Of a DNA stretch of 64,000 nt, positions 1-64,000 are shown piece by piece. The number at the start of each line of letters is the position of its first letter. The first letter of the stretch is position 1. The notes beneath the pieces are model-generated. The model made no database searches and was not told the DNA's origin. It saw nothing but the letters and a program-made list of their open reading frames with translations. The translations under genes and the position numbers were made by a program. The stretch is from Halomonas piscis (GTDB taxonomy: Bacteria > Pseudomonadota > Gammaproteobacteria > Pseudomonadales > Halomonadaceae), in NCBI RefSeq assembly GCF_031886125.1, contig NZ_CP119391.1:2418001-2482000 (forward strand). The letters are read 5' to 3'.

Positions 1-1365
1 GCTCAGCCAGCCGTTGACCTCTTCCAGCGCATCGACGTCCAGCACGCCGGCCTGCTGGCGCAGCGTGAGCAGGTTGATCACGTAGTCGTAGCGGGCGCTG
101 GCGTAGTCGGCCATGGCGTTGTAGAGGTTTTGCTCGGCGTCGAGCACGTCGACGATGTTGCGCGTGCCCACTTCATAGCCGGCCCGGGTGGCGTCCAGCG
201 CGCTCTGGTTGGAGACGATCGCCTGACGGCGTGCATCCACCGTGGAGACGTTGTTGCTTACCTGGGTATAGCGCGAGCGCACCTGCTGGACGGCTTCGCG
301 GCGCTGGTCTTCAAAGTCGTACTGGCTGGACTCCAGCAGGAAGGTGTTCTGGCGAATCGTCGAGGTGGTGGTACCGCCGGTATAAAGCGGCAGGCTGAAC
401 TGCACGCCGACCTGGCCTTCGGAGTTATAGCCGTCCACGCCGTCGGCGTCGTTGTCGTCGTAGTTGTAGCTGGCAAAGGCGCTGACCGTAGGCAGGCGGT
501 TGGCCCGGGCAATGTCGACGTTGCTTTGGCTGACCTCGACGCCGGCCTGGCTAGCCAGCACCTGGGGATTGTTTTCCACCGCCAGATCGACCCAGTGCTG
601 GCGGTCATCCGGGGTCGGTACCTGAATGGGCATGTCGTCGCCCAGCGCTTCCACGTCTGAATAGCGCTTGCCGGTCAGGCGCTCGAGCGCCTCAAAGCTG
701 ACCTGAAGATCGCTTTGCCCGGCGATGCGCTCGGCCCGGGACTGGTCGAAGCGCGCCTGGGCTTCTTCCACCTCGGTAATCGCGATCAGGCCGACGTCAA
801 ACTGCTCCTTGGCCTGCTCGAGCTGGCGGCCGATGGCGCGCTCCTGGGCGCGACGGGCCTCGAGGATCTCGTGGGCGCGGAGGATCTCGAAGTAGGCCGA
901 TGCCACGTTGATCAGCACCTCCTGCTCGGTAGCGGCCAGCTGGTAAAGCTGCTGATCAATCTGGCGCTCGGCTTTGGTCACCTCGCGGCTGTTGAGGGCA
1001 TCGAACAGCGCCTGGGTGGCCTCGAGGGTGAGGCTGGCGCTGTTGACGCTGTCGTCCTGAGAGCCCGCCCCCGGCATGCCGGGCGCTCCCTGACGGCTTT
1101 GCCGCTCGAACTGCTCGCTGTGGGCGGCGTTACCCTGGGCGTTGATCTGCGGCAGCAAGTTGCCCTGTTCGGCGTCCCGGGCGGCCCTGGTGCTTTCCGT
1201 CACCGCCTCGGCGGACCCCAGCGCGGCGTTGTTGTCCAGCGCGTCCCGGGTGATGGTCAAAAGATCCGCCGACAGGGCCGGCGTCGCCCAGGCCGCCGCG
1301 ATGAGCGAAGGCAGCAGCGCGCGACGCGCCGTGGTCAGGGCAGATGTGAGGGGCTGTCGCAGCAT
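1..1365 (-). CDS. tolC: TolC-family outer-membrane efflux channel protein (3' end outside window)
   Basis: Trimeric outer-membrane channel that joins inner-membrane pumps and type I secretion systems to the outside. The frame is open for 455 codons from an ATG at 1365, preceded by a GAGGAAG ribosome site, and leaves the window still open. The first ~32 residues form a signal peptide with a hydrophobic core ending near ATPALSA. Two repeats typical of outer-membrane efflux proteins follow, rich in Ala, Gln and Glu coiled-coil segments. Near the window edge the frame reads GYEVGTRNIVDVLDAEQNLY, the hallmark of the second TolC repeat. The family is usually 420-490 residues, so little is missing. 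Its neighbour, the fructosamine kinase gene, lies upstream on the same strand, 126 bp away. Family assignment is firm; assignment as the housekeeping TolC rather than a paralogue is an inference. Confidence 0.93.
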   Translation of the reverse strand, partial: MLRQPLTSALTTARRALLPSLIAAAWATPALSADLLTITRDALDNNAALGSAEAVTESTRAARDAEQGNLLPQINAQGNAAHSEQFERQSRQGAPGMPGAGSQDDSVNSASLTLEATQALFDALNSREVTKAERQIDQQLYQLAATEQEVLINVASAYFEILRAHEILEARRAQERAIGRQLEQAKEQFDVGLIAITEVEEAQARFDQSRAERIAGQSDLQVSFEALERLTGKRYSDVEALGDDMPIQVPTPDDRQHWVDLAVENNPQVLASQAGVEVSQSNVDIARANRLPTVSAFASYNYDDNDADGVDGYNSEGQVGVQFSLPLYTGGTTTSTIRQNTFLLESSQYDFEDQRREAVQQVRSRYTQVSNNVSTVDARRQAIVSNQSALDATRAGYEVGTRNIVDVLDAEQNLYNAMADYASARYDYVINLLTLRQQAGVLDVDALEEVNGWLS

Positions 1366-1491
1366 GACGTCTTCCTCGTTACATGATGATCGGTTTCAGG
1401 TTGGCCGGGAGGGCCGGAACTTACATACATTATCGCATGTTAGCGCGGCAAGCACAGCGCTTTTGCACGATTGTCACCGCTTGATTCGCCG

Positions 1492-2328
1492 CTAGCCGGC
1501 GCGCTCCAACCGGGAAAGCGCCCGGCGCACACCACCGAGGTAGCCGGTGCCGAACAGCAGCACATGGTTGAGCAGCGGATAAAGCTGAAACAGCGCTTCG
1601 CGCCGCGGCCAGTCCGCCGGCGCGGCGCCGTCCCAGTAGGCGTCGAAAAATGCCCTACCCGGGGCGCCGAACAGCGTCAGCATGGCCAGGTCCACCTCCG
1701 GATAGTGGGCGTATACCGCCGGGTCGATCATCGCCGGGCCGCGCGGGGTATAAAGCACGTTGCCGGCCCAGAGGTCGCCGTGAACAAGCCGGGGTGCAGC
1801 CGGCGTCAGCCAGTCTTCCAGAGTCTCGGCCTGGCGGCGGATGCGCCGCTGGGTCTCTGGGTCCAGCAGCTCCAGCCGGGCGCAGGCCGCCACCAGCGGC
1901 AGCAGGCGCCTTTCCCGCTGAAAGGCGCGGCCGTCCGCCATGGGCGCATTGGGCTGGGGCGTCTGCCCGCAGGCGTTGTCGCGGTGCCAGCCGTGCTCCC
2001 TGAACGACGTCTGGTGAAGTCGGCGCAGCCCCTCACCCAGCGCGGTCTCGTCACCGCCGCCGGCGGTTTCCAGCGCCTCGGTCAACAGCCAGCCGTGGCC
2101 GCAGCCGACTACCTCGGGCACGATTAGCCCGCTGGCGGCCCGGGCAAGCGCCATGAGCCCATCGGCCTCGCCCTCCAGCTGCTCGGGCGCGTCGCTCTTG
2201 GCGATAAGCTCGCCCTCGGCGATGGCCAGAAAGTATACGGCATTGTTCCCTCCCGCGCTGATCAGGCGGGGCGTCTCGGTGGCTTTCACTCCCTGCTCCT
2301 CAAGCAGGGCGCGCAGTCCGGCCTCCAT
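1492..2328 (-). CDS. fructosamine kinase family protein
   Basis: Predicted kinase of the fructosamine-3-kinase/ketosamine-3-kinase family, which phosphorylates sugar-amine adducts on proteins or small molecules and so promotes deglycation. The 278-residue product has the aminoglycoside-phosphotransferase fold: a nucleotide-binding N-lobe with SAGGNNAVY near residues 24-32, the catalytic loop HGDLWAGN at 183-190 and the metal-binding IDPA at 201-204. The ATG at 2328 is chosen because AGGAG lies just upstream. A longer in-frame start at 2388 would add 20 basic residues without a better ribosome site. It is divergent from the YqfO-like gene at 2426. Substrate is not known from sequence. Confidence 0.88.
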   Translation of the reverse strand: MEAGLRALLEEQGVKATETPRLISAGGNNAVYFLAIAEGELIAKSDAPEQLEGEADGLMALARAASGLIVPEVVGCGHGWLLTEALETAGGGDETALGEGLRRLHQTSFREHGWHRDNACGQTPQPNAPMADGRAFQRERRLLPLVAACARLELLDPETQRRIRRQAETLEDWLTPAAPRLVHGDLWAGNVLYTPRGPAMIDPAVYAHYPEVDLAMLTLFGAPGRAFFDAYWDGAAPADWPRREALFQLYPLLNHVLLFGTGYLGGVRRALSRLERAG

Positions 2329-2425
2329 GGGCAGTCTCCTTTTTGTCAGACCCGGCGAGCGTCGCTTTTTACCCCGCACTTTTGGCAAGATAGCTGCTAT
2401 CCCTCACTAATGCCGGGAGGCAAAT

Positions 2426-2737
2426 ATGTACAAGCTGGCTTTTTACGTGCCGCTGGACGCGGCTGAAAGCGTCAAGGAAGCGGTATTCGAAACCGGCGCC
2501 GGGCGCCAGGGCAACTATGAAGCGTGCTGTTTTCAAACCCGGGGCACCGGGCAGTTCCGCCCGCTGGCCGGTGCCGAGCCGCACATCGGCGAGGTCGACT
2601 CGCTGACCCGGGTCGAGGAGCTCAGGGTAGAGCTGGCCTGCGACGACGAGGTGATTCACGCCGCCGTTGCCGCTCTCAGGCTCGCCCACCCCTATGAAGA
2701 GCCGGCCTTTGATGTCTGGCAGCTGGCCGACATATGA
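2426..2737 (+). CDS. YqfO/NIF3-like small protein
   Basis: Small 103-residue protein of the family that corresponds to the CutA-like insertion domain of YqfO/NIF3 proteins and often occurs alone in proteobacteria. The sequence begins MYKLAFYVPLDAAESVKEAV and ends with the typical HPYEEPAFDVWQL block, both characteristic. No catalytic residues are evident and the biological role is not established; related domains are thought to bind metals or small ligands. A GGGAGG site precedes the ATG. The NUDIX gene starts 23 bp after its stop, so the two are probably cotranscribed. Confidence 0.82.
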   Translation: MYKLAFYVPLDAAESVKEAVFETGAGRQGNYEACCFQTRGTGQFRPLAGAEPHIGEVDSLTRVEELRVELACDDEVIHAAVAALRLAHPYEEPAFDVWQLADI

Positions 2738-2759
2738 GCGCCGCGAGAGACAGCCGCCC

Positions 2760-3404
2760 ATGCTAGACACCCTGCGCCAGCGCCTGCAAGCGTACCGCCC
2801 GCCCACGCTTGACCACCTGGGCCTGCCCCAGGCCGCCGTGCTGCTGCCCATTGTTGACCGCGCCGAGCCCACGCTGCTGTTTACCCGCCGCGCGCTGCAC
2901 CTGACCACCCACCGCGGGCAGGTAGCGTTTCCCGGCGGCAAGCGCGACCCCGGCGACCGCGACCTCTACGCCACGGCGCTGCGCGAGAGCGAAGAGGAAA
3001 TTGCCCTGGCGCCGAGCCAGGTCACCTCGCTTGGGCGGCTGTCGGACCTGGTGTCGCTCCACGGCCTCCAGGTCACTCCCTGGGTCGGCGTGATTCCTCC
3101 GGACCTGCCGCTCAGAGCCGAGCCTGACGAGCTCGACGCCATTTTCGAAGTGCCGCTGGCGTACTTTCTCGACGACCGGCGCACCCATACCGACGTCATT
3201 ACTGCCGAAGGGCGCCGCTACTACGTGCCCAGCTACCGGGTCGACGACTACGTGATCTGGGGCCTGTCGGCGATGATGCTGGTGGAGCTGCTCGCTCGGG
3301 GCTACGGCATGGATATCGACATGACCCGGCGCCCCGCCGGCGAGCTGCGCACCTATCCGCCTCGCCGGCGCCGGGCCACCCTGCCAAACGCAAAAAAGCC
3401 CTGA
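2760..3404 (+). CDS. NUDIX hydrolase, CoA pyrophosphatase type (NudL-like)
   Basis: Predicted Mg/Mn-dependent pyrophosphohydrolase that cleaves coenzyme A and related nucleotide derivatives. The 214-residue protein shows the CoA-pyrophosphatase signature before the Nudix box (HRGQVAFPGGKRD), followed by TALRESEEEIAL. This ends EEIAL where the family normally has EEIGL, so the box glycine is replaced by alanine. The catalytic RE..EE acidic residues are kept. The ATG at 2760 follows a weak GAGAGA. A longer frame from 2667 overlaps the preceding gene and is rejected. The stop codon lies within the hairpin at 3398-3417, whose A-rich side is formed by the last lysine codons. Confidence 0.88.
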   Translation: MLDTLRQRLQAYRPPTLDHLGLPQAAVLLPIVDRAEPTLLFTRRALHLTTHRGQVAFPGGKRDPGDRDLYATALRESEEEIALAPSQVTSLGRLSDLVSLHGLQVTPWVGVIPPDLPLRAEPDELDAIFEVPLAYFLDDRRTHTDVITAEGRRYYVPSYRVDDYVIWGLSAMMLVELLARGYGMDIDMTRRPAGELRTYPPRRRRATLPNAKKP

Positions 3405-3417
3405 CGACCGTCAGGGC
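3392..3417 (-). terminator. Rho-independent terminator of osmC
   Basis: A perfect 8-bp stem (3398-3405 with 3410-3417) and a 4-nt loop are followed, on the minus strand, by six T residues (complement of 3392-3397). It lies just downstream of the osmC stop and overlaps the 3' end of the convergent NUDIX gene. In the plus direction only two T residues follow, so it probably acts mainly on the minus strand. Confidence 0.8.
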
Positions 3418-3473
3418 CTTGCACTTGCGTAGTCCCGCCCGGAGGCGAGAACCGATGAAGCCTGGGCGTCAAT

Positions 3474-3902
3474 CTAGGCGTTTTTCAGCGTGGCGCTCAT
3501 GGTGATGTTGGCGTTAAACAGCTTGGAAATCGGGCAGCCTTCCTTGGCGCCTTCGGCCGCCTTCTGGAACGCCGCGTCGTCGGCACCCGGCACCGTTGCC
3601 GTCACGTCCAGGTGGATCGTGGGGATTTCAAAGCCGCCGTCGCCTTCCTGAAGGGTAACCTTTGCCTGGGTATCGACGGCGTCCGGCGTGTAGCCGGCTT
3701 CGCCCAGCACCATCGACAGCGCCATGGAAAAGCAGCTGGCGTGCGCCGCCGCTACCAGCTCTTCGGGGTTGGTGCCCTTTTCATTCTCGAAGCGCTGGCC
3801 GAAATTGTACGGGCGCGCGTCGAGGACGCCGCTCTCGCTCGAGACCGTACCCTTGCCGTCTTTCAGTCCGCCTTCCCAGTGTGCGCTTGCATGACGATCC
3901 AT
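3474..3902 (-). CDS. osmC: OsmC family peroxiredoxin
   Basis: Thiol peroxidase that detoxifies organic hydroperoxides; family members are typically stationary-phase or osmotically induced. The 142-residue length is standard. Both redox cysteines are present: C57 in AHASCFSM and C123 in EGCPISK. The start at 3902 has AAGGAG upstream and yields the conserved N-terminus MDRHASAHWEG; the frame stays open upstream but without homology. A strong terminator lies downstream. It is divergent from yghU, with about 300 bp between the two starts that holds no other convincing gene. Confidence 0.93.
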   Translation of the reverse strand: MDRHASAHWEGGLKDGKGTVSSESGVLDARPYNFGQRFENEKGTNPEELVAAAHASCFSMALSMVLGEAGYTPDAVDTQAKVTLQEGDGGFEIPTIHLDVTATVPGADDAAFQKAAEGAKEGCPISKLFNANITMSATLKNA

Positions 3903-4199
3903 AGCGATACTCCTTAGCTTAGCGTTATTCGTAGCCGATTGGCGGCCGCTCTGCCGCCGTGCGCGGCGACAGGTCACGGCAACAAAGCCCATCGTGCAGC
4001 GAAGCCGGGGCTTTATCAAGACGGCAGACGCCTGTCGCCGCTCAGGCTGCGCGCGTCGCGCCTCTCCTTTTTTGCGGCTTTGGCAGGCATATGTTATGCC
4101 TCTAAAGCTGCCCGACGCCACGCCGGCTTTTAGCCGAGGTCACGGCATGGGGCGCCAACTTTTGAGTCCTCGACCCCGTTGCTATCACAGGAGATCACC

Positions 4200-5060
4200 A
4201 TGAGCGATACGTCCTACACCCTGCCCCGTGTCTGGCAGTGGGAAGCCGGTAACGGCGGCAAGTTTGCCGGCACCAACCGCCCCACCGCCGGCGCCACCCA
4301 CGACCGCGAGCTGCCGGTGGGCCAGCACCGCTTTCAGCTTTACTCCCTGGCCACGCCCAACGGCGTCAAGGCCACCATCATGTTCGAGGAGCTTTTGGCC
4401 CTTGGCCACGACGCCGAATACGACGCCTGGCTCATCGATATCGGCGAGGGCGACCAGTTCGGCAGCGGCTTTGTCGAGGCCAACCCCAACTCCAAGATCC
4501 CCGCGCTTGTCGACCACGGCCAGGACAGCCCCCAGCGGGTGTTTGAATCCGGCGCCATCCTTTTGTACCTCGCCGAGCAGTTTGACGCCCTGCTGCCAAA
4601 AGCCCCCGCGGCGCGCACCGAAACGCTGAGCTGGCTGTTCTGGCAAATGGGCAGCGCGCCCTTCGTCGGCGGCGGCTTCGGCCACTTTTTTGCCTATGCG
4701 CCGGAGGCGATGAAGTACCCCATCGACCGCTACGCCATGGAGACCAAGCGCCTGCTCGACGTGCTCAACCAGCGCCTGGCGGAAACCCGCTACCTCAACG
4801 GCGACGCCTACAGCATCGCCGACATTGCCAACTGGGCGTGGTTCGGTCAGCTGGCGCTGGGCCGGGTATACGACGCCACCGAGTTCCTCCAGACCCACGA
4901 ATACCAGCACGTCATGCGCTGGGCCCGGGATATCGCCGAGCGCCCCGAGGTCAAGCGCGGCTGCATGGTCAACCGCTCCTTCGGCGAGCCCCACGAGCAG
5001 CTGCTGGAGCGCCACGACTCAAGCGACTTCGAGCACCGCACCCAGGACAAGATCGGCTAG
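4200..5060 (+). CDS. yghU: glutathione-dependent disulfide-bond oxidoreductase YghU
   Basis: GST-fold enzyme with disulfide-bond reductase activity toward glutathione-linked substrates. The 286-residue product matches E. coli YghU along its length from memory: the WQWEAGNGGKFAGTNRPTAG start, the thioredoxin-like domain with LYSLATPNGVKATIM, NPNSKIPAL and ESGAILLYLAEQF, then the helical domain with GGGFGHFFAYAP. CAGGAG precedes the ATG. No cysteine acts as nucleophile in this class, so its absence here is expected. The next gene, lpxR-like, is convergent, 41 bp away, with no clear terminator between. Confidence 0.95.
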   Translation: MSDTSYTLPRVWQWEAGNGGKFAGTNRPTAGATHDRELPVGQHRFQLYSLATPNGVKATIMFEELLALGHDAEYDAWLIDIGEGDQFGSGFVEANPNSKIPALVDHGQDSPQRVFESGAILLYLAEQFDALLPKAPAARTETLSWLFWQMGSAPFVGGGFGHFFAYAPEAMKYPIDRYAMETKRLLDVLNQRLAETRYLNGDAYSIADIANWAWFGQLALGRVYDATEFLQTHEYQHVMRWARDIAERPEVKRGCMVNRSFGEPHEQLLERHDSSDFEHRTQDKIG

Positions 5061-5101
5061 CCGCCCGGCGCCCCGCTGAGCCGCTGACGCTGGCGCGGCG
5101 C

Positions 5102-6088
5102 CTACAGGCGCTTGCCCAGCGTCAGCGCGGCAAACTTGTCGGGGTCATCCTGACCGCGAAATTCTCGGCTGCGCTGCACGGCGGCAAAGCGCACCTGCCA
5201 GTCGTTCCATCCCAGGGCCAGGCCGGCCGAGAGATCTCCCACCCATTCGCGCCGGCTGACCGAATGGCTGCTGGAAAAAGTGTTGCCGTCGAGCAGGAGG
5301 TTGTGCGCCACGTAGTAGCCCTCCGTCCCGGCGAACAGATACCAGCGCCACCCCTTCTCGGCGTCAAACCCCGCGCTGCTGGACGAACGGGGCGAAAGAC
5401 TGGGCACGCTTCTCGCCTCGTCGCCAAAGCGCACGTTGTAGCCGATGCTTGCATAGGTGTGCAGGTTGCCCAGGGCGACGCCGGCGGCGGGCCCGTAGGC
5501 CAGCTGCTTGCCGGCAAGCGGTGTTTCCTGCCACCACTGGCGCTGCACGCCCAGGTTGACAATGGCCTCGTCGCCGAGCTGATGCGACCATCCCTGGGGG
5601 CGGTTATTGCCCAGCCGGCGGTGCACCTCCTGCTGAATGCTGTCGGCAAGCGACGACGGCCCGACCATGCCCAGGTCCAGATGCAGATCCGTCGTCACGC
5701 GCCCCCGGACCGTGGCGTCGGTGCCGAACAGCGAAACGCCGCCGTACACCAGCCCGGCGTAGGGGCGATCATCCTCGATCAGCGCCGAGGTCTTGATGTT
5801 GTCCGGCGTATAGATCTTGTGCGTCAGCCGGTATTCGGCCCGCTCGGCGCGCTCGATCAGCCCGTTGGGCAGCGCCCGGGACACACGCTGGCTCCAGTGG
5901 TCGGCGTCAGGGGCAAAGCTGTAGCCAAGCGCCACGCCGCTGGTGTAGTGGCCGTCGTCGTTGCTGATCATGCCGTCGTTGGCAATCTTGAAGCTGAAGG
6001 CCTTGCTGTCGCTTGCCACTGCCGGCGACGCGACGGCGGCAAGGCTGGCCGCCATGGCCAGGGGTAGCGCTTGACGGATCGGCATCAT
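5102..6088 (-). CDS. LpxR-like lipid A deacylase (DUF2219) outer-membrane protein
   Basis: Predicted outer-membrane beta-barrel related to LpxR, which removes the 3'-acyloxyacyl group from lipid A. The 328-residue precursor has a signal peptide (hydrophobic residues 8-20, cleavage near AVAS). It then shows the family start FSFKIANDGMISNDDGHYTSG, which carries the Asn-Asp pair near 37-38 and the YTSG motif. Alternating aromatic strands follow, with the polar, aromatic C-terminal TLGKRL. The ATG at 6088 has AAGGAG 9 nt upstream. Catalytic identity is inferred from the family; activity in this organism is unknown. Confidence 0.85.
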   Translation of the reverse strand: MMPIRQALPLAMAASLAAVASPAVASDSKAFSFKIANDGMISNDDGHYTSGVALGYSFAPDADHWSQRVSRALPNGLIERAERAEYRLTHKIYTPDNIKTSALIEDDRPYAGLVYGGVSLFGTDATVRGRVTTDLHLDLGMVGPSSLADSIQQEVHRRLGNNRPQGWSHQLGDEAIVNLGVQRQWWQETPLAGKQLAYGPAAGVALGNLHTYASIGYNVRFGDEARSVPSLSPRSSSSAGFDAEKGWRWYLFAGTEGYYVAHNLLLDGNTFSSSHSVSRREWVGDLSAGLALGWNDWQVRFAAVQRSREFRGQDDPDKFAALTLGKRL

Positions 6089-6178
6089 GCCTTGCTCTCC
6101 TTGACAAGGGGATAAAAAACGCTTCAGTAAAGCATGATTTGCCGTAAATTTCCCGGGGTCGGCGGGCAAAAATCCGGA

Positions 6179-6988
6179 TCAAAACCGAGCCGGGCGTTTT
6201 TCCACGAACGCCGCCATGCCTTCGGCCTGCTCGTCGCCGGCAAAGCACAGGGCAAAAAGGCCTGTCTCCAGCGCCAGCGCGCTGTCCAGCGGCTGCTCCA
6301 TGCCGTCGTATAGCGCACGCTTGGCGGTGCCCACGGCGCCGGGCGCGCTGGCTCGGAGCTCATCGCCGAGCGTCTCGGCGTAAGTATCAAGCTCCGCCTG
6401 AGGCATCACCTGGTTAACGAGCCCGATGCGCAGCGCCTCGGCCGCGTCGATCTTGCGCCCGGTGGTCACCAGCTCCAGCGCCATGGCCGGCCCGACCCGG
6501 CGCGGCAGGCGCTGGGTGCCGCCAAAGCCGGGGATGATGCCCAGCTGAACTTCCGGCTGGCCGAACACGGCGTTGTCGCCTGCCACCGCCCAGTCGCAGG
6601 CCAGCGCCAGCTCGCAGCCGCCGCCCAGGCAAAAGCCGTTGACCAGCGCTACCACCGGCACCGGCAGGCGCTCCAGGCGCTTGAGGACGGTCTGGGCGCG
6701 GCCGGCAAACGCCCGGGCTTCGGGGGCGGTCAGCTCGCGCATTCGGGTAATGTCGGCGCCGGCCACAAAGGCCTTGTCGCCGGCGCCGGAAATCAGCACC
6801 CCGCGCAGCTCGGCGTCGCGCTCCAGGGCGTCGAGGGCCGTTTCCAGAGCCTCGATGACTTCTTCGTTCAAGGCGTTAAGCGCCTTGGGCCGGTTGACGG
6901 TCAGCCGCACCACGCCCTCATGGCGGTGCCATGCAACGACGCTATCAGCCGCACCCAGGTGATCGGTAGTCTCTGTCTTTGCGCTCAT
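6179..6988 (-). CDS. enoyl-CoA hydratase/isomerase (crotonase) family protein
   Basis: Crotonase-fold enzyme, probably hydrating 2-enoyl-CoA in fatty-acid oxidation. The 269-residue protein carries the oxyanion-hole segments AFVAGADI (residues 73-80) and NGFCLGGGCELA (117-128). Both acid/base glutamates of true hydratases appear to be present: E126 in GGCELA and E146 in FGQPEVQLGIIPG. The start at 6988 has GGGGAG upstream; the longer frame from 7090 lacks homology. It is upstream of the lpxR-like gene on the same strand, with 90 bp between. Whether the substrate is a fatty or an aromatic acyl-CoA cannot be told. Confidence 0.93.
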   Translation of the reverse strand: MSAKTETTDHLGAADSVVAWHRHEGVVRLTVNRPKALNALNEEVIEALETALDALERDAELRGVLISGAGDKAFVAGADITRMRELTAPEARAFAGRAQTVLKRLERLPVPVVALVNGFCLGGGCELALACDWAVAGDNAVFGQPEVQLGIIPGFGGTQRLPRRVGPAMALELVTTGRKIDAAEALRIGLVNQVMPQAELDTYAETLGDELRASAPGAVGTAKRALYDGMEQPLDSALALETGLFALCFAGDEQAEGMAAFVEKRPARF

Positions 6989-7172
6989 TCGTCTCCCCAC
7001 CTCCGTTATCGTCTGATCGTCAAGCTTCTGTCCAGCGCGCAAGCACAGACCTGGATGCCTGCGCTTTCCGCCGCGCCCGGCGCGGAGCAAGGCTTTTGCG
7101 TCAAAATGCCCCGGCAGCGTATTCTTGACGGTATACGCTTCGCTTTACGCCTTTTGACGCAAGGAAAGTGCC

Positions 7173-7592
7173 ATGCTTTCAGGACTGGACCATCTGGTCA
7201 TCACGGTAACCGATATTACCCGCGCCGTGGATTTCTATTCCCGGGTGCTGGGGCTGGATGTGCGCTACCGCGACGCCCAGCGCGTGGACCTGATGCTTGG
7301 CGACACGGCCCTGCGCCTGCATCAGACCGATACCGACATCGCCCCCATTTCGGCCACGCCGACCCCGGGCAGCCTGGATCTGTGCCTACGCTGCCAGCTG
7401 CCGCTGACCGAGTTCAAGCAGCACCTGGACGCTCTGGGCATCGATATCGAGCTGGGGCCGGTCGACCGCCAGGGCGCCAACGGCCCCATCGAGTCCGTTT
7501 ACCTGCGCGACCCCGACGGCAACCTGCTGGAAGTTGCCCGCCCGCTGCGCCAGCCGGAAAAAATCCCGCCGGAAGACGACGCCTACCGGTGA
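7173..7592 (+). CDS. VOC family (glyoxalase-like) protein
   Basis: Vicinal-oxygen-chelate domain protein of 139 residues with two beta-alpha-beta-beta-beta modules. It starts with GLDHLVITVTDITRAVDFYS and ends with YLRDPDGNLLEVA. The first histidine (HLV) and the terminal glutamate (LLEV) are the usual metal ligands, so a metal-dependent activity is likely; substrate is unknown. AAGGAAA precedes the ATG. It is divergent from the crotonase gene, with about 184 bp between the starts. Confidence 0.88.
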   Translation: MLSGLDHLVITVTDITRAVDFYSRVLGLDVRYRDAQRVDLMLGDTALRLHQTDTDIAPISATPTPGSLDLCLRCQLPLTEFKQHLDALGIDIELGPVDRQGANGPIESVYLRDPDGNLLEVARPLRQPEKIPPEDDAYR

Positions 7593-7603
7593 ACCCGGCG
7601 CCG

Positions 7604-7629
7604 CGCCCGGGTATCATGATGCCCGGGCG
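7604..7629. repeat. inverted repeat after VOC gene
   Basis: Two perfect 8-nt arms (7604-7611 and 7622-7629, CGCCCGGG with its complement) enclose a 10-nt loop 12 bp after the VOC stop. There is no T-run, so it may be a weak or Rho-assisted terminator or simply an mRNA-stabilising hairpin. Confidence 0.4.
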
Positions 7630-7670
7630 GCCGCCTGGACGGCGCCTGCGAAACAACAGAGGTTATGCAT

Positions 7671-8060
7671 ATGAAAGAGGGTGCCCCTCAGCAGGCTCCC
7701 GGAAAGGGAGAGGTGGTAAGCGAGTCGCCCCGCTCGCCGGACACCACCATGGTCACCGTGGTGTACGCGCTCTATCTGGCCAGCTTTGTGGTCGGCTTCA
7801 CCTCCGTCATCGGCGTGGTCATCGCCTATACCTACGGCGGCAGCGGCCCGGCCTGGCTCGACGAGCACTACCGCTACCAGATCCGCACCTTCTGGATCGG
7901 CCTGCTCTACGCCAGCGTCGCGACGCTGCTGACGCTGATCGTTATCGGCTTTCCGCTGCTGCTGGCGCTGGCGGTGTGGTTTATCGTGCGCTGCGTCAAG
8001 GGCTTCAAGGGCGTGCAGGAAAAGCGCGCGCCGCACAGCGTCGACAGCTGGCTTTTGTAA
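7671..8060 (+). CDS. DUF4870-family membrane protein (copy 1)
   Basis: Small integral-membrane protein of 129 residues with three hydrophobic helices: about 30-50 (VVYALYLASFVVGFTSVIG), 76-97 and 98-112. The loop motif YRYQIRTFWIG is shared with the gene at 9023. A Pro/Gly/Glu-rich N-terminus precedes the first helix. AGAGG is 8 nt before the ATG at 7671; another ATG two codons earlier at 7665 is too close to that site. No function is known for the family. Only 4 bp separate it from the acyltransferase gene, so the two are surely cotranscribed. Confidence 0.8.
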   Translation: MKEGAPQQAPGKGEVVSESPRSPDTTMVTVVYALYLASFVVGFTSVIGVVIAYTYGGSGPAWLDEHYRYQIRTFWIGLLYASVATLLTLIVIGFPLLLALAVWFIVRCVKGFKGVQEKRAPHSVDSWLL

Positions 8061-8064
8061 GCGT

Positions 8065-8991
8065 ATGACGACTATCCCCTCTGCACACAGCCGCCGAGCC
8101 GGCGCCGTCGCCTGGCTGTGGCGCCGCCTGGCCGGCTGGCCGCTCGCCCGGCTGTGGCGCCTGGCGCGCCTGGCCGGGGCGCTGGTCTACCGGCTGAGCC
8201 GGCGCGAGCGCGAAGTCACCCGGCGCAACCTGGCGGCGGTCTACCCTGAGCTCGATGCCAAAAGCCGCCGGGCGCTGACCCGGCGCAGCCTGCATCACTC
8301 CGCCGCCACCATGCTCGAGCTTGGCCACGCCTGGATGGCGCCCCCCGAGCGCGTCGCCGCCGGTATCGTGGCGGTGCGTGGCCGCGACAAGCTCGACAGC
8401 GCCCGGCAGGAAGGCCGCGGCGTGATCGTGCTCGCCCCGCACTTTGGCAACTGGGAAGTGCTCAACTTCTGGCTGTCCAGCCATTTCCCCTTCACCGCCA
8501 TGTACGAGCCGCCCAAAATGGCCGCGCTCGACCCGGTCATTCGCCACGGCCGCGAACGCCAGGGAGCTGCGCTGGTGCCCACCAACGCCCGGGGCGTGGC
8601 GGCGCTGCTCAAGGCGCTCAAGCGCCACGAGGCCATCGGCATCCTGCCCGACCAGGAGCCCGGCTGGGGCAGCGGGGTGTTTGCGCCGTTTTTTCACCGC
8701 GACGCCTATACCGCCACGCTGCTATCCAAGCTGGTCGCCCGAACCCGGGCTCGGGTGGTAACCGGGGTCGCCCTGCGCGTGCCCGGCCAGGGCTTCGAGA
8801 TCCATTTTCTCGACGCCGACCAGCGCGTCTACAGCGCCGAGGAGGTGACTTCGGCCACCGGCGTCAACGCCAGCGTCGAGGCCGCCATTGCCCTGGACCC
8901 GGCCCAGTACCAATGGGAATACAAGCGCTACCGCAAGGTCGTTCAGGAACAGCAGGGACGACCCGACTACCGCGACTTTCGGCTTTACTGA
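8065..8991 (+). CDS. lysophospholipid/lipid A acyltransferase, LpxL/HtrB family
   Basis: Inner-membrane acyltransferase of the LpxL/LpxM (HtrB/MsbB) family, which adds secondary acyl chains to lipid A precursors. The 308-residue protein has an N-terminal hydrophobic, basic anchor and the catalytic HX4E motif at H126-E131 (APHFGNWE). Downstream are LPDQEPGWGSGVF and the QWEYKRYRK block near the C-terminus, typical of the family. The start lies 4 bp after the preceding DUF4870 gene. A second DUF4870 gene follows 31 bp later, forming a three-gene unit. Which secondary position or acyl donor it uses cannot be told; other lipid acyltransferase roles are possible. Confidence 0.9.
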   Translation: MTTIPSAHSRRAGAVAWLWRRLAGWPLARLWRLARLAGALVYRLSRREREVTRRNLAAVYPELDAKSRRALTRRSLHHSAATMLELGHAWMAPPERVAAGIVAVRGRDKLDSARQEGRGVIVLAPHFGNWEVLNFWLSSHFPFTAMYEPPKMAALDPVIRHGRERQGAALVPTNARGVAALLKALKRHEAIGILPDQEPGWGSGVFAPFFHRDAYTATLLSKLVARTRARVVTGVALRVPGQGFEIHFLDADQRVYSAEEVTSATGVNASVEAAIALDPAQYQWEYKRYRKVVQEQQGRPDYRDFRLY

Positions 8992-9022
8992 GCCCTCGCC
9001 CCCCTTGCCACGAGACCGCACC

Positions 9023-9373
9023 ATGACCGAACGCCACCCCTCCCGCGAGGAGGCGCGCACGCCGCAAATCGTCTACGCCCTGTTTCTGGGCGGCATCGTC
9101 ACCGCCAACCTCACGCTGCTGATCGGCGTGATCGTGGCCTACGTCTACCGCAAGAACGCCGCTCCCTGGCTCCAGCCCCATTACCGCTACCTGATCCGCA
9201 CCTTCTGGATCGGCACGCTGTATTTCTGCGTCGTCTTTGCCTTGAGCGTTTTCGCCCTGGGTGCCATCCTGTGGCCGCTTCTGGCGGTGTGGCTGGCCGT
9301 GCGCTGCGTCACCGGCTTTATCAAGGTGCGCCGCGGCCTCCCGCCGGCGCGGCCGGGCAGCTGGCTCTGGTAG
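9023..9373 (+). CDS. DUF4870-family membrane protein (copy 2)
   Basis: 116-residue membrane protein with three predicted helices, clearly paralogous to the gene at 7671. Both contain IVYALFL/VVYALYL, GVIVAYVYRKN/GVVIAYTYGGS, HYRY.IRTFWIG, the helix-ending RCV.GF and a C-terminus ending SWLW/SWLL. The start is the ATG at 9023, preceded by a weak GAGACCGCACC. Duplication around the acyltransferase suggests that the proteins act with it or with each other, perhaps as a heteromer; this is inference only. Confidence 0.82.
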   Translation: MTERHPSREEARTPQIVYALFLGGIVTANLTLLIGVIVAYVYRKNAAPWLQPHYRYLIRTFWIGTLYFCVVFALSVFALGAILWPLLAVWLAVRCVTGFIKVRRGLPPARPGSWLW

Positions 9374-9463
9374 AATAGCGCTCCCGGCCGCCGTGCGCGC
9401 AGCCCGCCACCGCCGTTGCCGGCCCGCTGACCGATACCGCTTTCATCAACCAGTGAGACCCCC

Positions 9464-10234
9464 ATGCCAGCCTCGATCAATTTGCTACAAGCCGCGCGCC
9501 AGGCGCTACCGCTGCTGGATGTGACCCGCCTTGACACGGCGGACCGCGACGCCGACATCGAGTCGCTGTGCCAGCAGGCCAAAACCCCGTTCGGCCACCC
9601 GGCAGCGGTGTGCGTCTACCCGCAGTTCGTGGTGGCCGCGCGGCGCGCCCTGACCGCCCACACGCTGAGCGGCGAGGTCAGAATTGCCGCGGTCGCCAAT
9701 TTCCCCGAGGGCGGTGACGATATCATGGCCGCCGCCCGGGAGACCCGGGAAGCCGTGGCCTCGGGCGCCGATGAGGTCGACGTGGTGCTGCCCTGGCGGG
9801 CCCTGCTCGACGGCGACGAAGACACCTGCCTCGAGTTTGTCGAGATGTGCAAGGCGGCCTGCGGCGGCCAGGCGCTGCTGAAGGTCATTCTCGAAGCCGG
9901 CGAGCTTGAAGACCCGGCGCAGATCAGGCGCGCAAGCGAGCTTGCCATCGAAGGCGGCGCCGACTTCCTCAAGACCGCCACCGGCAGGGCCGCCACCGGC
10001 GCCACGCCCGAGGCGGCGACCGTCATGCTCGAGGCCATCAGGGAAAGCGGCGAAGACGTCGGCTTCAAGGCCGCCGGCGGCGTTGATACCGCCGAAGACG
10101 CCGCTACCTATCTGTCGCTGGTAGCAGACATCATGGGGCCGGCCTGGATTGCGCCGACGCACCTGCGCCTGGGCTCTACCACCCTGCTGCCCAACCTGGT
10201 TGCCACCCTCGCCGGCTCCCCGGATACGGCCTGA
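9464..10234 (+). CDS. deoC: deoxyribose-phosphate aldolase
   Basis: Cytosolic class I aldolase that splits 2-deoxyribose-5-phosphate into glyceraldehyde-3-phosphate and acetaldehyde in deoxynucleoside breakdown. The 256-residue length matches E. coli DeoC. The Schiff-base lysine is K170 in DFLKTATGR and the second active-site lysine is K202 in GFKAAGG; D20 lies in the N-terminal LLDVTRLD. The ATG at 9464 has only a weak upstream purine stretch. No other deo gene is adjacent, so it is not in the usual deoCABD operon. Confidence 0.93.
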   Translation: MPASINLLQAARQALPLLDVTRLDTADRDADIESLCQQAKTPFGHPAAVCVYPQFVVAARRALTAHTLSGEVRIAAVANFPEGGDDIMAAARETREAVASGADEVDVVLPWRALLDGDEDTCLEFVEMCKAACGGQALLKVILEAGELEDPAQIRRASELAIEGGADFLKTATGRAATGATPEAATVMLEAIRESGEDVGFKAAGGVDTAEDAATYLSLVADIMGPAWIAPTHLRLGSTTLLPNLVATLAGSPDTA

Positions 10235-10372
10235 GCGCGCCGGCGCCACTTTCCCCGAGGCGCGTTTCCTCGTATTCTTGATCCCCGCCCGGCGCCGCGC
10301 CGGGCAGCCCTTGCATACCTGCACAACCGACGTGGCCGCCGGGCGCCGGCGGCTACCCACCAGGAGAGCACC

Positions 10373-11500
10373 ATGGCCGGCCTGCTGCCCCATATCGATC
10401 CGGAAGGACTGCTGGAATACTCCGTGGTCTACACCGACCGCGCGCTGAACCACATGTCCGAGCGCTTCCAGAACGTCATGCGCGATATTTCCGCCACGCT
10501 CAAGGACGTCTACCGCGCCGAGGCCACGGCGATCATTCCCGGTAGCGGCACCTTCGGCATGGAGGCCGTGGCCCGCCAGTTCGCCACCGACCGGAAAACC
10601 CTGGTGATCCGCAACGGCTGGTTCAGCTATCGCTGGACGCAGATCATCGAACAGGGCCGGCTGACCGATCAGCACACCGTGCTCAAGGCTCGCCGCCAGA
10701 ACCCCGACGACGAACGCTCGCCGTTCATTCCCGTGCCCGCGGAAGAAGCCGCCGAGCGCATTCGCGCGGAGAAGCCCGCCGTGGTGTTTGCCCCCCAGGT
10801 GGAAACCGCTGCCGGCATGCAGCTGCCCAACGACTACCTGCGCACCCTTTCGCGCGCTACCCGGGAGGCGGGGGGGCTTTTTGTCCTCGACGCCATCGCC
10901 GCCGGCACGCTGTGGGTCGACATGCAGGAGCTCGGCATCGACGTTTTGGTCACCGCGCCGCAGAAAGGCTGGAGCGGCTCGCCCTGCTGCGCCATGGTGA
11001 TGCTCTCCGAACGCGCAGAGAAACGCCTCGAGCAGACCCAAAGCAGCAGCTTTGCCTGCGACCTTGCCCGGTGGCACGGCATCATGCAGGCCTACGAAAA
11101 AGGCGGCCACGCCTACCACGCCACCCTGCCCACGGACGCGCTTTACACCCTGCGCGACATCATGCTCGAAACCCGCGACTACGGCTTTGCCCAGGTCAAG
11201 CAGGAGCAGCAGGTAGTGGGCGAGGCGGTGCGCGCCATGCTCAAGCGCCACGGCTTTATCAGCGTCGCCGCCGAAGGCTTCGAGGCGCCGGGCGTGGTGG
11301 TGTGCTATACCGACGACCCCGGGCTACCGGCCAAGCTCGCCGAGCAGGGCGTGCAGGTCGCCGGCGGCGTGGCGCTCCAGTGCGACGAGGGCGATAACTT
11401 CCAGACGTTTCGCATCGGCCTTTTTGGCCTCGACAAGCTGCACCACCCCGAGCGCAGCGTGGACAACCTCGAGCGCGCCCTCGACGCGCTGAAAGAATAG
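10373..11500 (+). CDS. class V aminotransferase (serine/alanine-glyoxylate type)
   Basis: PLP-dependent fold-type I aminotransferase of 375 residues. The PLP lysine is probably K198 in TAPQKGWSG and the cofactor-binding aspartate is D173 (LFVLDAIAAG). An N-terminal PGSGTFGMEAVARQF supplies phosphate-binding residues. The family includes alanine-glyoxylate and serine-pyruvate aminotransferases; the exact amino donor is not decidable here. CAGGAGA is placed well before the ATG. The 138 bp upstream contains a GC-rich inverted repeat near 10289-10307 with no T-run, so linkage to deoC is uncertain. Confidence 0.9.
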   Translation: MAGLLPHIDPEGLLEYSVVYTDRALNHMSERFQNVMRDISATLKDVYRAEATAIIPGSGTFGMEAVARQFATDRKTLVIRNGWFSYRWTQIIEQGRLTDQHTVLKARRQNPDDERSPFIPVPAEEAAERIRAEKPAVVFAPQVETAAGMQLPNDYLRTLSRATREAGGLFVLDAIAAGTLWVDMQELGIDVLVTAPQKGWSGSPCCAMVMLSERAEKRLEQTQSSSFACDLARWHGIMQAYEKGGHAYHATLPTDALYTLRDIMLETRDYGFAQVKQEQQVVGEAVRAMLKRHGFISVAAEGFEAPGVVVCYTDDPGLPAKLAEQGVQVAGGVALQCDEGDNFQTFRIGLFGLDKLHHPERSVDNLERALDALKE

Positions 11501-11514
11501 CCCGACGCCTTCTT

Positions 11515-12927
11515 TCAGGCCTCGCTGCTGTCGGCCACCTTGTCCACGGCAACGATACCCGAGCGGCTGATGACCACTTTCCAGCGGGCGAGATGCGCCC
11601 CGGCGTGGTTTTCGGTCTCGCGCACCACCAGGTTGAACAGATGGCGGCGCTCGACGCTTTCGCGCACCGCCTGGCCGTCCTTCAGCCGGTACACGTGGTG
11701 GGTGCTGCGGCTCATCAGCCGGGTCAGCTGGGAGACGTCCAGGGTCAAGGTTTCCCGGGTGTGCCGATAGCCGCTGAGAAACCGCGTGGGCGACATCCGC
11801 GAGCTCGAGCGATAGTGCAGCACCACCTCTTCCCGCTGGGCCATCTTGCGCCGGCGCATCTCGCGTATGGCGGGGTCGAGCGAGGCGTAGCGCTTGTAGT
11901 CGAACCACTCCAGCTGGCGGCCGACCAGCACGTTGCGCGTGGCATCGCGATATTCCCGACGCCACTTGGGCCGCCCCTTGCGCAGCCAGTGCCACAGGGT
12001 GTTGCGCAAGTCGTCCTTGAACACTTCGCGAATGGCATACAGCACCGCCATGGCGAGGATGAACAGCGCCGTGATATCCCCCAGCTGGTCGCGAACGCGC
12101 AGCACGGCAAAGGAGACAAACGCCATGACCACCGCCGTGGCCAGCGCCTTGACCGCTTTCTGCTCGCCGCCCCCGAGCTCCCGGTTGCGCTGCTTGAGAG
12201 TAATCGGGTATTCGATCAGCCGACGCAGCAGCCGCATCTTGTTCGACATCCGCGTGGGGTCGTTCATCACCCGCTCGGCGTTATACTGCTGCTCCCGGCG
12301 GTAGCCGCTCTCCTCTTCGCACACCGCGATCAGCTCGCGCTTGAGCGGCGTCAGCTCGCTCGAGCGCGGCATGTACGCCACCACCGCCAACAGCTGCTGC
12401 TCGGTAAACCACGACAGGTAGTTATCGATGTTGGCAAAGTACTTGTAAAGCCGCTCGTCCCGGGGTCGATTGCGCCGCATGCGCTTGAGAATACCGTCGC
12501 TCAGCGACACCATTTCGCGCACCGACTGGGCAAAGGCAGCGTCCTTTTCGCGGTTCAGCGCCTCGTCCGTCTCCGGCGGGCGCTCGCGCAGCGCCCGGGC
12601 ACTGTCCAGCAGCGAGCGCGTGGTGCGCTCCAGCGCTTCCACGTACTGGTAGGCATAAAGACTCAGGCTCAACCGATAGGAGGCGCTGCCCAACTGGTTG
12701 CGGCTGGCCAGCCGGCTGTGCACCAGCGGCAGACGATAGGCCTCGCTGTGGTAGGTCCGCGACACCTGAATGGCGCTGTGATAAAAGGCGTCTTCGGCAA
12801 TCAGCTCGGTGCTCAGCCCCAGCTCGCCGGGCACAAACAGATAGACGTCAAGAGTGTGCGACGTTTCTTCTTCCAGCCGCCGCGACAGGCGCAGCTGAAA
12901 ACTGTTTTTTCGCTCTACGTGGACCAC
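11515..12927 (-). CDS. uncharacterised protein with two central membrane helices
   Basis: I do not recognise this 470-residue protein. It has a long, Arg/Glu-rich soluble N-terminal part (1-255), with heptad-like stretches around 85-150. Two closely spaced hydrophobic helices follow (about 261-278, ALATAVVMAFVSFAVLRV, and 285-299). The basic C-terminal part (300-470) alternates strands and includes DVSQLTRLMSRSTHHVYRL. The topology would place both large parts on the cytosolic side. It lies 56 bp downstream of the mscS-like gene on the same strand with no terminator visible between them, so the two are probably cotranscribed. Function may relate to membrane tension or to envelope stress, but only by context. 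Confidence 0.75.
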   Translation of the reverse strand: MVHVERKNSFQLRLSRRLEEETSHTLDVYLFVPGELGLSTELIAEDAFYHSAIQVSRTYHSEAYRLPLVHSRLASRNQLGSASYRLSLSLYAYQYVEALERTTRSLLDSARALRERPPETDEALNREKDAAFAQSVREMVSLSDGILKRMRRNRPRDERLYKYFANIDNYLSWFTEQQLLAVVAYMPRSSELTPLKRELIAVCEEESGYRREQQYNAERVMNDPTRMSNKMRLLRRLIEYPITLKQRNRELGGGEQKAVKALATAVVMAFVSFAVLRVRDQLGDITALFILAMAVLYAIREVFKDDLRNTLWHWLRKGRPKWRREYRDATRNVLVGRQLEWFDYKRYASLDPAIREMRRRKMAQREEVVLHYRSSSRMSPTRFLSGYRHTRETLTLDVSQLTRLMSRSTHHVYRLKDGQAVRESVERRHLFNLVVRETENHAGAHLARWKVVISRSGIVAVDKVADSSEA

Positions 12928-12983
12928 CTGGGTACTGCTCCTTGCCGTTTCGCTGTTGGTTGGCCCGGTGGTGCTGCCTTTGA

Positions 12984-15425
12984 TCAGTCACCGTCGCCGC
13001 CGTCATCACCGCTGCCCGCCCGGGTTTCGCCGCTGGGCTCGCCCTGCCCCTGGGGCCGGGGACGGGTCCGGCTCAGCGCCTGCTCCCGGGCCTCTTCCCG
13101 ACGCGTGGGCGTGGGCGCCGGCTTGGGCGGCGTGGGCCGGTGGGTCACCTCGGGCTCCTCGTCGTTGACCCCGGCGGGCTCCTCGCCCCGAGCGTCCAGA
13201 GAAGTGACGCCGTCTTCGCCCTCGCCGTCTTCCCAGCGGCGCTCGGAGCTTGCTTCCATGCTCAGACTCAGCCGCGGCACGCCAAGGTCGATTTCCTGGG
13301 CTTCCATGCGCTGCTTGAGCAGCAGGTTGAACGCCCGGGCCACGTCCCACTGCATTTCCGGCGCGGTGCGAAAGCGCATCCGCAGAATCGGACAGCCCTC
13401 TTCAAAGGCGTGGATGCCCTGCATTTCCAGCGGCGCCCAGATGTAGTGGCGCATCATGGGGTTGTTGCGCAGCTCCTGGGCGGTTTCCTGCATCAGCGTG
13501 ATGGCGTCGTCGATGCGCATGGAAAACGGAATACGGATCTTCATCAGCGCAATGCCGAACTGGCGCGACATGTTGTGGATCGAGTCAAAGCGGCTGAAGG
13601 TGATGATATGGACGATGCCGTCGAGGTCGCGCAGGCGCACGGTGCGCAGCGTCAGCCCTTCGACGGTGCCCATGTGGCCGTTGATCTCGACGAAGTCGCC
13701 CACCGCCAGCGAATCCTCGATGAGGATGAAGATCCCCGTGATCAGATCCTGGACCAGGGTCTGGGCACCGAAACCGATCGCCAGACCGATCACCCCGGCA
13801 CCGGCCAAAAGCGGCGTGACGTTGACCCCCAGGTTGGCCAGCCCCGCTATCCCCGCGATGATCAGGATGGTGACGAAAATCACGTTGCGAATCATCGGCG
13901 TGATGGTCTGGGCCCGGGCCTGGTTGACCCGCCGCCCCTGGCTCTTGGCCGACGACACCAGCGCTCGCTGGATCGCGGTATCGGCAAAGATCCACACCAG
14001 CCAGGCCAGCAGCATCGTCGCCCCCAGGCTCAAAAGCGCCTTGCCGATGCGCGCCCCGGCGACCCCTTCCTGACCGAGACCGAACAGCGAGCCGCCCCAC
14101 ACCTGCATGAACAGCTCGGCAAACACCATCCAGGCGCAGATGTGCGCCAGCACAAAGCCCACGCGGGCCAGACGACGGCGATACTGGCGGTAGCGCGGCG
14201 GCCGCCGACGCCGTTTGCGCCGCTCGCCGTGGCGGCGCAGAAGCCCGGTCACCACCAGCGTCAGCACCAGCAGGCTCGCCGAAATGATCGAGCGCGCCAG
14301 TGCGGTACCCACGTCGCCCACGCTGATGAAAATCGCCAGCAGCGAGCCGCCCACCAGCAGCAGCGCGGGGACGTGCCACATGCCGCCCAGCGCCCGGCTG
14401 AGCTCGACGGCGGTTCCCGCCTCCCGACGCTGGCGATAGGGGCGATTACAGATCAGATGGCGAATGGGGCGCTTGAACTTGATGATAAAGCGAGCCGCCA
14501 CCAGCGCGGCCAGCATGTTGGCCAGCACCGATACCAGGCCGGAAAAGTCTTCGCCGAGCATCGCTACCAGGCGATTGGAAATCAGCGCGTCGCCCAGGGC
14601 GATCAGCGCGCCGATCACAAACAGGGTACGCAGGGCACGCTGCTGCAGCAGGCGCACGGCGGTAAAGCGGTGTCCGCTGCTGAAAAAGGCGATCACGGTT
14701 TCAAATACCACCGACAGCGCCCGACCGCAGACGCAGACGTAGGCCACCACCAGCACCGCCACGCGCCCGGGGCTTGCGGGCATGATCTGGCCCAGACCGA
14801 ACACCACGGCAAAGGACAGCACCCAGGGCAGCATGCGGCGGAAAAAATGAATGGCCATCAGCCGGCCGCGCGGGTCCCGGGGCAGGTCGTGGGGCCAGCC
14901 CCGGCGGGTGGCGATCAAACGCCCGAGGGCGATCATGATCACCAAAAGCCCCACCCAGACAATGCTCAACACCGCGCCGTCGGCCACGGCGCGGATCATG
15001 CCGGCGCGGCCAGGCTGATTGAGCAGCTCGCGAAGCTCGTCCATGCCTTCGCGCAGCTGCTCGGCCCACTGCTCGGTGGGCGTGCCGCCCTCCTGGGCCT
15101 GCTCGTTGATGTCGGTCAGGGTGTCGGCCAACGCTCCGAGCAGCCCCTGGCGGCCGCCGCTTTGCTCCGCGGAGGCATCGGCCGCCGCCTTGAGGTCGCG
15201 CAGCGACTTGAGCAGCTGCTCGCGCTGCTGGCCGTCTTCCAGAGTGGCAATAATATCGTCCAGCGACCGCTGCAGCGAAGCGCTGTCGGGCTTCTTGTCC
15301 TGGCCGGCGTCCTGGTTGAGTCCGGGCAGCGACACCCCCTGGGCATGCGCCGGCGTGGCCAGCATCAGCATCGCGATGAAAAACGCCACCATCAGGGCGC
15401 TGAGCGTAATAGGGTGCTGTCGCAC
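12984..15425 (-). CDS. MscS-family mechanosensitive ion channel
   Basis: Large mechanosensitive channel homologue of 813 residues. It has a signal peptide (1-29, ending AHAQG) and a periplasmic helical segment (30-140). Many membrane helices lie between about 150 and 570, followed by the conserved MscS pore and beta domain (540-620). The pore helix is glycine/alanine-rich (GAGVIGLAIGFGAQTLVQD), followed by LAVGDFVEINGHMGTVEGL. The last ~90 residues (725-813) are a low-complexity acidic/Pro/Arg tail. It is larger than MscS (286) and smaller than MscK (1120). The gene is divergent from the amidoligase gene; the uncharacterised gene at 11515 follows it. Confidence 0.92.
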   Translation of the reverse strand: MRQHPITLSALMVAFFIAMLMLATPAHAQGVSLPGLNQDAGQDKKPDSASLQRSLDDIIATLEDGQQREQLLKSLRDLKAAADASAEQSGGRQGLLGALADTLTDINEQAQEGGTPTEQWAEQLREGMDELRELLNQPGRAGMIRAVADGAVLSIVWVGLLVIMIALGRLIATRRGWPHDLPRDPRGRLMAIHFFRRMLPWVLSFAVVFGLGQIMPASPGRVAVLVVAYVCVCGRALSVVFETVIAFFSSGHRFTAVRLLQQRALRTLFVIGALIALGDALISNRLVAMLGEDFSGLVSVLANMLAALVAARFIIKFKRPIRHLICNRPYRQRREAGTAVELSRALGGMWHVPALLLVGGSLLAIFISVGDVGTALARSIISASLLVLTLVVTGLLRRHGERRKRRRRPPRYRQYRRRLARVGFVLAHICAWMVFAELFMQVWGGSLFGLGQEGVAGARIGKALLSLGATMLLAWLVWIFADTAIQRALVSSAKSQGRRVNQARAQTITPMIRNVIFVTILIIAGIAGLANLGVNVTPLLAGAGVIGLAIGFGAQTLVQDLITGIFILIEDSLAVGDFVEINGHMGTVEGLTLRTVRLRDLDGIVHIITFSRFDSIHNMSRQFGIALMKIRIPFSMRIDDAITLMQETAQELRNNPMMRHYIWAPLEMQGIHAFEEGCPILRMRFRTAPEMQWDVARAFNLLLKQRMEAQEIDLGVPRLSLSMEASSERRWEDGEGEDGVTSLDARGEEPAGVNDEEPEVTHRPTPPKPAPTPTRREEAREQALSRTRPRPQGQGEPSGETRAGSGDDGGDGD

Positions 15426-15568
15426 TTGCCTCTCTCCTGAACATGATCATGAAAACGGCGGATGGGCGGGCACGCCAGCGGCAGTGCCGAAACGGCAAAC
15501 CGCGCCACGATGCGCCCGGCCCGATATGATAATCTGAGCGCACTACTGGTTCACCTCACAGGACGCCC

Positions 15569-16576
15569 ATGACGCTGCAAGCTCCCCCCGCTCCCCGCAA
15601 TGCCCAGGGCCGTATGCGCCGCGTCGGCGTGGAAATCGAGTTTGCCGGCCTGCCGCCCAGGGATACGGCGCTGGTCGTGCGCGAGCTGTTCGGCGGTGAG
15701 CTTAACGCGGTCAGCCCCCACCGGCTACAGGTGGAAAACACCCGCTGGGGCGAGTTCGTGATCGAGCTGGACACCCAGTATGCCCACCCCGACCGCCGGG
15801 TGCTCGACGATAGCGCCGCGCTGGACAGCGAATGGGCGCACCACCAGCACCAGCTGCGCGCGGAGTTTCACCAGAAGACCCGCGAGCTCATCGGCGATAT
15901 GGTAACCGGCCTGGTCCCCACCGAGATCATCTGTCCGCCGGTGCCCTGGAGCGAGCTCGAGACGCTGGACCTGTTGTTTGACGCCCTGCGCGAACACGGC
16001 GCCAAGGGCACCGACGCCAGCCTTTTATACGGCTTTGGCCTGCATCTCAACCCCGAAATCGCCTCGCCGGCCGCTGACGACATCCGCGCCCTGCTCCAGG
16101 CCTACCTGCTGCTGGCACCCTGGCTGCGCGACGACATCAAGGTCGACATTACCCGCGAAGTGCTGCCCCACGCCAACCCCTTTCCCAGGGACTACGCGCT
16201 GAAGGTGCTCGCCGCCGACTATCGACCTCCGCTGACCGAGCTGATCGATGACTATCTGCACGACAACCCCACGCGCAACCGCGAGCTGGATATGCTGCCG
16301 CTGTTTGCCCATCTCTGCCCCGAGCACCCCCACGCGCTGCTGCACAGCGGGCTGACCAAGCCCCGGCCGACGTTTCACTACCGGCTGCCCAACGCCCAGC
16401 TGTCCCAGCCCGGCTGGGGAGCGGTGACCGAGTGGAACCGCTGGGTCGAGGTGGAAAAGCTCGCCGCCGATCGCCAGGCGCTGGGGGAACGCAGCGCGGC
16501 CTATATTGCCGACCACAGCCGGCCGTTCTACCGCCGCTGGGCGGACAGGCTGCGCCGCCTGTGGCATAGGCGCTAG
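15569..16576 (+). CDS. putative amidoligase (glutamine synthetase-like COOH-NH2 ligase)
   Basis: Predicted member of the Amidoligase_2 family, ATP-dependent ligases with a glutamine-synthetase-like fold that join carboxyl and amino groups. Visible family features in the 335-residue protein are RRVGVEIEFAGL near residues 17-28 (metal/ATP-binding Glu residues), FVIELDTQY near 63-71, PTEIICPPVP near 112-121 and GFGLHLNPEI near 151-160. The substrate is unknown. The next gene, 83 bp downstream on the same strand, encodes a class I glutamine-amidotransferase-like hydrolase, a pairing that I recall has been described for this family. Together they may build or edit a peptide-like metabolite, or modify a protein. 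Confidence 0.82.
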   Translation: MTLQAPPAPRNAQGRMRRVGVEIEFAGLPPRDTALVVRELFGGELNAVSPHRLQVENTRWGEFVIELDTQYAHPDRRVLDDSAALDSEWAHHQHQLRAEFHQKTRELIGDMVTGLVPTEIICPPVPWSELETLDLLFDALREHGAKGTDASLLYGFGLHLNPEIASPAADDIRALLQAYLLLAPWLRDDIKVDITREVLPHANPFPRDYALKVLAADYRPPLTELIDDYLHDNPTRNRELDMLPLFAHLCPEHPHALLHSGLTKPRPTFHYRLPNAQLSQPGWGAVTEWNRWVEVEKLAADRQALGERSAAYIADHSRPFYRRWADRLRRLWHRR

Positions 16577-16659
16577 GCCTCGCTTTTCTTTCGCCCGTTT
16601 TTCTTTCACCCGTTGGCCACTTCTCCTCATTCGCCACTAACCAGGAACGCCCAAGCCGT

Positions 16660-17334
16660 ATGTCACGCCCTCTTATCGGCATCACCACTTCCGACCGCAA
16701 AAGCCGCCTGGCCTGGTGGTTCGACTGGTTCGCCGTCTGGCGCCACGGCGGCCAGCCGCTGCGCCTCTCCCCGAGCCGCGAGCGCCCAGCGCACCTTGAT
16801 GGACTGATTATCGGCGGCGGCGATGACATTCAGGCCAACCTCTACGACGCCGAGCTCCGGCTCGACGTGCGCGTGGACCCCGAGCGCGACAGGCTGGAGC
16901 TTGCGCTGCTCGAGCGCTTTATTCCCCAGGATACGCCGGTGCTGGGCATCTGCCGGGGCGCTCAGTTGATCAACGTCCATCTGGGCGGCACCCTGGACCC
17001 GGACATCTACACCACCCACGAGGGGCTCAAGCGCCGGCGCACCGTGCTGCCGCGCAAGACCGTGGACATCGTCGAACACAGCCGGCTGCACGCGCTTTTG
17101 GGCGTGCGCTGGTGCCGGGTCAACAGCCTTCACCATCAGGCGGTGAACCGCGCAGGCGCTGGCGTGGACATCGTCGCCCGGGACCGCGACGGCCTGGTGC
17201 AGGGGATTGAATCCCGCCGCCACGACTTTCTGCTCGGCGTGCAGTGGCACCCGGAATGGCTGATTTTCAACCGCCCCCAGCAGCGCCTGATCCGCGCGCT
17301 GGTCAACGCCGCCCGGAAGCGTCGCGCCGGCTAG
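16660..17334 (+). CDS. class I glutamine amidotransferase-like (gamma-glutamyl hydrolase, peptidase C26) protein
   Basis: 224-residue alpha/beta hydrolase of the gamma-glutamyl-GABA hydrolase/peptidase C26 type. The nucleophile is C98 in LGICRGAQ and the rest of the triad is H197 and E199 in QWHPEW. IIGGGDDI at 50-57 forms the oxyanion strand. It probably cleaves a gamma-glutamyl or similar amide bond, perhaps made by the amidoligase encoded just upstream. Its last 32 bp overlap the 3' end of the convergent endonuclease V gene. Confidence 0.88.
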   Translation: MSRPLIGITTSDRKSRLAWWFDWFAVWRHGGQPLRLSPSRERPAHLDGLIIGGGDDIQANLYDAELRLDVRVDPERDRLELALLERFIPQDTPVLGICRGAQLINVHLGGTLDPDIYTTHEGLKRRRTVLPRKTVDIVEHSRLHALLGVRWCRVNSLHHQAVNRAGAGVDIVARDRDGLVQGIESRRHDFLLGVQWHPEWLIFNRPQQRLIRALVNAARKRRAG

Positions 17335-18004
17335 CCAGACGGTCAGCCAGCCGGGTGGGCTCGGGCAGCTTGGTGCGGTGCAAAAAGCGCAGCGTCCACT
17401 CAAGAGCCGCGGCCTGGCTGACCCGGTGACCGGGGGAGACATACAGCGGCTTGACCCGGGTGCGCGAGCGCAGCACGGTGCCGATCACCTCCCCCTTGTG
17501 CACAAGCGGCGTCTGCTCGCCCCGGGTATCGCCCACTTCGTCGTGGCGGCCGCACAGCCGTGACTTGGCGACGCCGATGGCCGGCAGGTCGAGCCACAGC
17601 CCCAAAAGCGAGGCCACGCCCAGCCGGCGCGGGTGGGCAATGCCCTGGCCGTCGACCATGACCAGCTCGGGCCGGGTTTCAAGCCGGGCAAAGGCGCCCA
17701 GCGCCGCCGGCGTTTCGCGAAACGATAGAAGCCCCGGGATATAGGGCATGCGCGTGGGCTCGCGGTAGACCACCTGCTCGACCACCTCGAAGGGCGGGCC
17801 GCCCGCCTGCCAGTCAAGCACCACGATGGCAGCCCGAGTCGTGGCGCCGTCGTCTTCAAAGCCGATGTCCACCCCGGCCACGCGGCGCACCGGAGCGAAG
17901 CGGTCTTCAAGCACCACGCGGCTTGCCAGCCGCGACTGCAGCGCCACCGCTTCCGCCGGGGAAAGATTCCATTCGTGCAGGGTTTCCGGGGGCAGCACGG
18001 GCAT
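17303..18004 (-). CDS. nfi: endonuclease V
   Basis: DNA-repair nuclease that nicks one nucleotide 3' of deaminated purines (inosine). The 233-residue product keeps the catalytic acidic residues by alignment from memory with E. coli Nfi: D46 (GVDIGF), E97 (FRETPA), D118 (VDGQGIAHPRR) and H124, plus K147. PYIPGLLSFRE is the family signature. The ATG at 18004 has CAGGAG upstream; the longer frame to 18067 lacks homology. Its 3' end overlaps the convergent amidotransferase-like gene. Confidence 0.94.
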   Translation of the reverse strand: MPVLPPETLHEWNLSPAEAVALQSRLASRVVLEDRFAPVRRVAGVDIGFEDDGATTRAAIVVLDWQAGGPPFEVVEQVVYREPTRMPYIPGLLSFRETPAALGAFARLETRPELVMVDGQGIAHPRRLGVASLLGLWLDLPAIGVAKSRLCGRHDEVGDTRGEQTPLVHKGEVIGTVLRSRTRVKPLYVSPGHRVSQAAALEWTLRFLHRTKLPEPTRLADRLASRRDASGRR

Positions 18005-18131
18005 AGTAACTCCTGAGGGCGTTGCAAAAGCGGGCGCAAAAAACTGGCAGGAAACGCCGATGGACAACGAGCGTCAAGCAAAATGAAGGCCAAACGCCCG
18101 AGCGCTCGCTCGGGCACCTGCCCAAATCACG

Positions 18132-18199
18132 GCACCCCCGCACCGGGATAAGCGGCACGGGGGTGCTGACAGGCCAACGCCGCGTTAGCCGGCGGCGTT
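18132..18199 (-). terminator. paired hairpins downstream of deaD
   Basis: Two inverted repeats lie just after the deaD stop: 8-nt arms at 18176-18183 and 18192-18199, and 9-nt arms at 18132-18140 and 18158-18166. No T-run follows either on the minus strand, so they are at best Rho-assisted or 3'-protecting structures. Calling them a terminator is tentative. Confidence 0.35.
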
Positions 18200-18215
18200 G
18201 ATACCGCGGCTCGAA

Positions 18216-19904
18216 TCAGGCGCGGCGACGCACCGGCGCTTCGCCGTCGCGGCGGCGCGGGGCGCGCTCCGGCCCGCGGTCTTCGCTGATTTCGAGCGGC
18301 CGGCCGGAAACCCTTGCCCGGGCCATCTTGGCCAGGATCGAGGCCGGCAGGCCCTTGGGCAGCTCGACCACGGAGAAGGCGTTGCGGATATCGATGCGGC
18401 CGATACGCGCGCCTTCGATACCGCCTTCGTTGGCCAGCGCCCCGACCAGCTGGCCGGGCTTGACGCCGTCCTTGTGACCCACGGAGACGCGATAGCGGAT
18501 CATGCCTTCGCTGGGGCCGCGGTCCCGGCGCGAGCCGCCGCTGCTGCGCCCTTCGCGCGGAGCGCGCTCCTTGCGCGGTGCCTGGAGGCGGCCGATGGGT
18601 GCTTCGTCGGCCCGGGCCATCTGGGCAAAGGCGCAAGCCAGCTCCACGGGGTCGTGGCCCTCTGCCACCAGTCGCTCGACCAGCGCGCGCTGCTCGTCGG
18701 CGCCCTGGGTCAGGGAGGCGATCACGCGCTGATAAAACACGTTGTCGCGGTGGGCGCGAATCGCGGCTTCGTCGGGCAGCGCCATCTGGGTCATTTTCTG
18801 CCCGGTGGCCTGCTCCATCCAGCCGACCTTGCGGCCTTCGCGGAAGCCGGCAAAGGTAATCGCGATGCCGCTACGCCCGGCGCGGCCGGTACGGCCGATG
18901 CGGTGGGTATAGGCTTCGCTGTCCTGGGGCAGATCGTAGTTGACCACGTGGGTAATGCGCGGCACGTCAAGGCCCCGGGCGGCCACGTCGGTGGCGATGA
19001 GCACGTCTACCTTGCCGCGCTTGAGGCGCGTGATGGTGCGCTCGCGCAGGCTCTGGTCGAGGTCTCCGGAGAGACCGGCGGCGTTGACGCCGCGAGCGGT
19101 GAGCTGCTCCACCAGCGTGGTGCAGGCCGCGCGGGTGCGCACAAAGACAATGGCGGCGTCCACCGGCTCGACTTCCAAAATCCGCGAGAGCGCCTCAAGC
19201 TTCGCCCCGCCGTCCACGCGGACCACGCGCTGCTCGATGTTGTCCGCCGTGGCGGTGCGCGACTCGATGGTCACCTTGACCGGATCGACCAGGTAGCGGT
19301 TGACGATGCGCTCGATTTCGCTTGGCAGCGTCGCCGAGAAGAACACCCGCTGGGCATCCGTCGGCGTGTCGGCCACCACGCGCTTGACGTCGTCGATAAA
19401 GCCCATGCGCAGCATTTCGTCGGCCTCGTCGAGCACCAGCGCCGAGAGGCCGTCAAGCTTGAGGCTGCCGCGGTCCAGGTGGTCGATCACCCGGCCCGGC
19501 GTGCCGACAACCACCTGGGCGCCGCGGCGCAGCGCGGAGAGCTGCTCGCGGTATTCCTGGCCGCCGCACAGGGTCGCCACTTCCAGCCCCTTGAGGTTGT
19601 GGCCGTACTTGCCGAAGGAAACCGCTACCTGCTGGGCAAGCTCGCGGGTTGGGGCCAGCACCAGCACCTGGGGTTCGCGCCGGTCAAGCTCGAGGCGAGA
19701 CAGCAGCGGCAGCGCAAAGGCGGCGGTCTTGCCCGTGCCGGTCTGGGCCTGGCCCAGCATGTCGCGGCCGTCAAGCAGCGCGGGAATGGTTTTCGCCTGA
19801 ATGGGCGAAGGCTCTGTATAGCCCTGACTTTCCACGGCAGACAAAACGGCAGGCAGCAGAGCAAGATCGCCGAAGCTCGGCGAAGCGACAGAAGTCGAGG
19901 TCAT
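18216..19904 (-). CDS. deaD: DEAD-box ATP-dependent RNA helicase with DbpA-like RNA-binding domain
   Basis: RNA helicase of the DeaD/CsdA group, acting in ribosome assembly and mRNA decay, often cold-induced. In the 562-residue product the Q motif (YTEPSPIQAKTIPALL), Walker A (AQTGTGKT), PTREL, TPGR, DEAD (LVLDEADEML), SAT and HRIGRTGRAGR appear in order within the first ~350 residues. A linker leads to a DbpA/CsdA RNA-binding domain (about 470-545, YRVSVGHKDGVKPGQLVGA) and a basic Arg-rich tail (APRRRDGEAPVRRRA). AAGGTG precedes the ATG. A long non-coding leader lies upstream. The gene symbol assumes the CsdA group. Confidence 0.93.
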   Translation of the reverse strand: MTSTSVASPSFGDLALLPAVLSAVESQGYTEPSPIQAKTIPALLDGRDMLGQAQTGTGKTAAFALPLLSRLELDRREPQVLVLAPTRELAQQVAVSFGKYGHNLKGLEVATLCGGQEYREQLSALRRGAQVVVGTPGRVIDHLDRGSLKLDGLSALVLDEADEMLRMGFIDDVKRVVADTPTDAQRVFFSATLPSEIERIVNRYLVDPVKVTIESRTATADNIEQRVVRVDGGAKLEALSRILEVEPVDAAIVFVRTRAACTTLVEQLTARGVNAAGLSGDLDQSLRERTITRLKRGKVDVLIATDVAARGLDVPRITHVVNYDLPQDSEAYTHRIGRTGRAGRSGIAITFAGFREGRKVGWMEQATGQKMTQMALPDEAAIRAHRDNVFYQRVIASLTQGADEQRALVERLVAEGHDPVELACAFAQMARADEAPIGRLQAPRKERAPREGRSSGGSRRDRGPSEGMIRYRVSVGHKDGVKPGQLVGALANEGGIEGARIGRIDIRNAFSVVELPKGLPASILAKMARARVSGRPLEISEDRGPERAPRRRDGEAPVRRRA

Positions 19905-20558
19905 TAATCACACCTTGGTAGGCCGGATAATACCGGCAAAAAACATCAATAGCGTCTCTGACTCCGGGCCTGAACGGCCTCCGGCAACGCCGGTCAGCCG
20001 CCCTGGCGCTGCCGCCACGTGGGCCTTGACAGTCAACAGGAGCCGGTTTCACGAAGTCGATTTCAACGACGGCTGAAAACAGAACGGCTGAAAACAGAGA
20101 GTCTGAGACGCCGGTCGCACCTGGCATACGGACAGCAACGCCAACGCAGTCTGTCCGCTGTGGCGACCTTGCTGCGCTAACTTCACCCGTGCGGTGAAAT
20201 TGACAAAGCGCGCCATCTTCTCATCAGAAACATCCGCTGGACGAATGTTCTGCATGCGCACGGCGGTAACGGCCGGCGCCACGTCGTGATGGAGGGGTCA
20301 ACACATGCGAGGAGCGCACATGCTACCACTTCTTTACGCGCCGCGCCAGCCTTTCCCCAGTGCCAGCCGGCCGCCGGCGCTTTCATGGTTTTTACCTATT
20401 CCGGGGTTTGCAGCCGCGCCCTGTTCAACTAGCTTGTAAAACGTGATCGGGCGATTTTTTCACTGACGGACTCAGCCCCGAGACACCCTCCGGCGGGAAC
20501 CGTCAGCCCACTCGAGCTGATGCCCCACCCGGATTCAATGCAGACAAGGAGTTGAGCC
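19905..20558. other. 654-bp intergenic region between divergent deaD and PRC-barrel genes
   Basis: No confident gene is seen here. The region may hold the deaD leader, since long 5' leaders are known for cold-induced helicase genes, and the promoter of the PRC-barrel gene. Near deaD the minus strand has a T-run followed by a GCCGG/CCGGC hairpin with a TATTAT loop (19932-19947). A 6-bp inverted repeat TTCACC/GGTGAA lies near 20183-20200. A 44-codon frame (20305-20439) has GGAGGGG 8 nt before its ATG and a proline-rich product; I cannot tell whether it is translated. Confidence 0.4.
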
Positions 20559-21131
20559 ATGCGCAAGAATACCTTGATGACAGCACTCGGCGTTTCCGTA
20601 CTGAGCTTCACACTGGGCGCACAGGCTCAAAGCGGCCAGCCGCAAGAGCAAACCGGCCCCCAGGGCATGTACTCCGCCGACAACATCCTGGATGCTGACG
20701 CCTACATCGTGAACGGCTCGGGCGATCCCATCGGCGAGGTCGAGGATATTCTCTTTGACGAAGAGATGAAGATCTCCGCTCTGGTCGTGGAAAGCGGCGA
20801 GGTGCTGGGTCTTGGCGGCCGCGAGCTGGTCGTCGGCAGCAACTATTTCACGCTGGAGAGCTACACCGAGCAGGATGACGACGACGTCAACGATACCGAG
20901 CACCGCGTGATGATCGACGCCACTTCTGAAGAAGTGGAGCAGTTCCCGGCCTACAACCACGACTGGTGGAAGCAGGCGAAGTCCAACGCCAGAGATGCCT
21001 GGCAAACCACTCAGGAAGGCGCCAAGAGCGCTTGGCAAACCACCCAGGAAGGCGCCCAGAACGCCTGGCAGAAAACCAGGGAAGCCACCTCGGACATGGG
21101 TAACGACGGTATGGACAACCCTAACAACTGA
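20559..21131 (+). CDS. secreted PRC-barrel protein with C-terminal 11-residue repeats
   Basis: Exported protein of 190 residues: signal peptide (1-24, cleavage near AQAQS), a PRC-barrel domain (about 40-125, with DAYIVNGSGDPIGEVEDILFD) and an acidic spacer. The C-terminus has three tandem 11-mers starting at 146, 157 and 168 (DAWQTTQEGAK, SAWQTTQEGAQ, NAWQKTREATS). Such 11-mers resemble amphipathic LEA-like helices. AAGGAG precedes the ATG. It stands alone, followed by a strong terminator. A stress or osmoprotective role is plausible for a periplasmic protein but unproven. Confidence 0.85.
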   Translation: MRKNTLMTALGVSVLSFTLGAQAQSGQPQEQTGPQGMYSADNILDADAYIVNGSGDPIGEVEDILFDEEMKISALVVESGEVLGLGGRELVVGSNYFTLESYTEQDDDDVNDTEHRVMIDATSEEVEQFPAYNHDWWKQAKSNARDAWQTTQEGAKSAWQTTQEGAQNAWQKTREATSDMGNDGMDNPNN

Positions 21132-21158
21132 GCCTGAACACGCCGCCAACAACGTCAA

Positions 21159-21184
21159 CGGGCACCCTTCGGGGTGCCCGTTTT
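21159..21184 (+). terminator. Rho-independent terminator of PRC-barrel gene
   Basis: A 9-bp perfect stem (21159-21167 with 21172-21180) closed by a TTCG tetraloop is followed by TTTT, 27 bp after the stop codon. It is a textbook intrinsic terminator. Confidence 0.93.
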
Positions 21185-21218
21185 GCGTTGTGGCGTCGAG
21201 ACTGCTGCCGGGCCGGGC

Positions 21219-22205
21219 CTATTCGCGCCGATAAATGCCCCGCCCGGTCAGGCGATCGCGGTCATGAGGGCGATCAAGCGCCAGCAGCGGCCCGGCCGGC
21301 ACAATGCCGTTGGGATTGATCGAAGGATGGCTCAGGTAGTAGTGGCGCTGGATATGCGTCATGCTGACCGTCTCGGCCACCCCCGGCCACTGGTAGAGCT
21401 CGCGCAGATAGTTCGACAGGTGGGGGTAGTCCTCGATGCGCCTGAGGTTGCACTTGAAGTGCCCGTGATACACGGCGTCAAAGCGGACCAGCGTGGTAAA
21501 CAGGCGAATGTCCGCCTCGGTGAGATACTCGCCGGCCAGGTAGCGCTGCTCGCCGAGCCGCGCTTCCATCCGCTCAAGCGCCTCAAACAGCGCCGCTACG
21601 TGCTTGTCGTATACCGCCTGCTCGGTGGCAAACCCTGCCTTGTAGACGCCGTTGTTGATGTGTTCGTAGACGTCTTCGTTGACCGCCTCGACGGTGTCGC
21701 GCAGCGCCGGCGGATAGAAATCCCGGGTATCGCCGGTAATGTCGTCGAACGCCGTATTGAACATCCGCACCAGCTCGGCGGATTCGTTATTGACGATGGC
21801 GCCGCGTTTTTTATCCCACAGCATGGGGACGGTGACCCGGCCGGTATAGCCAGGGTCGTGCCGGGTATAAAGCTCGTGGTGATAGGTGACGCCGTTGACC
21901 GCGTCGCCGCTTGAGCCTTCGTCCTCATGATAGTTCCAGCCCTTGCTGCCCATCAGCGGGCTGGTATAAGAAACGTCGATGAGCGGCGCCAGCCCTTTCA
22001 GCCGGCGCATGATCAGCGCCCGATGCGCCCAGGGGCAGGCAAGCGACACATACAGGTGATAGCGCCCGGCCTCGGGCGGCAGGGCGTCAGGAGCCTCGCT
22101 CCCGATCCAGTCGCGAAGCTTGGCCGATTCGCGCACGAACTCGCCGCCGTGCCTGGCAGTATCATACCCTTGCTCGTGCCATTCGCCGTTGATCAACAGG
22201 CCCAT
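21219..22205 (-). CDS. yqjG: glutathionyl-hydroquinone reductase
   Basis: Xi-class GST (YqjG/PcpF type) that reduces glutathionyl-hydroquinones and related adducts. The 328-residue length is typical. The catalytic cysteine is C57 in the signature LYVSLACPWAHRAL. Downstream are VPMLWDKKRGAIVNNESAE, the helical domain with RYLAGEYLTEADIRLFTTL, and HINPNGIVP-like C-terminal segments. The ATG at 22205 follows an AGGGAGG site; an upstream in-frame start at 22271 is unsupported. It is convergent with the PRC-barrel gene and divergent from the M23 peptidase gene. Confidence 0.94.
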   Translation of the reverse strand: MGLLINGEWHEQGYDTARHGGEFVRESAKLRDWIGSEAPDALPPEAGRYHLYVSLACPWAHRALIMRRLKGLAPLIDVSYTSPLMGSKGWNYHEDEGSSGDAVNGVTYHHELYTRHDPGYTGRVTVPMLWDKKRGAIVNNESAELVRMFNTAFDDITGDTRDFYPPALRDTVEAVNEDVYEHINNGVYKAGFATEQAVYDKHVAALFEALERMEARLGEQRYLAGEYLTEADIRLFTTLVRFDAVYHGHFKCNLRRIEDYPHLSNYLRELYQWPGVAETVSMTHIQRHYYLSHPSINPNGIVPAGPLLALDRPHDRDRLTGRGIYRRE

Positions 22206-22578
22206 AGCATCCCCCTCCCTTGATTCACCTACGTGCATCACATGATTAGGGACAGCGCCCTCTTCCAGCAAGTGGCCAACCGCTCATTCAGCCACATGGA
22301 CGTGCCTTGCCCGAGCGGTAAAATTCATCGTATTTGCAAAAAGTTAACGGCGCTGCAAAGTTTGGCGAGCTTGGCCGACCAGGTTAAAGAACAGCGTTTT
22401 TCAGCCCCTGTCCAACTATTTTGCGGCTCGGTGTCCAACTACGGTTTCGACTTTGTACTGAATACCGACTTTGTGTATGGATGTACAGTCTATGCACCCT
22501 ATCGCGCATAAGTTAAAGTTTCGAAGCTTATTTCTTCTCAGTTGTTTTTTTCGACACGATTTGGCGGCCTTTTCACCC
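22206..22578. other. 373-bp region upstream of the M23 peptidase gene
   Basis: Less GC-rich than its surroundings and without a convincing gene. It contains a direct repeat TGTCCAACTA (22409-22418 and 22432-22441, 23 bp apart) and a GACTTTGT pair further downstream, which could be operator half-sites. An open frame runs through from 22471 into the peptidase gene, but its N-terminal part has no recognisable signal. The promoters of both divergent genes probably lie here. Confidence 0.4.
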
Positions 22579-24345
22579 ATGTTGCGAATCCTTCATTCGC
22601 TGCCCCGCACGCATAAATTTTTACTGTTACCCGTGGCCACCATGGTCACCGTGCTGGGCGGACAAAAATTACTTACCTCCTACCAACATCATAGCCAGCC
22701 AGACACGCCGGTAAAGAACGTGCTTGTCCCGCTTGCCGACGATGCCGCGCCCAGCCTCCCGGCGCTGGCCAAGGCCGGAGCCCAGCGCGCCCGAACCCCG
22801 GTAGCCACCGCCATCGACGAAGCTTCTCGCCTGCTGGACGCCACGCGCGACACTATCCCCCTGAAGGATCTCAAAGCGTCGGAAGTGATCGATCTGGACG
22901 TGGTGCAGAACGCCACCGCCGAACCGCTGGACGAGGCTCCCGAACTCCCCGCCAGGCGCCTCGCCGCCAGCGACGAGACGACGCTGGATGAGGGCGCCCA
23001 GCACATGGCCACCGTCATCGGCACCCTGGCCAGCGGCATGCTCGCGGCCAACAGCCGCGATGGCAGCATCGGCACCGGCGACGGCGCCGGTGACGCCGAG
23101 CCAAAAGTGGTGAACCAGGCGCCAGTGGCAGACGCTACGTCGTACGAAGACTACGGCATCGACAGCTTTGACGAAGTGTCCTTTCTGCCGCTGGAGCTCG
23201 CCGCGGAAAAGACCTACGTACCGGAGTGGAAAACCCACACCGTCAGCGCCGGCGAGACCTTTGCCGTCATGGCCCAGAACGAGCTGGGGCTGGGCTACAG
23301 CGAAGTCCTCGACCTGCTGGACGAGCTTCCCGACTCGAATATCTTCAGCCGCTGGCGGGTCGGCCAGAGCTTTGACTACCAGCTGGACGAGAACGGCAAG
23401 CTGCTGACGCTGAAGATGATGCAAAACGTCCGCGACGGCGTGCTCATCGACCGCCGCGACGGCGACCTTGACGTCAGGGCCATCGAGCGCAAGGGCGAGC
23501 CCGTGCAGCGCCTTTACGCCGGCACCGTCAGCGGCAGCTTCGCCCGCTCCGCGGAGGCAACCGGTCTCGACAGCCGCTCGGTCACCAAGCTGACCCGCCT
23601 GCTGGAAAAGAAATACGACTTCCGCCGCGACACCCGCCGCGGCGACGACTTTCAGGTGCTCGTCGAATCCGACATGATCGACGACGAATCCCTGGGCTCC
23701 CGGGTGCTGGCGGTGAAGTACCAGGGCCAGCGCATGAACCTGACCCTGGTCCGCAACCCCGACAACAACAACTTCTACACGCCGGACGGCGACAGCCTCG
23801 ACCCCGCCTTTGCCCGCTACCCCTTCGAAGGCAGCTACCGGCTGAGCTCCAACTTCAACCCCAACCGCAGAAACCCGGTCACCGGACGCGTCAGCCCGCA
23901 TAACGGCACCGACTTTGCCATGCCCATCGGCACGCCGGTCACCGCCCCCGCCGCCGGGCGCGTGGAGCGCGTGGTCAAGCACTATGCGGCCGGCCGCTAT
24001 GTGGTCATCCGCCACGACAACGGCTACCGCACCCGCTACCTGCACCTGTCCAAGTCGCTGGTGCACAAGGGCGACCGAGTGGAGATGGGCGACCGCATCG
24101 CGCTCTCCGGCAATACCGGGCGCAGCACCGGTCCGCACCTGCACTATGAAGTCCACGTCAACAACGCGCCGGTCAACGCCATGAAGGTCGACCTGCCGGA
24201 AAATACTCGCCTGCACGGCGATACGCTGGTGGCCTTCCAGGAGCAGGCCGAGCCCATGGTCGCGGCGCTGGAAAGCGGCGACACCGGAACCGTCAGCGTG
24301 GCTTCCTACCGCCGCCACGAGAAAGACGACGACAGCGACAGCTAG
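22579..24345 (+). CDS. M23-family murein endopeptidase (MepM-like)
   Basis: Periplasmic zinc metallopeptidase that cuts peptidoglycan cross-links to permit cell-wall growth. The 588-residue protein has an N-terminal membrane anchor (about 14-30), a long acidic linker and a LysM/OapA-like region near 225-300 (HTVSAGETFAVMAQNELGLG). The catalytic domain spans about 430-540: zinc ligands H and D in PHNGTDFAMP, then HLHYEVH, and the YLHLS strand. The start is uncertain: the ATG at 22579 is chosen for its anchor even though its ribosome site is weak; 22471 and 22492 are alternatives. A strong bidirectional terminator follows. Confidence 0.88.
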   Translation: MLRILHSLPRTHKFLLLPVATMVTVLGGQKLLTSYQHHSQPDTPVKNVLVPLADDAAPSLPALAKAGAQRARTPVATAIDEASRLLDATRDTIPLKDLKASEVIDLDVVQNATAEPLDEAPELPARRLAASDETTLDEGAQHMATVIGTLASGMLAANSRDGSIGTGDGAGDAEPKVVNQAPVADATSYEDYGIDSFDEVSFLPLELAAEKTYVPEWKTHTVSAGETFAVMAQNELGLGYSEVLDLLDELPDSNIFSRWRVGQSFDYQLDENGKLLTLKMMQNVRDGVLIDRRDGDLDVRAIERKGEPVQRLYAGTVSGSFARSAEATGLDSRSVTKLTRLLEKKYDFRRDTRRGDDFQVLVESDMIDDESLGSRVLAVKYQGQRMNLTLVRNPDNNNFYTPDGDSLDPAFARYPFEGSYRLSSNFNPNRRNPVTGRVSPHNGTDFAMPIGTPVTAPAAGRVERVVKHYAAGRYVVIRHDNGYRTRYLHLSKSLVHKGDRVEMGDRIALSGNTGRSTGPHLHYEVHVNNAPVNAMKVDLPENTRLHGDTLVAFQEQAEPMVAALESGDTGTVSVASYRRHEKDDDSDS

Positions 24346-24380
24346 TCGCTCGTCTTCGATACCATGGCTGCCCGCCAGAC

Positions 24381-24416
24381 AAAAACGCCGCCTCGGCCGA
24401 GGCGGCGTTTTTTTTA
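24381..24416. terminator. bidirectional Rho-independent terminator
   Basis: A 16-nt perfect inverted repeat (24381-24396 with 24397-24412), core CGCCGCCTCGG, has T residues on the plus side and A residues on the other. It can stop transcription of the M23 peptidase gene (+) and of the convergent L,D-transpeptidase gene (-). Confidence 0.93.
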
Positions 24417-24433
24417 TTGCCTTCCCGGGCTTG

Positions 24434-26104
24434 CTAAAGCGCCCGGCGCAGCGCCTCGTCGCGGCGGTAGATATCCGGGCGGAAGGTAACCTCGCCGCTC
24501 TCATCGGGCCAGGCCGTCAGGTACACCAGCGCCACCGGTATCCGCTCGGGCAGATTGACGTTCAGATCGCTCTGGCGGCGTTCGAGCAACGTATCCAGCC
24601 GGTAGCGGCTGCCGGTGTCGGCCAGCAGCATGCGCACCAGCTCGCGCACGCCCTCCACCCGCACGCAGCCCGAGCTCAACGCCCGCCGGTCGCGTTTGAA
24701 GAGCCCCCGGGACGGCGTGTCGTGCAGATAAATCAGCTGGCTGTTGGGAAAGCGCACCACCACGCGCCCCAGCGGATTGCCCGGCCCGGCGGACTGGCGC
24801 AGCATGACGTTGCCCGGCGCCTGCCAGTCGATGCGCTCGGGGTCGAGCCGTGCCCCGTCCGGGCCCACCACCTGCATGTTGCGCCGGCTCAGATAGCCCG
24901 GATCGCGCCGGATCCGCGGCAGCGCGTCTTCCCGCCAAATAGTCGGCGGCACCGTCCAGGTGGGGTTCACGGTCAGGTGGGTAATCGCCGAGTGGAGCAC
25001 CGGCGTTTCGCGCCCGGCGCGGCCCACAATCACTCGCGACGACCAGCGCTCGCCGTCCGGGCGAGCGTAGTGCAGACGATAGCCGGCGATATCCACCCAC
25101 ACCCCGGGCCTGCGCGCGATGACAGGCTGCATCCAGCGGGCGCGCTCGAGGTTGACCCGCAGCGTAGCCATCTGCGAGCGCACCGAGGCGTTGAGCGCCC
25201 GGCGAGTCTTGCCGCCCACCACGCCGTCCTCATCGAGCAGGTGGCGGCGCTGAAAGCGCTTGACCGCCGCTTCCATCTCGGCGTCGAAGCGCCCGAGATC
25301 TGGCGCCTCGGCGTCTATCCGGGCATAGGCGGCCGGGTCGCCGGGCAGCACCCAAGGGTTGCCCCAATAGGCCAGCCGGCGACGCAGCGCGGTGACCGCA
25401 TCGCCCTCGTCGCCGCGGCGTAGGGCGTCATCCCCGGCTGGCACCAGCGGCGCGCTTGCCCGCTCCGCCAGCGCACGATGCGCCCCGAGCGCCTCGCGCA
25501 GCGCCTCGTAGGCCGGCAAATCCGGCCGCGCCAGCGACAGCGCCTGCTCGATATCAGCGCTGTTAACGGCGGCGACCACCCGGGCCATGGAATAGGACCG
25601 CGCCGGCCGGGCCGTCTCCCAGCCCGGCACCTGCTGCTCGGGATCGACCCGGCCGCGCTGCAGATGATCGAGGGCCAGCAGCAGCGCCCGGGTCGCGCGA
25701 ACGTCGAACGCCGCCCGGGCCTCGGCGTCGTCCCGGCTGCGCGCAAACGCCTGCGCCAGCGGCTGCCCTCCGCCATCCGCCCCGAGAGAGCCCTTGAGAG
25801 GGCCTCTGAGATAGTCGGCGGGATCGAGGCCGTCGTTTTCCAGCGTTTCCAGCGCCCTGGCAAGGGCTTCCACCCGCTCTGCGCTGTGCCATACCGGCTG
25901 CTGCTGCGCGGCCTGATAAAACGCCGCCACCGGAAGCGCCTCCGCCCGGCTGTCTGCCCTGGCGAGGTGCTGCGCCATGGCGTTAGCAAACGGCGTCTGG
26001 CCCGCCGCAGGTACGGCCGCCAGCGCGGCGCCGAGCGCCAGCGCCACGAGGACTGGCGCTTTCCCCGGCGCTCCGCCGCTTTTTCTCCGCCGCGTCTTAT
26101 TCAT
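24434..26104 (-). CDS. L,D-transpeptidase, YcbB/LdtD type
   Basis: Periplasmic YkuD-domain enzyme that forms 3-3 cross-links in peptidoglycan. The 556-residue precursor has a basic N-terminus and signal helix (15-35), a scaffold domain and a peptidoglycan-binding-like segment near 265-305 (FQRRHLLDEDGVVGGKTRRAL). The YkuD catalytic domain (about 340-500) contains the motif HDTPSRGLFKRDRRALSSGC, whose cysteine is the nucleophile, followed by VRVEG. The family is 550-620 residues, so it looks complete. It is convergent with the M23 peptidase gene and divergent from the YkuD_2-type gene, giving a compact cell-wall cluster. Confidence 0.92.
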   Translation of the reverse strand: MNKTRRRKSGGAPGKAPVLVALALGAALAAVPAAGQTPFANAMAQHLARADSRAEALPVAAFYQAAQQQPVWHSAERVEALARALETLENDGLDPADYLRGPLKGSLGADGGGQPLAQAFARSRDDAEARAAFDVRATRALLLALDHLQRGRVDPEQQVPGWETARPARSYSMARVVAAVNSADIEQALSLARPDLPAYEALREALGAHRALAERASAPLVPAGDDALRRGDEGDAVTALRRRLAYWGNPWVLPGDPAAYARIDAEAPDLGRFDAEMEAAVKRFQRRHLLDEDGVVGGKTRRALNASVRSQMATLRVNLERARWMQPVIARRPGVWVDIAGYRLHYARPDGERWSSRVIVGRAGRETPVLHSAITHLTVNPTWTVPPTIWREDALPRIRRDPGYLSRRNMQVVGPDGARLDPERIDWQAPGNVMLRQSAGPGNPLGRVVVRFPNSQLIYLHDTPSRGLFKRDRRALSSGCVRVEGVRELVRMLLADTGSRYRLDTLLERRQSDLNVNLPERIPVALVYLTAWPDESGEVTFRPDIYRRDEALRRAL

Positions 26105-26203
26105 AGCCTTCCCCTTGGGTTACGATAGCGATTCTGGACTTGCCACGGGGCAGAGCCTGGCTGCCCGGCCGGTCATTTTTCATTCATCTTCAGGGATGAC
26201 GAC

Positions 26204-26926
26204 ATGGCGTTTTGCATCAAAGCCTCGGCGCTACTGCTGAGCCTGTCCCTTGGCGCTTTCACGTTACCACTGCCGGCCGCCGATTTCTCCGCTCGGGTGG
26301 CCTCTGCCCCCGCCACCGCCTCGCCGCTGCTCCACCGGCTTGAACAGCTGGCCCCCGGGGCCACGCCTCGGGCGCTGCGCATGGCGGCCGAGTCTCTCGG
26401 CTGCGCCGACCCCGACGCCGAGCGCCTGGCGCTCATCGACTTTTCCCGGCCGTCCACCGAGGCGCGCCTGTGGGTGTTTGACCTTGAGCGCCATCGGCTC
26501 TTGTTCAAGGAGCTGGTCTCTCACGGCCAGGGCTCCGGCAACGCCCTGGCCACGTCGTTTTCCAACACGCCGGACAGCCACCAGTCGAGCCTGGGGCTGT
26601 TTCGCACCCTGAACAGCTACTACGGGCGCAACGGCTACTCGCTGCGCCTGGAAGGCCTTGAGCCCGACGTCAACGATCTGGCCTTCGAGCGCGCCATCGT
26701 CATTCACGGCGCCGACTACGTCAGCGACGCCTTCATCGACAGAACCGGGCGGCTGGGGCGCAGCCACGGCTGCCCGGCGGTGCGCTCCGAGGTGGCCTAC
26801 CCGCTGATCGACAGCCTCAAGAACGAGCAGTACGTGTTTGCCTACTACCCCGACGAAGAGTGGCTGGCAAGCTCGGCGCTACAAAGCTGCGAGGCCGACA
26901 CTCGCCGGCAGCTGGCCCGGCGCTAG
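26204..26926 (+). CDS. murein L,D-transpeptidase catalytic domain family protein (YkuD_2)
   Basis: Predicted exported protein of 240 residues with a signal peptide (1-25, ending PLPAADF). The catalytic domain contains the conserved HGADYVSDAFI and the cysteine motif GRSHGCPAVR (cysteine near 190). The YkuD_2 family resembles L,D-transpeptidases but individual activities are mostly unknown. The start lies about 100 bp from the divergent LdtD-type gene. The ABC-transporter gene begins 12 bp after its stop, so the two were probably one transcript before the IS insertion. Confidence 0.88.
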   Translation: MAFCIKASALLLSLSLGAFTLPLPAADFSARVASAPATASPLLHRLEQLAPGATPRALRMAAESLGCADPDAERLALIDFSRPSTEARLWVFDLERHRLLFKELVSHGQGSGNALATSFSNTPDSHQSSLGLFRTLNSYYGRNGYSLRLEGLEPDVNDLAFERAIVIHGADYVSDAFIDRTGRLGRSHGCPAVRSEVAYPLIDSLKNEQYVFAYYPDEEWLASSALQSCEADTRRQLARR

Positions 26927-26938
26927 CGTACCGCTTCC

Positions 26939-27297
26939 TTGTCTACCGCTCACGCCTCGCGTCACGCGCCCTCTGCCGCCGCCCCGGTGAGCGGCTTTTT
27001 CGGCGTTTTCCGCTACAGCAGCCGGGCGCTTTTGCTGGTCTGGCAAACCTCGCGGCTGATGATGGTAGGGCTGGCGCTGGCCACCCTGGTCGCCGGGGTG
27101 TTGCCGGCGGTGGCCGCCTGGGTGGGCCAGCTGATCGTCGACGGCGTAGTGGCCGCCATGGAGGCCCAAGAAGCCAGCGCTGCCCCGCCGCTTGCCCAAA
27201 GTCTCACCCCGGTACTCTGGCTGGTGGCGCTGGAAGGCGCGATCATCGGCTTGATCGCGCTTGCCCAGCGCGGGCTCGACGCGCAGAAGTCGCTTCT
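26939..27297 (+). pseudogene. ABC transporter gene, 5' part (split by IS110-family element)
   Basis: First ~119 codons of an ABC exporter (fused membrane and ATPase domains) starting at a TTG. The first two membrane helices are visible (about 38-58 and 92-110), ending AQRGLDAQKSLL where the insertion element begins. No ATG lies near; the ribosome site is not evident, so the exact start is uncertain. Joined to 28862-30362 with one CT kept, the frame gives 619 codons without a stop, so the gene was intact before the insertion. The untruncated protein would export an unknown substrate. Confidence 0.85.
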
Positions 27298-27567
27298 GGT
27301 ATGGATTGACCCGTCAAGGGGTCGGTTGACTCTGCTACGTGTGATTGTCCTCAATGCCCACGGATCAGGAAGCGAGGGGCTATCAGCGACGGTGGATCTC
27401 TCTGGTATTCGTGGGTTGGTTACCGACCTGTCATCACTTCGTCGCGGAGCTACCCTGGTCTACGAGCGAGGGTCACCCCGCCCCGCAGGGCGGGGGCCTC
27501 ATAGGAGCGTCAGGGGTTCTCCCACCGGCCCGACGCTCCCTGAATCGTAGGCACTGAGGCGCGATCA
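27298..27567 (-). ncRNA. candidate bridge/seekRNA region of IS110-family copy 1
   Basis: This is the long non-coding end 3' of the transposase, where IS1111-group elements encode their guide RNA. Two strong hairpins are visible: an 8-bp stem with a 4-nt loop (27476-27495) and an 8-bp stem (27504-27511 with 27532-27539). TCTGGTAT at 27401-27408 is identical to the sequence made when the element ends join across CT. GAAGCGA at 27369-27375 is the reverse complement of TCGCTTC, the left flank of the ABC target; five of these seven bases are also in the hsdS target. RNA boundaries and transcription are inferred. Confidence 0.45.
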
Positions 27568-28770
27568 TCATGCGGTGGCCCGGCTGCCGTGCGGTTTGCC
27601 CATCGCTTCGCAGGCAATCGCCCACAGGAAGCCGGCCATTTCTCGCGCCACCGCCGTGGTGACTTGCTGCTTGGCCTTGCCCGTGGCAGCCAGGCGGCGG
27701 TAGCGCCCGCACAGTCGCTTCTGCGCCTCCCAGGCGATCGCCTGCACCGTTGGCGAGGTCTTCTCGGCGCGCTGCTCAATAATGCGCGTCTTGCGGGCCG
27801 GGAACCGGTAGCTCCAGGCCGCCTCCACCAGCACTCGTCGCACATGGCCATTGCCGGTCTTGGTGATGCCGCCCTGGCGCCGACTGCCCCCGCTCGAGTG
27901 CTCGCTGGGCACCAGGCCCAGGTAGGCCATCAGCTGGCGGGGCGAGTCGAAGCGACTGATGTCACCCAGCTCGGCCAGCACCGTCATCGCCGTGATCAGG
28001 CTCACGCCCCACATCGCCTGAACGGCCTCGACCACCGGAGCCAGTGACCAGTTTGGTAACACCGCTCTCATCTGTTTTTCGAGACCCGCCACACGGCGCT
28101 GGGCATCTTTCACGTTGTCGACGTACTCCTGCAACACAACCTGCTGAACCGGGGTGTCGAAGCGCACCGTCTCCAGCCAGCGGAAGTGTGCCGGTATCCA
28201 CTTGCTCTTGCCGGGGTAGATCTTGCTGTGCCGCAACAAGAAGGCGTTGAGTCGCTGTCGGGCGCGGAGCTCAGCGGCTTTCATGTCTTCCCGGGCACGC
28301 GTCAGATCGCGAATCGCCTCCTGTTCCGGCGTTGGCACCCAGACCGGTGTCAGCTCTCCTGAGCGCGACAGGCGAGCCAGCATCTTGGCATCGCGACGGT
28401 CGGTCTTGATGCGATCCCCTGCGCGCTGAGGAATCAGCGTCGGGGCAACGACCTCGCAATCATGGCCGCTGGCCTGAATCTGGTGATAGACCCCGTAGCC
28501 ACAGGGGCCAGCCTCGTAGCTGAATAACAACGGCTGCCCATCGAAACGCTGACTCAGCTGACGAACCAGCTTATCGATGGCCTGAGGCTCGTTCGGAATT
28601 TCGCCGCGGAACTCGGGAGCTTGGCGTCCGGCCTCGGCGATTGCCACGGAGATACTCGCCTTGTGCACGTCCAGGCCAATATAAGCGGCGTGGACGTTGC
28701 TGGCAGCACTAACCCGCTGGGCAACAGTGCGCTCGACAATAGCTGGCTGAGTTGCGTTAGACTGTTTCAT
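27568..28770 (-). CDS. IS110-family transposase (copy 1)
   Basis: 400-residue DEDD transposase of the IS110 family, which excises and inserts the element through a circular intermediate. The N-terminal RuvC-like domain has D34 (YIGLDVHKAS), E86 (FSYEAGPCG) and D124/D127 (KTDRRDAKML). The C-terminal Tnp_20 domain has MWGVSLITAMTVLAELGD and the serine-bearing HSSGGSRRQGGITKTGN near 291-307. GGGAGG precedes the ATG. The protein is identical to that at 40831-42033. It appears intact, so the element may be active. Confidence 0.93.
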   Translation of the reverse strand: MKQSNATQPAIVERTVAQRVSAASNVHAAYIGLDVHKASISVAIAEAGRQAPEFRGEIPNEPQAIDKLVRQLSQRFDGQPLLFSYEAGPCGYGVYHQIQASGHDCEVVAPTLIPQRAGDRIKTDRRDAKMLARLSRSGELTPVWVPTPEQEAIRDLTRAREDMKAAELRARQRLNAFLLRHSKIYPGKSKWIPAHFRWLETVRFDTPVQQVVLQEYVDNVKDAQRRVAGLEKQMRAVLPNWSLAPVVEAVQAMWGVSLITAMTVLAELGDISRFDSPRQLMAYLGLVPSEHSSGGSRRQGGITKTGNGHVRRVLVEAAWSYRFPARKTRIIEQRAEKTSPTVQAIAWEAQKRLCGRYRRLAATGKAKQQVTTAVAREMAGFLWAIACEAMGKPHGSRATA

Positions 28771-28861
28771 GACCTGCCTCCCTCAATAGTGGCTCTGTGT
28801 TGTTGCCCTACCTCAACATAACCCACGACGTTGAGGTGGGGCAGGTCAATCCATGATGTCT

Positions 28862-30362
28862 ACGCGCCCGGCTGGGCCATCGGGTCAACGTGATGATTCT
28901 GGAAAAGGCCGGCACGCTGTCCCTTGCCCAGTTCGAGGATTCCGAGCTTTACGACAAGCTCACCCGGGCCCGGCGCGAAGCCTCCACCCGGCCGCTGGGG
29001 CTGGTCAACAAGACGTTTTCGCTGTTGCAAAACGCCATTTCCCTGGGCAGCTTCGGCGTGCTTCTGGTGCAGTTTTCGCCCTGGGCGCTGCTGATTCTGG
29101 TGATCGGGGCTCTGCCGGTATTCCTCTCCGAGGCCAGGTTTTCCGGCGAAGCGTTTCGTCTGTTTCGCGGGCGCTCGCCCCAGTCGCGGATGCAGATGTA
29201 CCTGGAAACCGTGCTCGCCCGGGAAGACAGCATCAAGGAGGTCAAGCTCTTCGGCCTGGAAGAGCTCTTCCTCAAGCGCTACAAGGCCATCTTCAACCGC
29301 CTGTTTGCCGAGGAGCGCCGGCTCACCCTGCGCCGGGAAGGCTGGGGCTTTGCCCTGGGGCTGCTGGGTACGCTGACGTTCTACGCCGCCTACGGCTGGG
29401 TGGTGGTGGAAACCGTGGCCGGCGCGCTGACCCTGGGCCAGATGACGATGTACCTGATGGTGTTCAAGCAGGGCCAGAGCGCGCTTTCGGCAAGCCTCAC
29501 GGCGATCAGCGGCATGTACGAGGACAACCTGTATCTGTCCAACCTCTACGAGTACCTGGAGCAGCCGGTGGAGGAAGAAGCCGGCACCGCCACCCGGGGC
29601 GAAGCGCCCGGCGACGGCCTGCGCTTCGAGGGCGTGAGCTTCGCCTACCCCGGCGGCAAGGAAGTCCTCCACGACGTCTCGCTGCACCTGGTGCCCGGCC
29701 AGAGCCTGGCCCTGGTGGGGGAAAACGGCTCGGGCAAGACCACCCTGATCAAGCTCTTGACCCGGCTGTACTCACCCACTGCCGGGCGCATCCTGCTCGA
29801 CGGCACCGACCTTCGCCACTGGGACGCGGTGGCCCTGCGCGAGCGCATCGGCGTCATCTTTCAGGACTTCGTGCGCTACCAGCTGCCCGTGGGCGAGAAC
29901 CTGGGCGTGGGCGACACCCACGCCTTCGGCGATGAGAGCCGCTGGGAACACGCCGCCCGCCACGGCATGGCCAACGATTTTATTCGCGACATGCCCAAGG
30001 GCTATCACACCCAGCTGGGGCGCTGGTTCAAGAACGGCCAGGAGCTTTCCGGCGGCCAGTGGCAGAAAATCGCCCTCTCCCGGGCCTACATGCGCGAAAA
30101 CGCCGATATTCTGGTGCTCGACGAGCCCACCGCGGCCATGGACCCCGCCGCCGAGGCCGAGGTGTTCGCCCGCTTTCGCGAGCACAGCCGGGACAAGATG
30201 ACGATTCTGATCTCGCACCGCTTTTCCACGGTGCGAAGCGCCGAGCAGATACTGGTGGTGGACGCCGGGCGCATCATCGAGCGCGGCACCCACGCCGAGC
30301 TTCTGGCGCAAAACGGCCGCTACGCCGCGCTGTTCCGCCTCCAGGCCAGAGGCTACCAGTAG
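28862..30362 (+). pseudogene. ABC transporter gene, 3' part (membrane domain remainder plus ATPase)
   Basis: 3' remainder of the split ABC exporter. It resumes as ARLGHRVNVMILEKAGTL and contains the remaining membrane helices. The nucleotide-binding domain has Walker A GENGSGKTT, the signature LSGGQWQKIALSRAY, Walker B ILVLDEPTA and the H-loop ISHRFSTV. An ATG at 28890 could start a 490-residue fragment, but without the first two helices it is unlikely to work. Before the insertion it was continuous with 26939-27297. Confidence 0.88.
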
Positions 30363-30452
30363 CGCTGCCCGAACCGGCACCCGCCCGGGTTTATTTTTAG
30401 CCGGCTTTGTTTTACCACTGGGGTTTGTTTCACCTTTTTTCAGGGAGCCATC

Positions 30453-31463
30453 ATGATCGATCTGCGCAGCGATACCGTCACCCGGCCCACCCAGGCCATG
30501 TACGAAGCCATGTGCGCCGCCCCGGTGGGCGACGACGTCTGGGGCGACGACCCCACGGTCAACGCCTTCGAGCGGGCCGTTGCCGAAGCGGCCGGCAAAG
30601 AGGACGCGCTGCTGTTTCCCAGCGGCACCCAGAGCAACCTGGTGGCGCTCATGGCCCACTGCGGGCGCGGCGACGAGTACATCGTCGGCCAGCAGGCCCA
30701 TACCTACGGCTTTGAAGGCGGCGGCGCGGCGGTACTCGGCAGCATCCAGCCCCAGCCGGTGGAAAACGCCGACGACGGCACCCTGCCCCTGGATAAGATC
30801 CGCGCGGCGATCAAGATCGACGACTTCCACTTTGCCCGCACCCGGCTTCTGGCGCTGGAAAACACCATCGGCGGCAAGGTCGTCTCTCAGGATTACATGC
30901 AGCAGGCCACGACGCTAGCTCGGGAGCACGGCCTGGCCACCCACCTGGACGGCGCGCGGCTTTTCAACGCCGCGGTAGCCACGGACACGCCGCTGGCCGC
31001 ACTCTGCGCGCCGTTTGACAGCGTCTCGCTGTGCTTTTCCAAAGGGCTGGGGGCACCGGTGGGCTCAGTGCTCGCGGGCTCGACCGAGCTGATCGCCCGG
31101 GCGCGGCGCTGGCGCAAGGTCGCCGGCGGCGGCATGCGCCAGTCGGGGATTCTCGCCGCGGCCTGCTGGCACGCCCTGGAGCACCACATGGCAGGCCTTG
31201 CCGACGATCACCGCCGGGCGGAAACTCTGGCCCGGGGCATGGCCGAGCTGCCCGGCGTTACCATTACTTCCCAGGCCACCAACATGGTGTTTGCCGACTT
31301 CCCCGCTGAGCACGTCGCACCGCTGGCCGACTGGCTTCGCGAAAACGGCATTCTGATCGATCTGCTGGAAAGCGCGCGCCTGGTAACCCACCTGGATATC
31401 AGCGATGCCGATATCGACCGCGTGATTGCCGTCATGCAGGCCTACTTCAACCGTCACGGCTAA
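30453..31463 (+). CDS. ltaE: low-specificity L-threonine aldolase
   Basis: PLP enzyme that cleaves L-threonine and L-allo-threonine to glycine and acetaldehyde. The 336-residue length is typical. The PLP lysine is K197 (CFSKGLGAPVGS), preceded by HLDGARLFNAA. The N-terminal MIDLRSDTVTRPT and VGDDVWGDDPTVN are family hallmarks. CAGGGAG precedes the ATG. It follows the broken ABC gene by about 90 bp with no clear hairpin. Confidence 0.95.
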   Translation: MIDLRSDTVTRPTQAMYEAMCAAPVGDDVWGDDPTVNAFERAVAEAAGKEDALLFPSGTQSNLVALMAHCGRGDEYIVGQQAHTYGFEGGGAAVLGSIQPQPVENADDGTLPLDKIRAAIKIDDFHFARTRLLALENTIGGKVVSQDYMQQATTLAREHGLATHLDGARLFNAAVATDTPLAALCAPFDSVSLCFSKGLGAPVGSVLAGSTELIARARRWRKVAGGGMRQSGILAAACWHALEHHMAGLADDHRRAETLARGMAELPGVTITSQATNMVFADFPAEHVAPLADWLRENGILIDLLESARLVTHLDISDADIDRVIAVMQAYFNRHG

Positions 31464-31538
31464 GCCTCTGCTGCGCGCCGCGGTGCCCGGCATGGCCAAA
31501 GCGTGCTACGCTTTGTATCTCATTTGGGAGAACTGCCG

Positions 31539-31931
31539 ATGACCAACCGCTTTTTCTTCGTGACAGGCTCCGCCCGAGCGCTGATCGCCGGGCTGATCAT
31601 TGCGCTCATGAGCGGCTGCGCCCTGGCCGATGCCAAGCCCGACGCGCAAAAAGGTCAGGCGTCCTACTACAGCGACCGCTTCCAGGGCGCGCTCACCGCC
31701 AGCGGCACGCCGTTCGACCAGCAGGCGCTGACCGCCGCGCACCCCACCCTGCCGCTGGGTACCAAGGTACTGGTCACCCGGCCCGACACCGGCAACACCG
31801 TCAAGGTGGTGGTCAACGACCGCGGCCCCTACGTGCGCGGGCGCATCATTGATCTCTCCAAGCGCGCCGCGCGCAAGCTCAATATCATCCAGCGCGGCGT
31901 CGCCCAGGTGACCGTCAGAGTGATCGACTAA
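31539..31931 (+). CDS. RlpA-like septal-ring lipoprotein/lytic transglycosylase domain protein
   Basis: Short RlpA-type double-psi beta-barrel protein of 130 residues with a lipoprotein signal (LMSGC lipobox, cysteine near 27). The barrel covers about 38-130: GQASYYSDRFQGALTASGT, FDQQALTAAHPTLPLG and NDRGPYVRGRIIDLS. It lacks the C-terminal SPOR domain of classical RlpA. RlpA proteins cut glycan strands lacking stem peptides at septa. GGGAG precedes the ATG. The last four codons including the stop are duplicated in tandem just after the gene. Confidence 0.86.
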   Translation: MTNRFFFVTGSARALIAGLIIALMSGCALADAKPDAQKGQASYYSDRFQGALTASGTPFDQQALTAAHPTLPLGTKVLVTRPDTGNTVKVVVNDRGPYVRGRIIDLSKRAARKLNIIQRGVAQVTVRVID

Positions 31932-31939
31932 GTGATCGA

Positions 31940-32416
31940 CTAGCGGCCGTGATACTCGCGGTGCAGCGCTTCCATGGTGGCGGCAAGCTCCGGCACCGGG
32001 CCGTCGACGGCAATGCCGGGGACGATCTGCTCGACGGGCAACGTCGCCACCGGCGGCGGCGGCACGTCCATGGCGGCAAGCCACTCGCCCAGCTGTTTTG
32101 ACGAGCTGACGTAGACAATGCGCCCAAGCCCCACCCAGCCGTGGGCGGCGGCGCACATGGGGCAGTGCTCGCCGGAGGTATAGACCGTGGCCCGGGCGCG
32201 CTCCTCGGGGGTGAGGTTTTCTACCGCCCAGTAGGCCAGCGCAATTTCCGGATGGCGGGTGTTGTCGCCGCCGGCAATGCGGTTGCGGTCCTCATGGAGC
32301 ACTTTGCCCTCCGCGCTCACCAGCAGGCTGCCAAAGGGCTCGTCTCCCGCTGCCAGCGCTTCCCTGGCAAGCTCGACGCTTCTCTCCAGATATTTCCGCT
32401 CGTGATCCGCGATCAT
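31940..32416 (-). CDS. nucleoside/guanine deaminase, cytidine-deaminase fold
   Basis: Zinc-dependent deaminase of 158 residues. It shows HPE (H55, E57) and CPMC (C85, C88), the standard zinc and proton-shuttle residues. The family includes tRNA-specific, cytosine, guanine and nucleoside deaminases; the substrate cannot be decided here, although the small-molecule group fits better than TadA. AAAGGAG precedes the ATG. Its stop codon lies inside the duplicated 12-bp unit at the end of the convergent rlpA-like gene. Confidence 0.85.
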   Translation of the reverse strand: MIADHERKYLERSVELAREALAAGDEPFGSLLVSAEGKVLHEDRNRIAGGDNTRHPEIALAYWAVENLTPEERARATVYTSGEHCPMCAAAHGWVGLGRIVYVSSSKQLGEWLAAMDVPPPPVATLPVEQIVPGIAVDGPVPELAATMEALHREYHGR

Positions 32417-32470
32417 CGCCGCTTCTCCTTTCTGAATGGCTTTCGGTTGAGTGAAGACCGACTGGTGACG

Positions 32471-33739
32471 CTATCCGCTTTCCGCCCCGCAGGCTGCCCC
32501 GGACGGCGCCCTGGCAAGCCTGCCGCCTTCGCTGCGGCTGATAATCGAGGTGCCGACCAGATCCCCGGTGACGTTAAGCGACGTGCAGCCCATGCCTACC
32601 AGCGCATCGATGGCGGTCAGAAGCGCCACGGTTTCAATCGGCAGGCCCACCTGGGCAAACACCGTGGCGATCATGATGATGCCCGCGCCGGGCACGCCGG
32701 CGGTGCCTACCGACACCAGAGTGCCGATCAGCACGATCTGCACCATGCTCATGAAGTCCAGCGGCGCGCCGATGACGTTGGCCGCAAACACCGCCGAGAT
32801 GGCGATACGAATGGCCGCGCCGTCCATGTTCAGCGTCGCGCCCAGCGGCAGGCTGAAACCGTAAATGGTTTTGTGAATGCCCAGGCGGTTGGCGGCGTTG
32901 ATGGTCAGCGGCAGCGTGCCCGAGCTGCTCTGAGTGGCAAAGGAGGTGGCCATGGGCGCGCGCGCCTCGCGGAAAAACGCCCTGAGGCTGACGCCAAACA
33001 GCCGCATGCCGGCACAGTACAGCGCCAGCTGAATGCCCAGCGCCAGATAGAGCACCAGCACCATGTCGCCAAGGGACAAGAGCGTCTCCATGCCCTGGCG
33101 GCTCACGGTATCGGCGACGATAGCGAAAACGCCGATGGGCACGTAGTGCAGCACCCCGGCCATGACCTTGAGCGTGATTTCGTTGAGCGCTTCCAGCACC
33201 TCCAAAAGCCGCTCGCCCAGCGCCGACTGGCGCTCGGTGCCGGACTCGCGCAGCTTCAAAAGCGCTATGCCGAACACCAGCGCGGTAAAGATGATGCCCA
33301 GCATGTTGAGCTCGGTGAACGCCTCGAGAATATTGCCCGGCACGATGTCGAGCAGCACTTCCGTCAGCCCCGGGTTGTCCGGCACCGAGAAACTGGCGCT
33401 GTCGTCCAGCGTCATGCCGCTGCCGGGGCTGAACACAGAGGCCACGGCAAGCCCGACAATAATCGCCAGCGCCGTGCTGACCAGGTAATACACAAACACC
33501 TTGCGCCCGATGCGGCCGACGCTGCCCTCCCGGGACTGATTGACCCCCACCATCAGGGTAAACAGCACGATGGGCACGATCAGAAACGTCAGCAGCCTGA
33601 GCAGCAGATCCCCGAGCGGCGCAAGCCAGCCCACCGTCTCCTGGCTGCCCAAAAGGCCCACGGCAACGCCTGCCACCAGCGCAATCGTGACACGCAGAAT
33701 CAGCGACGACCCGGCGTATTTTTTCCAGAGAAAATGCAT
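32471..33739 (-). CDS. dicarboxylate/amino acid:cation symporter (DAACS family)
   Basis: Inner-membrane sodium- or proton-coupled carrier for glutamate, aspartate or C4-dicarboxylates. The 422-residue protein has about eight hydrophobic segments plus the re-entrant hairpins. It carries the conserved TQSSSGTLPLTINAA (hairpin 1), the LNMDGAAIR motif and TAGVPGAGIIM in the second half. The ATG at 33739 (MHFLWKKY) is preferred over a GTG four codons earlier; no strong ribosome site supports either. The 236 bp upstream is AT-rich and probably holds its promoter, and it marks the edge of the restriction locus. Confidence 0.92.
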   Translation of the reverse strand: MHFLWKKYAGSSLILRVTIALVAGVAVGLLGSQETVGWLAPLGDLLLRLLTFLIVPIVLFTLMVGVNQSREGSVGRIGRKVFVYYLVSTALAIIVGLAVASVFSPGSGMTLDDSASFSVPDNPGLTEVLLDIVPGNILEAFTELNMLGIIFTALVFGIALLKLRESGTERQSALGERLLEVLEALNEITLKVMAGVLHYVPIGVFAIVADTVSRQGMETLLSLGDMVLVLYLALGIQLALYCAGMRLFGVSLRAFFREARAPMATSFATQSSSGTLPLTINAANRLGIHKTIYGFSLPLGATLNMDGAAIRIAISAVFAANVIGAPLDFMSMVQIVLIGTLVSVGTAGVPGAGIIMIATVFAQVGLPIETVALLTAIDALVGMGCTSLNVTGDLVGTSIISRSEGGRLARAPSGAACGAESG

Positions 33740-33975
33740 AGCGACAACCACCGTGGATGAGCTTGGGAAGGGCTAAGTGAGGGCGCCACAGTATAATACA
33801 ATCGTTTTATAGCCAAGCAGGTTAATTAAATGGCTTATATATTCAATAATAGAATATAAAAATGCTTAGCAGGAATGATTCAGCGCGGCCATGTCGTGCA
33901 TGGCATGCCATCAATACCGCTTTCATGCTAAATACCCGATGGTTCAAGACTTCAGGATGATCATGGCGCCCCTGT

Positions 33976-34704
33976 TCAATAATCCCAGTCCTCCTTTGCC
34001 AGCGGACTTTGATTGAGCTCGTCCCGGCGCAGTCGCCAATCCGGCATGTAGCGGTCCATCAGCGAGCGGAAGCGATCGTTATGGTGGCGTTCCAGCAGGT
34101 GCACCATTTCATGTACGAGGATGTACTCCAGACAGCGCGGGGGCTTTTTTGCCAGCTCCAGGTTCAGCCAAATGCGCCTTGCCTCAATGGCGCAGCTGCC
34201 CCATTTGGTTTTCATCTTTTTGATACGAACGTCCGCCACGTCAACACCGATCTCCTGCTCCCAATAGTGCACCAGAGCCGGGAGCCGTGCCTTAAGCCGG
34301 CGGCGATACCACCGCTCCAGCACGCCACGGCGCGCTTCGGCGTCCGAGTCCGGCAGCACCCGCAGCCAAAGCGTGGCGTTGTTGACCATGCGCACGCGCG
34401 GATTGCCCGGCTGTTCCACCACGTCCAGCCGATAGCGCTTACCGTCAACGTAATGGCTTTCGCCGGTCACCATTTCCCGGCGTGACTGGCGCTGCTGGCG
34501 GGCAAAGCCCTGCTGCTGGCGCCGAATCCAGCTCAGACGCGAGACAATAGCCAGCCGAATGGCCTCATTATCCAGGTGCTGGGGCGCGGCCACCCGCACC
34601 TGGCCATCTGGCGGATAGACGCCCACATGCAGGTTTTTGATCGCCTTGCGGCGGATTTCGACTGAGATACCGCTTACTTCGATATGGTTGCGCTCAGTAG
34701 TCAC
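33976..34704 (-). CDS. YgjP-like/SprT-type zinc metallopeptidase domain protein (DUF45)
   Basis: 242-residue protein of the YgjP/DUF45 family, predicted zinc-dependent hydrolases. The HEMVH motif is at 198-202 and a further histidine near 208 completes a likely zinc site. KKMKTKWGSCA near 162-171 is a family signature. Its start overlaps the last codons of hsdR, so it is translated with the restriction operon. Genes of this type are often attached to type I restriction loci, but their role there is not known. No terminator is visible downstream. Confidence 0.85.
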   Translation of the reverse strand: MTTERNHIEVSGISVEIRRKAIKNLHVGVYPPDGQVRVAAPQHLDNEAIRLAIVSRLSWIRRQQQGFARQQRQSRREMVTGESHYVDGKRYRLDVVEQPGNPRVRMVNNATLWLRVLPDSDAEARRGVLERWYRRRLKARLPALVHYWEQEIGVDVADVRIKKMKTKWGSCAIEARRIWLNLELAKKPPRCLEYILVHEMVHLLERHHNDRFRSLMDRYMPDWRLRRDELNQSPLAKEDWDY

Positions 34705-37700
34705 TTTGGTTCTTCACCAGCTCAAAAACGGCATCCGTATCCGCGCCGCCCACTTCTCTGACTTGCGTATCAAGCACGGCGGCAATGGCGTGGCGCACCT
34801 CGCGCTCCTTGAACTTGTTGCCCCGCCAGTCGGCTTTCTTGACTGCGCAAATTCTTTCGTCCAACGAGATCGCCAGCTCGGCATCCTGGCCCAGATTATC
34901 GTAAAGCGCCTGTCTCGCCGGCGTATCAACGTCCTGGGGGTAGGGGCTTTTCTGTTCGCTGCCGGCCACTTTCCGCGTTAGTGCCACGATGCGCTGGAGA
35001 TATTCCTTGTATTCCAGCGCTTCCTTGCGCCGCTGTTCGATCAGGGCATCGAGCAGTTCGGACATCTTCTCGTAGTACTTCGGGTTGACCGCCATCTCGT
35101 CGATGATCAGCCGGCGCACGTTGTTCTCAATGGTCTCCGCCATCGCTTCACGGTCCCCGGCAATCGATGCCGGCAGGCTGTCCACTGCTTCTTCGCCGCG
35201 CTCGACCACCAGCTCCACCAGCGTCATGTCATCGAAGGCCGACAGCTTTTCGCTCTCCTCGGCGCGGATGTAGCTATCCAGCAGGTGGCGCATGGCCGGC
35301 TCGTAGAGCTTCATGTCGATATAGTCGCCGCTGGCCAGCTTGACTTCTTCGCGAACGTGCTCGTAGTGCTCGACCTCCGCCTTGATGGCAGCTGCTTCAT
35401 CCTTGCCGTAGCCGGCTTCGCTCATCTCGTTGGCGAGATCGGCATAGGCGCGCAGAAAAGCGCCCACGTGTTTGTACAGCGCCAGCCGTTTGGGCTCGTT
35501 GTTCTTTTGCGCTTCGGGGGCATCGCTTGCGCCGACAAAATAGCGACGATAGGCGGCGTTGTCATGGGGCGGCTCTACCGCCTCGCACAGCGCCTTGACC
35601 GCCTCGCGGGTCTCTTCCAGCCGTTCCCGCGCCTTCTCCAGCCGGTCTTCCAGCAGTCCCTCCACGTCCTCGGCGTCGAAGGCATCGAAGGCGCCGCCGG
35701 TGTAGTCCTGAATGGACTGCTCCAGGGACTTGAACAGGTCCTTGTAGTCGATGATGTAGCCGACTTCCTTATCCTCGCTGTGCAGGCGATTGACTCGGCA
35801 GATGGCCTGGAACAGGCCGTGGTCGCGCATCTGCTTGTCGATGTAGAGATAGGTCGCCGGCGGCGCGTCAAACCCGGTGAGCAGCTTGTCCACCACGATC
35901 AGCAGCTTCATCTGGCCCGGCGCGTCGATAAAGCGCTTCTTCACCTCCTGCTCGAAGGTCTCCACCTTGTTGACCGCCGTGTCTGCCGGCTCGTTGAAGT
36001 GCTCGGCCAGCATGCGGCGATAGATGTCGTATTGATGCAGCTTCTCGGTTTCGCCCTCGCCGGTGGCCTCGCCCTTGATATCGGCGGTGGATGGCACGTA
36101 GGAGGTGACGATGGCGCACTTGCCCTTCAGCTCGGTCTTCTCGAACATCTCGAATAGCCGGCAGGCCGAGTAGATACTGCCGGCCACCAGCATGGCGTTG
36201 CCGTGGCCGCTCATCAGCCGGTCGCGGGTGGCCATGTCCCAGAGGATGTCGGCGACGATCTTCTCCAGCCGATCCCGGGAGCTGAGCACCTTCTGCAGCG
36301 TGCCCCAGCGCTTCTTGAGCTGGGCACGGGCGTAGTCGTTCAGGCCCTGGGTCTTGAGCTCGAACCACTGGTCGATCTTTGCTTGCGAGGTGACCTGCTG
36401 GTCGATATCCCGCGCCTCGTAGCGCAGGTCCAGCACCACCCCGTCGCGCACGGCCTCATCGAATCTGTAAGTGTGGATATAGGGGCCGAAGACTTCGATA
36501 CTCTTGCGCTTGTCCTGCTTGAGCAGCGGCGTACCGGTAAAGCCGATCAGCATCGCCTCGGGCAGCAGGACCTTCATCGCCTCATGCAGCTTGCCGGACT
36601 GGGTGCGGTGACACTCGTCCACAAACACGAACAGATTGCCCCGGGCGCGGAAGCCCTTGGGCAGGTGGCTTCGCATATCCTGAATAAAAGCATCCACATC
36701 GCCGTCTTCCGAGGCGCCGAACTTGTGGATCAGCGAGGCCATCAGCCACTCGTCACTGCGGCCCAGCACATCGATCAGGTCTGCGCCACTCCTGGTGCGA
36801 TAGATCTGCTCATCCACGCCCTTGAAGACCTTCTCGATCTGTTCGTCCAGCTCGGTGCGGTCGGTGATCACCAGCACCCGGGCATCTTGCACATTCTCGC
36901 GAATCCACTTGGCCAACCACACCATAGTCAGCGACTTTCCGCTGCCCTGGGTGTGCCAGATGATGCCGCCCTCCCGGCGCTGCACATGGTCCTGCGCCGC
37001 GCGCACGCCGAAGAACTGGTTGTAACGGCAGGTCTTCTTGATGCCGGCATCGAAGACCATGAAGTCGTGGATGATCTCCAGCAAGCGTTCCTTGCGGCAG
37101 AGCTGCTGCAAGCCGCGCTGCAGGGGATCGGCAATCCCGGACGGCTCCTTCCACTCCATCCAGAACTTCTCGGGTGTCTCGATCACCCCGTAGCGCAGCC
37201 CCTCGCTGGGATTGCCCGCCATGGCCAGTTGCACGGTGGCGAAAAACGGCTGGATGAACTCCCGTTTCTGGTTGTCCAGGCTCTGGCGGATGCCCTCGGC
37301 CACCGCCACGGTGGAGCGCTTGAGCTCCAGCACACCCAGCGCGATGCCGTTGACGTAGAGCACCACGTCCGGCCGCTTGGTGTTGGGCCCGGCCACCGTG
37401 ACCTCCTCGGCCACGGCAAAGTCGTTGTTCGCGGGGTTTGTCCAGTCGATCAGCCACACGGTGACGGTCTGCTCCTGCACCGACGGCTTGATGTGAACGC
37501 CATAGCGCAGCTTCTCATATACCGCGCGGTTGGCGTCGTACAGCGTTTTGCTGCCGGAAAGAGCTGCCGCCTGATCCAGCTCGCGCAGGGCGCGGCTAAT
37601 CACGCGCTCGTCATGGCCCTGCCGCGTCAGCCAATCGCACAGCAGCGTTTCTTCGACGTTGCGATTACCCTCGCGATCTTTCCAGTCGCCCAGGTAGCGG

Positions 37701-37774
37701 TAACCCAGCTCCTGCTGAAAAAACCGGATGACTTGTTGCTGAGTCAAGCGTTCGCGTTGGCCGACGGTGCTCAT
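34694..37774 (-). CDS. hsdR: type I restriction enzyme, endonuclease/translocase subunit HsdR
   Basis: Motor and nuclease subunit of a type I restriction-modification enzyme. The 1,026-residue protein has the PD-(D/E)xK nuclease core early (D136 in RPDVVLY, E150-x-K152 in LELKR, counting from the ATG). Walker A TQGSGKSLT, the DECHRTQ helicase box and the GFTGTPLL motif follow, then a long C-terminal helical domain. The ATG at 37774 forms a TGATG overlap with the upstream gene, which couples translation; the TTG one codon before is ignored. It may be non-functional because hsdS is broken. Confidence 0.95.
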   Translation of the reverse strand: MSTVGQRERLTQQQVIRFFQQELGYRYLGDWKDREGNRNVEETLLCDWLTRQGHDERVISRALRELDQAAALSGSKTLYDANRAVYEKLRYGVHIKPSVQEQTVTVWLIDWTNPANNDFAVAEEVTVAGPNTKRPDVVLYVNGIALGVLELKRSTVAVAEGIRQSLDNQKREFIQPFFATVQLAMAGNPSEGLRYGVIETPEKFWMEWKEPSGIADPLQRGLQQLCRKERLLEIIHDFMVFDAGIKKTCRYNQFFGVRAAQDHVQRREGGIIWHTQGSGKSLTMVWLAKWIRENVQDARVLVITDRTELDEQIEKVFKGVDEQIYRTRSGADLIDVLGRSDEWLMASLIHKFGASEDGDVDAFIQDMRSHLPKGFRARGNLFVFVDECHRTQSGKLHEAMKVLLPEAMLIGFTGTPLLKQDKRKSIEVFGPYIHTYRFDEAVRDGVVLDLRYEARDIDQQVTSQAKIDQWFELKTQGLNDYARAQLKKRWGTLQKVLSSRDRLEKIVADILWDMATRDRLMSGHGNAMLVAGSIYSACRLFEMFEKTELKGKCAIVTSYVPSTADIKGEATGEGETEKLHQYDIYRRMLAEHFNEPADTAVNKVETFEQEVKKRFIDAPGQMKLLIVVDKLLTGFDAPPATYLYIDKQMRDHGLFQAICRVNRLHSEDKEVGYIIDYKDLFKSLEQSIQDYTGGAFDAFDAEDVEGLLEDRLEKARERLEETREAVKALCEAVEPPHDNAAYRRYFVGASDAPEAQKNNEPKRLALYKHVGAFLRAYADLANEMSEAGYGKDEAAAIKAEVEHYEHVREEVKLASGDYIDMKLYEPAMRHLLDSYIRAEESEKLSAFDDMTLVELVVERGEEAVDSLPASIAGDREAMAETIENNVRRLIIDEMAVNPKYYEKMSELLDALIEQRRKEALEYKEYLQRIVALTRKVAGSEQKSPYPQDVDTPARQALYDNLGQDAELAISLDERICAVKKADWRGNKFKEREVRHAIAAVLDTQVREVGGADTDAVFELVKNQSDY
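37752..37774 (-). repeat. 23-bp direct repeat, copy at the true hsdR start
   Basis: The first 23 bases of hsdR (encoding MSTVGQR plus two bases) are repeated exactly at 38807-38829, on the other side of the rhuM/fic gene. The bases outside the two copies differ, so the match has sharp limits. See the remnant entry at 38773-38829. Confidence 0.9.
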
Positions 37775-38769
37775 CAATTCGCTCCCGATTTTTTGTTTGC
37801 TACGCCGCCCGGCACAAGCAGGTGCATCACCAGCCGCACCATCAGATCCTTGGCCTTGGGGTCGCTTTCGGCAATCAACAGCGTCAATGCCGTCAGAGCG
37901 TTTTCGTCCAGCGTCAGCGGCATGCCCTCCTGACGCAGATAGAGCAGAAACAGAAACGCCCCCGAGCGTTTGTTGCCGTCGGCAAAGGGATGATTCTTGA
38001 TCACGAAATACAACAAATGGGCGGCGCGTTCTTCGCGGCTCTTGTACAGCGGCTCGCCGAACATGGTTTGCTCAATGCTGCCGAGGATGGCGGCCAATCC
38101 GTCACCACGGTCGCGAGAAAACAGTTCGCTGGCCTCACCGCGGCTTTTCAATTCCATCGCCAAAGCATCGAGCGCCCGGCGCGCTTCGCCCAAATCCAGC
38201 ACGCCCCGCGCCGGCACACCATCGGCGGGCAGTTCGAGCTGGCCTTCGTCGTAGTCGAGCAGCAAGCGCCAGGTACGGGCATAGCCGAGTACCAGACCGA
38301 TTACATCGCGCCCGATGTCGCTCACCAGTTGCTGACGCACCAAGGTGTTTCCGAGCACATCGACCGCCTGCTCCAGCTCCTGCAACCCGCGTTGCGCCAG
38401 CCGGTGTTCGTTCAGGCTATAGCCCTGTGTGAGGTGGTCGCGCAACACACGGGTGGACCATTGGCGAAAGCGCGTGGCGCGCAGGGAGCTGACCCGGTAG
38501 CCCACGGAGATGATGGCATCGAGGTTGTAGTGCTTGAGCTGACGCCGAACCCGGCGGTTACCCTCTTGGCGAACTACCGAGAAATCCTCGGTAGTTGCTT
38601 CCGCCTCCAACTCCCCGTCCTTGAAAATGTTTTTCAAGTGCAGGCCGATGTTGTCTGTAGAGGTGTCGAACAACTCCGCCATCTGCGCCTGGGTCACCCA
38701 CAGTGTTTCCCCCTCCAGCCGCACCTCCACGCGCTGCTCATCAGCGTCAAAGATGACGAGATCACTCAT
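37774..38769 (-). CDS. RhuM-type/Fic-Doc fusion protein in type I RM operon
   Basis: 331-residue protein with two parts. An N-terminal RhuM-like domain (1-115) contains LWVTQAQMAELFDTSTDNIG and RATRFRQWSTRVLRDHL. A C-terminal Fic/Doc domain (about 150-320) has the motif HPFADGNKRSG at 260-270, the ATP-binding/AMPylation or phosphotransfer motif of Fic proteins. No separate antitoxin gene is seen, so the RhuM part or an inhibitory helix could restrain it. Fic/RhuM genes are known inside type I restriction loci. Here the gene lies between hsdS and hsdR and is bracketed by a duplication of the hsdR start. Confidence 0.88.
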   Translation of the reverse strand: MSDLVIFDADEQRVEVRLEGETLWVTQAQMAELFDTSTDNIGLHLKNIFKDGELEAEATTEDFSVVRQEGNRRVRRQLKHYNLDAIISVGYRVSSLRATRFRQWSTRVLRDHLTQGYSLNEHRLAQRGLQELEQAVDVLGNTLVRQQLVSDIGRDVIGLVLGYARTWRLLLDYDEGQLELPADGVPARGVLDLGEARRALDALAMELKSRGEASELFSRDRGDGLAAILGSIEQTMFGEPLYKSREERAAHLLYFVIKNHPFADGNKRSGAFLFLLYLRQEGMPLTLDENALTALTLLIAESDPKAKDLMVRLVMHLLVPGGVANKKSGAN

Positions 38770-38772
38770 GGA

Positions 38773-38829
38773 TCACCTCGCCTGTGCCGATTGTTGAGCA
38801 AAGCAGTCGCGTTGGCCGACGGTGCTCAT
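38773..38829 (-). pseudogene. duplicated hsdR start (18-codon remnant)
   Basis: Immediately overlapping the hsdS stop codon is ATGAGCACCGTCGGCCAACG, which continues for 23 bases identical to the true hsdR start. The frame then diverges and stops after 18 codons, three bases before the rhuM/fic ATG. The hsdS stop and this ATG overlap as ATGA, the junction expected for the original hsdS-hsdR pair. The sequence is best read as a relic left by insertion of the rhuM/fic gene at the hsdR start. Confidence 0.75.
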
Positions 38830-39724
38830 GCGCTGGCCTCCCTTACGTTTTCTACCTCCGGCTCAACCAGTCGGACTCGCCCGGTAAGAAGCTGCTGCAT
38901 CATGCCCTGTTTGAGCTGACGGGCCTTGTAGCGGCGGTGTTCCAGGGCTTCGACTTCACTGTCCATATCAGAGAGGACGGTGGCGATGGCGGTTTGCTCT
39001 TTCTGGTCCGGAAAATGCACTTCAATCTGCGCTAGGTTGCGCGCGCTGATGTGCACAACGGCGTCCCCCTGGCCAACCCGGGCTTTCTGCTGGGCTATCG
39101 TGGGATGGTTAAGCAAACGACCCAAATAGGCGGAGGTGCCCCCGTTTGGGCGCAACACCACGATATCCCCGCCAGCGAATGCCGGTTGCTCGCCCAGGTA
39201 GGCAACACACATACCGATTTCTTCCGCCGTTTCTCCCGATCCTGCAAATAGGATATCTCCACTTCGCAATGGAAATGCAGATTCGGACAAATGCTCAGGA
39301 ATACTTGATTCAGGGGCTACGACGCAATCGCCATACCGCGTGTAAATCTCGCCGTATCGAATGCAGGGAACACCTTCATCGCTGACATCATCCCGCCGAA
39401 TACCTTGTCCCTTATAAAAAGTGCCGATCTCCCCCAACCGCTTTGTCTCCCACTCGCCGGTAAAGCCCGGCAGGCGGGTCTGGCCGGTGAGGAGTTGTTG
39501 CATGGCGGCCTGTTTGATGGCGCGCTTTTTGGCGATCAGACGGTCGAGGGATTCGATCAACGCGTCCGCGTCAGACAGGGCGGTGGCGATGGCGCGTTGT
39601 TCGCCTACTTCGGGCAGCGGCACTCGGATTCGCGCCATAACCCCATTCATGAGCTTTGGGTTCGCTAGATTCCTCGATACGTGGCTTGGCGCAAACTTTG
39701 CGAGAATAAGCGATAGAAACCTAG
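38826..39724 (-). pseudogene. hsdS: hsdS, 3' part (central conserved region and second target-recognition domain)
   Basis: C-terminal ~300 codons of the DNA-specificity subunit. It begins RFLSLILAKFAPSHVSRNLA, then has the central spacer LMNGVMARIRVPLPEVGEQ and the coiled coil ALIESLDRLIAKKRAIKQA. The second recognition domain and the final repeat QMM-type LKQGMMQQLLTGRVRL follow. With 42125-42537, after removing both insertions, the reading frame is 438 codons without a stop. A TTG at 39737 inside the IS5-like end could start a half-subunit fragment. GC content is lower than in core genes, as is usual for recognition domains. Confidence 0.88.
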
Positions 39725-40551
39725 GGTGTGTTAACAATCATTAGTTTCGTTTAAACTGATTTAGTATTCATAGATTTTGGTGGGCCATGAGTCGGTTGAA
39801 GTTACGCGATGATCAGTGGGAGCGAATCGAGCACCTGCTCCCCGGCAAAGCCTCAGACTGTGGGGTAACTGCCAAGGACAATCGCCTGTTCGTGGAAGCC
39901 GTGCTCTGGATCGCTCGGACCGGCGCCCCGTGGCGTGATCTTCCCGAATCTTTTGGGCGCTGGCACACCGTCTACATGCGGTATAACCGTTGGTCACGAA
40001 AGGGCGTTTGGCAGCGTATTTTTGACACAGTAGCCGACGATCCCGATCTAGAGCAGCTAATGATCGACGGTAGCATCGTCAGGGTGCACCAGCATGGAGC
40101 GTCAAAAAAAACACGCAAGACGTCGAAGCCATGGGCAAATCTCGAGGCGGATTGAGCACCAAAATTCATGCCGCAGTCGATGCGTTAGGTAACCCAGTAC
40201 GATTGGTTCTCACACCGGGCCAGGCGTCGGAGTATGGTGCTGCTCCCGCTCTACTGGAAGGTTTTTCCCCGCAAGCAGTGCTGGGCGACAAGGGGTATGA
40301 CTCCACTGCTCTGCGGGACATGATTCAGGCCGCAGGTGCCGAGCCGGTGATTCCTCCGAAAAAGAATCGTTTGGCGCGCATTGAAGTAGACTGGCACTGT
40401 TACCAAGATCGCAATCTGGTGGAGAGGTTCTTTCAGAAAATCAAGAAGTTCCGGCGGTTATCTACACGCTATGAGCGACTGGCAAGAAACTACCAGTCAC
40501 TCCTCTGCCTCGTGTCAGCCGCCATATGGCTGGCCTAATTGTTAACGCCCC
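39725..40551 (+). mobile_element. IS5-family element inserted in hsdS
   Basis: About 827-bp element with imperfect terminal inverted repeats (GGTGTGTTAACAAT at the left, complement GGGGCGTTAACAAT at the right). It is flanked by CTAG on both sides (39721-39724 and 40552-40555), consistent with the 2-4-bp target duplications of the family; the end could be one base further out. It encodes a transposase in two overlapping frames on the plus strand. The IS110-family copy lies only five bases beyond the right-hand CTAG. Confidence 0.88.
39787..40538 (+). CDS. IS5-family transposase, two frames joined by -1 frameshift
   Basis: DDE transposase encoded in two overlapping frames (39787-40155 and 40131-40538). 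A run of eight A at 40104-40111 offers a -1 slip that would read NTQDVEAMGKSRGGLSTKIH, the expected continuous family sequence. The first part carries the first catalytic aspartate (LMIDGSIVRVH). The second carries LGDKGYDS and the glutamate in LVERFFQKIKKFRRL. Two-frame organisation with a slippery A-run is common in this family and is not taken as damage. Confidence 0.88.
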
Positions 40552-40560
40552 CTAGCTTCT

Positions 40561-40830
40561 GGTATGGATTGACCCGTCAAGGGGTCGGTTGACTCTGCTA
40601 CGTGTGATTGTCCTCAATGCCCACGGATCAGGAAGCGAGGGGCTATCAGCGACGGTGGATCTCTCTGGTATTCGTGGGTTGGTTACCGACCTGTCATCAC
40701 TTCGTCGCGGAGCTACCCTGGTCTACGAGCGAGGGTCACCCCGCCCCGCAGGGCGGGGGCCTCATAGGAGCGTCAGGGGTTCTCCCACCGGCCCGACGCT
40801 CCCTGAATCGTAGGCACTGAGGCGCGATCA
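40561..40830 (-). ncRNA. candidate bridge/seekRNA region of IS110-family copy 2
   Basis: Same sequence as the candidate in copy 1. Hairpins are at 40739-40758 and 40767-40802, the joined-end match TCTGGTAT at 40664-40671 and the target-like GAAGCGA at 40632-40638. RNA ends and expression are not visible from sequence. Confidence 0.45.
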
Positions 40831-42033
40831 TCATGCGGTGGCCCGGCTGCCGTGCGGTTTGCCCATCGCTTCGCAGGCAATCGCCCACAGGAAGCCGGCC
40901 ATTTCTCGCGCCACCGCCGTGGTGACTTGCTGCTTGGCCTTGCCCGTGGCAGCCAGGCGGCGGTAGCGCCCGCACAGTCGCTTCTGCGCCTCCCAGGCGA
41001 TCGCCTGCACCGTTGGCGAGGTCTTCTCGGCGCGCTGCTCAATAATGCGCGTCTTGCGGGCCGGGAACCGGTAGCTCCAGGCCGCCTCCACCAGCACTCG
41101 TCGCACATGGCCATTGCCGGTCTTGGTGATGCCGCCCTGGCGCCGACTGCCCCCGCTCGAGTGCTCGCTGGGCACCAGGCCCAGGTAGGCCATCAGCTGG
41201 CGGGGCGAGTCGAAGCGACTGATGTCACCCAGCTCGGCCAGCACCGTCATCGCCGTGATCAGGCTCACGCCCCACATCGCCTGAACGGCCTCGACCACCG
41301 GAGCCAGTGACCAGTTTGGTAACACCGCTCTCATCTGTTTTTCGAGACCCGCCACACGGCGCTGGGCATCTTTCACGTTGTCGACGTACTCCTGCAACAC
41401 AACCTGCTGAACCGGGGTGTCGAAGCGCACCGTCTCCAGCCAGCGGAAGTGTGCCGGTATCCACTTGCTCTTGCCGGGGTAGATCTTGCTGTGCCGCAAC
41501 AAGAAGGCGTTGAGTCGCTGTCGGGCGCGGAGCTCAGCGGCTTTCATGTCTTCCCGGGCACGCGTCAGATCGCGAATCGCCTCCTGTTCCGGCGTTGGCA
41601 CCCAGACCGGTGTCAGCTCTCCTGAGCGCGACAGGCGAGCCAGCATCTTGGCATCGCGACGGTCGGTCTTGATGCGATCCCCTGCGCGCTGAGGAATCAG
41701 CGTCGGGGCAACGACCTCGCAATCATGGCCGCTGGCCTGAATCTGGTGATAGACCCCGTAGCCACAGGGGCCAGCCTCGTAGCTGAATAACAACGGCTGC
41801 CCATCGAAACGCTGACTCAGCTGACGAACCAGCTTATCGATGGCCTGAGGCTCGTTCGGAATTTCGCCGCGGAACTCGGGAGCTTGGCGTCCGGCCTCGG
41901 CGATTGCCACGGAGATACTCGCCTTGTGCACGTCCAGGCCAATATAAGCGGCGTGGACGTTGCTGGCAGCACTAACCCGCTGGGCAACAGTGCGCTCGAC
42001 AATAGCTGGCTGAGTTGCGTTAGACTGTTTCAT
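40831..42033 (-). CDS. IS110-family transposase (copy 2)
   Basis: 400-residue transposase identical in translation to that at 27568-28770, with the same DEDD residues and the C-terminal serine motif. It is intact and has the same GGGAGG ribosome site. Its leader contains an 8-bp inverted repeat, ACCTCAAC with GTTGAGGT (42073-42080 and 42093-42100). Confidence 0.93.
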   Translation of the reverse strand: MKQSNATQPAIVERTVAQRVSAASNVHAAYIGLDVHKASISVAIAEAGRQAPEFRGEIPNEPQAIDKLVRQLSQRFDGQPLLFSYEAGPCGYGVYHQIQASGHDCEVVAPTLIPQRAGDRIKTDRRDAKMLARLSRSGELTPVWVPTPEQEAIRDLTRAREDMKAAELRARQRLNAFLLRHSKIYPGKSKWIPAHFRWLETVRFDTPVQQVVLQEYVDNVKDAQRRVAGLEKQMRAVLPNWSLAPVVEAVQAMWGVSLITAMTVLAELGDISRFDSPRQLMAYLGLVPSEHSSGGSRRQGGITKTGNGHVRRVLVEAAWSYRFPARKTRIIEQRAEKTSPTVQAIAWEAQKRLCGRYRRLAATGKAKQQVTTAVAREMAGFLWAIACEAMGKPHGSRATA

Positions 42034-42124
42034 GACCTGCCTCCCTCAATAGTGGCTCTGTGTTGTTGCCCTACCTCAACATAACCCACGACGTTGAGGT
42101 GGGGCAGGTCAATCCATGATGTCT

Positions 42125-42537
42125 ATTCCTTCCTTTATCTTGAGCGTCCCACAGACGTTAGTGCAGTTAAATCGACCTGTTCTGTGGAATACTCGCCCAG
42201 CATTAACGCCATCTGTAGTCCATGTAACGTACTCTCCGTCAAAATCATATGAATCGATATATCCCATCAATCCTTCGTTACTGGTCTGGGAAGAAAACAC
42301 GGGATATTGCTGATTGATAGACCGTCTAATTTCGTTGTGGCTGATAACGCGCCCTCGGCCCAGCATCGCCAACTGATCGATCTTTTGGATTCGCCAATCC
42401 CTTGGAATAACCCCCACTTCGGTCCGCTTGTACCCAAGCGGCACACCCTCTGCAGTCGCGATGCATACTCTTGCCGAATAGGTGGGCGATGTATCCCGCA
42501 CCGTTTCCTCTTTCAATATCGAACCCTGCTCAGCCAT
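42125..42537 (-). pseudogene. hsdS: hsdS, 5' part (first target-recognition domain)
   Basis: First ~137 codons of the specificity subunit, ending where the IS110-family element begins. It contains PLGYKRTEVGVIPRDWRI, the usual start of a recognition domain, and TNVCGTLKIKEG near the break. The ATG at 42537 overlaps the hsdM stop by 8 bases, showing coupled translation. The local GC content is low. Joined across both elements it continues KIKEGIEARFLSLILAKF. Confidence 0.88.
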
Positions 42538-44977
42538 CGACCCGCACCCCCATCTTTTGCAGGTGGCCGGAAACCTTGGCGGCCAGTACTTCCACCTCGC
42601 GCTCGATACTCGGCAGGGGGTCGGCGTAGCGTTCCTCCAGCTCGCGCACGCGGCCGGCGAGCTGGTTGGTGATACGCTCGACTTCGGATTCGATGACGGC
42701 GCGGATGTCGGCCAGCCACTTGTCGTCCACAGCGAGCTGCTTGACCTCGTCCTCGGTGAGTGCCTCGTAGCGATTCAGCACGGCCTGATCAAGTTTGGTC
42801 TGGGCGTCCTTGACGGCTTTTTTGGCGCTGGCTTCGGCGTCCATCCGCTTTTTGCACTGCTTGAGCGCGGCGGTTTCCTCGTCGCTTTCCGGCTCACCCT
42901 TGAGGGCCTTGAGGCGTTTGGGAATTTCACCCTTGGTGACCTTGCCCTTGTCGTTTTTCACCTCGCTCAAGAGGTCTTCCTCGCCGTCGTGTTCTTCGAT
43001 GAACTCCTCCAGCTCACGGGTGGCGGTTTCCAGCTCGGCCTGCAGGGCATCAAGGCGGGTCTGATCGTCAGCGAAATAGCGCGCAATGACCAGTGCCGGC
43101 GGGATGAGGTCGAGCTTGTATCGCTTCGCCTGTCGGCCGCGGCCAATGGTGAGGTCGGGCTCTTCCCTGATCTTGCGTTCCTTGTCCTGAATCACGCCGC
43201 GGGGACGGGCCGCCTCTTGCCAGCCTTCGACAGCGACCAGGTGAACATCGTCCTGCATGACATCGGCCCAGTAGTCCATCAGACGCTGGTAGACGGCGTA
43301 GCGATCCAGCAGGGGCACGTCGGCAAAGCGGTGGAGCAGATCCTCGGACAAGGCGTGGATCACATCCCGGGGCTTGATGCCTGCTTGCAAGCCATGCAGG
43401 GCCCGTTGATGGGCCGCCTGCCAGCTGTCGATCACGCCGCCGATCCGCCCGGCAAACGCCCGGAAAGCGGGATGGGCCAGCACGGTGGACTTGACCTCTG
43501 CGGTTTTGACGTTTGCCGTCAGGTAGCCAGGCCGGCCGTTGTCACGGAACAGCGCCTCGCGCAGGCCGGGCAGCTCGGCCCAGTAGGCATCGAGCGCGTC
43601 CACGTCGCGCTGCGGAATGCCGCCGTTCAGGTGGGCATAGAGGTCGTGCTGGTCCTCGGCTTCGGCGCTGTCGATGTAGCGCGGGATGTTGAGGTTATAG
43701 TCGTTGGCTTCACTGGCGATTTCATCCAACGGCACGCGCCGAGCGTAGCCGGGCAGCTCGCGCTGGTAATTGAACACATCGACAATCTTGTGGATGTCGC
43801 GGGAGCGCAGGCGGTTCTTGTTGCCGTCCTTGATGAACTCACGACTGGCGTCGACCATAAAGATGTGCTCGCGCTGCGCCGCGTCTTTTTTGTCGATCAC
43901 CAGAATGCAGGCCGGGATGCCGGTGCCGTAGAACAGGTTAGCCGGAAGGCCAATAATGCCCTTGATCAGCCCGCGCTGGATCAGGTTACGGCGGATATCG
44001 GCCTCCTTGTGGCCACGAAACAGTACGCCGTGGGGCAGGATAATGGCGCCGCGGCCGTCAGATTTGAGCGACTTGATCAAGTGCAGCAGAAAGGCGTAGT
44101 CGCCGTTCTTGGTCGGCGGGATGCCGTATTCGAAGCGGTTGAATTCGTCATTCTCCGGGTTCAGGCCGTTGGTCCAGGATTTGACGGAAAACGGCGGATT
44201 GGCCACCGCGTAGTCAAAGGTTTTGAGGCTGCCATCGGCGTTTTTGAAATACGGGCGCGACAGCGTGTTGTCCCGCCACAGCTCGGCGGTGGGATAGTCG
44301 TGCAGGATCATGTTCATCCGCGCCAGCGCCCAGGTGGCGTTATCGTTCTCTTGGCCGTAGAGGCTCATGCCCTGCGGGGCCTCGTAAGCGGCGCGCAGCA
44401 GCAAGGACCCCGAGCCGCTGGTGGGGTCGTAGATCGTTTCGTCCTGACGCGTTTCCGGGCCGATACCCACCACCTGAGCGATGACCCGCGAGACTTCGCC
44501 CGGGGTATAGAATTGCCCCTTGCTCTTGCCCGACTCGGTGGCGAAGTGGCGCATCAGATATTCGTAGGCATCCCCCAGCAGGTCGTCGCCGTCGGCTCGG
44601 TTGGCGCCCAGATCCAGCTGATCGAAGATGGCCACCAGCTTTGAGAGCCGATCCTGCATGTCCTTGCCGGAGCCGAGCTTGGTCTCGTCGTTAAAGTCCG
44701 CCTGGTCGATCACGCCTTTCAGATCATTTTCTTCCGCCAGCCGGCCGATGATCTTATTGATGCCGTCGCCGATCTCTTTATCGCCCTTGAGCGCGACCAT
44801 ATCAGCGAAGCTACCGCCTTCCGGCACCTCAATCAGCGAGTCCTTCTTATCGCTGACGTACTTCATGAACAGCAGCGTCAGGACGTAGTCCTTGTACTGC
44901 GAAGCGTCCATTCCGCCACGCAGCTCGTCGCAGGACTGCCAAAGGGAGCTGTAGAGCTGGGATTTCTTGAGTGCCAT
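42530..44977 (-). CDS. hsdM: type I restriction enzyme, methyltransferase subunit HsdM
   Basis: N6-adenine methyltransferase subunit, first gene of the restriction operon. In the 815-residue protein the S-adenosylmethionine motif DPTSGSGSLLL is at 184-194 and the catalytic NPPF at 260-263, with an N-terminal helical domain (1-135). It is longer than most HsdM proteins (500-700), the surplus being a coiled-coil-rich C-terminal region (about 640-815). The promoter should lie in the 100 bp between its ATG and the IS4-family element. Confidence 0.94.
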   Translation of the reverse strand: MALKKSQLYSSLWQSCDELRGGMDASQYKDYVLTLLFMKYVSDKKDSLIEVPEGGSFADMVALKGDKEIGDGINKIIGRLAEENDLKGVIDQADFNDETKLGSGKDMQDRLSKLVAIFDQLDLGANRADGDDLLGDAYEYLMRHFATESGKSKGQFYTPGEVSRVIAQVVGIGPETRQDETIYDPTSGSGSLLLRAAYEAPQGMSLYGQENDNATWALARMNMILHDYPTAELWRDNTLSRPYFKNADGSLKTFDYAVANPPFSVKSWTNGLNPENDEFNRFEYGIPPTKNGDYAFLLHLIKSLKSDGRGAIILPHGVLFRGHKEADIRRNLIQRGLIKGIIGLPANLFYGTGIPACILVIDKKDAAQREHIFMVDASREFIKDGNKNRLRSRDIHKIVDVFNYQRELPGYARRVPLDEIASEANDYNLNIPRYIDSAEAEDQHDLYAHLNGGIPQRDVDALDAYWAELPGLREALFRDNGRPGYLTANVKTAEVKSTVLAHPAFRAFAGRIGGVIDSWQAAHQRALHGLQAGIKPRDVIHALSEDLLHRFADVPLLDRYAVYQRLMDYWADVMQDDVHLVAVEGWQEAARPRGVIQDKERKIREEPDLTIGRGRQAKRYKLDLIPPALVIARYFADDQTRLDALQAELETATRELEEFIEEHDGEEDLLSEVKNDKGKVTKGEIPKRLKALKGEPESDEETAALKQCKKRMDAEASAKKAVKDAQTKLDQAVLNRYEALTEDEVKQLAVDDKWLADIRAVIESEVERITNQLAGRVRELEERYADPLPSIEREVEVLAAKVSGHLQKMGVRVDG

Positions 44978-45058
44978 GTATCATCGCCATATCGATTAAA
45001 TATTACCGGAAGGCATCGCGCCGCTGACTACCTTACCAAACAGCGCCGCTGAGCCCAC

Positions 45059-45076
45059 AAAAAACCCGCCTCACGC
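45059..45076 (-). terminator. displaced half of the guaA terminator plus IS target duplication
   Basis: AAAAAACCCGC (45059-45069) is the distal, T-rich arm on the minus strand of a hairpin whose other arm is now at 46418-46426, beyond the IS4-family element. Before insertion the sequence read as a 9-bp stem with a CTCAC loop followed on the minus strand by six T residues. The 9-bp target duplication GCCTCACGC occupies 45068-45076. Confidence 0.8.
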
Positions 45077-46410
45077 CTGACGAATCCCCACGAATATGTT
45101 GCTACTCGCCGCATAGGCTCTGCTCCCTGACTTCCTCGCGAAGTCGTGCTCGGAGGGTTGTCCAAGCAGGCCAAGGCACGGCGTCGGGTTGATGACGACG
45201 AAGACATTCCAAGCCCAGGCGCCACACGGAAAGCACGCTCCGGTGCCGGATACTGTTGCTCTGATAGCGCCGCTGTTGCCCCCGGGCTCGGACATCCAGG
45301 CCGGCCACCATCATGGCCACGTTCGCCAACATGGCGATCAGCAGCAGGACCTCGATGCGCTTGCCCTGGCGAGACTGATGCATGCCGAAGCCCAGCCCGA
45401 ACAAGGGACTTTTGACATCGCGGAACCCTTCCTCAATCTGCATGCGCTGTCGGTAGATCGTTACCACTTTATTCGCCAGCGTTGAGCGGTCCGGCAGATT
45501 GCTGACCAGCACCCAGGGCTCCTGCTGACGCCGGGCGATCGTCCGGCTGCCGCCGTCCCGAGAGATCCGGCCTTGTTTATTGCGATGCTTACGTCCCCGT
45601 GGCGGTCGATAATAGAGCACCATCTGAGCGCGGAACGGATGGTTTTCGGCGATCCGGACGGAGCCCCACGCCTGCGGTTCCGATGTCGCGTGTTGAAACA
45701 GGGTCTTCACGGGTTGCCATGCTTCGCCTGACGCCTGGTAACGGGCGGGCTGACGGACCCGTCCAACGATATACCAGCCGCGCGCTTCAACGGCCCGAAA
45801 CCACGGGTTACGAAAGCCGGCATCGGTCACCAGGATCGGCGTGGCCTTGTCGGGCAGGATCCTTGCCAGCGCATCCAGCAGATAGGCTTCACAGTATGGG
45901 CATCCTTCCTTGTGATGAACCTTCTCGAAGATGGGCAGCGATCGCCCGGCGAAGGGCACCGCCGCACGCAGCAGGAAATGCCTGCCGCGGTCATCAATCG
46001 GCGACCAGTCCACCAGAATCAGTGGGCGCGTTGTATGGCCGATCAGCAGCGAGGCCATGAGCCAATAGAACAGCGGTCGTTCCTGATGAAGGTGAGGGTT
46101 GCCTAATAGTCGATCGACTCGTTTGATGGCGTGCTTGGCATCCGTCGAGCTCGGCAACGCACGGCCAATGGCCGTTAATCCCAGACGTCGCTCGCCCAGC
46201 AGAGCGCCAACGGTATCGAGGACGGTCTGTAGCCGCTTGGCATGGATCACGGAGAGTGAAGACGTCAGCAAGTTATGCAAGAATCGAGGGGCCTGCATGG
46301 GTCTCCTTCGCATGTTGTTGTGTGTCGTAACTCACAACATGCATGACTCATGCAGGCTTTTTCAATCCTATCATGCTGATTTTATTACCCATTTCATGGG
46401 GATTCCTCAG
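45077..46410 (-). mobile_element. IS4-family (IS10-like) element in the guaA terminator
   Basis: 1,334-bp element with terminal inverted repeats starting CTGACGAATCCCCACGAA (left) and CTGAGGAATCCCCATGAA (right, complement). It is flanked by a perfect 9-bp duplication GCCTCACGC (45068-45076 and 46411-46419). The transposase is on the minus strand, the same direction as guaA and hsdM. The duplicated bases are the loop and inner stem of a terminator hairpin. Confidence 0.93.
45102..46298 (-). CDS. IS4-family transposase
   Basis: 398-residue DDE transposase related to the IS10/ISVsa5 group. It carries LILVDWSPIDDRGRHF and TDAGFRNPWF around the two aspartates and the Y-(2)-R-(3)-E-(6)-K-like motif YRQRMQIEEGFRDVK near the glutamate. 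The ATG at 46298 has AAGGAG upstream and is preferred over one five codons earlier. The gene is intact, so the element could still move. Confidence 0.9.
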   Translation of the reverse strand: MQAPRFLHNLLTSSLSVIHAKRLQTVLDTVGALLGERRLGLTAIGRALPSSTDAKHAIKRVDRLLGNPHLHQERPLFYWLMASLLIGHTTRPLILVDWSPIDDRGRHFLLRAAVPFAGRSLPIFEKVHHKEGCPYCEAYLLDALARILPDKATPILVTDAGFRNPWFRAVEARGWYIVGRVRQPARYQASGEAWQPVKTLFQHATSEPQAWGSVRIAENHPFRAQMVLYYRPPRGRKHRNKQGRISRDGGSRTIARRQQEPWVLVSNLPDRSTLANKVVTIYRQRMQIEEGFRDVKSPLFGLGFGMHQSRQGKRIEVLLLIAMLANVAMMVAGLDVRARGQQRRYQSNSIRHRSVLSVWRLGLECLRRHQPDAVPWPAWTTLRARLREEVREQSLCGE

Positions 46411-46426
46411 GCCTCACGCGGGTTTT
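46411..46426 (-). terminator. proximal half of the guaA terminator with right target duplication
   Basis: GCGGGTTTT (46418-46426) remains on the guaA side, about 38 bp after its stop, as the first arm on the minus strand. The matching arm is displaced to 45061-45069. On its own it cannot form the hairpin, so guaA transcripts may run into the IS element. Confidence 0.75.
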
Positions 46427-46463
46427 CTGACTCACATCAAGCGGCTTTCAGCGCAGCAAGCGC

Positions 46464-48041
46464 TCACTCCCACTCAATCGTCGCGGGGGGCTTGGAGGAG
46501 ACGTCGTAGGTGACGCGGGAGACGCCTTCCATCTCGTTGATGATGCGGTTGGAGACGGTTTCCAGCAGCTCGTACGGCAGGTGCGCCCAGCGAGCGGTCA
46601 TGAAGTCGACGGTTTCTACCGCGCGCAGGGCGATCACCCATTCGTAGCGGCGGCCGTCGCCGACCACGCCGACGGACTTGACGGGCAGGAACACCGCAAA
46701 CGCCTGGCTGGTCTTGTCGTACCAGCCGGAGCGGCGCAGCTCTTCGATGAAGATGGCGTCGGCATCGCGCAGGATGTCGGCGTATTCCTTCTTGATCTCG
46801 CCGAGGATGCGCACGCCAAGGCCCGGCCCCGGGAAGGGGTGGCGGTAGACCATGTCCGCCGGCAGGCCGAGCTCGACGCCGAGGCGGCGCACTTCGTCCT
46901 TGAACAGCTCGCGCAGGGGCTCGACCAGCTTGAGCTTCATGGTCTCGGGCAGCCCGCCGACGTTGTGGTGTGACTTGATCACGTGGGCCTTGCCGGTCTT
47001 GGAAGCAGCGGACTCGATCACGTCGGGGTAGATGGTGCCCTGGGCGAGGAAGTCCACGTTGTCGATCTTTCCGGCTTCTTCGTCGAACACCTCGATGAAG
47101 GTGTTGCCGATGATCTTGCGCTTGGCCTCCGGGTCGCTCTCGCCCCTGAGCTTGTCGAGAAAGCGCTGCTCGGCGTCCACGCGGATGACCCTGACGCCCA
47201 TGTGGCGGGAAAAGGTTTCCATCACCTGCTCGCCTTCGTCCTTGCGCAAAAGGCCGTTGTCGACGAACACACAGGTGAGCTGGTCGCCCAGGGCGCGATG
47301 CAGAAGCGCGGCGACCACGGAGGAGTCCACGCCGCCGGAAAGCCCCAGCAGCACGTGGCGCTCGCCCACCTGCTCGCGCACCCGCGCCACCTGATCCTCG
47401 ATGATCTGCGCCGGGGTCCAGTTCGTTTCCGCGCCGCAGATGCCCACCACAAACTGCTCGAGAATGCGCTGCCCCTGGGGGGTGTGCGTCACCTCGGGGT
47501 GAAACTGCACGCCGAAAAACTGCTTGTCTTCCCGGCTCATGGCGGCAATCGGGCAGCTCGGGGTGGAGGCGGTGACGGTGAACTCGGCGGGTACTTGCGC
47601 CACCTTGTCGCCATGGCTCATCCACACTTCCAGGGTGCGCTTGCCGGTGTCGGTATCCAGGTGGTCGGCGATGCCGTCGAACAGCGCGGTATCGGCGTCC
47701 AGGCCCACTTCGGCGTAGCCGAACTCGCGCTTGTGGGAGCCTTCCACCGAGCCGCCCAGCTGCTCGGCCATAGTCTGCATGCCGTAGCAGATGCCCAGCA
47801 CCGGCAGCCCCAGGGTAAACACGCACCCCGGCGCCCGGGGCGAATCCAGCTCCGCCACCGACTCCGGCCCGCCGGCGAGGATAATGCCGTTGGGGCTGTA
47901 CTCGCGGATCTCGGCCTCGGTCATGTCGAAGGCGCGCACTTCGGAGTACACGCCCAGCTCGCGCACGCGCCGGGCGATCAGCTGGGTGTACTGGGAGCCA
48001 AAGTCCAGAATCAGGATCTTGTGGGCGTGGATATCAGTCAT
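46464..48041 (-). CDS. guaA: GMP synthase (glutamine-hydrolysing)
   Basis: Final step of guanine nucleotide synthesis, XMP to GMP. The 525-residue protein has a class I amidotransferase domain (1-200) with nucleophile C85 in GICYGMQTM and HPEVTHT. It also has the ATP-pyrophosphatase P-loop LSGGVDSSV near 235 and the dimerisation domain ending in KPPATIEWE. It follows guaB on the same strand by 63 bp, the usual guaBA operon. The downstream terminator is split by an IS element. Confidence 0.97.
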
Positions 48042-48104
48042 CGCGGTGTCTCTTGAAAAGCGGGCGGCAGGCTGCCCCGCCGCCGTATGGCAAGCGTGCC
48101 GTTG

Positions 48105-49574
48105 TTAGCCGGCGCGGTAGTTGGGGGCTTCCTTGGTGATCTGCACGTCGTGAACGTGGGACTCGTTGAAGCCGGCGCCGGTGATCTTGACGAACTCGGG
48201 CAGCGTGCGCATCTGCTGAATATCGCGGCAGCCGGTATAGCCCATGGAGGCACGCAGCCCGCCCATCATCTGGTGGACGATGGCGCCCATCATGCCTTTA
48301 TAGGGCACCCGGCCCTCGATGCCCTCGGGGACGAGCTTTTCGGCGCTGGCGCCGGGGTCCTGGAAGTAGCGGTCGGCGCTGCCCTGGCTCTGGGCCATGG
48401 CGCCCATGGAACCCATGCCGCGGTAGGCCTTGTAGGTCCGCCCCTGGTAGAGCTCGACCTCGCCCGGGGCCTCTTCGGTACCGGCGAGCAGCCCGCCGAC
48501 CATCACCGTGCTGGCGCCGGCGGCAACGGCTTTGGCCAGATCCCCGGAGAAGCGCACGCCGCCGTCGGCGATCAGCGGAATATCGTAGGGCTCAAGGGCC
48601 GCGGCGACGTTGGACACCGCGGTAATCTGCGGCACGCCCACGCCGGCTACCACCCGGGTGGTGCAGATGGAGCCGGGGCCGATGCCCACCTTGACGCCGT
48701 CGACGCCGGCGTCGGCCAGCGCCCGGGCGGCGTCGCCGGTGGCGATGTTGCCGCCGATCACCTGAATCTGGGGAAAGGTCTGCTTGACCCAGCGCACCCG
48801 CTCGATCACGCCCCGGGAGTGGCCGTGGGCGGTATCCACGATGACGGCGTCCACGCCGGCCTCGGCCAGCGCCGCGATGCGGTCTGGGGTTTCCGCGCCG
48901 GTGCCCACGGCCGCGCCCACCAGCAGGCGGCCGTCGCTGTCCTTGGCGGCCATGGGGTAGGTGCGGGCCTTTTCGATATCCTGAAACGTCACCAGCCCGC
49001 GCAGGCGAAAGTCGTCGTCCACCGCCAGCATCTTCTCGACGCGGTGCTCCTGCATCTTTGCCTTGATCACGTCGAGGCCGGTGCCTTCGGGCACGGTGAC
49101 CAGGCGTTCCCGGGGGGTCATGATGTCGGCTACGCTGTCGCCGTGGTTGGGCTGAAAGCGCATGTCGCGCTCGGTGACCAGCCCCACCAGCGTCTCGCCC
49201 TCGATCACCGGAAAGCCGGAAAAGCCGTTTTCCCGGGCGAGCGTCAGAAGGTCCGCCAGTTTGGCCTTGGGGCCAACGGTGACCGGGTCGTTGACGATGA
49301 CGCTTTCGTGCTTTTTGACCTTGCGCACTTCCAGCGCCTGCTGGGCCACGGTCATGTTCTTGTGGATAATGCCGATGCCGCCTTCCTGGGCCATGGCGAT
49401 CGCCAGCCGCCCTTCGGTCACGGTATCCATCGCCGCCGAGACCAGCGGGATGTTGAGCGCAAGCCCCCGGGTCAGACGGGTTCTGAGGTTGACGTCGTTG
49501 GGCAACACGTCGGAAAAACCGGGAACGAGGAGAACGTCGTCAAACGTCAGCGCTTCTTGGGCCATACGTAGCAT
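48105..49574 (-). CDS. guaB: inosine-5'-monophosphate dehydrogenase
   Basis: NAD-dependent conversion of IMP to XMP. The 489-residue length matches E. coli GuaB (488) and the start [18 protein letters not shown] confirms the ATG at 49574; an upstream open stretch to 49730 is not coding. A CBS-domain pair is inserted at about 95-210. The catalytic loop [15 protein letters not shown] contains the active cysteine. It leads the guaBA operon and is divergent from xseA, with 255 bp between the two starts. Confidence 0.97.
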
Positions 49575-49829
49575 AGCGGCAACACCCAGGTTGAAGTGGG
49601 AAGATGGGGCGTGAAAGGATAATCGCTTATTATAGCGTTTCGCCCGGCTTTTCGGCAATCCAAAAGCGCGCGATGGCGGGCGCTGCGCCCGCGTTTGGCG
49701 GCGGCTTTGCGACCTTGGTCCCAGGCACATTTTCCTGACCGCTCATACAGTTTTCACCGCCGCTTTTGCTGCTGTTTTGTCCGCCGTTTCCTCATCCTGG
49801 GCCCTTCCGCCCACTGCCACCGAGCCGCC

Positions 49830-51182
49830 ATGACCGCCGATACCGTTTCACCGCTTTCCGTCACCCAGCTCAATCGCCGTGCCCGCCGCTCCCTTGAAGA
49901 CGGCCTGGGCAAGGTCTGGGTGGAAGGCGAGCTCTCCAACGTGGCGACGCCTGCCTCGGGGCACGTGTACTTCACCCTCAAGGACGACGGCGCCCAGGTG
50001 CGCTGCGCGCTGTTTCGTGCCCGGGCGCGCTTTGTCACCGCGCCGCTCCGGGACGGCAACCAGGTTCGGGTGCGCGCCGGAGTGTCGCTGTTCGAGCCAA
50101 GGGGCGACTACCAGCTGATCGTGGAGGCGGTGCAGGCGGCGGGCATCGGCGAGCTGCTGGCGACCTTCGAGCGGCTGAAAAAGGCGCTCGACGCCGAGGG
50201 CGTGTTCACCAACGCCCGGCCGCTGCCCTATCCGCCAAGGCGGCTGCTGGTGATGACCTCGGCCACTGGGGCAGCGGTGCGCGACGTGCTCGCCGTGCTC
50301 GAAAAACGCTGGCCGCTGGTGGAAATCACGGTGATTCCCGTGCCGGTACAGGGCGAGCGGGCCGCTCCGGCGATGATCGCCGCGCTTTCGCTGCTGAATC
50401 GCCAGCCGCGCCTGGACGCAGCGCAAGACGCGGTGCTGATCACCCGGGGCGGCGGCAGCCTGGAGGACCTCTGGGCGTTCAACAGCGAGCACCTGGCCCG
50501 GGCCATTCAGCACTCGCGGCTGCCGGTGATGTCCGCGGTGGGCCACGAGGTAGATGTCACCCTGGCCGACTTTGCCGCCGACAAGCGCGCGCCCACTCCC
50601 TCCGCCGCGGCCGAGCAGCTGGTGCCCGACCGCGAAAGCCTGGCGGCGGGGATTGCCGACCAGCGCCGCCGGCTGGCACAGGCCATGGAGCGCCGCCTGG
50701 AGCGCGACAGCCAGCGCCTGGACGCCCTGCGCGCAAGGCTGCGCCACCCGGGCGAGGCGCTTGACCAAAGCCGCCAGCGGCTAAACGCTCTGCGGCTGCG
50801 GCTTGACCGCGCGGCGCACAAAAGCCTGGCCGAGCGCCGGAGCGCGCTGGCCGGACTCGAAAAACGCCTGAAAAACCACCGTCTTGACCGCCGCCACCGC
50901 CAGGAAAGCGAGCGCCTGGCCGGCCTGAGCAGCCGCCTGCATCACGCCATCAGCCAGCAGCTCGAGGCCCGCCGGGCGCGCCTGACCGCGGCCGCTCGCC
51001 AGCTCGAAGCGGTCAGCCCGCTTGCGGTACTCGGGCGCGGCTACGCCATCGCCCACGACACCAGCGGGCAGGTGGTGCGCCGGGCGGCGGATACCGCGCC
51101 GGGCCAGCGGCTCAGGCTGCGCCTGGGCGAAGGCTCGCTGAGCGTCGAGGTCAAGCGGCGGTATAAAAACCCTGCGTCATAG
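49830..51182 (+). CDS. xseA: exodeoxyribonuclease VII large subunit
   Basis: Large subunit of the single-strand-specific exonuclease VII. The 450-residue protein has the N-terminal OB fold (SVTQLNRRARRSLEDGLGKVWVEGELSNV), a catalytic core with RGGGSLEDLWAFN and SAVGHEVDVTLADF, and a long C-terminal coiled coil. The start at 49830 is an ATG with little ribosome-site signal; the longer frame from 49695 is not supported. The last three codons and stop are the first bases of a REP-like repeat. Confidence 0.94.
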   Translation: MTADTVSPLSVTQLNRRARRSLEDGLGKVWVEGELSNVATPASGHVYFTLKDDGAQVRCALFRARARFVTAPLRDGNQVRVRAGVSLFEPRGDYQLIVEAVQAAGIGELLATFERLKKALDAEGVFTNARPLPYPPRRLLVMTSATGAAVRDVLAVLEKRWPLVEITVIPVPVQGERAAPAMIAALSLLNRQPRLDAAQDAVLITRGGGSLEDLWAFNSEHLARAIQHSRLPVMSAVGHEVDVTLADFAADKRAPTPSAAAEQLVPDRESLAAGIADQRRRLAQAMERRLERDSQRLDALRARLRHPGEALDQSRQRLNALRLRLDRAAHKSLAERRSALAGLEKRLKNHRLDRRHRQESERLAGLSSRLHHAISQQLEARRARLTAAARQLEAVSPLAVLGRGYAIAHDTSGQVVRRAADTAPGQRLRLRLGEGSLSVEVKRRYKNPAS

Positions 51183-51316
51183 CGAGCACAGCGAAGCTAT
51201 CTCGGGGTTTCCTGCCACCTATTTTTCTGCGTCATAGCGAGCGCAGCGAAGCTATCTCGGGATTTCCTGCCACCCGCACCGAAAGAGATCGCTTCGGCAT
51301 AACGCCTCGCGATGAC
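51172..51316. repeat. REP-like repeat cluster at the xseA 3' end
   Basis: Two direct copies of a 48-bp unit (51172-51219 and 51227-51274) start CTGCGTCATAGCGAGC and differ at only a few bases. A shorter, inverted relative at 51285-51316 reads, on the minus strand, GTCATCGCGAGGC... with GAAGCGATCTC at its end. Together they can fold into long hairpins. The first copy overlaps the xseA stop codon, so it supplies the final codons. The cluster lies between convergent xseA and argA. Confidence 0.85.
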
Positions 51317-51327
51317 CGGTAGCCGAC

Positions 51328-52641
51328 CTACCCCAGCGCCTTGACTAGCACCTTGGACTTGCGCGCGTGGTTATAGGCCTCGCGCTTGAGCGGCGGCAGA
51401 TCGTCCAGCGCCGCCGGCAGAAAGCCGCGCTCGGCAAACCAGTGGACGGTATGGGTGGTGAGCACAAACAACGAGCCGATGCCGCGCTGGCGGGCGCGCT
51501 CCTCGAGCGCTTCGATGAGACGCTCGCCCCGGGCACCGCCGCGGTAGTCGCGGTGCACCGCCACGCAGGCAATCTCGGCAACGTCCCTTTCGCCAAACAG
51601 CTGCAGCGCCCCGCAGCCGATGACCATGCCGTCGCGCTCGATGACCAGATAGTCGTCGATCTCGTGCTCCAGGCGCTCCCGGGAGCGGGCCACCAGCATG
51701 CCGCGCTGCTCCAGCGGCTCCAGAAGCTCCAGAAGCCCGGCCACGTCGGCCAGGGTGGCCGGGCGCAGCTGCTCGTAGCGGTGGCAGGTGATCATGGTGC
51801 CTACGCCGTCCCGGGTAAAAAGCTCGCCGAGCAGCGCCTCCTGATTGCGCCAGGACAGCAGGTGGGTGCGCGCCACGCCTTCCCGGGCGGCTGAGCAGGC
51901 CGCCTGAAGGTGGCGACCAAGCTCGCTTCCCGGCGCCGCCTGGTCGAGAAGCGGCATGGCGTCAGCCGGCGCCAGCTGGCGCAGCAGCGCCCCTTGCGCG
52001 TCGCGCACCCCGTCGGAATCGCCGAGCAGGATCAGCTTGTCGGCCCCAAGCGCCACGGCGGCGTGGCGGGCCACCTCGGCAGCGTCGAGGTCAAACACTT
52101 CGCCGGTACTGGAAAACCCCAGCGGCGGCAGCAGCACCAGCGAGCCCTGCTCCAAAAGCCCTTCTATGGCGCCGGCGCGCACCCGGCGCACCTCGCCGCT
52201 GTGATCAAAGTCGATGCCTTCGCGCACCCCCAGCGGCTTGGCGGTGACCAGGTTGCCCGATACCACCCCAAGCTCCACCCCGTGCAGCGGCGTGCTGGGC
52301 AGCCCCAGCGACAGCCGCGCCTCGAGCCACAGGCGCAGCCGGGCCGCGACCTGCTCCACCCGGCGCATGACAGCGGCATCGGCCACCCAGCGGCCGCTGA
52401 CGCGCTCGGGCACGATACCGTCAGCCTCGAGCGCGGCCTCGACCTGGGGACGAATGCCGAACACCAGCGTCAGGCGCACGCCCAGGGTGTGCAACAGCGC
52501 CAGATCCTGGATCAGCTGCTCGCCGCGCTCGGAGCCCAGCGCCTCGCCCTCCACCAGGATGACAAAGGTTCGCCCGCGGTGCGCGTTGATGTAGGGCGAC
52601 GCGTTGCGAAACCAGTCAACAAAGGGGAAGCGGGTGTCCAA
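51328..52641 (-). CDS. argA: amino-acid N-acetyltransferase (N-acetylglutamate synthase)
   Basis: First enzyme of arginine synthesis. The 437-residue protein has an amino-acid-kinase-like N-terminal domain (about 20-285) and a C-terminal GNAT acetyltransferase domain (about 290-437) with VAVHRDYRGGARGERLIEAL. It starts with TTG at 52641, which has GGAGA 9 nt upstream, and reads MDTRFPFVDWFRNASPYINA. Feedback inhibition by arginine is known for the family. No other arg genes are adjacent. Confidence 0.94.
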   Translation of the reverse strand: MDTRFPFVDWFRNASPYINAHRGRTFVILVEGEALGSERGEQLIQDLALLHTLGVRLTLVFGIRPQVEAALEADGIVPERVSGRWVADAAVMRRVEQVAARLRLWLEARLSLGLPSTPLHGVELGVVSGNLVTAKPLGVREGIDFDHSGEVRRVRAGAIEGLLEQGSLVLLPPLGFSSTGEVFDLDAAEVARHAAVALGADKLILLGDSDGVRDAQGALLRQLAPADAMPLLDQAAPGSELGRHLQAACSAAREGVARTHLLSWRNQEALLGELFTRDGVGTMITCHRYEQLRPATLADVAGLLELLEPLEQRGMLVARSRERLEHEIDDYLVIERDGMVIGCGALQLFGERDVAEIACVAVHRDYRGGARGERLIEALEERARQRGIGSLFVLTTHTVHWFAERGFLPAALDDLPPLKREAYNHARKSKVLVKALG

Positions 52642-52730
52642 GGGTGGCTCTCCGTCAGCGGCGGTTCATGTCAGGGTTACAGCGGAATTAGAAAACAGCG
52701 CGGGCGGAAAACACAAGGTCTTCCCCCCGG

Positions 52731-52760
52731 CAAAAAAAGTGCGGCGCCCGCAGGCGCCGC
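52731..52760 (-). terminator. Rho-independent terminator of the pit-type gene
   Basis: A perfect 8-bp stem (GCGGCGCC 52741-52748 with 52753-52760) with a 4-nt loop is followed on the minus strand by seven T residues (complement of 52732-52738). It lies 27 bp after the pit-type stop. Confidence 0.9.
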
Positions 52761-52786
52761 AAGACAGGCCCATATGCAGCGTTTGG

Positions 52787-54055
52787 TCAAGCGCCGAACA
52801 TCCCCTTGAACATGAAGAAAAAGAGGATGGCAAGGCCGGCGCCGGCGGGCAGAGTAATCAGCCAGGACATGGCGATGGTGCCCAGCACCCGCAGGTTGAG
52901 CGCGGTCATGCCCCGGGCAAGGCCCACTCCGAGCACCGCTCCCACCAGGGTGTGGGTGGTGGAAATCGGCAGGCCGGTGCCCGAGGCCAGCACGACCGTT
53001 GCGGCCGCTGCCAGGGTCGCGGCAAAGCCGCGGCTGGGCGTCAGCTCGGTAATGCGCGTGCCCACGGTGGCGATCACCTTGTGGCCGTAGGTGACCAGGC
53101 CCACCACGATACCGCCGCCGCCGAGCACCAGCACCCACCAGGGTACCACCGAGGCCTCGCCGATATTGCCGCCGCTTTGCACCACGTTGATCACCGCCGC
53201 CAGCGGCCCCACGGCGTTGGCAACGTCGTTGGAGCCGTGGGCAAAGGCCATGGCGCAGGCGGTAAACAGCATCAGCACGCCGAACACTTTTTCCACGTTG
53301 GCATAGCCGAACTGGTCTTCGCGGATGTGCACGTATTTCACCCGGCGCTCGAGCAGCATGCCGATACCGGTGACGGCGAGCCCCGCCACGGCCGACAGCC
53401 CCAGGCTTTGCAGAAAGCTGATGTGCAGGCCCACGTGCTTGAGCCCCTTGGTCATGGTCACCATGGCGACGATGAAGCCGACCAGAAACATGTAGAACGG
53501 CACATAGCGCCTGGCCGCCGCAAAGGGGTCGCGAGCGTCGAAAATCAGCATATGCACCGACTTGAACAGCACAAAGCCCACGGTGCCGGCCAGCACCGGC
53601 GAGACCACCCAGCTGGCGGCAATGGCGGTAACGGCCCCCCAGTCCACCGTGGAGGCGCCAAGCCCCGCCACGGCAAAGCCGACGATGGCCCCCACGATCG
53701 AGTGCGTGGTCGACACCGGCCAGCCCTTGAGCGACGCCATCAACAGCCAGGTGCCCGCCGCCAGCAGCGCCGCCAGCATGCCGTAGACCAGCAGGTGCGG
53801 ATCGTTTTCCAGCAGATCGGGGTCGATAATGCCCTTGCGGATGGTGTTGGTGACCTCGCCCCCGGCAAGCCAGGCGCCGAGAAACTCAAAGACCACCGCG
53901 ATCACGATGGCCTGCTTGATGGTGATGGCCCGAGACCCCACCGAGGTCCCCATGGCGTTGGCCACGTCGTTGGCCCCCACGCCCCAGGCCATGAAAAAGC
54001 CGAACGCACAGGCCAGGATGATGAGAACCTCGCCGTGCTGTGCGATAACCTGCAT
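52787..54055 (-). CDS. inorganic phosphate transporter, PiT family
   Basis: Low-affinity, cation-coupled inorganic phosphate carrier in the inner membrane. The 422-residue protein has about ten hydrophobic segments. Both copies of the family signature appear: GANDVANAMGTSVGSRAITI near 27-46 and GSNDVANAVGPLAAV in the second half. It follows the DUF47 gene by 11 bp on the same strand, the arrangement typical of pit with its PhoU-like partner. A terminator follows. Confidence 0.94.
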   Translation of the reverse strand: MQVIAQHGEVLIILACAFGFFMAWGVGANDVANAMGTSVGSRAITIKQAIVIAVVFEFLGAWLAGGEVTNTIRKGIIDPDLLENDPHLLVYGMLAALLAAGTWLLMASLKGWPVSTTHSIVGAIVGFAVAGLGASTVDWGAVTAIAASWVVSPVLAGTVGFVLFKSVHMLIFDARDPFAAARRYVPFYMFLVGFIVAMVTMTKGLKHVGLHISFLQSLGLSAVAGLAVTGIGMLLERRVKYVHIREDQFGYANVEKVFGVLMLFTACAMAFAHGSNDVANAVGPLAAVINVVQSGGNIGEASVVPWWVLVLGGGGIVVGLVTYGHKVIATVGTRITELTPSRGFAATLAAAATVVLASGTGLPISTTHTLVGAVLGVGLARGMTALNLRVLGTIAMSWLITLPAGAGLAILFFFMFKGMFGA

Positions 54056-54066
54056 GCCCTGCCCCC

Positions 54067-54747
54067 TTAGCGCGCAGTGAGAATCTGCAGACGACTGCCC
54101 ACGCGCTCGGCGCGGTCGGAAAGCTCGCCGATGCCGTCGATGATCTTGTAGAGAAAGACCACGTCCACCGGGGGCAGCTCGTCTTCCAGCTCAAAAAGCT
54201 GCCGGCGAATGGCGACCTGCTGGCCGTCGGTCTGGTTCTCCAGCACGTGAAGCTCGCGGATCATGTTTTGCATCACGTCGGCGACGTTACGGCCGAAGGC
54301 CGAATCCAGAAGCTCCTGGAGTTCCTCCAGCGCCTGGCGCGCCTGGGCCACGCACTTCACGCTGGTGCGGATGTAGTCGCGCATGGGGCCGGCCAGCGGC
54401 TCGGGTACCTGCATCTTGCGTCCGAGCATGATCCCGGTGATGTCGCGCACCTTGTTGGCGATCTTGTCCTGTACGCTGATCAGATCGAGCAAATCCGAAC
54501 GCGACACCGGCAGGAACATGGTGTTGGGCAGGTTCAGCCGCAGGTCAGTCTTGAGCTCGTCGGCCTCGTGCTCCAGGCGGGTGACGCTTTCGCGCAGCTT
54601 GGCGGCGCTGTCCCAGTCGCTTTCAAGGGACGCTTCAAAAAACGGCAGGAGCTGATCGGCACATTCGTTTGCCTTGACGATGTGCGCCAGCAGCGGCTGG
54701 AATGGCGAGCGGCCAAACATTGCGGAAAAAGGATTCGAGGTAACCAT
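54067..54747 (-). CDS. DUF47/PhoU-like protein (TIGR00153)
   Basis: 226-residue helical protein of the DUF47 family, thought to modulate the adjacent PiT transporter. Long amphipathic helices contain SRDLLDLISVQDKIANKVRD-like and DNQTDGQQVAIRRQLFELED-like segments (acidic, PhoU-type). It is translated just before the pit gene. The start is the ATG at 54747 with an AAAGGC site. A Pho-box-like repeat lies in the divergent region upstream. Confidence 0.88.
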   Translation of the reverse strand: MVTSNPFSAMFGRSPFQPLLAHIVKANECADQLLPFFEASLESDWDSAAKLRESVTRLEHEADELKTDLRLNLPNTMFLPVSRSDLLDLISVQDKIANKVRDITGIMLGRKMQVPEPLAGPMRDYIRTSVKCVAQARQALEELQELLDSAFGRNVADVMQNMIRELHVLENQTDGQQVAIRRQLFELEDELPPVDVVFLYKIIDGIGELSDRAERVGSRLQILTAR

Positions 54748-54851
54748 AAAAGCCTTTAAGCCCGTGGTGGAAAAACCTATTGTCGAAAAGCCCGAAAACG
54801 GCAGGCGCCAGTATAAAGACTGGCCCTGCCAGCGTCACAAAAACTTCGCCG

Positions 54852-54885
54852 GTTCATAAAAACTTCATCCGGCTGTCATACAGCG
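54852..54885 (+). promoter_or_regulatory. Pho-box-like direct repeats
   Basis: Three (T/G)TCAT pentamers occur with an exact 11-bp period (54853-54857, 54864-54868, 54875-54879), the last one inside CTGTCATA. PhoB binds direct repeats of the CTGTCAT type with 11-bp spacing. The site lies between divergent genes for phosphate transport (DUF47-pit) and a CYTH protein. No good -10 sits at the classical distance on either side, so this is tentative. Confidence 0.4.
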
Positions 54886-54918
54886 AAACGACGGCCATCC
54901 AGGGAGACAGCACACGCC

Positions 54919-55827
54919 ATGCCTCACCCAGCTTCTCAGCCGGACGCCCCGGCACCCAGGGAGATCGAACTCAAGCTGGCGCTCGCCCCCGGCGCCGCCG
55001 AACGCCTTGTACGCCATCCGCTGCTGGCCGACAGCGCCCCGGACGTCTCCGCGCTGGCCAATACCTACTTCGATACGCCCGCCGGCACTCTGGCCGCCGC
55101 CCGCATGGCGCTGCGCCTGCGCCGGGTAGACGGCATCACCCTGCAAACGCTGAAAACCGCCGGCCACGGCGGCGGCGGCCTTTCCACCCGAAACGAGTGG
55201 GAATGGGAAGTGGACGACAGCGCGCTGGACCTCGCCGGCCTTGCCGAGCTGGCCCCCATCCAGGCGCTAGAAGGCGACGTTCTGTCGCAGCTCGTGGCGC
55301 AGCTGCGCACCGACTTCACCCGTCGCCGCTACGAAGTTCGCTGCCGGCAAAGCGTAGTGGAAGTGGCGCTGGACGAAGGCGAGATCATCGCCGGCGAAGC
55401 CCGGGCGCCCATCCGCGAGCTGGAGCTGGAGCTCAAGGCCGGAAGCCCTGACGCCCTTTGGGAGCTGGCCGACGCGCTTGCCGGCACCGCGGCGCTGCGC
55501 CCGTCGGACAGCAGCAAGGCCGCCCGGGGCGAGGCGCTGGGCAGGGGCGACTGGCCGCTGCCCGAGGCGCACACCGCCGCTGAATGCTTTCACCTTGTCC
55601 TGCTCGCCCTGGACGCCTTCCACGACAGCGGCCGAGCGACTTTCCTCCATACGGCACGCAGCGCCCTGGCCGAGCTTGCCGACCATGAGCAGCTGGCCGG
55701 CGAAACAAGCGGCCCGGCGCAGCGCCTGCCCGGCGAGCTGGGCCAGGACGGCGAGCCCACCGTCGCCTTCGGTCGGGCCGCGCTCGCGCTGGCTCGCCAT
55801 TTCGCCCGGAGCGCGCCGCTGCGCTAA
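54919..55827 (+). CDS. CYTH-domain protein (inorganic triphosphatase-like)
   Basis: 302-residue protein with an N-terminal CYTH domain (about 14-205) and a C-terminal helical part with CHAD-like character. The hallmark EIELKL is at 15-20. Basic and acidic tunnel residues continue in LRLRRVDGITLQTLK, NEWEWEVD and REAPIRELELELK-like positions. Family members such as YgiF hydrolyse inorganic triphosphate. Its position opposite a phosphate transporter fits phosphate metabolism. The start at 54919 is the first convincing ATG, after AGGGAGA. Confidence 0.88.
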   Translation: MPHPASQPDAPAPREIELKLALAPGAAERLVRHPLLADSAPDVSALANTYFDTPAGTLAAARMALRLRRVDGITLQTLKTAGHGGGGLSTRNEWEWEVDDSALDLAGLAELAPIQALEGDVLSQLVAQLRTDFTRRRYEVRCRQSVVEVALDEGEIIAGEARAPIRELELELKAGSPDALWELADALAGTAALRPSDSSKAARGEALGRGDWPLPEAHTAAECFHLVLLALDAFHDSGRATFLHTARSALAELADHEQLAGETSGPAQRLPGELGQDGEPTVAFGRAALALARHFARSAPLR

Positions 55828-55911
55828 GCTGGCCCGAGCGATGTAACCATGACCCGGCATACCGCCGGGCCGACGCCGGCGCTATGCAGGCATGACACCG
55901 AAGGGAAGCCC

Positions 55912-56811
55912 ATGGAACTAAGACCCGGCCCGGAGGGGCTGCGCTCGCGCCTCTTTCACATTATTTTCGAGTCCGACACCCCCGCCGCCAAGGGTTTCGA
56001 CATTGCCCTGATCGCCACCATCCTGCTGGGCACCGCGGCCATCCTGCTGGACAGCGTTCTTGCCTACCATCAGCGCTTCGGCACGCTGTTCGACTATGTG
56101 GAGTGGTCGCTGACGGTGCTTTTTACCCTGGAGCTGGCGCTGCGGATTTACTGCCTGGAGCGGCGGTCGCTGTACCTCAAGAGCTTTTACGGCATCGTCG
56201 ATATGCTCGCGATCCTGCCCGCCTGGCTGGTGCTCGTCATCCCCGGCTCCCAGGGGCTGGTGATCATTCGCCTGCTGCGCGTGCTGCGGATTTTTCGCAT
56301 CCTGCGGCTGATGGAGTTCGTCGGCGAGGCGCAGCTGCTGCTGGACGCGGTGAAACGCAGCGCCCACCAGATTCTGCTGTTCTTTTTGAGCATTCTCATG
56401 GTGGTGACGCTGTTCGCCGCGCTGATGTACACCATCGAGCCGGCCTCGGCGGGCTTTTCCAGTATTCCCCGCTCGATCTATTGGGCGATCGTAAGCATGA
56501 CCACGGTGGGCTACGGCGATATCGTCCCCGTGACCGCGCTGGGCCAGGCGATTACCGTGCTGCTGATGCTGCTGGGGTATTCGATCATCGCCGTGCCCAC
56601 CGGGGTATTTTCCGCCCAGGTGATCCGCTCGATCCGCGCCGAGCGCTACTCCGACGAGGCCTGCCCCGGCTGCGGCCACGACCACCACGAAAAGCGCGCC
56701 TACTACTGCCTTTTGTGCGGCACCTGGCTTGACGAAAACAGCGAGGACCCGCGCCTGGCCGAAGACAAGGACGCGGATACCGACGAGGCTCCGCCCGCCA
56801 CGGATACCTAA
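55912..56811 (+). CDS. voltage-gated-like potassium channel with C-terminal zinc-ribbon-like motif
   Basis: Six-helix ion channel of 299 residues. S1-S3 lie at about 30-105, S4 is arginine-rich (VIIRLLRVLRIFRILRLMEF at 117-136), S5 at 153-173. The potassium filter TVGYGD is at 198-203 and S6 at 212-236. After S6 the cytosolic tail has CPGC (251-254) and CLLC (266-269), a likely zinc ribbon, then an acidic end. AAGGGA precedes the ATG at 55912. Selectivity for potassium is inferred from the filter. It is convergent with the yciO-like gene, stop codons 4 bp apart. Confidence 0.9.
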   Translation: MELRPGPEGLRSRLFHIIFESDTPAAKGFDIALIATILLGTAAILLDSVLAYHQRFGTLFDYVEWSLTVLFTLELALRIYCLERRSLYLKSFYGIVDMLAILPAWLVLVIPGSQGLVIIRLLRVLRIFRILRLMEFVGEAQLLLDAVKRSAHQILLFFLSILMVVTLFAALMYTIEPASAGFSSIPRSIYWAIVSMTTVGYGDIVPVTALGQAITVLLMLLGYSIIAVPTGVFSAQVIRSIRAERYSDEACPGCGHDHHEKRAYYCLLCGTWLDENSEDPRLAEDKDADTDEAPPATDT

Positions 56812-56815
56812 CCGA

Positions 56816-57442
56816 CTAGTACTCGCGGAAGGGCGTGACGTCGCCGCGCCCTTCGCGCACGATCACCGGCGGCAGCTCGCGCAGATCGATCACGCTGGTG
56901 GGCTCCAGATGGCAGGCGCCGCCGTCGATGATCAGATCCAGGTGCGCGCCGAAGCGCTCGCGGATAGCGTCGGCATCGGTCATCGGCAGGTCATCGTCCA
57001 CGGGAATCAGCGTCACGCTCATCAGCGGCTGGCCCAGCGCCTGGAGCAGAGCGTTGGTGATGCGGTGATCGGGCACGCGCACGCCGATGGAGCGGCGCTT
57101 GGGGTGCAGCAACAGGCGCGGCACCTCGCCGGTCGCCGTCAGAATATAGGTATAGGGCCCCGGGGTATGCGCCTTGAGCAGGCGGAATTCGGCATTGTCC
57201 AGCTTGGCGTAGGTGCCGATCTCGGAAAGGTCCGAGCACACCAGGGTAAAGTTGTGCTTCTGATCCAGCGAGCGCAGCCACTTGATCTTCTCGATGGCCT
57301 TCTTTTCGCCCAGGTGGCAGCCCAGGGCATAGCCCGAGTCGGTGGGATACGCGATCACCCCGCCCCGGCGAATAATCTCCACGGCTTGGTCGATCAGGCG
57401 CTTCTGGGGGGTTTCCGGATGGATCTGGAAAAACTGGCTCAT
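56816..57442 (-). CDS. yciO: YciO-like Sua5/TsaC-family protein
   Basis: Protein of the YrdC/Sua5 family related to L-threonylcarbamoyladenylate synthase. The 208-residue product has an N-terminal PTDSGYALGCHL and SKxR-like positions, then RSIGVRVPDHRI and LIIDGGACHLEPTSVIDL. YciO is thought to be separate from the tRNA-modifying TsaC and its role is not settled. It lies downstream of rnm on the same strand, as in E. coli. The 74-bp gap is strikingly AT-rich and may hold a promoter. Confidence 0.9.
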   Translation of the reverse strand: MSQFFQIHPETPQKRLIDQAVEIIRRGGVIAYPTDSGYALGCHLGEKKAIEKIKWLRSLDQKHNFTLVCSDLSEIGTYAKLDNAEFRLLKAHTPGPYTYILTATGEVPRLLLHPKRRSIGVRVPDHRITNALLQALGQPLMSVTLIPVDDDLPMTDADAIRERFGAHLDLIIDGGACHLEPTSVIDLRELPPVIVREGRGDVTPFREY

Positions 57443-57516
57443 TGTCGCCTCTCCCTGTGGTTAACAGCTTGTTATTAACAATAGCGTTATTGAGAAAACG
57501 TTGTTAAAAAACCGTT

Positions 57517-58422
57517 TTAGCTCAGACGCAGCCGCGGGTGCTGCCATATCGGCGGCGCCGCGGTGCGCGGCACCGCGCTCATGCTGCCCGGCGCGGCGTG
57601 GCCGCCAGGGGCGTGGAAATCGCTGCCGATAGAAGCGTACATCCCGCGCTCCACCAGCTGGCGCGCCAGGTCCCGGGTCGCGTCCGGGTTCTGCTGGCCG
57701 CTGACCAGCTCCACCGCCTGGCCGCCGGCCTCGGCAAAGCGGTCCATCAGCAGGCCGCGCTTGCGCCGGGTCAGACCGTAGCGCAGCGGGTGCGCCAGCG
57801 CGGCGACGCCCCCGGCGTCCAGAATCCAGCCCACGGCCTCGCCGATTTCCGGCCACTGGGCCTTGACGTCGCCCTTCTTGCCGCTGCCCAGGTAGCGCTT
57901 GAACGCCTCGGGAAAGTCCTTCACCAGGCCGTCGGCCACCAGCGCCCGAGCAAAGTCCGGCCGCCCCAGCGGGCGCTCGCTGCCCGCCTGGGCGCGCGCC
58001 TTGGCCAGGGCGTCTGCCAGGCCGGCCTTTTCCAGCCGCTCGGCGATGACGCCGGCGCGCTCGATTCTCGCCCGGCGCTGATGCTCGAGCCCTTCTACCA
58101 GCGCTCCCCGGGGGCCGTCGGGCACCAGCGCCACCACGTGAATGCCCACGCCCCGCCAGCGGGTGGAAAGTTCGCTGCCCGGCATAAAGCCGATGCCCGC
58201 GTCCCGCGCCGCCGCTGCCGCCTCGGCCACGCCGTCCATGGTGTCATGGTCGGTCAGCGCCACGTGCTCAAGGCCACGCTCGGCGCACAACGCTACCAGT
58301 TCGGCCGGCGACAGCGCGCCGTCGGAGGCCGTGGAGTGCAGGTGGAAATCCAGCGGGTAGCGGCGATCGGCATCCAGAGCAACGGGCAGTGATAAAGGCG
58401 ACAGTGATAAGGACATGGGCAT
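57517..58422 (-). CDS. rnm: RNase AM (PHP-domain 5'-3' exoribonuclease)
   Basis: PHP-domain phosphoesterase of 301 residues (YciV/TrpH type), known in E. coli to trim 5' ends of rRNA and act as a 5'-3' exoribonuclease. Metal-binding motifs are visible: [10 protein letters not shown] near 26-35, [10 protein letters not shown] near 54-63, [10 protein letters not shown] and SDFHAPGG. It starts at an ATG at 58422 with a short Ser/Leu-rich lead. It is followed by yciO; the yciI-like gene is divergent. Confidence 0.92.
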
Positions 58423-58573
58423 GACGCCGTGTGAGGAGTTTGTCAGAATGCCGCTTGCCAGAACACGGGTTTCTGGCGGCGCGCTGCGCCACGGCTATGC
58501 CGCCATAGTGCGGGCTCGGGCCAGAGCGGTCAATTGCGCCTTGTCCCTGCTTCCCTCTCGAGGAGTTATCCCC

Positions 58574-58873
58574 ATGCTTTACGCCATCATCAGCGAAGAC
58601 ATCGAACAGAGCCTGGAGCGCCGCCTGGCCGCCCGCCCGGAGCACCTGGCCCGGCTCGAGGCCCTGCGCGACGCCGGTCGGCTGGTGCTGGCCGGCCCCC
58701 ATCCGGCCATCGATGCCGAAAGCCCCGGCGAAGCGGGCTTCAGCGGCAGCCTCGTGGTGGCCGAGTTTGAAAGCCTCGAGGCCGCCCAGGCCTGGGCCGA
58801 CGCCGACCCCTACGTGGCTGCCGGCGTCTATGCCCGGGTCAGCGTCAAGCCGTTCAACAAAGCGCTGCCCTGA
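58574..58873 (+). CDS. YciI-like protein
   Basis: 99-residue protein of the YciI family (dimeric alpha-beta barrel fold, function not established). It starts [18 protein letters not shown] and carries the family's GPHPA loop with a conserved histidine and [26 protein letters not shown] is well placed before the ATG at 58574; a longer frame from 58415 is not coding. It lies near rnm-yciO, as yci genes do in enterobacteria, but is divergent from them. Confidence 0.9.
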
Positions 58874-59025
58874 AGCGGCGCCTGCCCAGCGAGGCCTTTT
58901 CGCCGGCGCGTTTTTCACAAAGGCTGTGGAAAACTCTGTGAAAAGCCGGCGGACGCTTTGCTCCAGGGCAGAAGTCGCGCCCGGCTCAACAAATTGATTA
59001 TTTTTTAACCACGACGGATGCTTTC

Positions 59026-61041
59026 TTGACCCACGCAAACGGCGAGATGCGCTTTCCTCCCCTGCCCGCGCTTGAGGCCCTCGAACGCCCGGCGCTGGGC
59101 TGGGAAAACGGCGCGCCGCACTCCCAAGCCTTTGATGACGTTTACTTTTCCCGCCAGGACGGGCGTGCGGAGACCGAGCACGTTTTCCTTGACGCCAACC
59201 ATCTGCCCCAGCGCTTCGCCGCCTGGCGCGAAGCCCGCGCCTTTGTCATCGGCGAGACCGGCTTCGGCACCGGGCTCAACATGCTGTGCGCCTGGGCCTG
59301 CTTTGTACGACAGGCCCCGCCCGGCGCTCGGCTGCACCTGATATCCACAGAAAAATACCCGCTTGCGCGCGCCAGCCTCGCCCGGGCGCTCGGCGCCTGG
59401 CCCGAACTCGACGCTTACGCCGAGGCGCTTGGCCGCCAGTGGCCGAACGCCGTCGCCGGCATTCACCGGCTGCGGCTGGATGAGCGCGTCACTCTGGACC
59501 TGCACTTTGGCGACGCCGCCGAGCGGCTGAGACTTCTGGACGGCAAGGTGGACGCCTGGTTTCTCGACGGCTTTGCCCCGGCGCAGAACCCCGACATGTG
59601 GCAGCCTGAGCTGTTTGCCGCCATGGCCGCGCGCTCTCGCCCCGGCGCCACCTTTGCCACCTTTACCTGCGCCGGCATGGTCAAGCGCGGGCTGAAGGCG
59701 GCGGGCTTTGAGTGGAAAAAAGTGCCCGGCTACGGGCGCAAGCGCGAGATGCTTGCCGGCCACATCGACGCGCCGCCCGTCGATACCCGCCGCCAGGCCA
59801 CGCCCTGGTTTACCCCACCGGCTGCCCGGGCGGCGCAAAGCGCCGTCGTTGTCGGCGCGGGCATTGCCGGTGCCAGCACGGCCGACGCCCTGGCTCGACG
59901 CGGCGTCAAGGTTACCGTGGTGGAAAAAGCCGCGCCGGCGTCGGGCGGCTCGGGCAACCGCCAGGGCGCGCTTTACGTCAAGCTGGCGGCGGACACCAGC
60001 CTGCAAAGCCGCTTTTACCTGGCCGGGCTCGAGCACAGCCGCCGCTGGCTGGAAGCCCTCGACCCCGGCCACACCCTGTGGCAGCCAAGCGGCGTGCTTC
60101 AGCTGGCGCCGGGGTCGAAAGAAGCCGCCCGCCAGCGGCGCTTTTGCGCCCACCACCCGCTACCGGAGGCGCTGGTAGCGCTGCGAAAGCCGCGGGACTG
60201 GCGGGAAAACGTCGGCGAGGACACCCCCGTCGAGCAGGGGCTTTACTATTCACAGGCGGGCTGGGTGCGCCCGGCGGCGCTGTGCCATCGCCTGCTGGCG
60301 CGCCCCGGCGTTACGCTCAAATACGGCGAGGCCGTCGCGCTCGAGCAGGCGGACAGCGGCTGGCGCGTGGTTCTGGCCGGCGGCCAGGCGCTTGAGGCCG
60401 ATCAGGTGGTCATCGCCAGCGCCCATCTGGCCAACGGCTTTGCCCAGACCGAAGCGCTGCCGCTGCAGCCGGTGCGCGGCCAGGTCAGCGAAATACCGCT
60501 GCCCGACGGCGTCGCGAGCCCTGCCCAGGTAGTATGCGCCAAAGGCTACGCGCCGCCGGCGCTTGACGGCGTGCTTACCGTCGGGGCGAGCTTTGTGCCC
60601 AACGACACCGACAGCCGGCTGCGCGCGGAAGACCACGCCCATAATCTTGACGAGCTGAAAGCGATGCTGCCGGAGCTTTATCGGGCGCTTGAGGATGCCG
60701 GCGCCGCGCTTGACCCGGCCAGGATGCCGGGCCGGGCGGCGATCCGCGCGGCCAGCCCGGACAAGACGCCCTACGCCGGCCCGGTGCCGGACGCCGACGC
60801 CTGGGCCGCGGACTACGCCGCTCTGGCCAAGGATGCCACCCGGACGTTCAGCGCGCCGGGGCAGCACTTTCCCGGCCTGTGGATCAGCGCCGCCCACGGT
60901 TCGCGCGGGCTCGCCAGCGCCCCGCTGTGCGCCGAAATTATCGCCTCGCGCCTCTGTGACGAGCCGCTGCCCGTGGAGGGGCCGCTGGCCGACCACCTGC
61001 ACCCCGGCCGGCGGCTGATCCGCGCGCTCGAGCGCGGCTAG
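59026..61041 (+). CDS. mnmC: bifunctional tRNA 5-methylaminomethyl-2-thiouridine biosynthesis protein
   Basis: Last steps of mnm5s2U34 synthesis in tRNA. The 671-residue protein fuses a methyltransferase (about 60-250, GETGFGTGLNML at 74-85, DGFAPAQNPDMW) with an FAD-dependent oxidase (about 270-640, dinucleotide motif VVVGAGIAGASTA near 274). SGGSGNRQGALYVKL and the closing SAHGSRGLASAPL are family marks. It appears to begin with TTG at 59026; the ATG at 59047 is an alternative that removes seven residues. Its stop overlaps that of the convergent yheU-like gene. Confidence 0.94.
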   Translation: MTHANGEMRFPPLPALEALERPALGWENGAPHSQAFDDVYFSRQDGRAETEHVFLDANHLPQRFAAWREARAFVIGETGFGTGLNMLCAWACFVRQAPPGARLHLISTEKYPLARASLARALGAWPELDAYAEALGRQWPNAVAGIHRLRLDERVTLDLHFGDAAERLRLLDGKVDAWFLDGFAPAQNPDMWQPELFAAMAARSRPGATFATFTCAGMVKRGLKAAGFEWKKVPGYGRKREMLAGHIDAPPVDTRRQATPWFTPPAARAAQSAVVVGAGIAGASTADALARRGVKVTVVEKAAPASGGSGNRQGALYVKLAADTSLQSRFYLAGLEHSRRWLEALDPGHTLWQPSGVLQLAPGSKEAARQRRFCAHHPLPEALVALRKPRDWRENVGEDTPVEQGLYYSQAGWVRPAALCHRLLARPGVTLKYGEAVALEQADSGWRVVLAGGQALEADQVVIASAHLANGFAQTEALPLQPVRGQVSEIPLPDGVASPAQVVCAKGYAPPALDGVLTVGASFVPNDTDSRLRAEDHAHNLDELKAMLPELYRALEDAGAALDPARMPGRAAIRAASPDKTPYAGPVPDADAWAADYAALAKDATRTFSAPGQHFPGLWISAAHGSRGLASAPLCAEIIASRLCDEPLPVEGPLADHLHPGRRLIRALERG

Positions 61042-61313
61042 ATATCGCCCTCTTCCTCGTCGTCGGCGATATCCCGGCCGAAGCGGCGCCACTGCTCCAG
61101 GGTCATTACCTCGGTCATTTCCAGCTCGAGGTCGTGGGCGATCAAGAGCTCGCCCCGCTCGAGCTGCGCCTTGAGCTCCTCGACCCAGCCGGCCATGCCC
61201 GCGCCGGTAGTGTCCGTGGTGTCGTAGCCCTGGCGGGTAACGAAGGACTCCAGCAGGGCGTTCAGGGTGTCCGCCGGCAGCATCCGCGCCGGCACTTCGA
61301 TAAAGCGGCTCAT
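61038..61313 (-). CDS. yheU: YheU family protein (UPF0270)
   Basis: 91-residue cytosolic protein of the UPF0270/YheU family, function unknown. PARMLPADTLNALLESFVTRQG matches the family start, followed by an acidic, helical remainder. It is longer than the E. coli protein (72) through an acidic tail ending DDEEEGDI. GGGAG precedes the ATG at 61313. Its stop overlaps the mnmC stop, and it lies 13 bp after ligA on the same strand, so it may be cotranscribed with it. Confidence 0.85.
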   Translation of the reverse strand: MSRFIEVPARMLPADTLNALLESFVTRQGYDTTDTTGAGMAGWVEELKAQLERGELLIAHDLELEMTEVMTLEQWRRFGRDIADDEEEGDI

Positions 61314-61326
61314 CAACAGCTCCCGT

Positions 61327-63432
<2,106 letters not shown>

Positions 63433-63481
63433 TCAGGCGAATCAAACGAAAGGCGGAAAAACAAAGCAAAGGCGCCATGAT

Positions 63482-63511
63482 AAAACAAAACACCCGCCTC
63501 GGGGGCGGGTG
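63482..63511 (-). terminator. Rho-independent terminator between zipA and ligA
   Basis: A perfect 8-bp stem (CACCCGCC 63491-63498 with 63504-63511) and a 5-nt loop are followed on the minus strand by TTTTGTTTTA. It lies 31 bp after the zipA stop, so ligA probably has its own promoter. Confidence 0.88.
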
Positions 63512-63541
63512 CGGTACAAAGGCGTCGGAACGCGCGGGCGT

Positions 63542-64000
63542 TTACTGCGCCTGAAGCTGGCGGTGCAGGCGGTGGCGACGCTCGAACTCGTGCACCTGCT
63601 GGCGGGCAAACTCGATGGTTTGCGCGGTCATCACGCTGTGGTTTTCGTCCTTGAGCTCGCCGCCCATGTGGCGCACCACGACCATGGCGGTTTCCACCAT
63701 GGCTTCAAAGGCGGTGGCGCTGTCCTCGGCGCCGGGCAGCGGCATCAAGAAGGTGATGCCCGGGCAGGTAAACGGCGCGCCCTCCTCCACCGGGAACGAC
63801 CCCGGCTTGATCACGTTGACCATGGAAAACTGCAGCTCGCTGTCCTCGCTTTCGGTCTCGAAGCGGTGGAAAACGCCCAGCCCCTGGCTGTAGCGCAGCC
63901 CGCAGGCCATCAGCAGCTCGAGCAGGCGGAGACCGTCAAAGCCCTCTGCGTCCCGAGACATCACGCTGATGACGATAAGCTCATCGGCATCGGTGAGGGT
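63542..64000 (-). CDS. zipA: cell division protein ZipA, C-terminal part (5' end outside window)
   Basis: C-terminal FtsZ-binding domain of ZipA, the inner-membrane anchor of the division ring. The visible 152 residues begin TLTDADELIVISVMSRDAEG and include the conserved LLELLMACGLRYSQGLGVFH, FSMVNVIKPGSFP and GITFLMPLPG. The frame is open to the window edge, so the membrane anchor and linker lie outside. A terminator follows the stop, then ligA. Confidence 0.93.
   Translation of the reverse strand, partial: TLTDADELIVISVMSRDAEGFDGLRLLELLMACGLRYSQGLGVFHRFETESEDSELQFSMVNVIKPGSFPVEEGAPFTCPGITFLMPLPGAEDSATAFEAMVETAMVVVRHMGGELKDENHSVMTAQTIEFARQQVHEFERRHRLHRQLQAQ

Follow-up and report, generated by a model that had tools for sequence, protein, structure and literature searches.

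A probable guide RNA of the seekRNA/bridge-RNA kind in the 3' non-coding end of an IS1111-type element of Halomonas piscis

Movement of IS1111-family elements requires a seekRNA, which co-purifies with the transposase. RNA-guided mechanisms of this kind have been known from IS1111 and IS110 elements since 2024, and the element described here is a well-supported further example, one that comes with many relatives re-aimed in nature. According to passages of PMC11187229, an 82-nt seekRNA is enough for movement of ISEc11, IS1111 elements carry 7-bp and 3-bp extensions outside their inverted repeats, and targeting of REP sequences is known for ISPa11 and IS621. Our element resembles the IS1111-family seekRNA elements treated in those passages (ISEc11, ISKpn4 and ISPa11) in its subterminal inverted repeats (11 bp, within the family range of 11-13 bp), in the 7-bp and 3-bp extensions seen in its own copies, in the long non-coding region 3' of the transposase gene, in the position of the top-strand-pairing segment 5' of the bottom-strand-pairing segment, and in the natural re-aiming between relatives. 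It differs from the IS110-group bridge RNA elements IS621 and ISCro4, as presented in passages of PMC11208160, in that its RNA lies 3' of the gene and not upstream in the left end, the strand-pairing segments come in the opposite order (with the top strand, not the bottom one, pairing with the 5' side of the target loop), the inverted repeats are long, and one donor segment was found. Whereas the donor loop of IS621-type bridge RNAs holds guides for both sides, in our RNA one side is supported and the other was not found.

The window, that is, the whole stretch of 64,000 nucleotides that was analysed, contains the element at 27298-28861 (1,564 bp as defined by copies, flanks and the 7/3 rule), and the element and all parts of it described below lie on the minus strand. 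The original prediction had set the boundaries at 27298-28859, with which the element's other copies in the genome agree; under the IS1111 7/3 rule the left extension takes in the core as well (CT/AG at 28860-28861). The genome holds seven full-length copies at 100% (rounded) identity and an eighth copy in two parts; a relative at 79% occurs there three times. One further identical copy lies within the window at 40561-42124, also on the minus strand, with its core CT at 42123-42124. The closest named relatives of the element are Halomonas-group records. Read in transposase sense, the 11-bp subterminal inverted repeats occupy 28844-28854 (left, ATGGATTGACC) and 27301-27311 (right, GGTCAATCCAT), and are followed outwards by the left extension AGACATC (28855-28861, 7 bp including the core AG) and the right extension ACC (27298-27300, 3 bp). 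At the eight sites in this genome the left flank ends in T-AG, and the right flank starts with AG-(G/A)(A/T/G)G(C/A), the last position being C in seven. Because the eight sites share these flanks, we take AG (CT on the plus strand) as the shared core and a T-AG-RRGC-like sequence as the target.

The surroundings of the copies are varied. The element at 27298-28861 interrupts an ABC-transporter-like gene (26939-27309 and 28890-30362). The L001 copy lies within a roughly 55-bp tandem repeat (GTAGGAGCGCAATTTATTGTGCGCTTC...GCTTGAGCCAACTGCCTG), just upstream of the start of an ORF resembling another IS110-type transposase. Around the second copy in the window (38826-44977) there are two ORFs resembling an IS5-type transposase (39787-40538) and ORFs that by eye resemble a fragmented type I restriction specificity subunit (42109-42537 and 38826-39737) and a methylase (42530-44977). 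The eighth copy (G000:C1:1230055-1232823; L008 and L012) is split by roughly 1.2 kb of DNA that does not belong to the element; the same 10 bp of the element flank this DNA on either side, a pattern that the insertion of another element would leave.

The transposase gene (27568-28770) encodes a DEDD-type protein of 400 aa and is bordered by 270 bp of non-coding DNA downstream and 91 bp, core included, upstream. The protein carries domains PF02371 and PF01548 and scores 274.8 bits against NF033542 (cut-off 140). Among IS1111-type rows D34, E86, D124, D127 and G294 are invariant and S293 is S or T, and in the structure model the recombinase fold is closest to ISCro4 and IS621. By its residues, domains, SG motif and recombinase fold, the transposase is a member of the IS110/IS1111 DEDD superfamily. 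Within it the anatomy of the element is IS1111-type, and its transposase is placed in a distinct ISEc45/ISSfr2-like clade. In a tree of 28 rows, six of them from the IS1111 cluster, the transposase fell in a 17-row clade with support of 100/100, the deeper forks being weak and long-branched. The same clade (support 100/100) includes ISEc45 (49% identity) and ISSfr2 (56%), names that we took from plasmid annotation; identity to IS4321 is 25% over 309 aa. Compared with the IS1111 cluster, sampled here without ISEc11, ISKpn4 and ISPa11 themselves, the transposase is longer and has extra residues near the C-terminus, and it appears to fall outside that cluster. Two ISSfr2-like elements (L049 and L136) differ from ours in their sTIR sequence.

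We modelled the guide RNA as a predicted transcript of 184 nt at 27363-27546, from 19 distinct relatives aligned across this interval with MAFFT and analysed with RNAalifold and pair counts. A single fold emerged, consisting of a closing stem P1 (5' strand CAGGGAGCG at 27534-27542, 3' strand CGCTTCCTG at 27366-27374), a target arm in which a variable hairpin caps an internal loop, and a donor arm. In the MAFFT alignment of these 19 close sequences 95.5% of the pairs formed, and 14 of 46 had changed on both sides. An alignment of 46 clade sequences by covariance model, which is fitted to the structure so that its pair counts lean towards it, gave 91.9% of cells paired and two-sided changes at 33 of 46 pairs (as high in 0 of 500 shuffles), against 37-45% when the partners were slid by 1-3 columns. 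In the outer P1 helix, each of the nine pairs has changed on both sides among relatives, and the inner donor-arm helices were the weakest part of the fold (helix 8, 73% paired; helix 9, 54%). The folding energy of the element's own RNA was -78.3 kcal/mol, compared with -69.1 +/- 4.6 in 200 shuffles (z -2.0); covariation supports the fold much better than folding energy does. A search of 27000-29200 against Rfam gave no match at E-values up to 1.

Two segments that are unpaired in the predicted fold, on opposite sides of the target loop, correspond to the insertion site. The right target guide, CGCTCCTA (27502-27509), is complementary to T-AG-GAGCG on the top strand, core included, and the left target guide, CTCGTAG (27460-27466), has the sense of the left flank plus core and would pair with the bottom strand. 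We compared these segments with the flanks of 19 elements, drawn from 33 right ends after leaving out four without a recognisable guide region (L120, L128, L129 and L130) and the misaligned L103; the eight own sites counted as one element by their mean, and L011 was merged with L009 and L134 with L110. The right guide matched at 0.90 over positions +1 to +4, compared with 0.42 after shuffling, and none of 20,000 shuffles reached this value. For 18 guides of the wider clade, which formed a second set, the match was 0.79 compared with 0.49 at +1 to +5, again reached in none of 20,000; this set was not blind, since matches in more distant elements had been listed beforehand, and it retained L069 even though that sequence is out of register by one. 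For the left guide the observed match was reached in 19 of 20,000 shuffles (15 elements with a left flank) and, in the second set, in 40 of 20,000, the pattern used having picked out a left guide in 16 of the 18. None of the shuffling tests takes kinship into account, a limitation that weighs most on the donor side.

The guide positions had first been spotted by eye on the alignment, and full scans of all windows against all flank positions, with the best-fitting site (L001) representing our own element, served as a safeguard. In the first scan the right guide ranked first among 4,676 windows (z 8.5), and the left guide came next with z 4.17, barely above the following window (3.94). When 45 elements were scanned, each guide ranked first for its own flank, at z 12.5 (right) and 7.85 (left), and the next separate windows reached 4.3 and 4.0. 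The match was concentrated at +1 to +4 and at -1 and -2; over the own sites, 26 of 32 positions agreed at +1 to +4. The covariation of both target guides with the flanks is thereby established at the level of sequence comparison, as are the ends, the sites and the conserved fold.

Individual relatives illustrate how the loops follow the sites. L042 has a right flank AG-AACC and RNA GGTTCTA, and on the left CGA-AG and CGAAG; L026 combines AG-TTGT with GCAACTA and CCT-AG with CCTAG; in L088 the flank AG-TGTC meets GACACTA. L103, with RNA GGCCGGGCTA and flank AG-CCCG, fits at +1 to +4, and so does L155. Some elements with mapped ends are misfits on the right flank, with agreement at 0 of 4 positions in L186 and L188, 1 of 4 in L138 and 2 of 4 in L065. 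In two Bacillaceae elements, L068 and L069, the 10-nt segments AAATGTACTT and AATTGTACTT are each complementary to the element's own site, and they differ in step with the sites.

A strong fold with a GC-rich hairpin right after the gene would also be expected of a regulatory RNA, such as a terminator, an attenuator or an antisense control of the transposase, with the protein alone picking the target. A regulatory hairpin, however, predicts no link between loop bases and flanks, and we found such covariation in two element sets and in the full scans. Relatives whose RNAs are near identical outside the loops, moreover, differ in their sites and their loops together, making a purely regulatory role very improbable. 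We therefore favour the proposal, made in the original prediction and supported by the conserved fold and the loop covariation, that the 3' non-coding end of the element encodes a guide RNA of the seekRNA/bridge-RNA kind, which would act through target and donor loops; we give this reading a probability of about 0.92.

The segments that the original prediction had named as guides fared differently. Both matches are present in the sequence, at 27401-27408 and 27369-27375, but only the first, the donor match, agrees with the variation among relatives. The second, TCGCTTC in RNA sense, is a full 7-nt complement of the right flank of the copy at 27298-28861 and had been taken for the target-binding loop. 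The covariance analysis, which the prediction had suggested as a check, confirmed a conserved structure but not this placement: six of the seven bases belong to the 3' strand of P1, where they take part in compensatory changes, and there is no covariation between the segment and the right flank (z no higher than 1.26). Of the eight sites in the genome only one matches the segment in full, and the segment is nearly unchanged among relatives while their targets differ. Because the segment falls in a stem and does not covary, the grounds for refutation that the prediction itself had laid down, we reject it as a target guide, and there is next to no chance that it is one. To gauge chance matches, the end without its last 24 nt was dinucleotide-shuffled 10,000 times; a 7-mer of the 12-nt flank occurred in 1,225 shuffles (12%), which makes the 7-nt match weak on its own. 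An 8-mer holding the whole junction core on either strand occurred in 346 of the 10,000, in line with the caution attached to the donor match that chance was not negligible, and it too is weak alone. A plausible but false guide assignment is thus corrected, and a flank match in a single copy proves to be poor evidence.

The donor match at 27401-27408 reads TCTGGTAT as written and ATACCAGA in RNA sense, which equals the circle-junction sequence RE-AG-LE and has the sense of the right end plus core. Among 45 elements the RNA trinucleotide agreed with that of the right end in five variants: ACC (14 elements), ATC (10), and ACG, ATG and ACT (one each), the last three being single elements in other branches. 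A mismatch was retained in elements with GAG, which have CAG (12), and in one AAG element, also with CAG. Five of the 45 rows showed a partial match or none, the reason in at least four (L046, L082, L089 and L199) being that the pattern had caught another place, out of register; these rows were kept, and L155 was missed by the pattern used in this count. Overall the match was 0.807, compared with 0.405 after shuffling (0 of 20,000), with right ends that follow clades. For that reason the donor scan did not single out this segment, and other segments with a far lower match reached a similar z. A donor guide for the left end was looked for in the 45-element scan and not found. We regard 27401-27408 as the best candidate and a likely donor guide.

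These results bear on how the ends are recognised. If only a short, seekRNA-like target arm were used, the donor arm would be structural and the protein would recognise the ends through the inverted repeats. The 82-nt seekRNA that sufficed for ISEc11 (PMC11187229), the missing left-end guide and the indistinct donor scan all speak for this, but the donor segment agrees with five right-end variants, including three in separate branches, and we consider the short-arm reading unlikely. A further possibility, to which we give a low probability, is that the ISEc45/ISSfr2-like clade forms a separate lineage alongside the IS1111 and IS110 groups. Such a lineage would have an RNA fold of its own and a one-sided donor guide, in which the RNA would read the right end plus core and the inverted repeats and protein would handle the left end. 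If true, this would be a mixed mode of end recognition, for which the passages of PMC11187229 and PMC11208160 hold no description.

Returning to the guide RNA with both a target and a donor arm, movement may proceed as follows. By analogy with described families, the element would be excised as a circle, whose joined ends would form a putative promoter, TTGACG-17 nt-CATCAT, from the -35-like TTGACG in the right end (27312-27317) and the -10-like CATCAT in the left end (28853-28858). Junction promoters are described for IS1111 and IS110 groups in passages of PMC11187229 and PMC11208160. The joined ends give TTGA(C/T)(A/G)-17 nt-CATNAT in the 11 close elements listed, which do not include L040, whose left end AGACACG would not give CATNAT; among the 21 more distant rows listed the same pair at 17 nt appears only in L070. 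The promoter is thus supported, but more weakly than the ends, sites, fold and target guides. Transcription of the circle would yield the transposase message and the RNA at 27363-27546, which the DEDD recombinase would bind. In the target arm, CGCTCCTA would pair with the top strand across and to the right of the AG core and CTCGTAG with the bottom strand to the left of and across it, and the two pairings would together select T-AG-RRGC-like sites. In the donor arm, ATACCAGA would pair with the right end of the element plus core. Strand exchange at the shared AG would then insert the circle without target duplication. Excision, transcription, RNA binding and guided recombination are all modelled here on the described families.

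We searched 55 fetched loci plus the window with RNA model R1, which at E-values up to 0.001 found 39 of 45 loci of the transposase clade and none of 10 others, clade membership being assigned for most loci by protein similarity. The clade loci without a match at this threshold were L053, L084, L101, L104, L140 and L152; L140 is the ISEc45 locus, and the ISSfr2 locus (L141) was found. R1 gave no match in six IS1111-cluster loci, a miss that does not show their RNAs to be unrelated. Of 369 genomes sampled from the class, 17 contain the RNA according to this model, our own among them. No paper linking bridge RNAs with Halomonas was found, and the clade may already be among the supplementary predictions of PMC11208160.

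Guide positions can now be given for a transposase clade whose members occur in many Proteobacteria and extend to Bacillota. The dozens of guide-target pairs that it offers in nature, re-aimed through a few loop bases, provide a test set for the pairing rules, that is, which positions count and which mismatches pass. The clade may also be a source of further programmable recombinases.

In one genome a pair of RNA matches separated by 110 bp was considered as a dual-guide element and rejected as a partial tandem duplication with the same guide. This duplication, at L186:2027-2517 (genome G631), affects one copy, whose guide does not fit its site. A REP-like repeat, TGTGGGAGGCCGGTTTACCGGGCGA, is the insertion site of the sister elements L009 and L010, and its consensus has 26 matches with up to 3 mismatches in our genome, two of them being the element junctions themselves; many copies of this repeat are clustered between 1.14 and 1.32 Mb.
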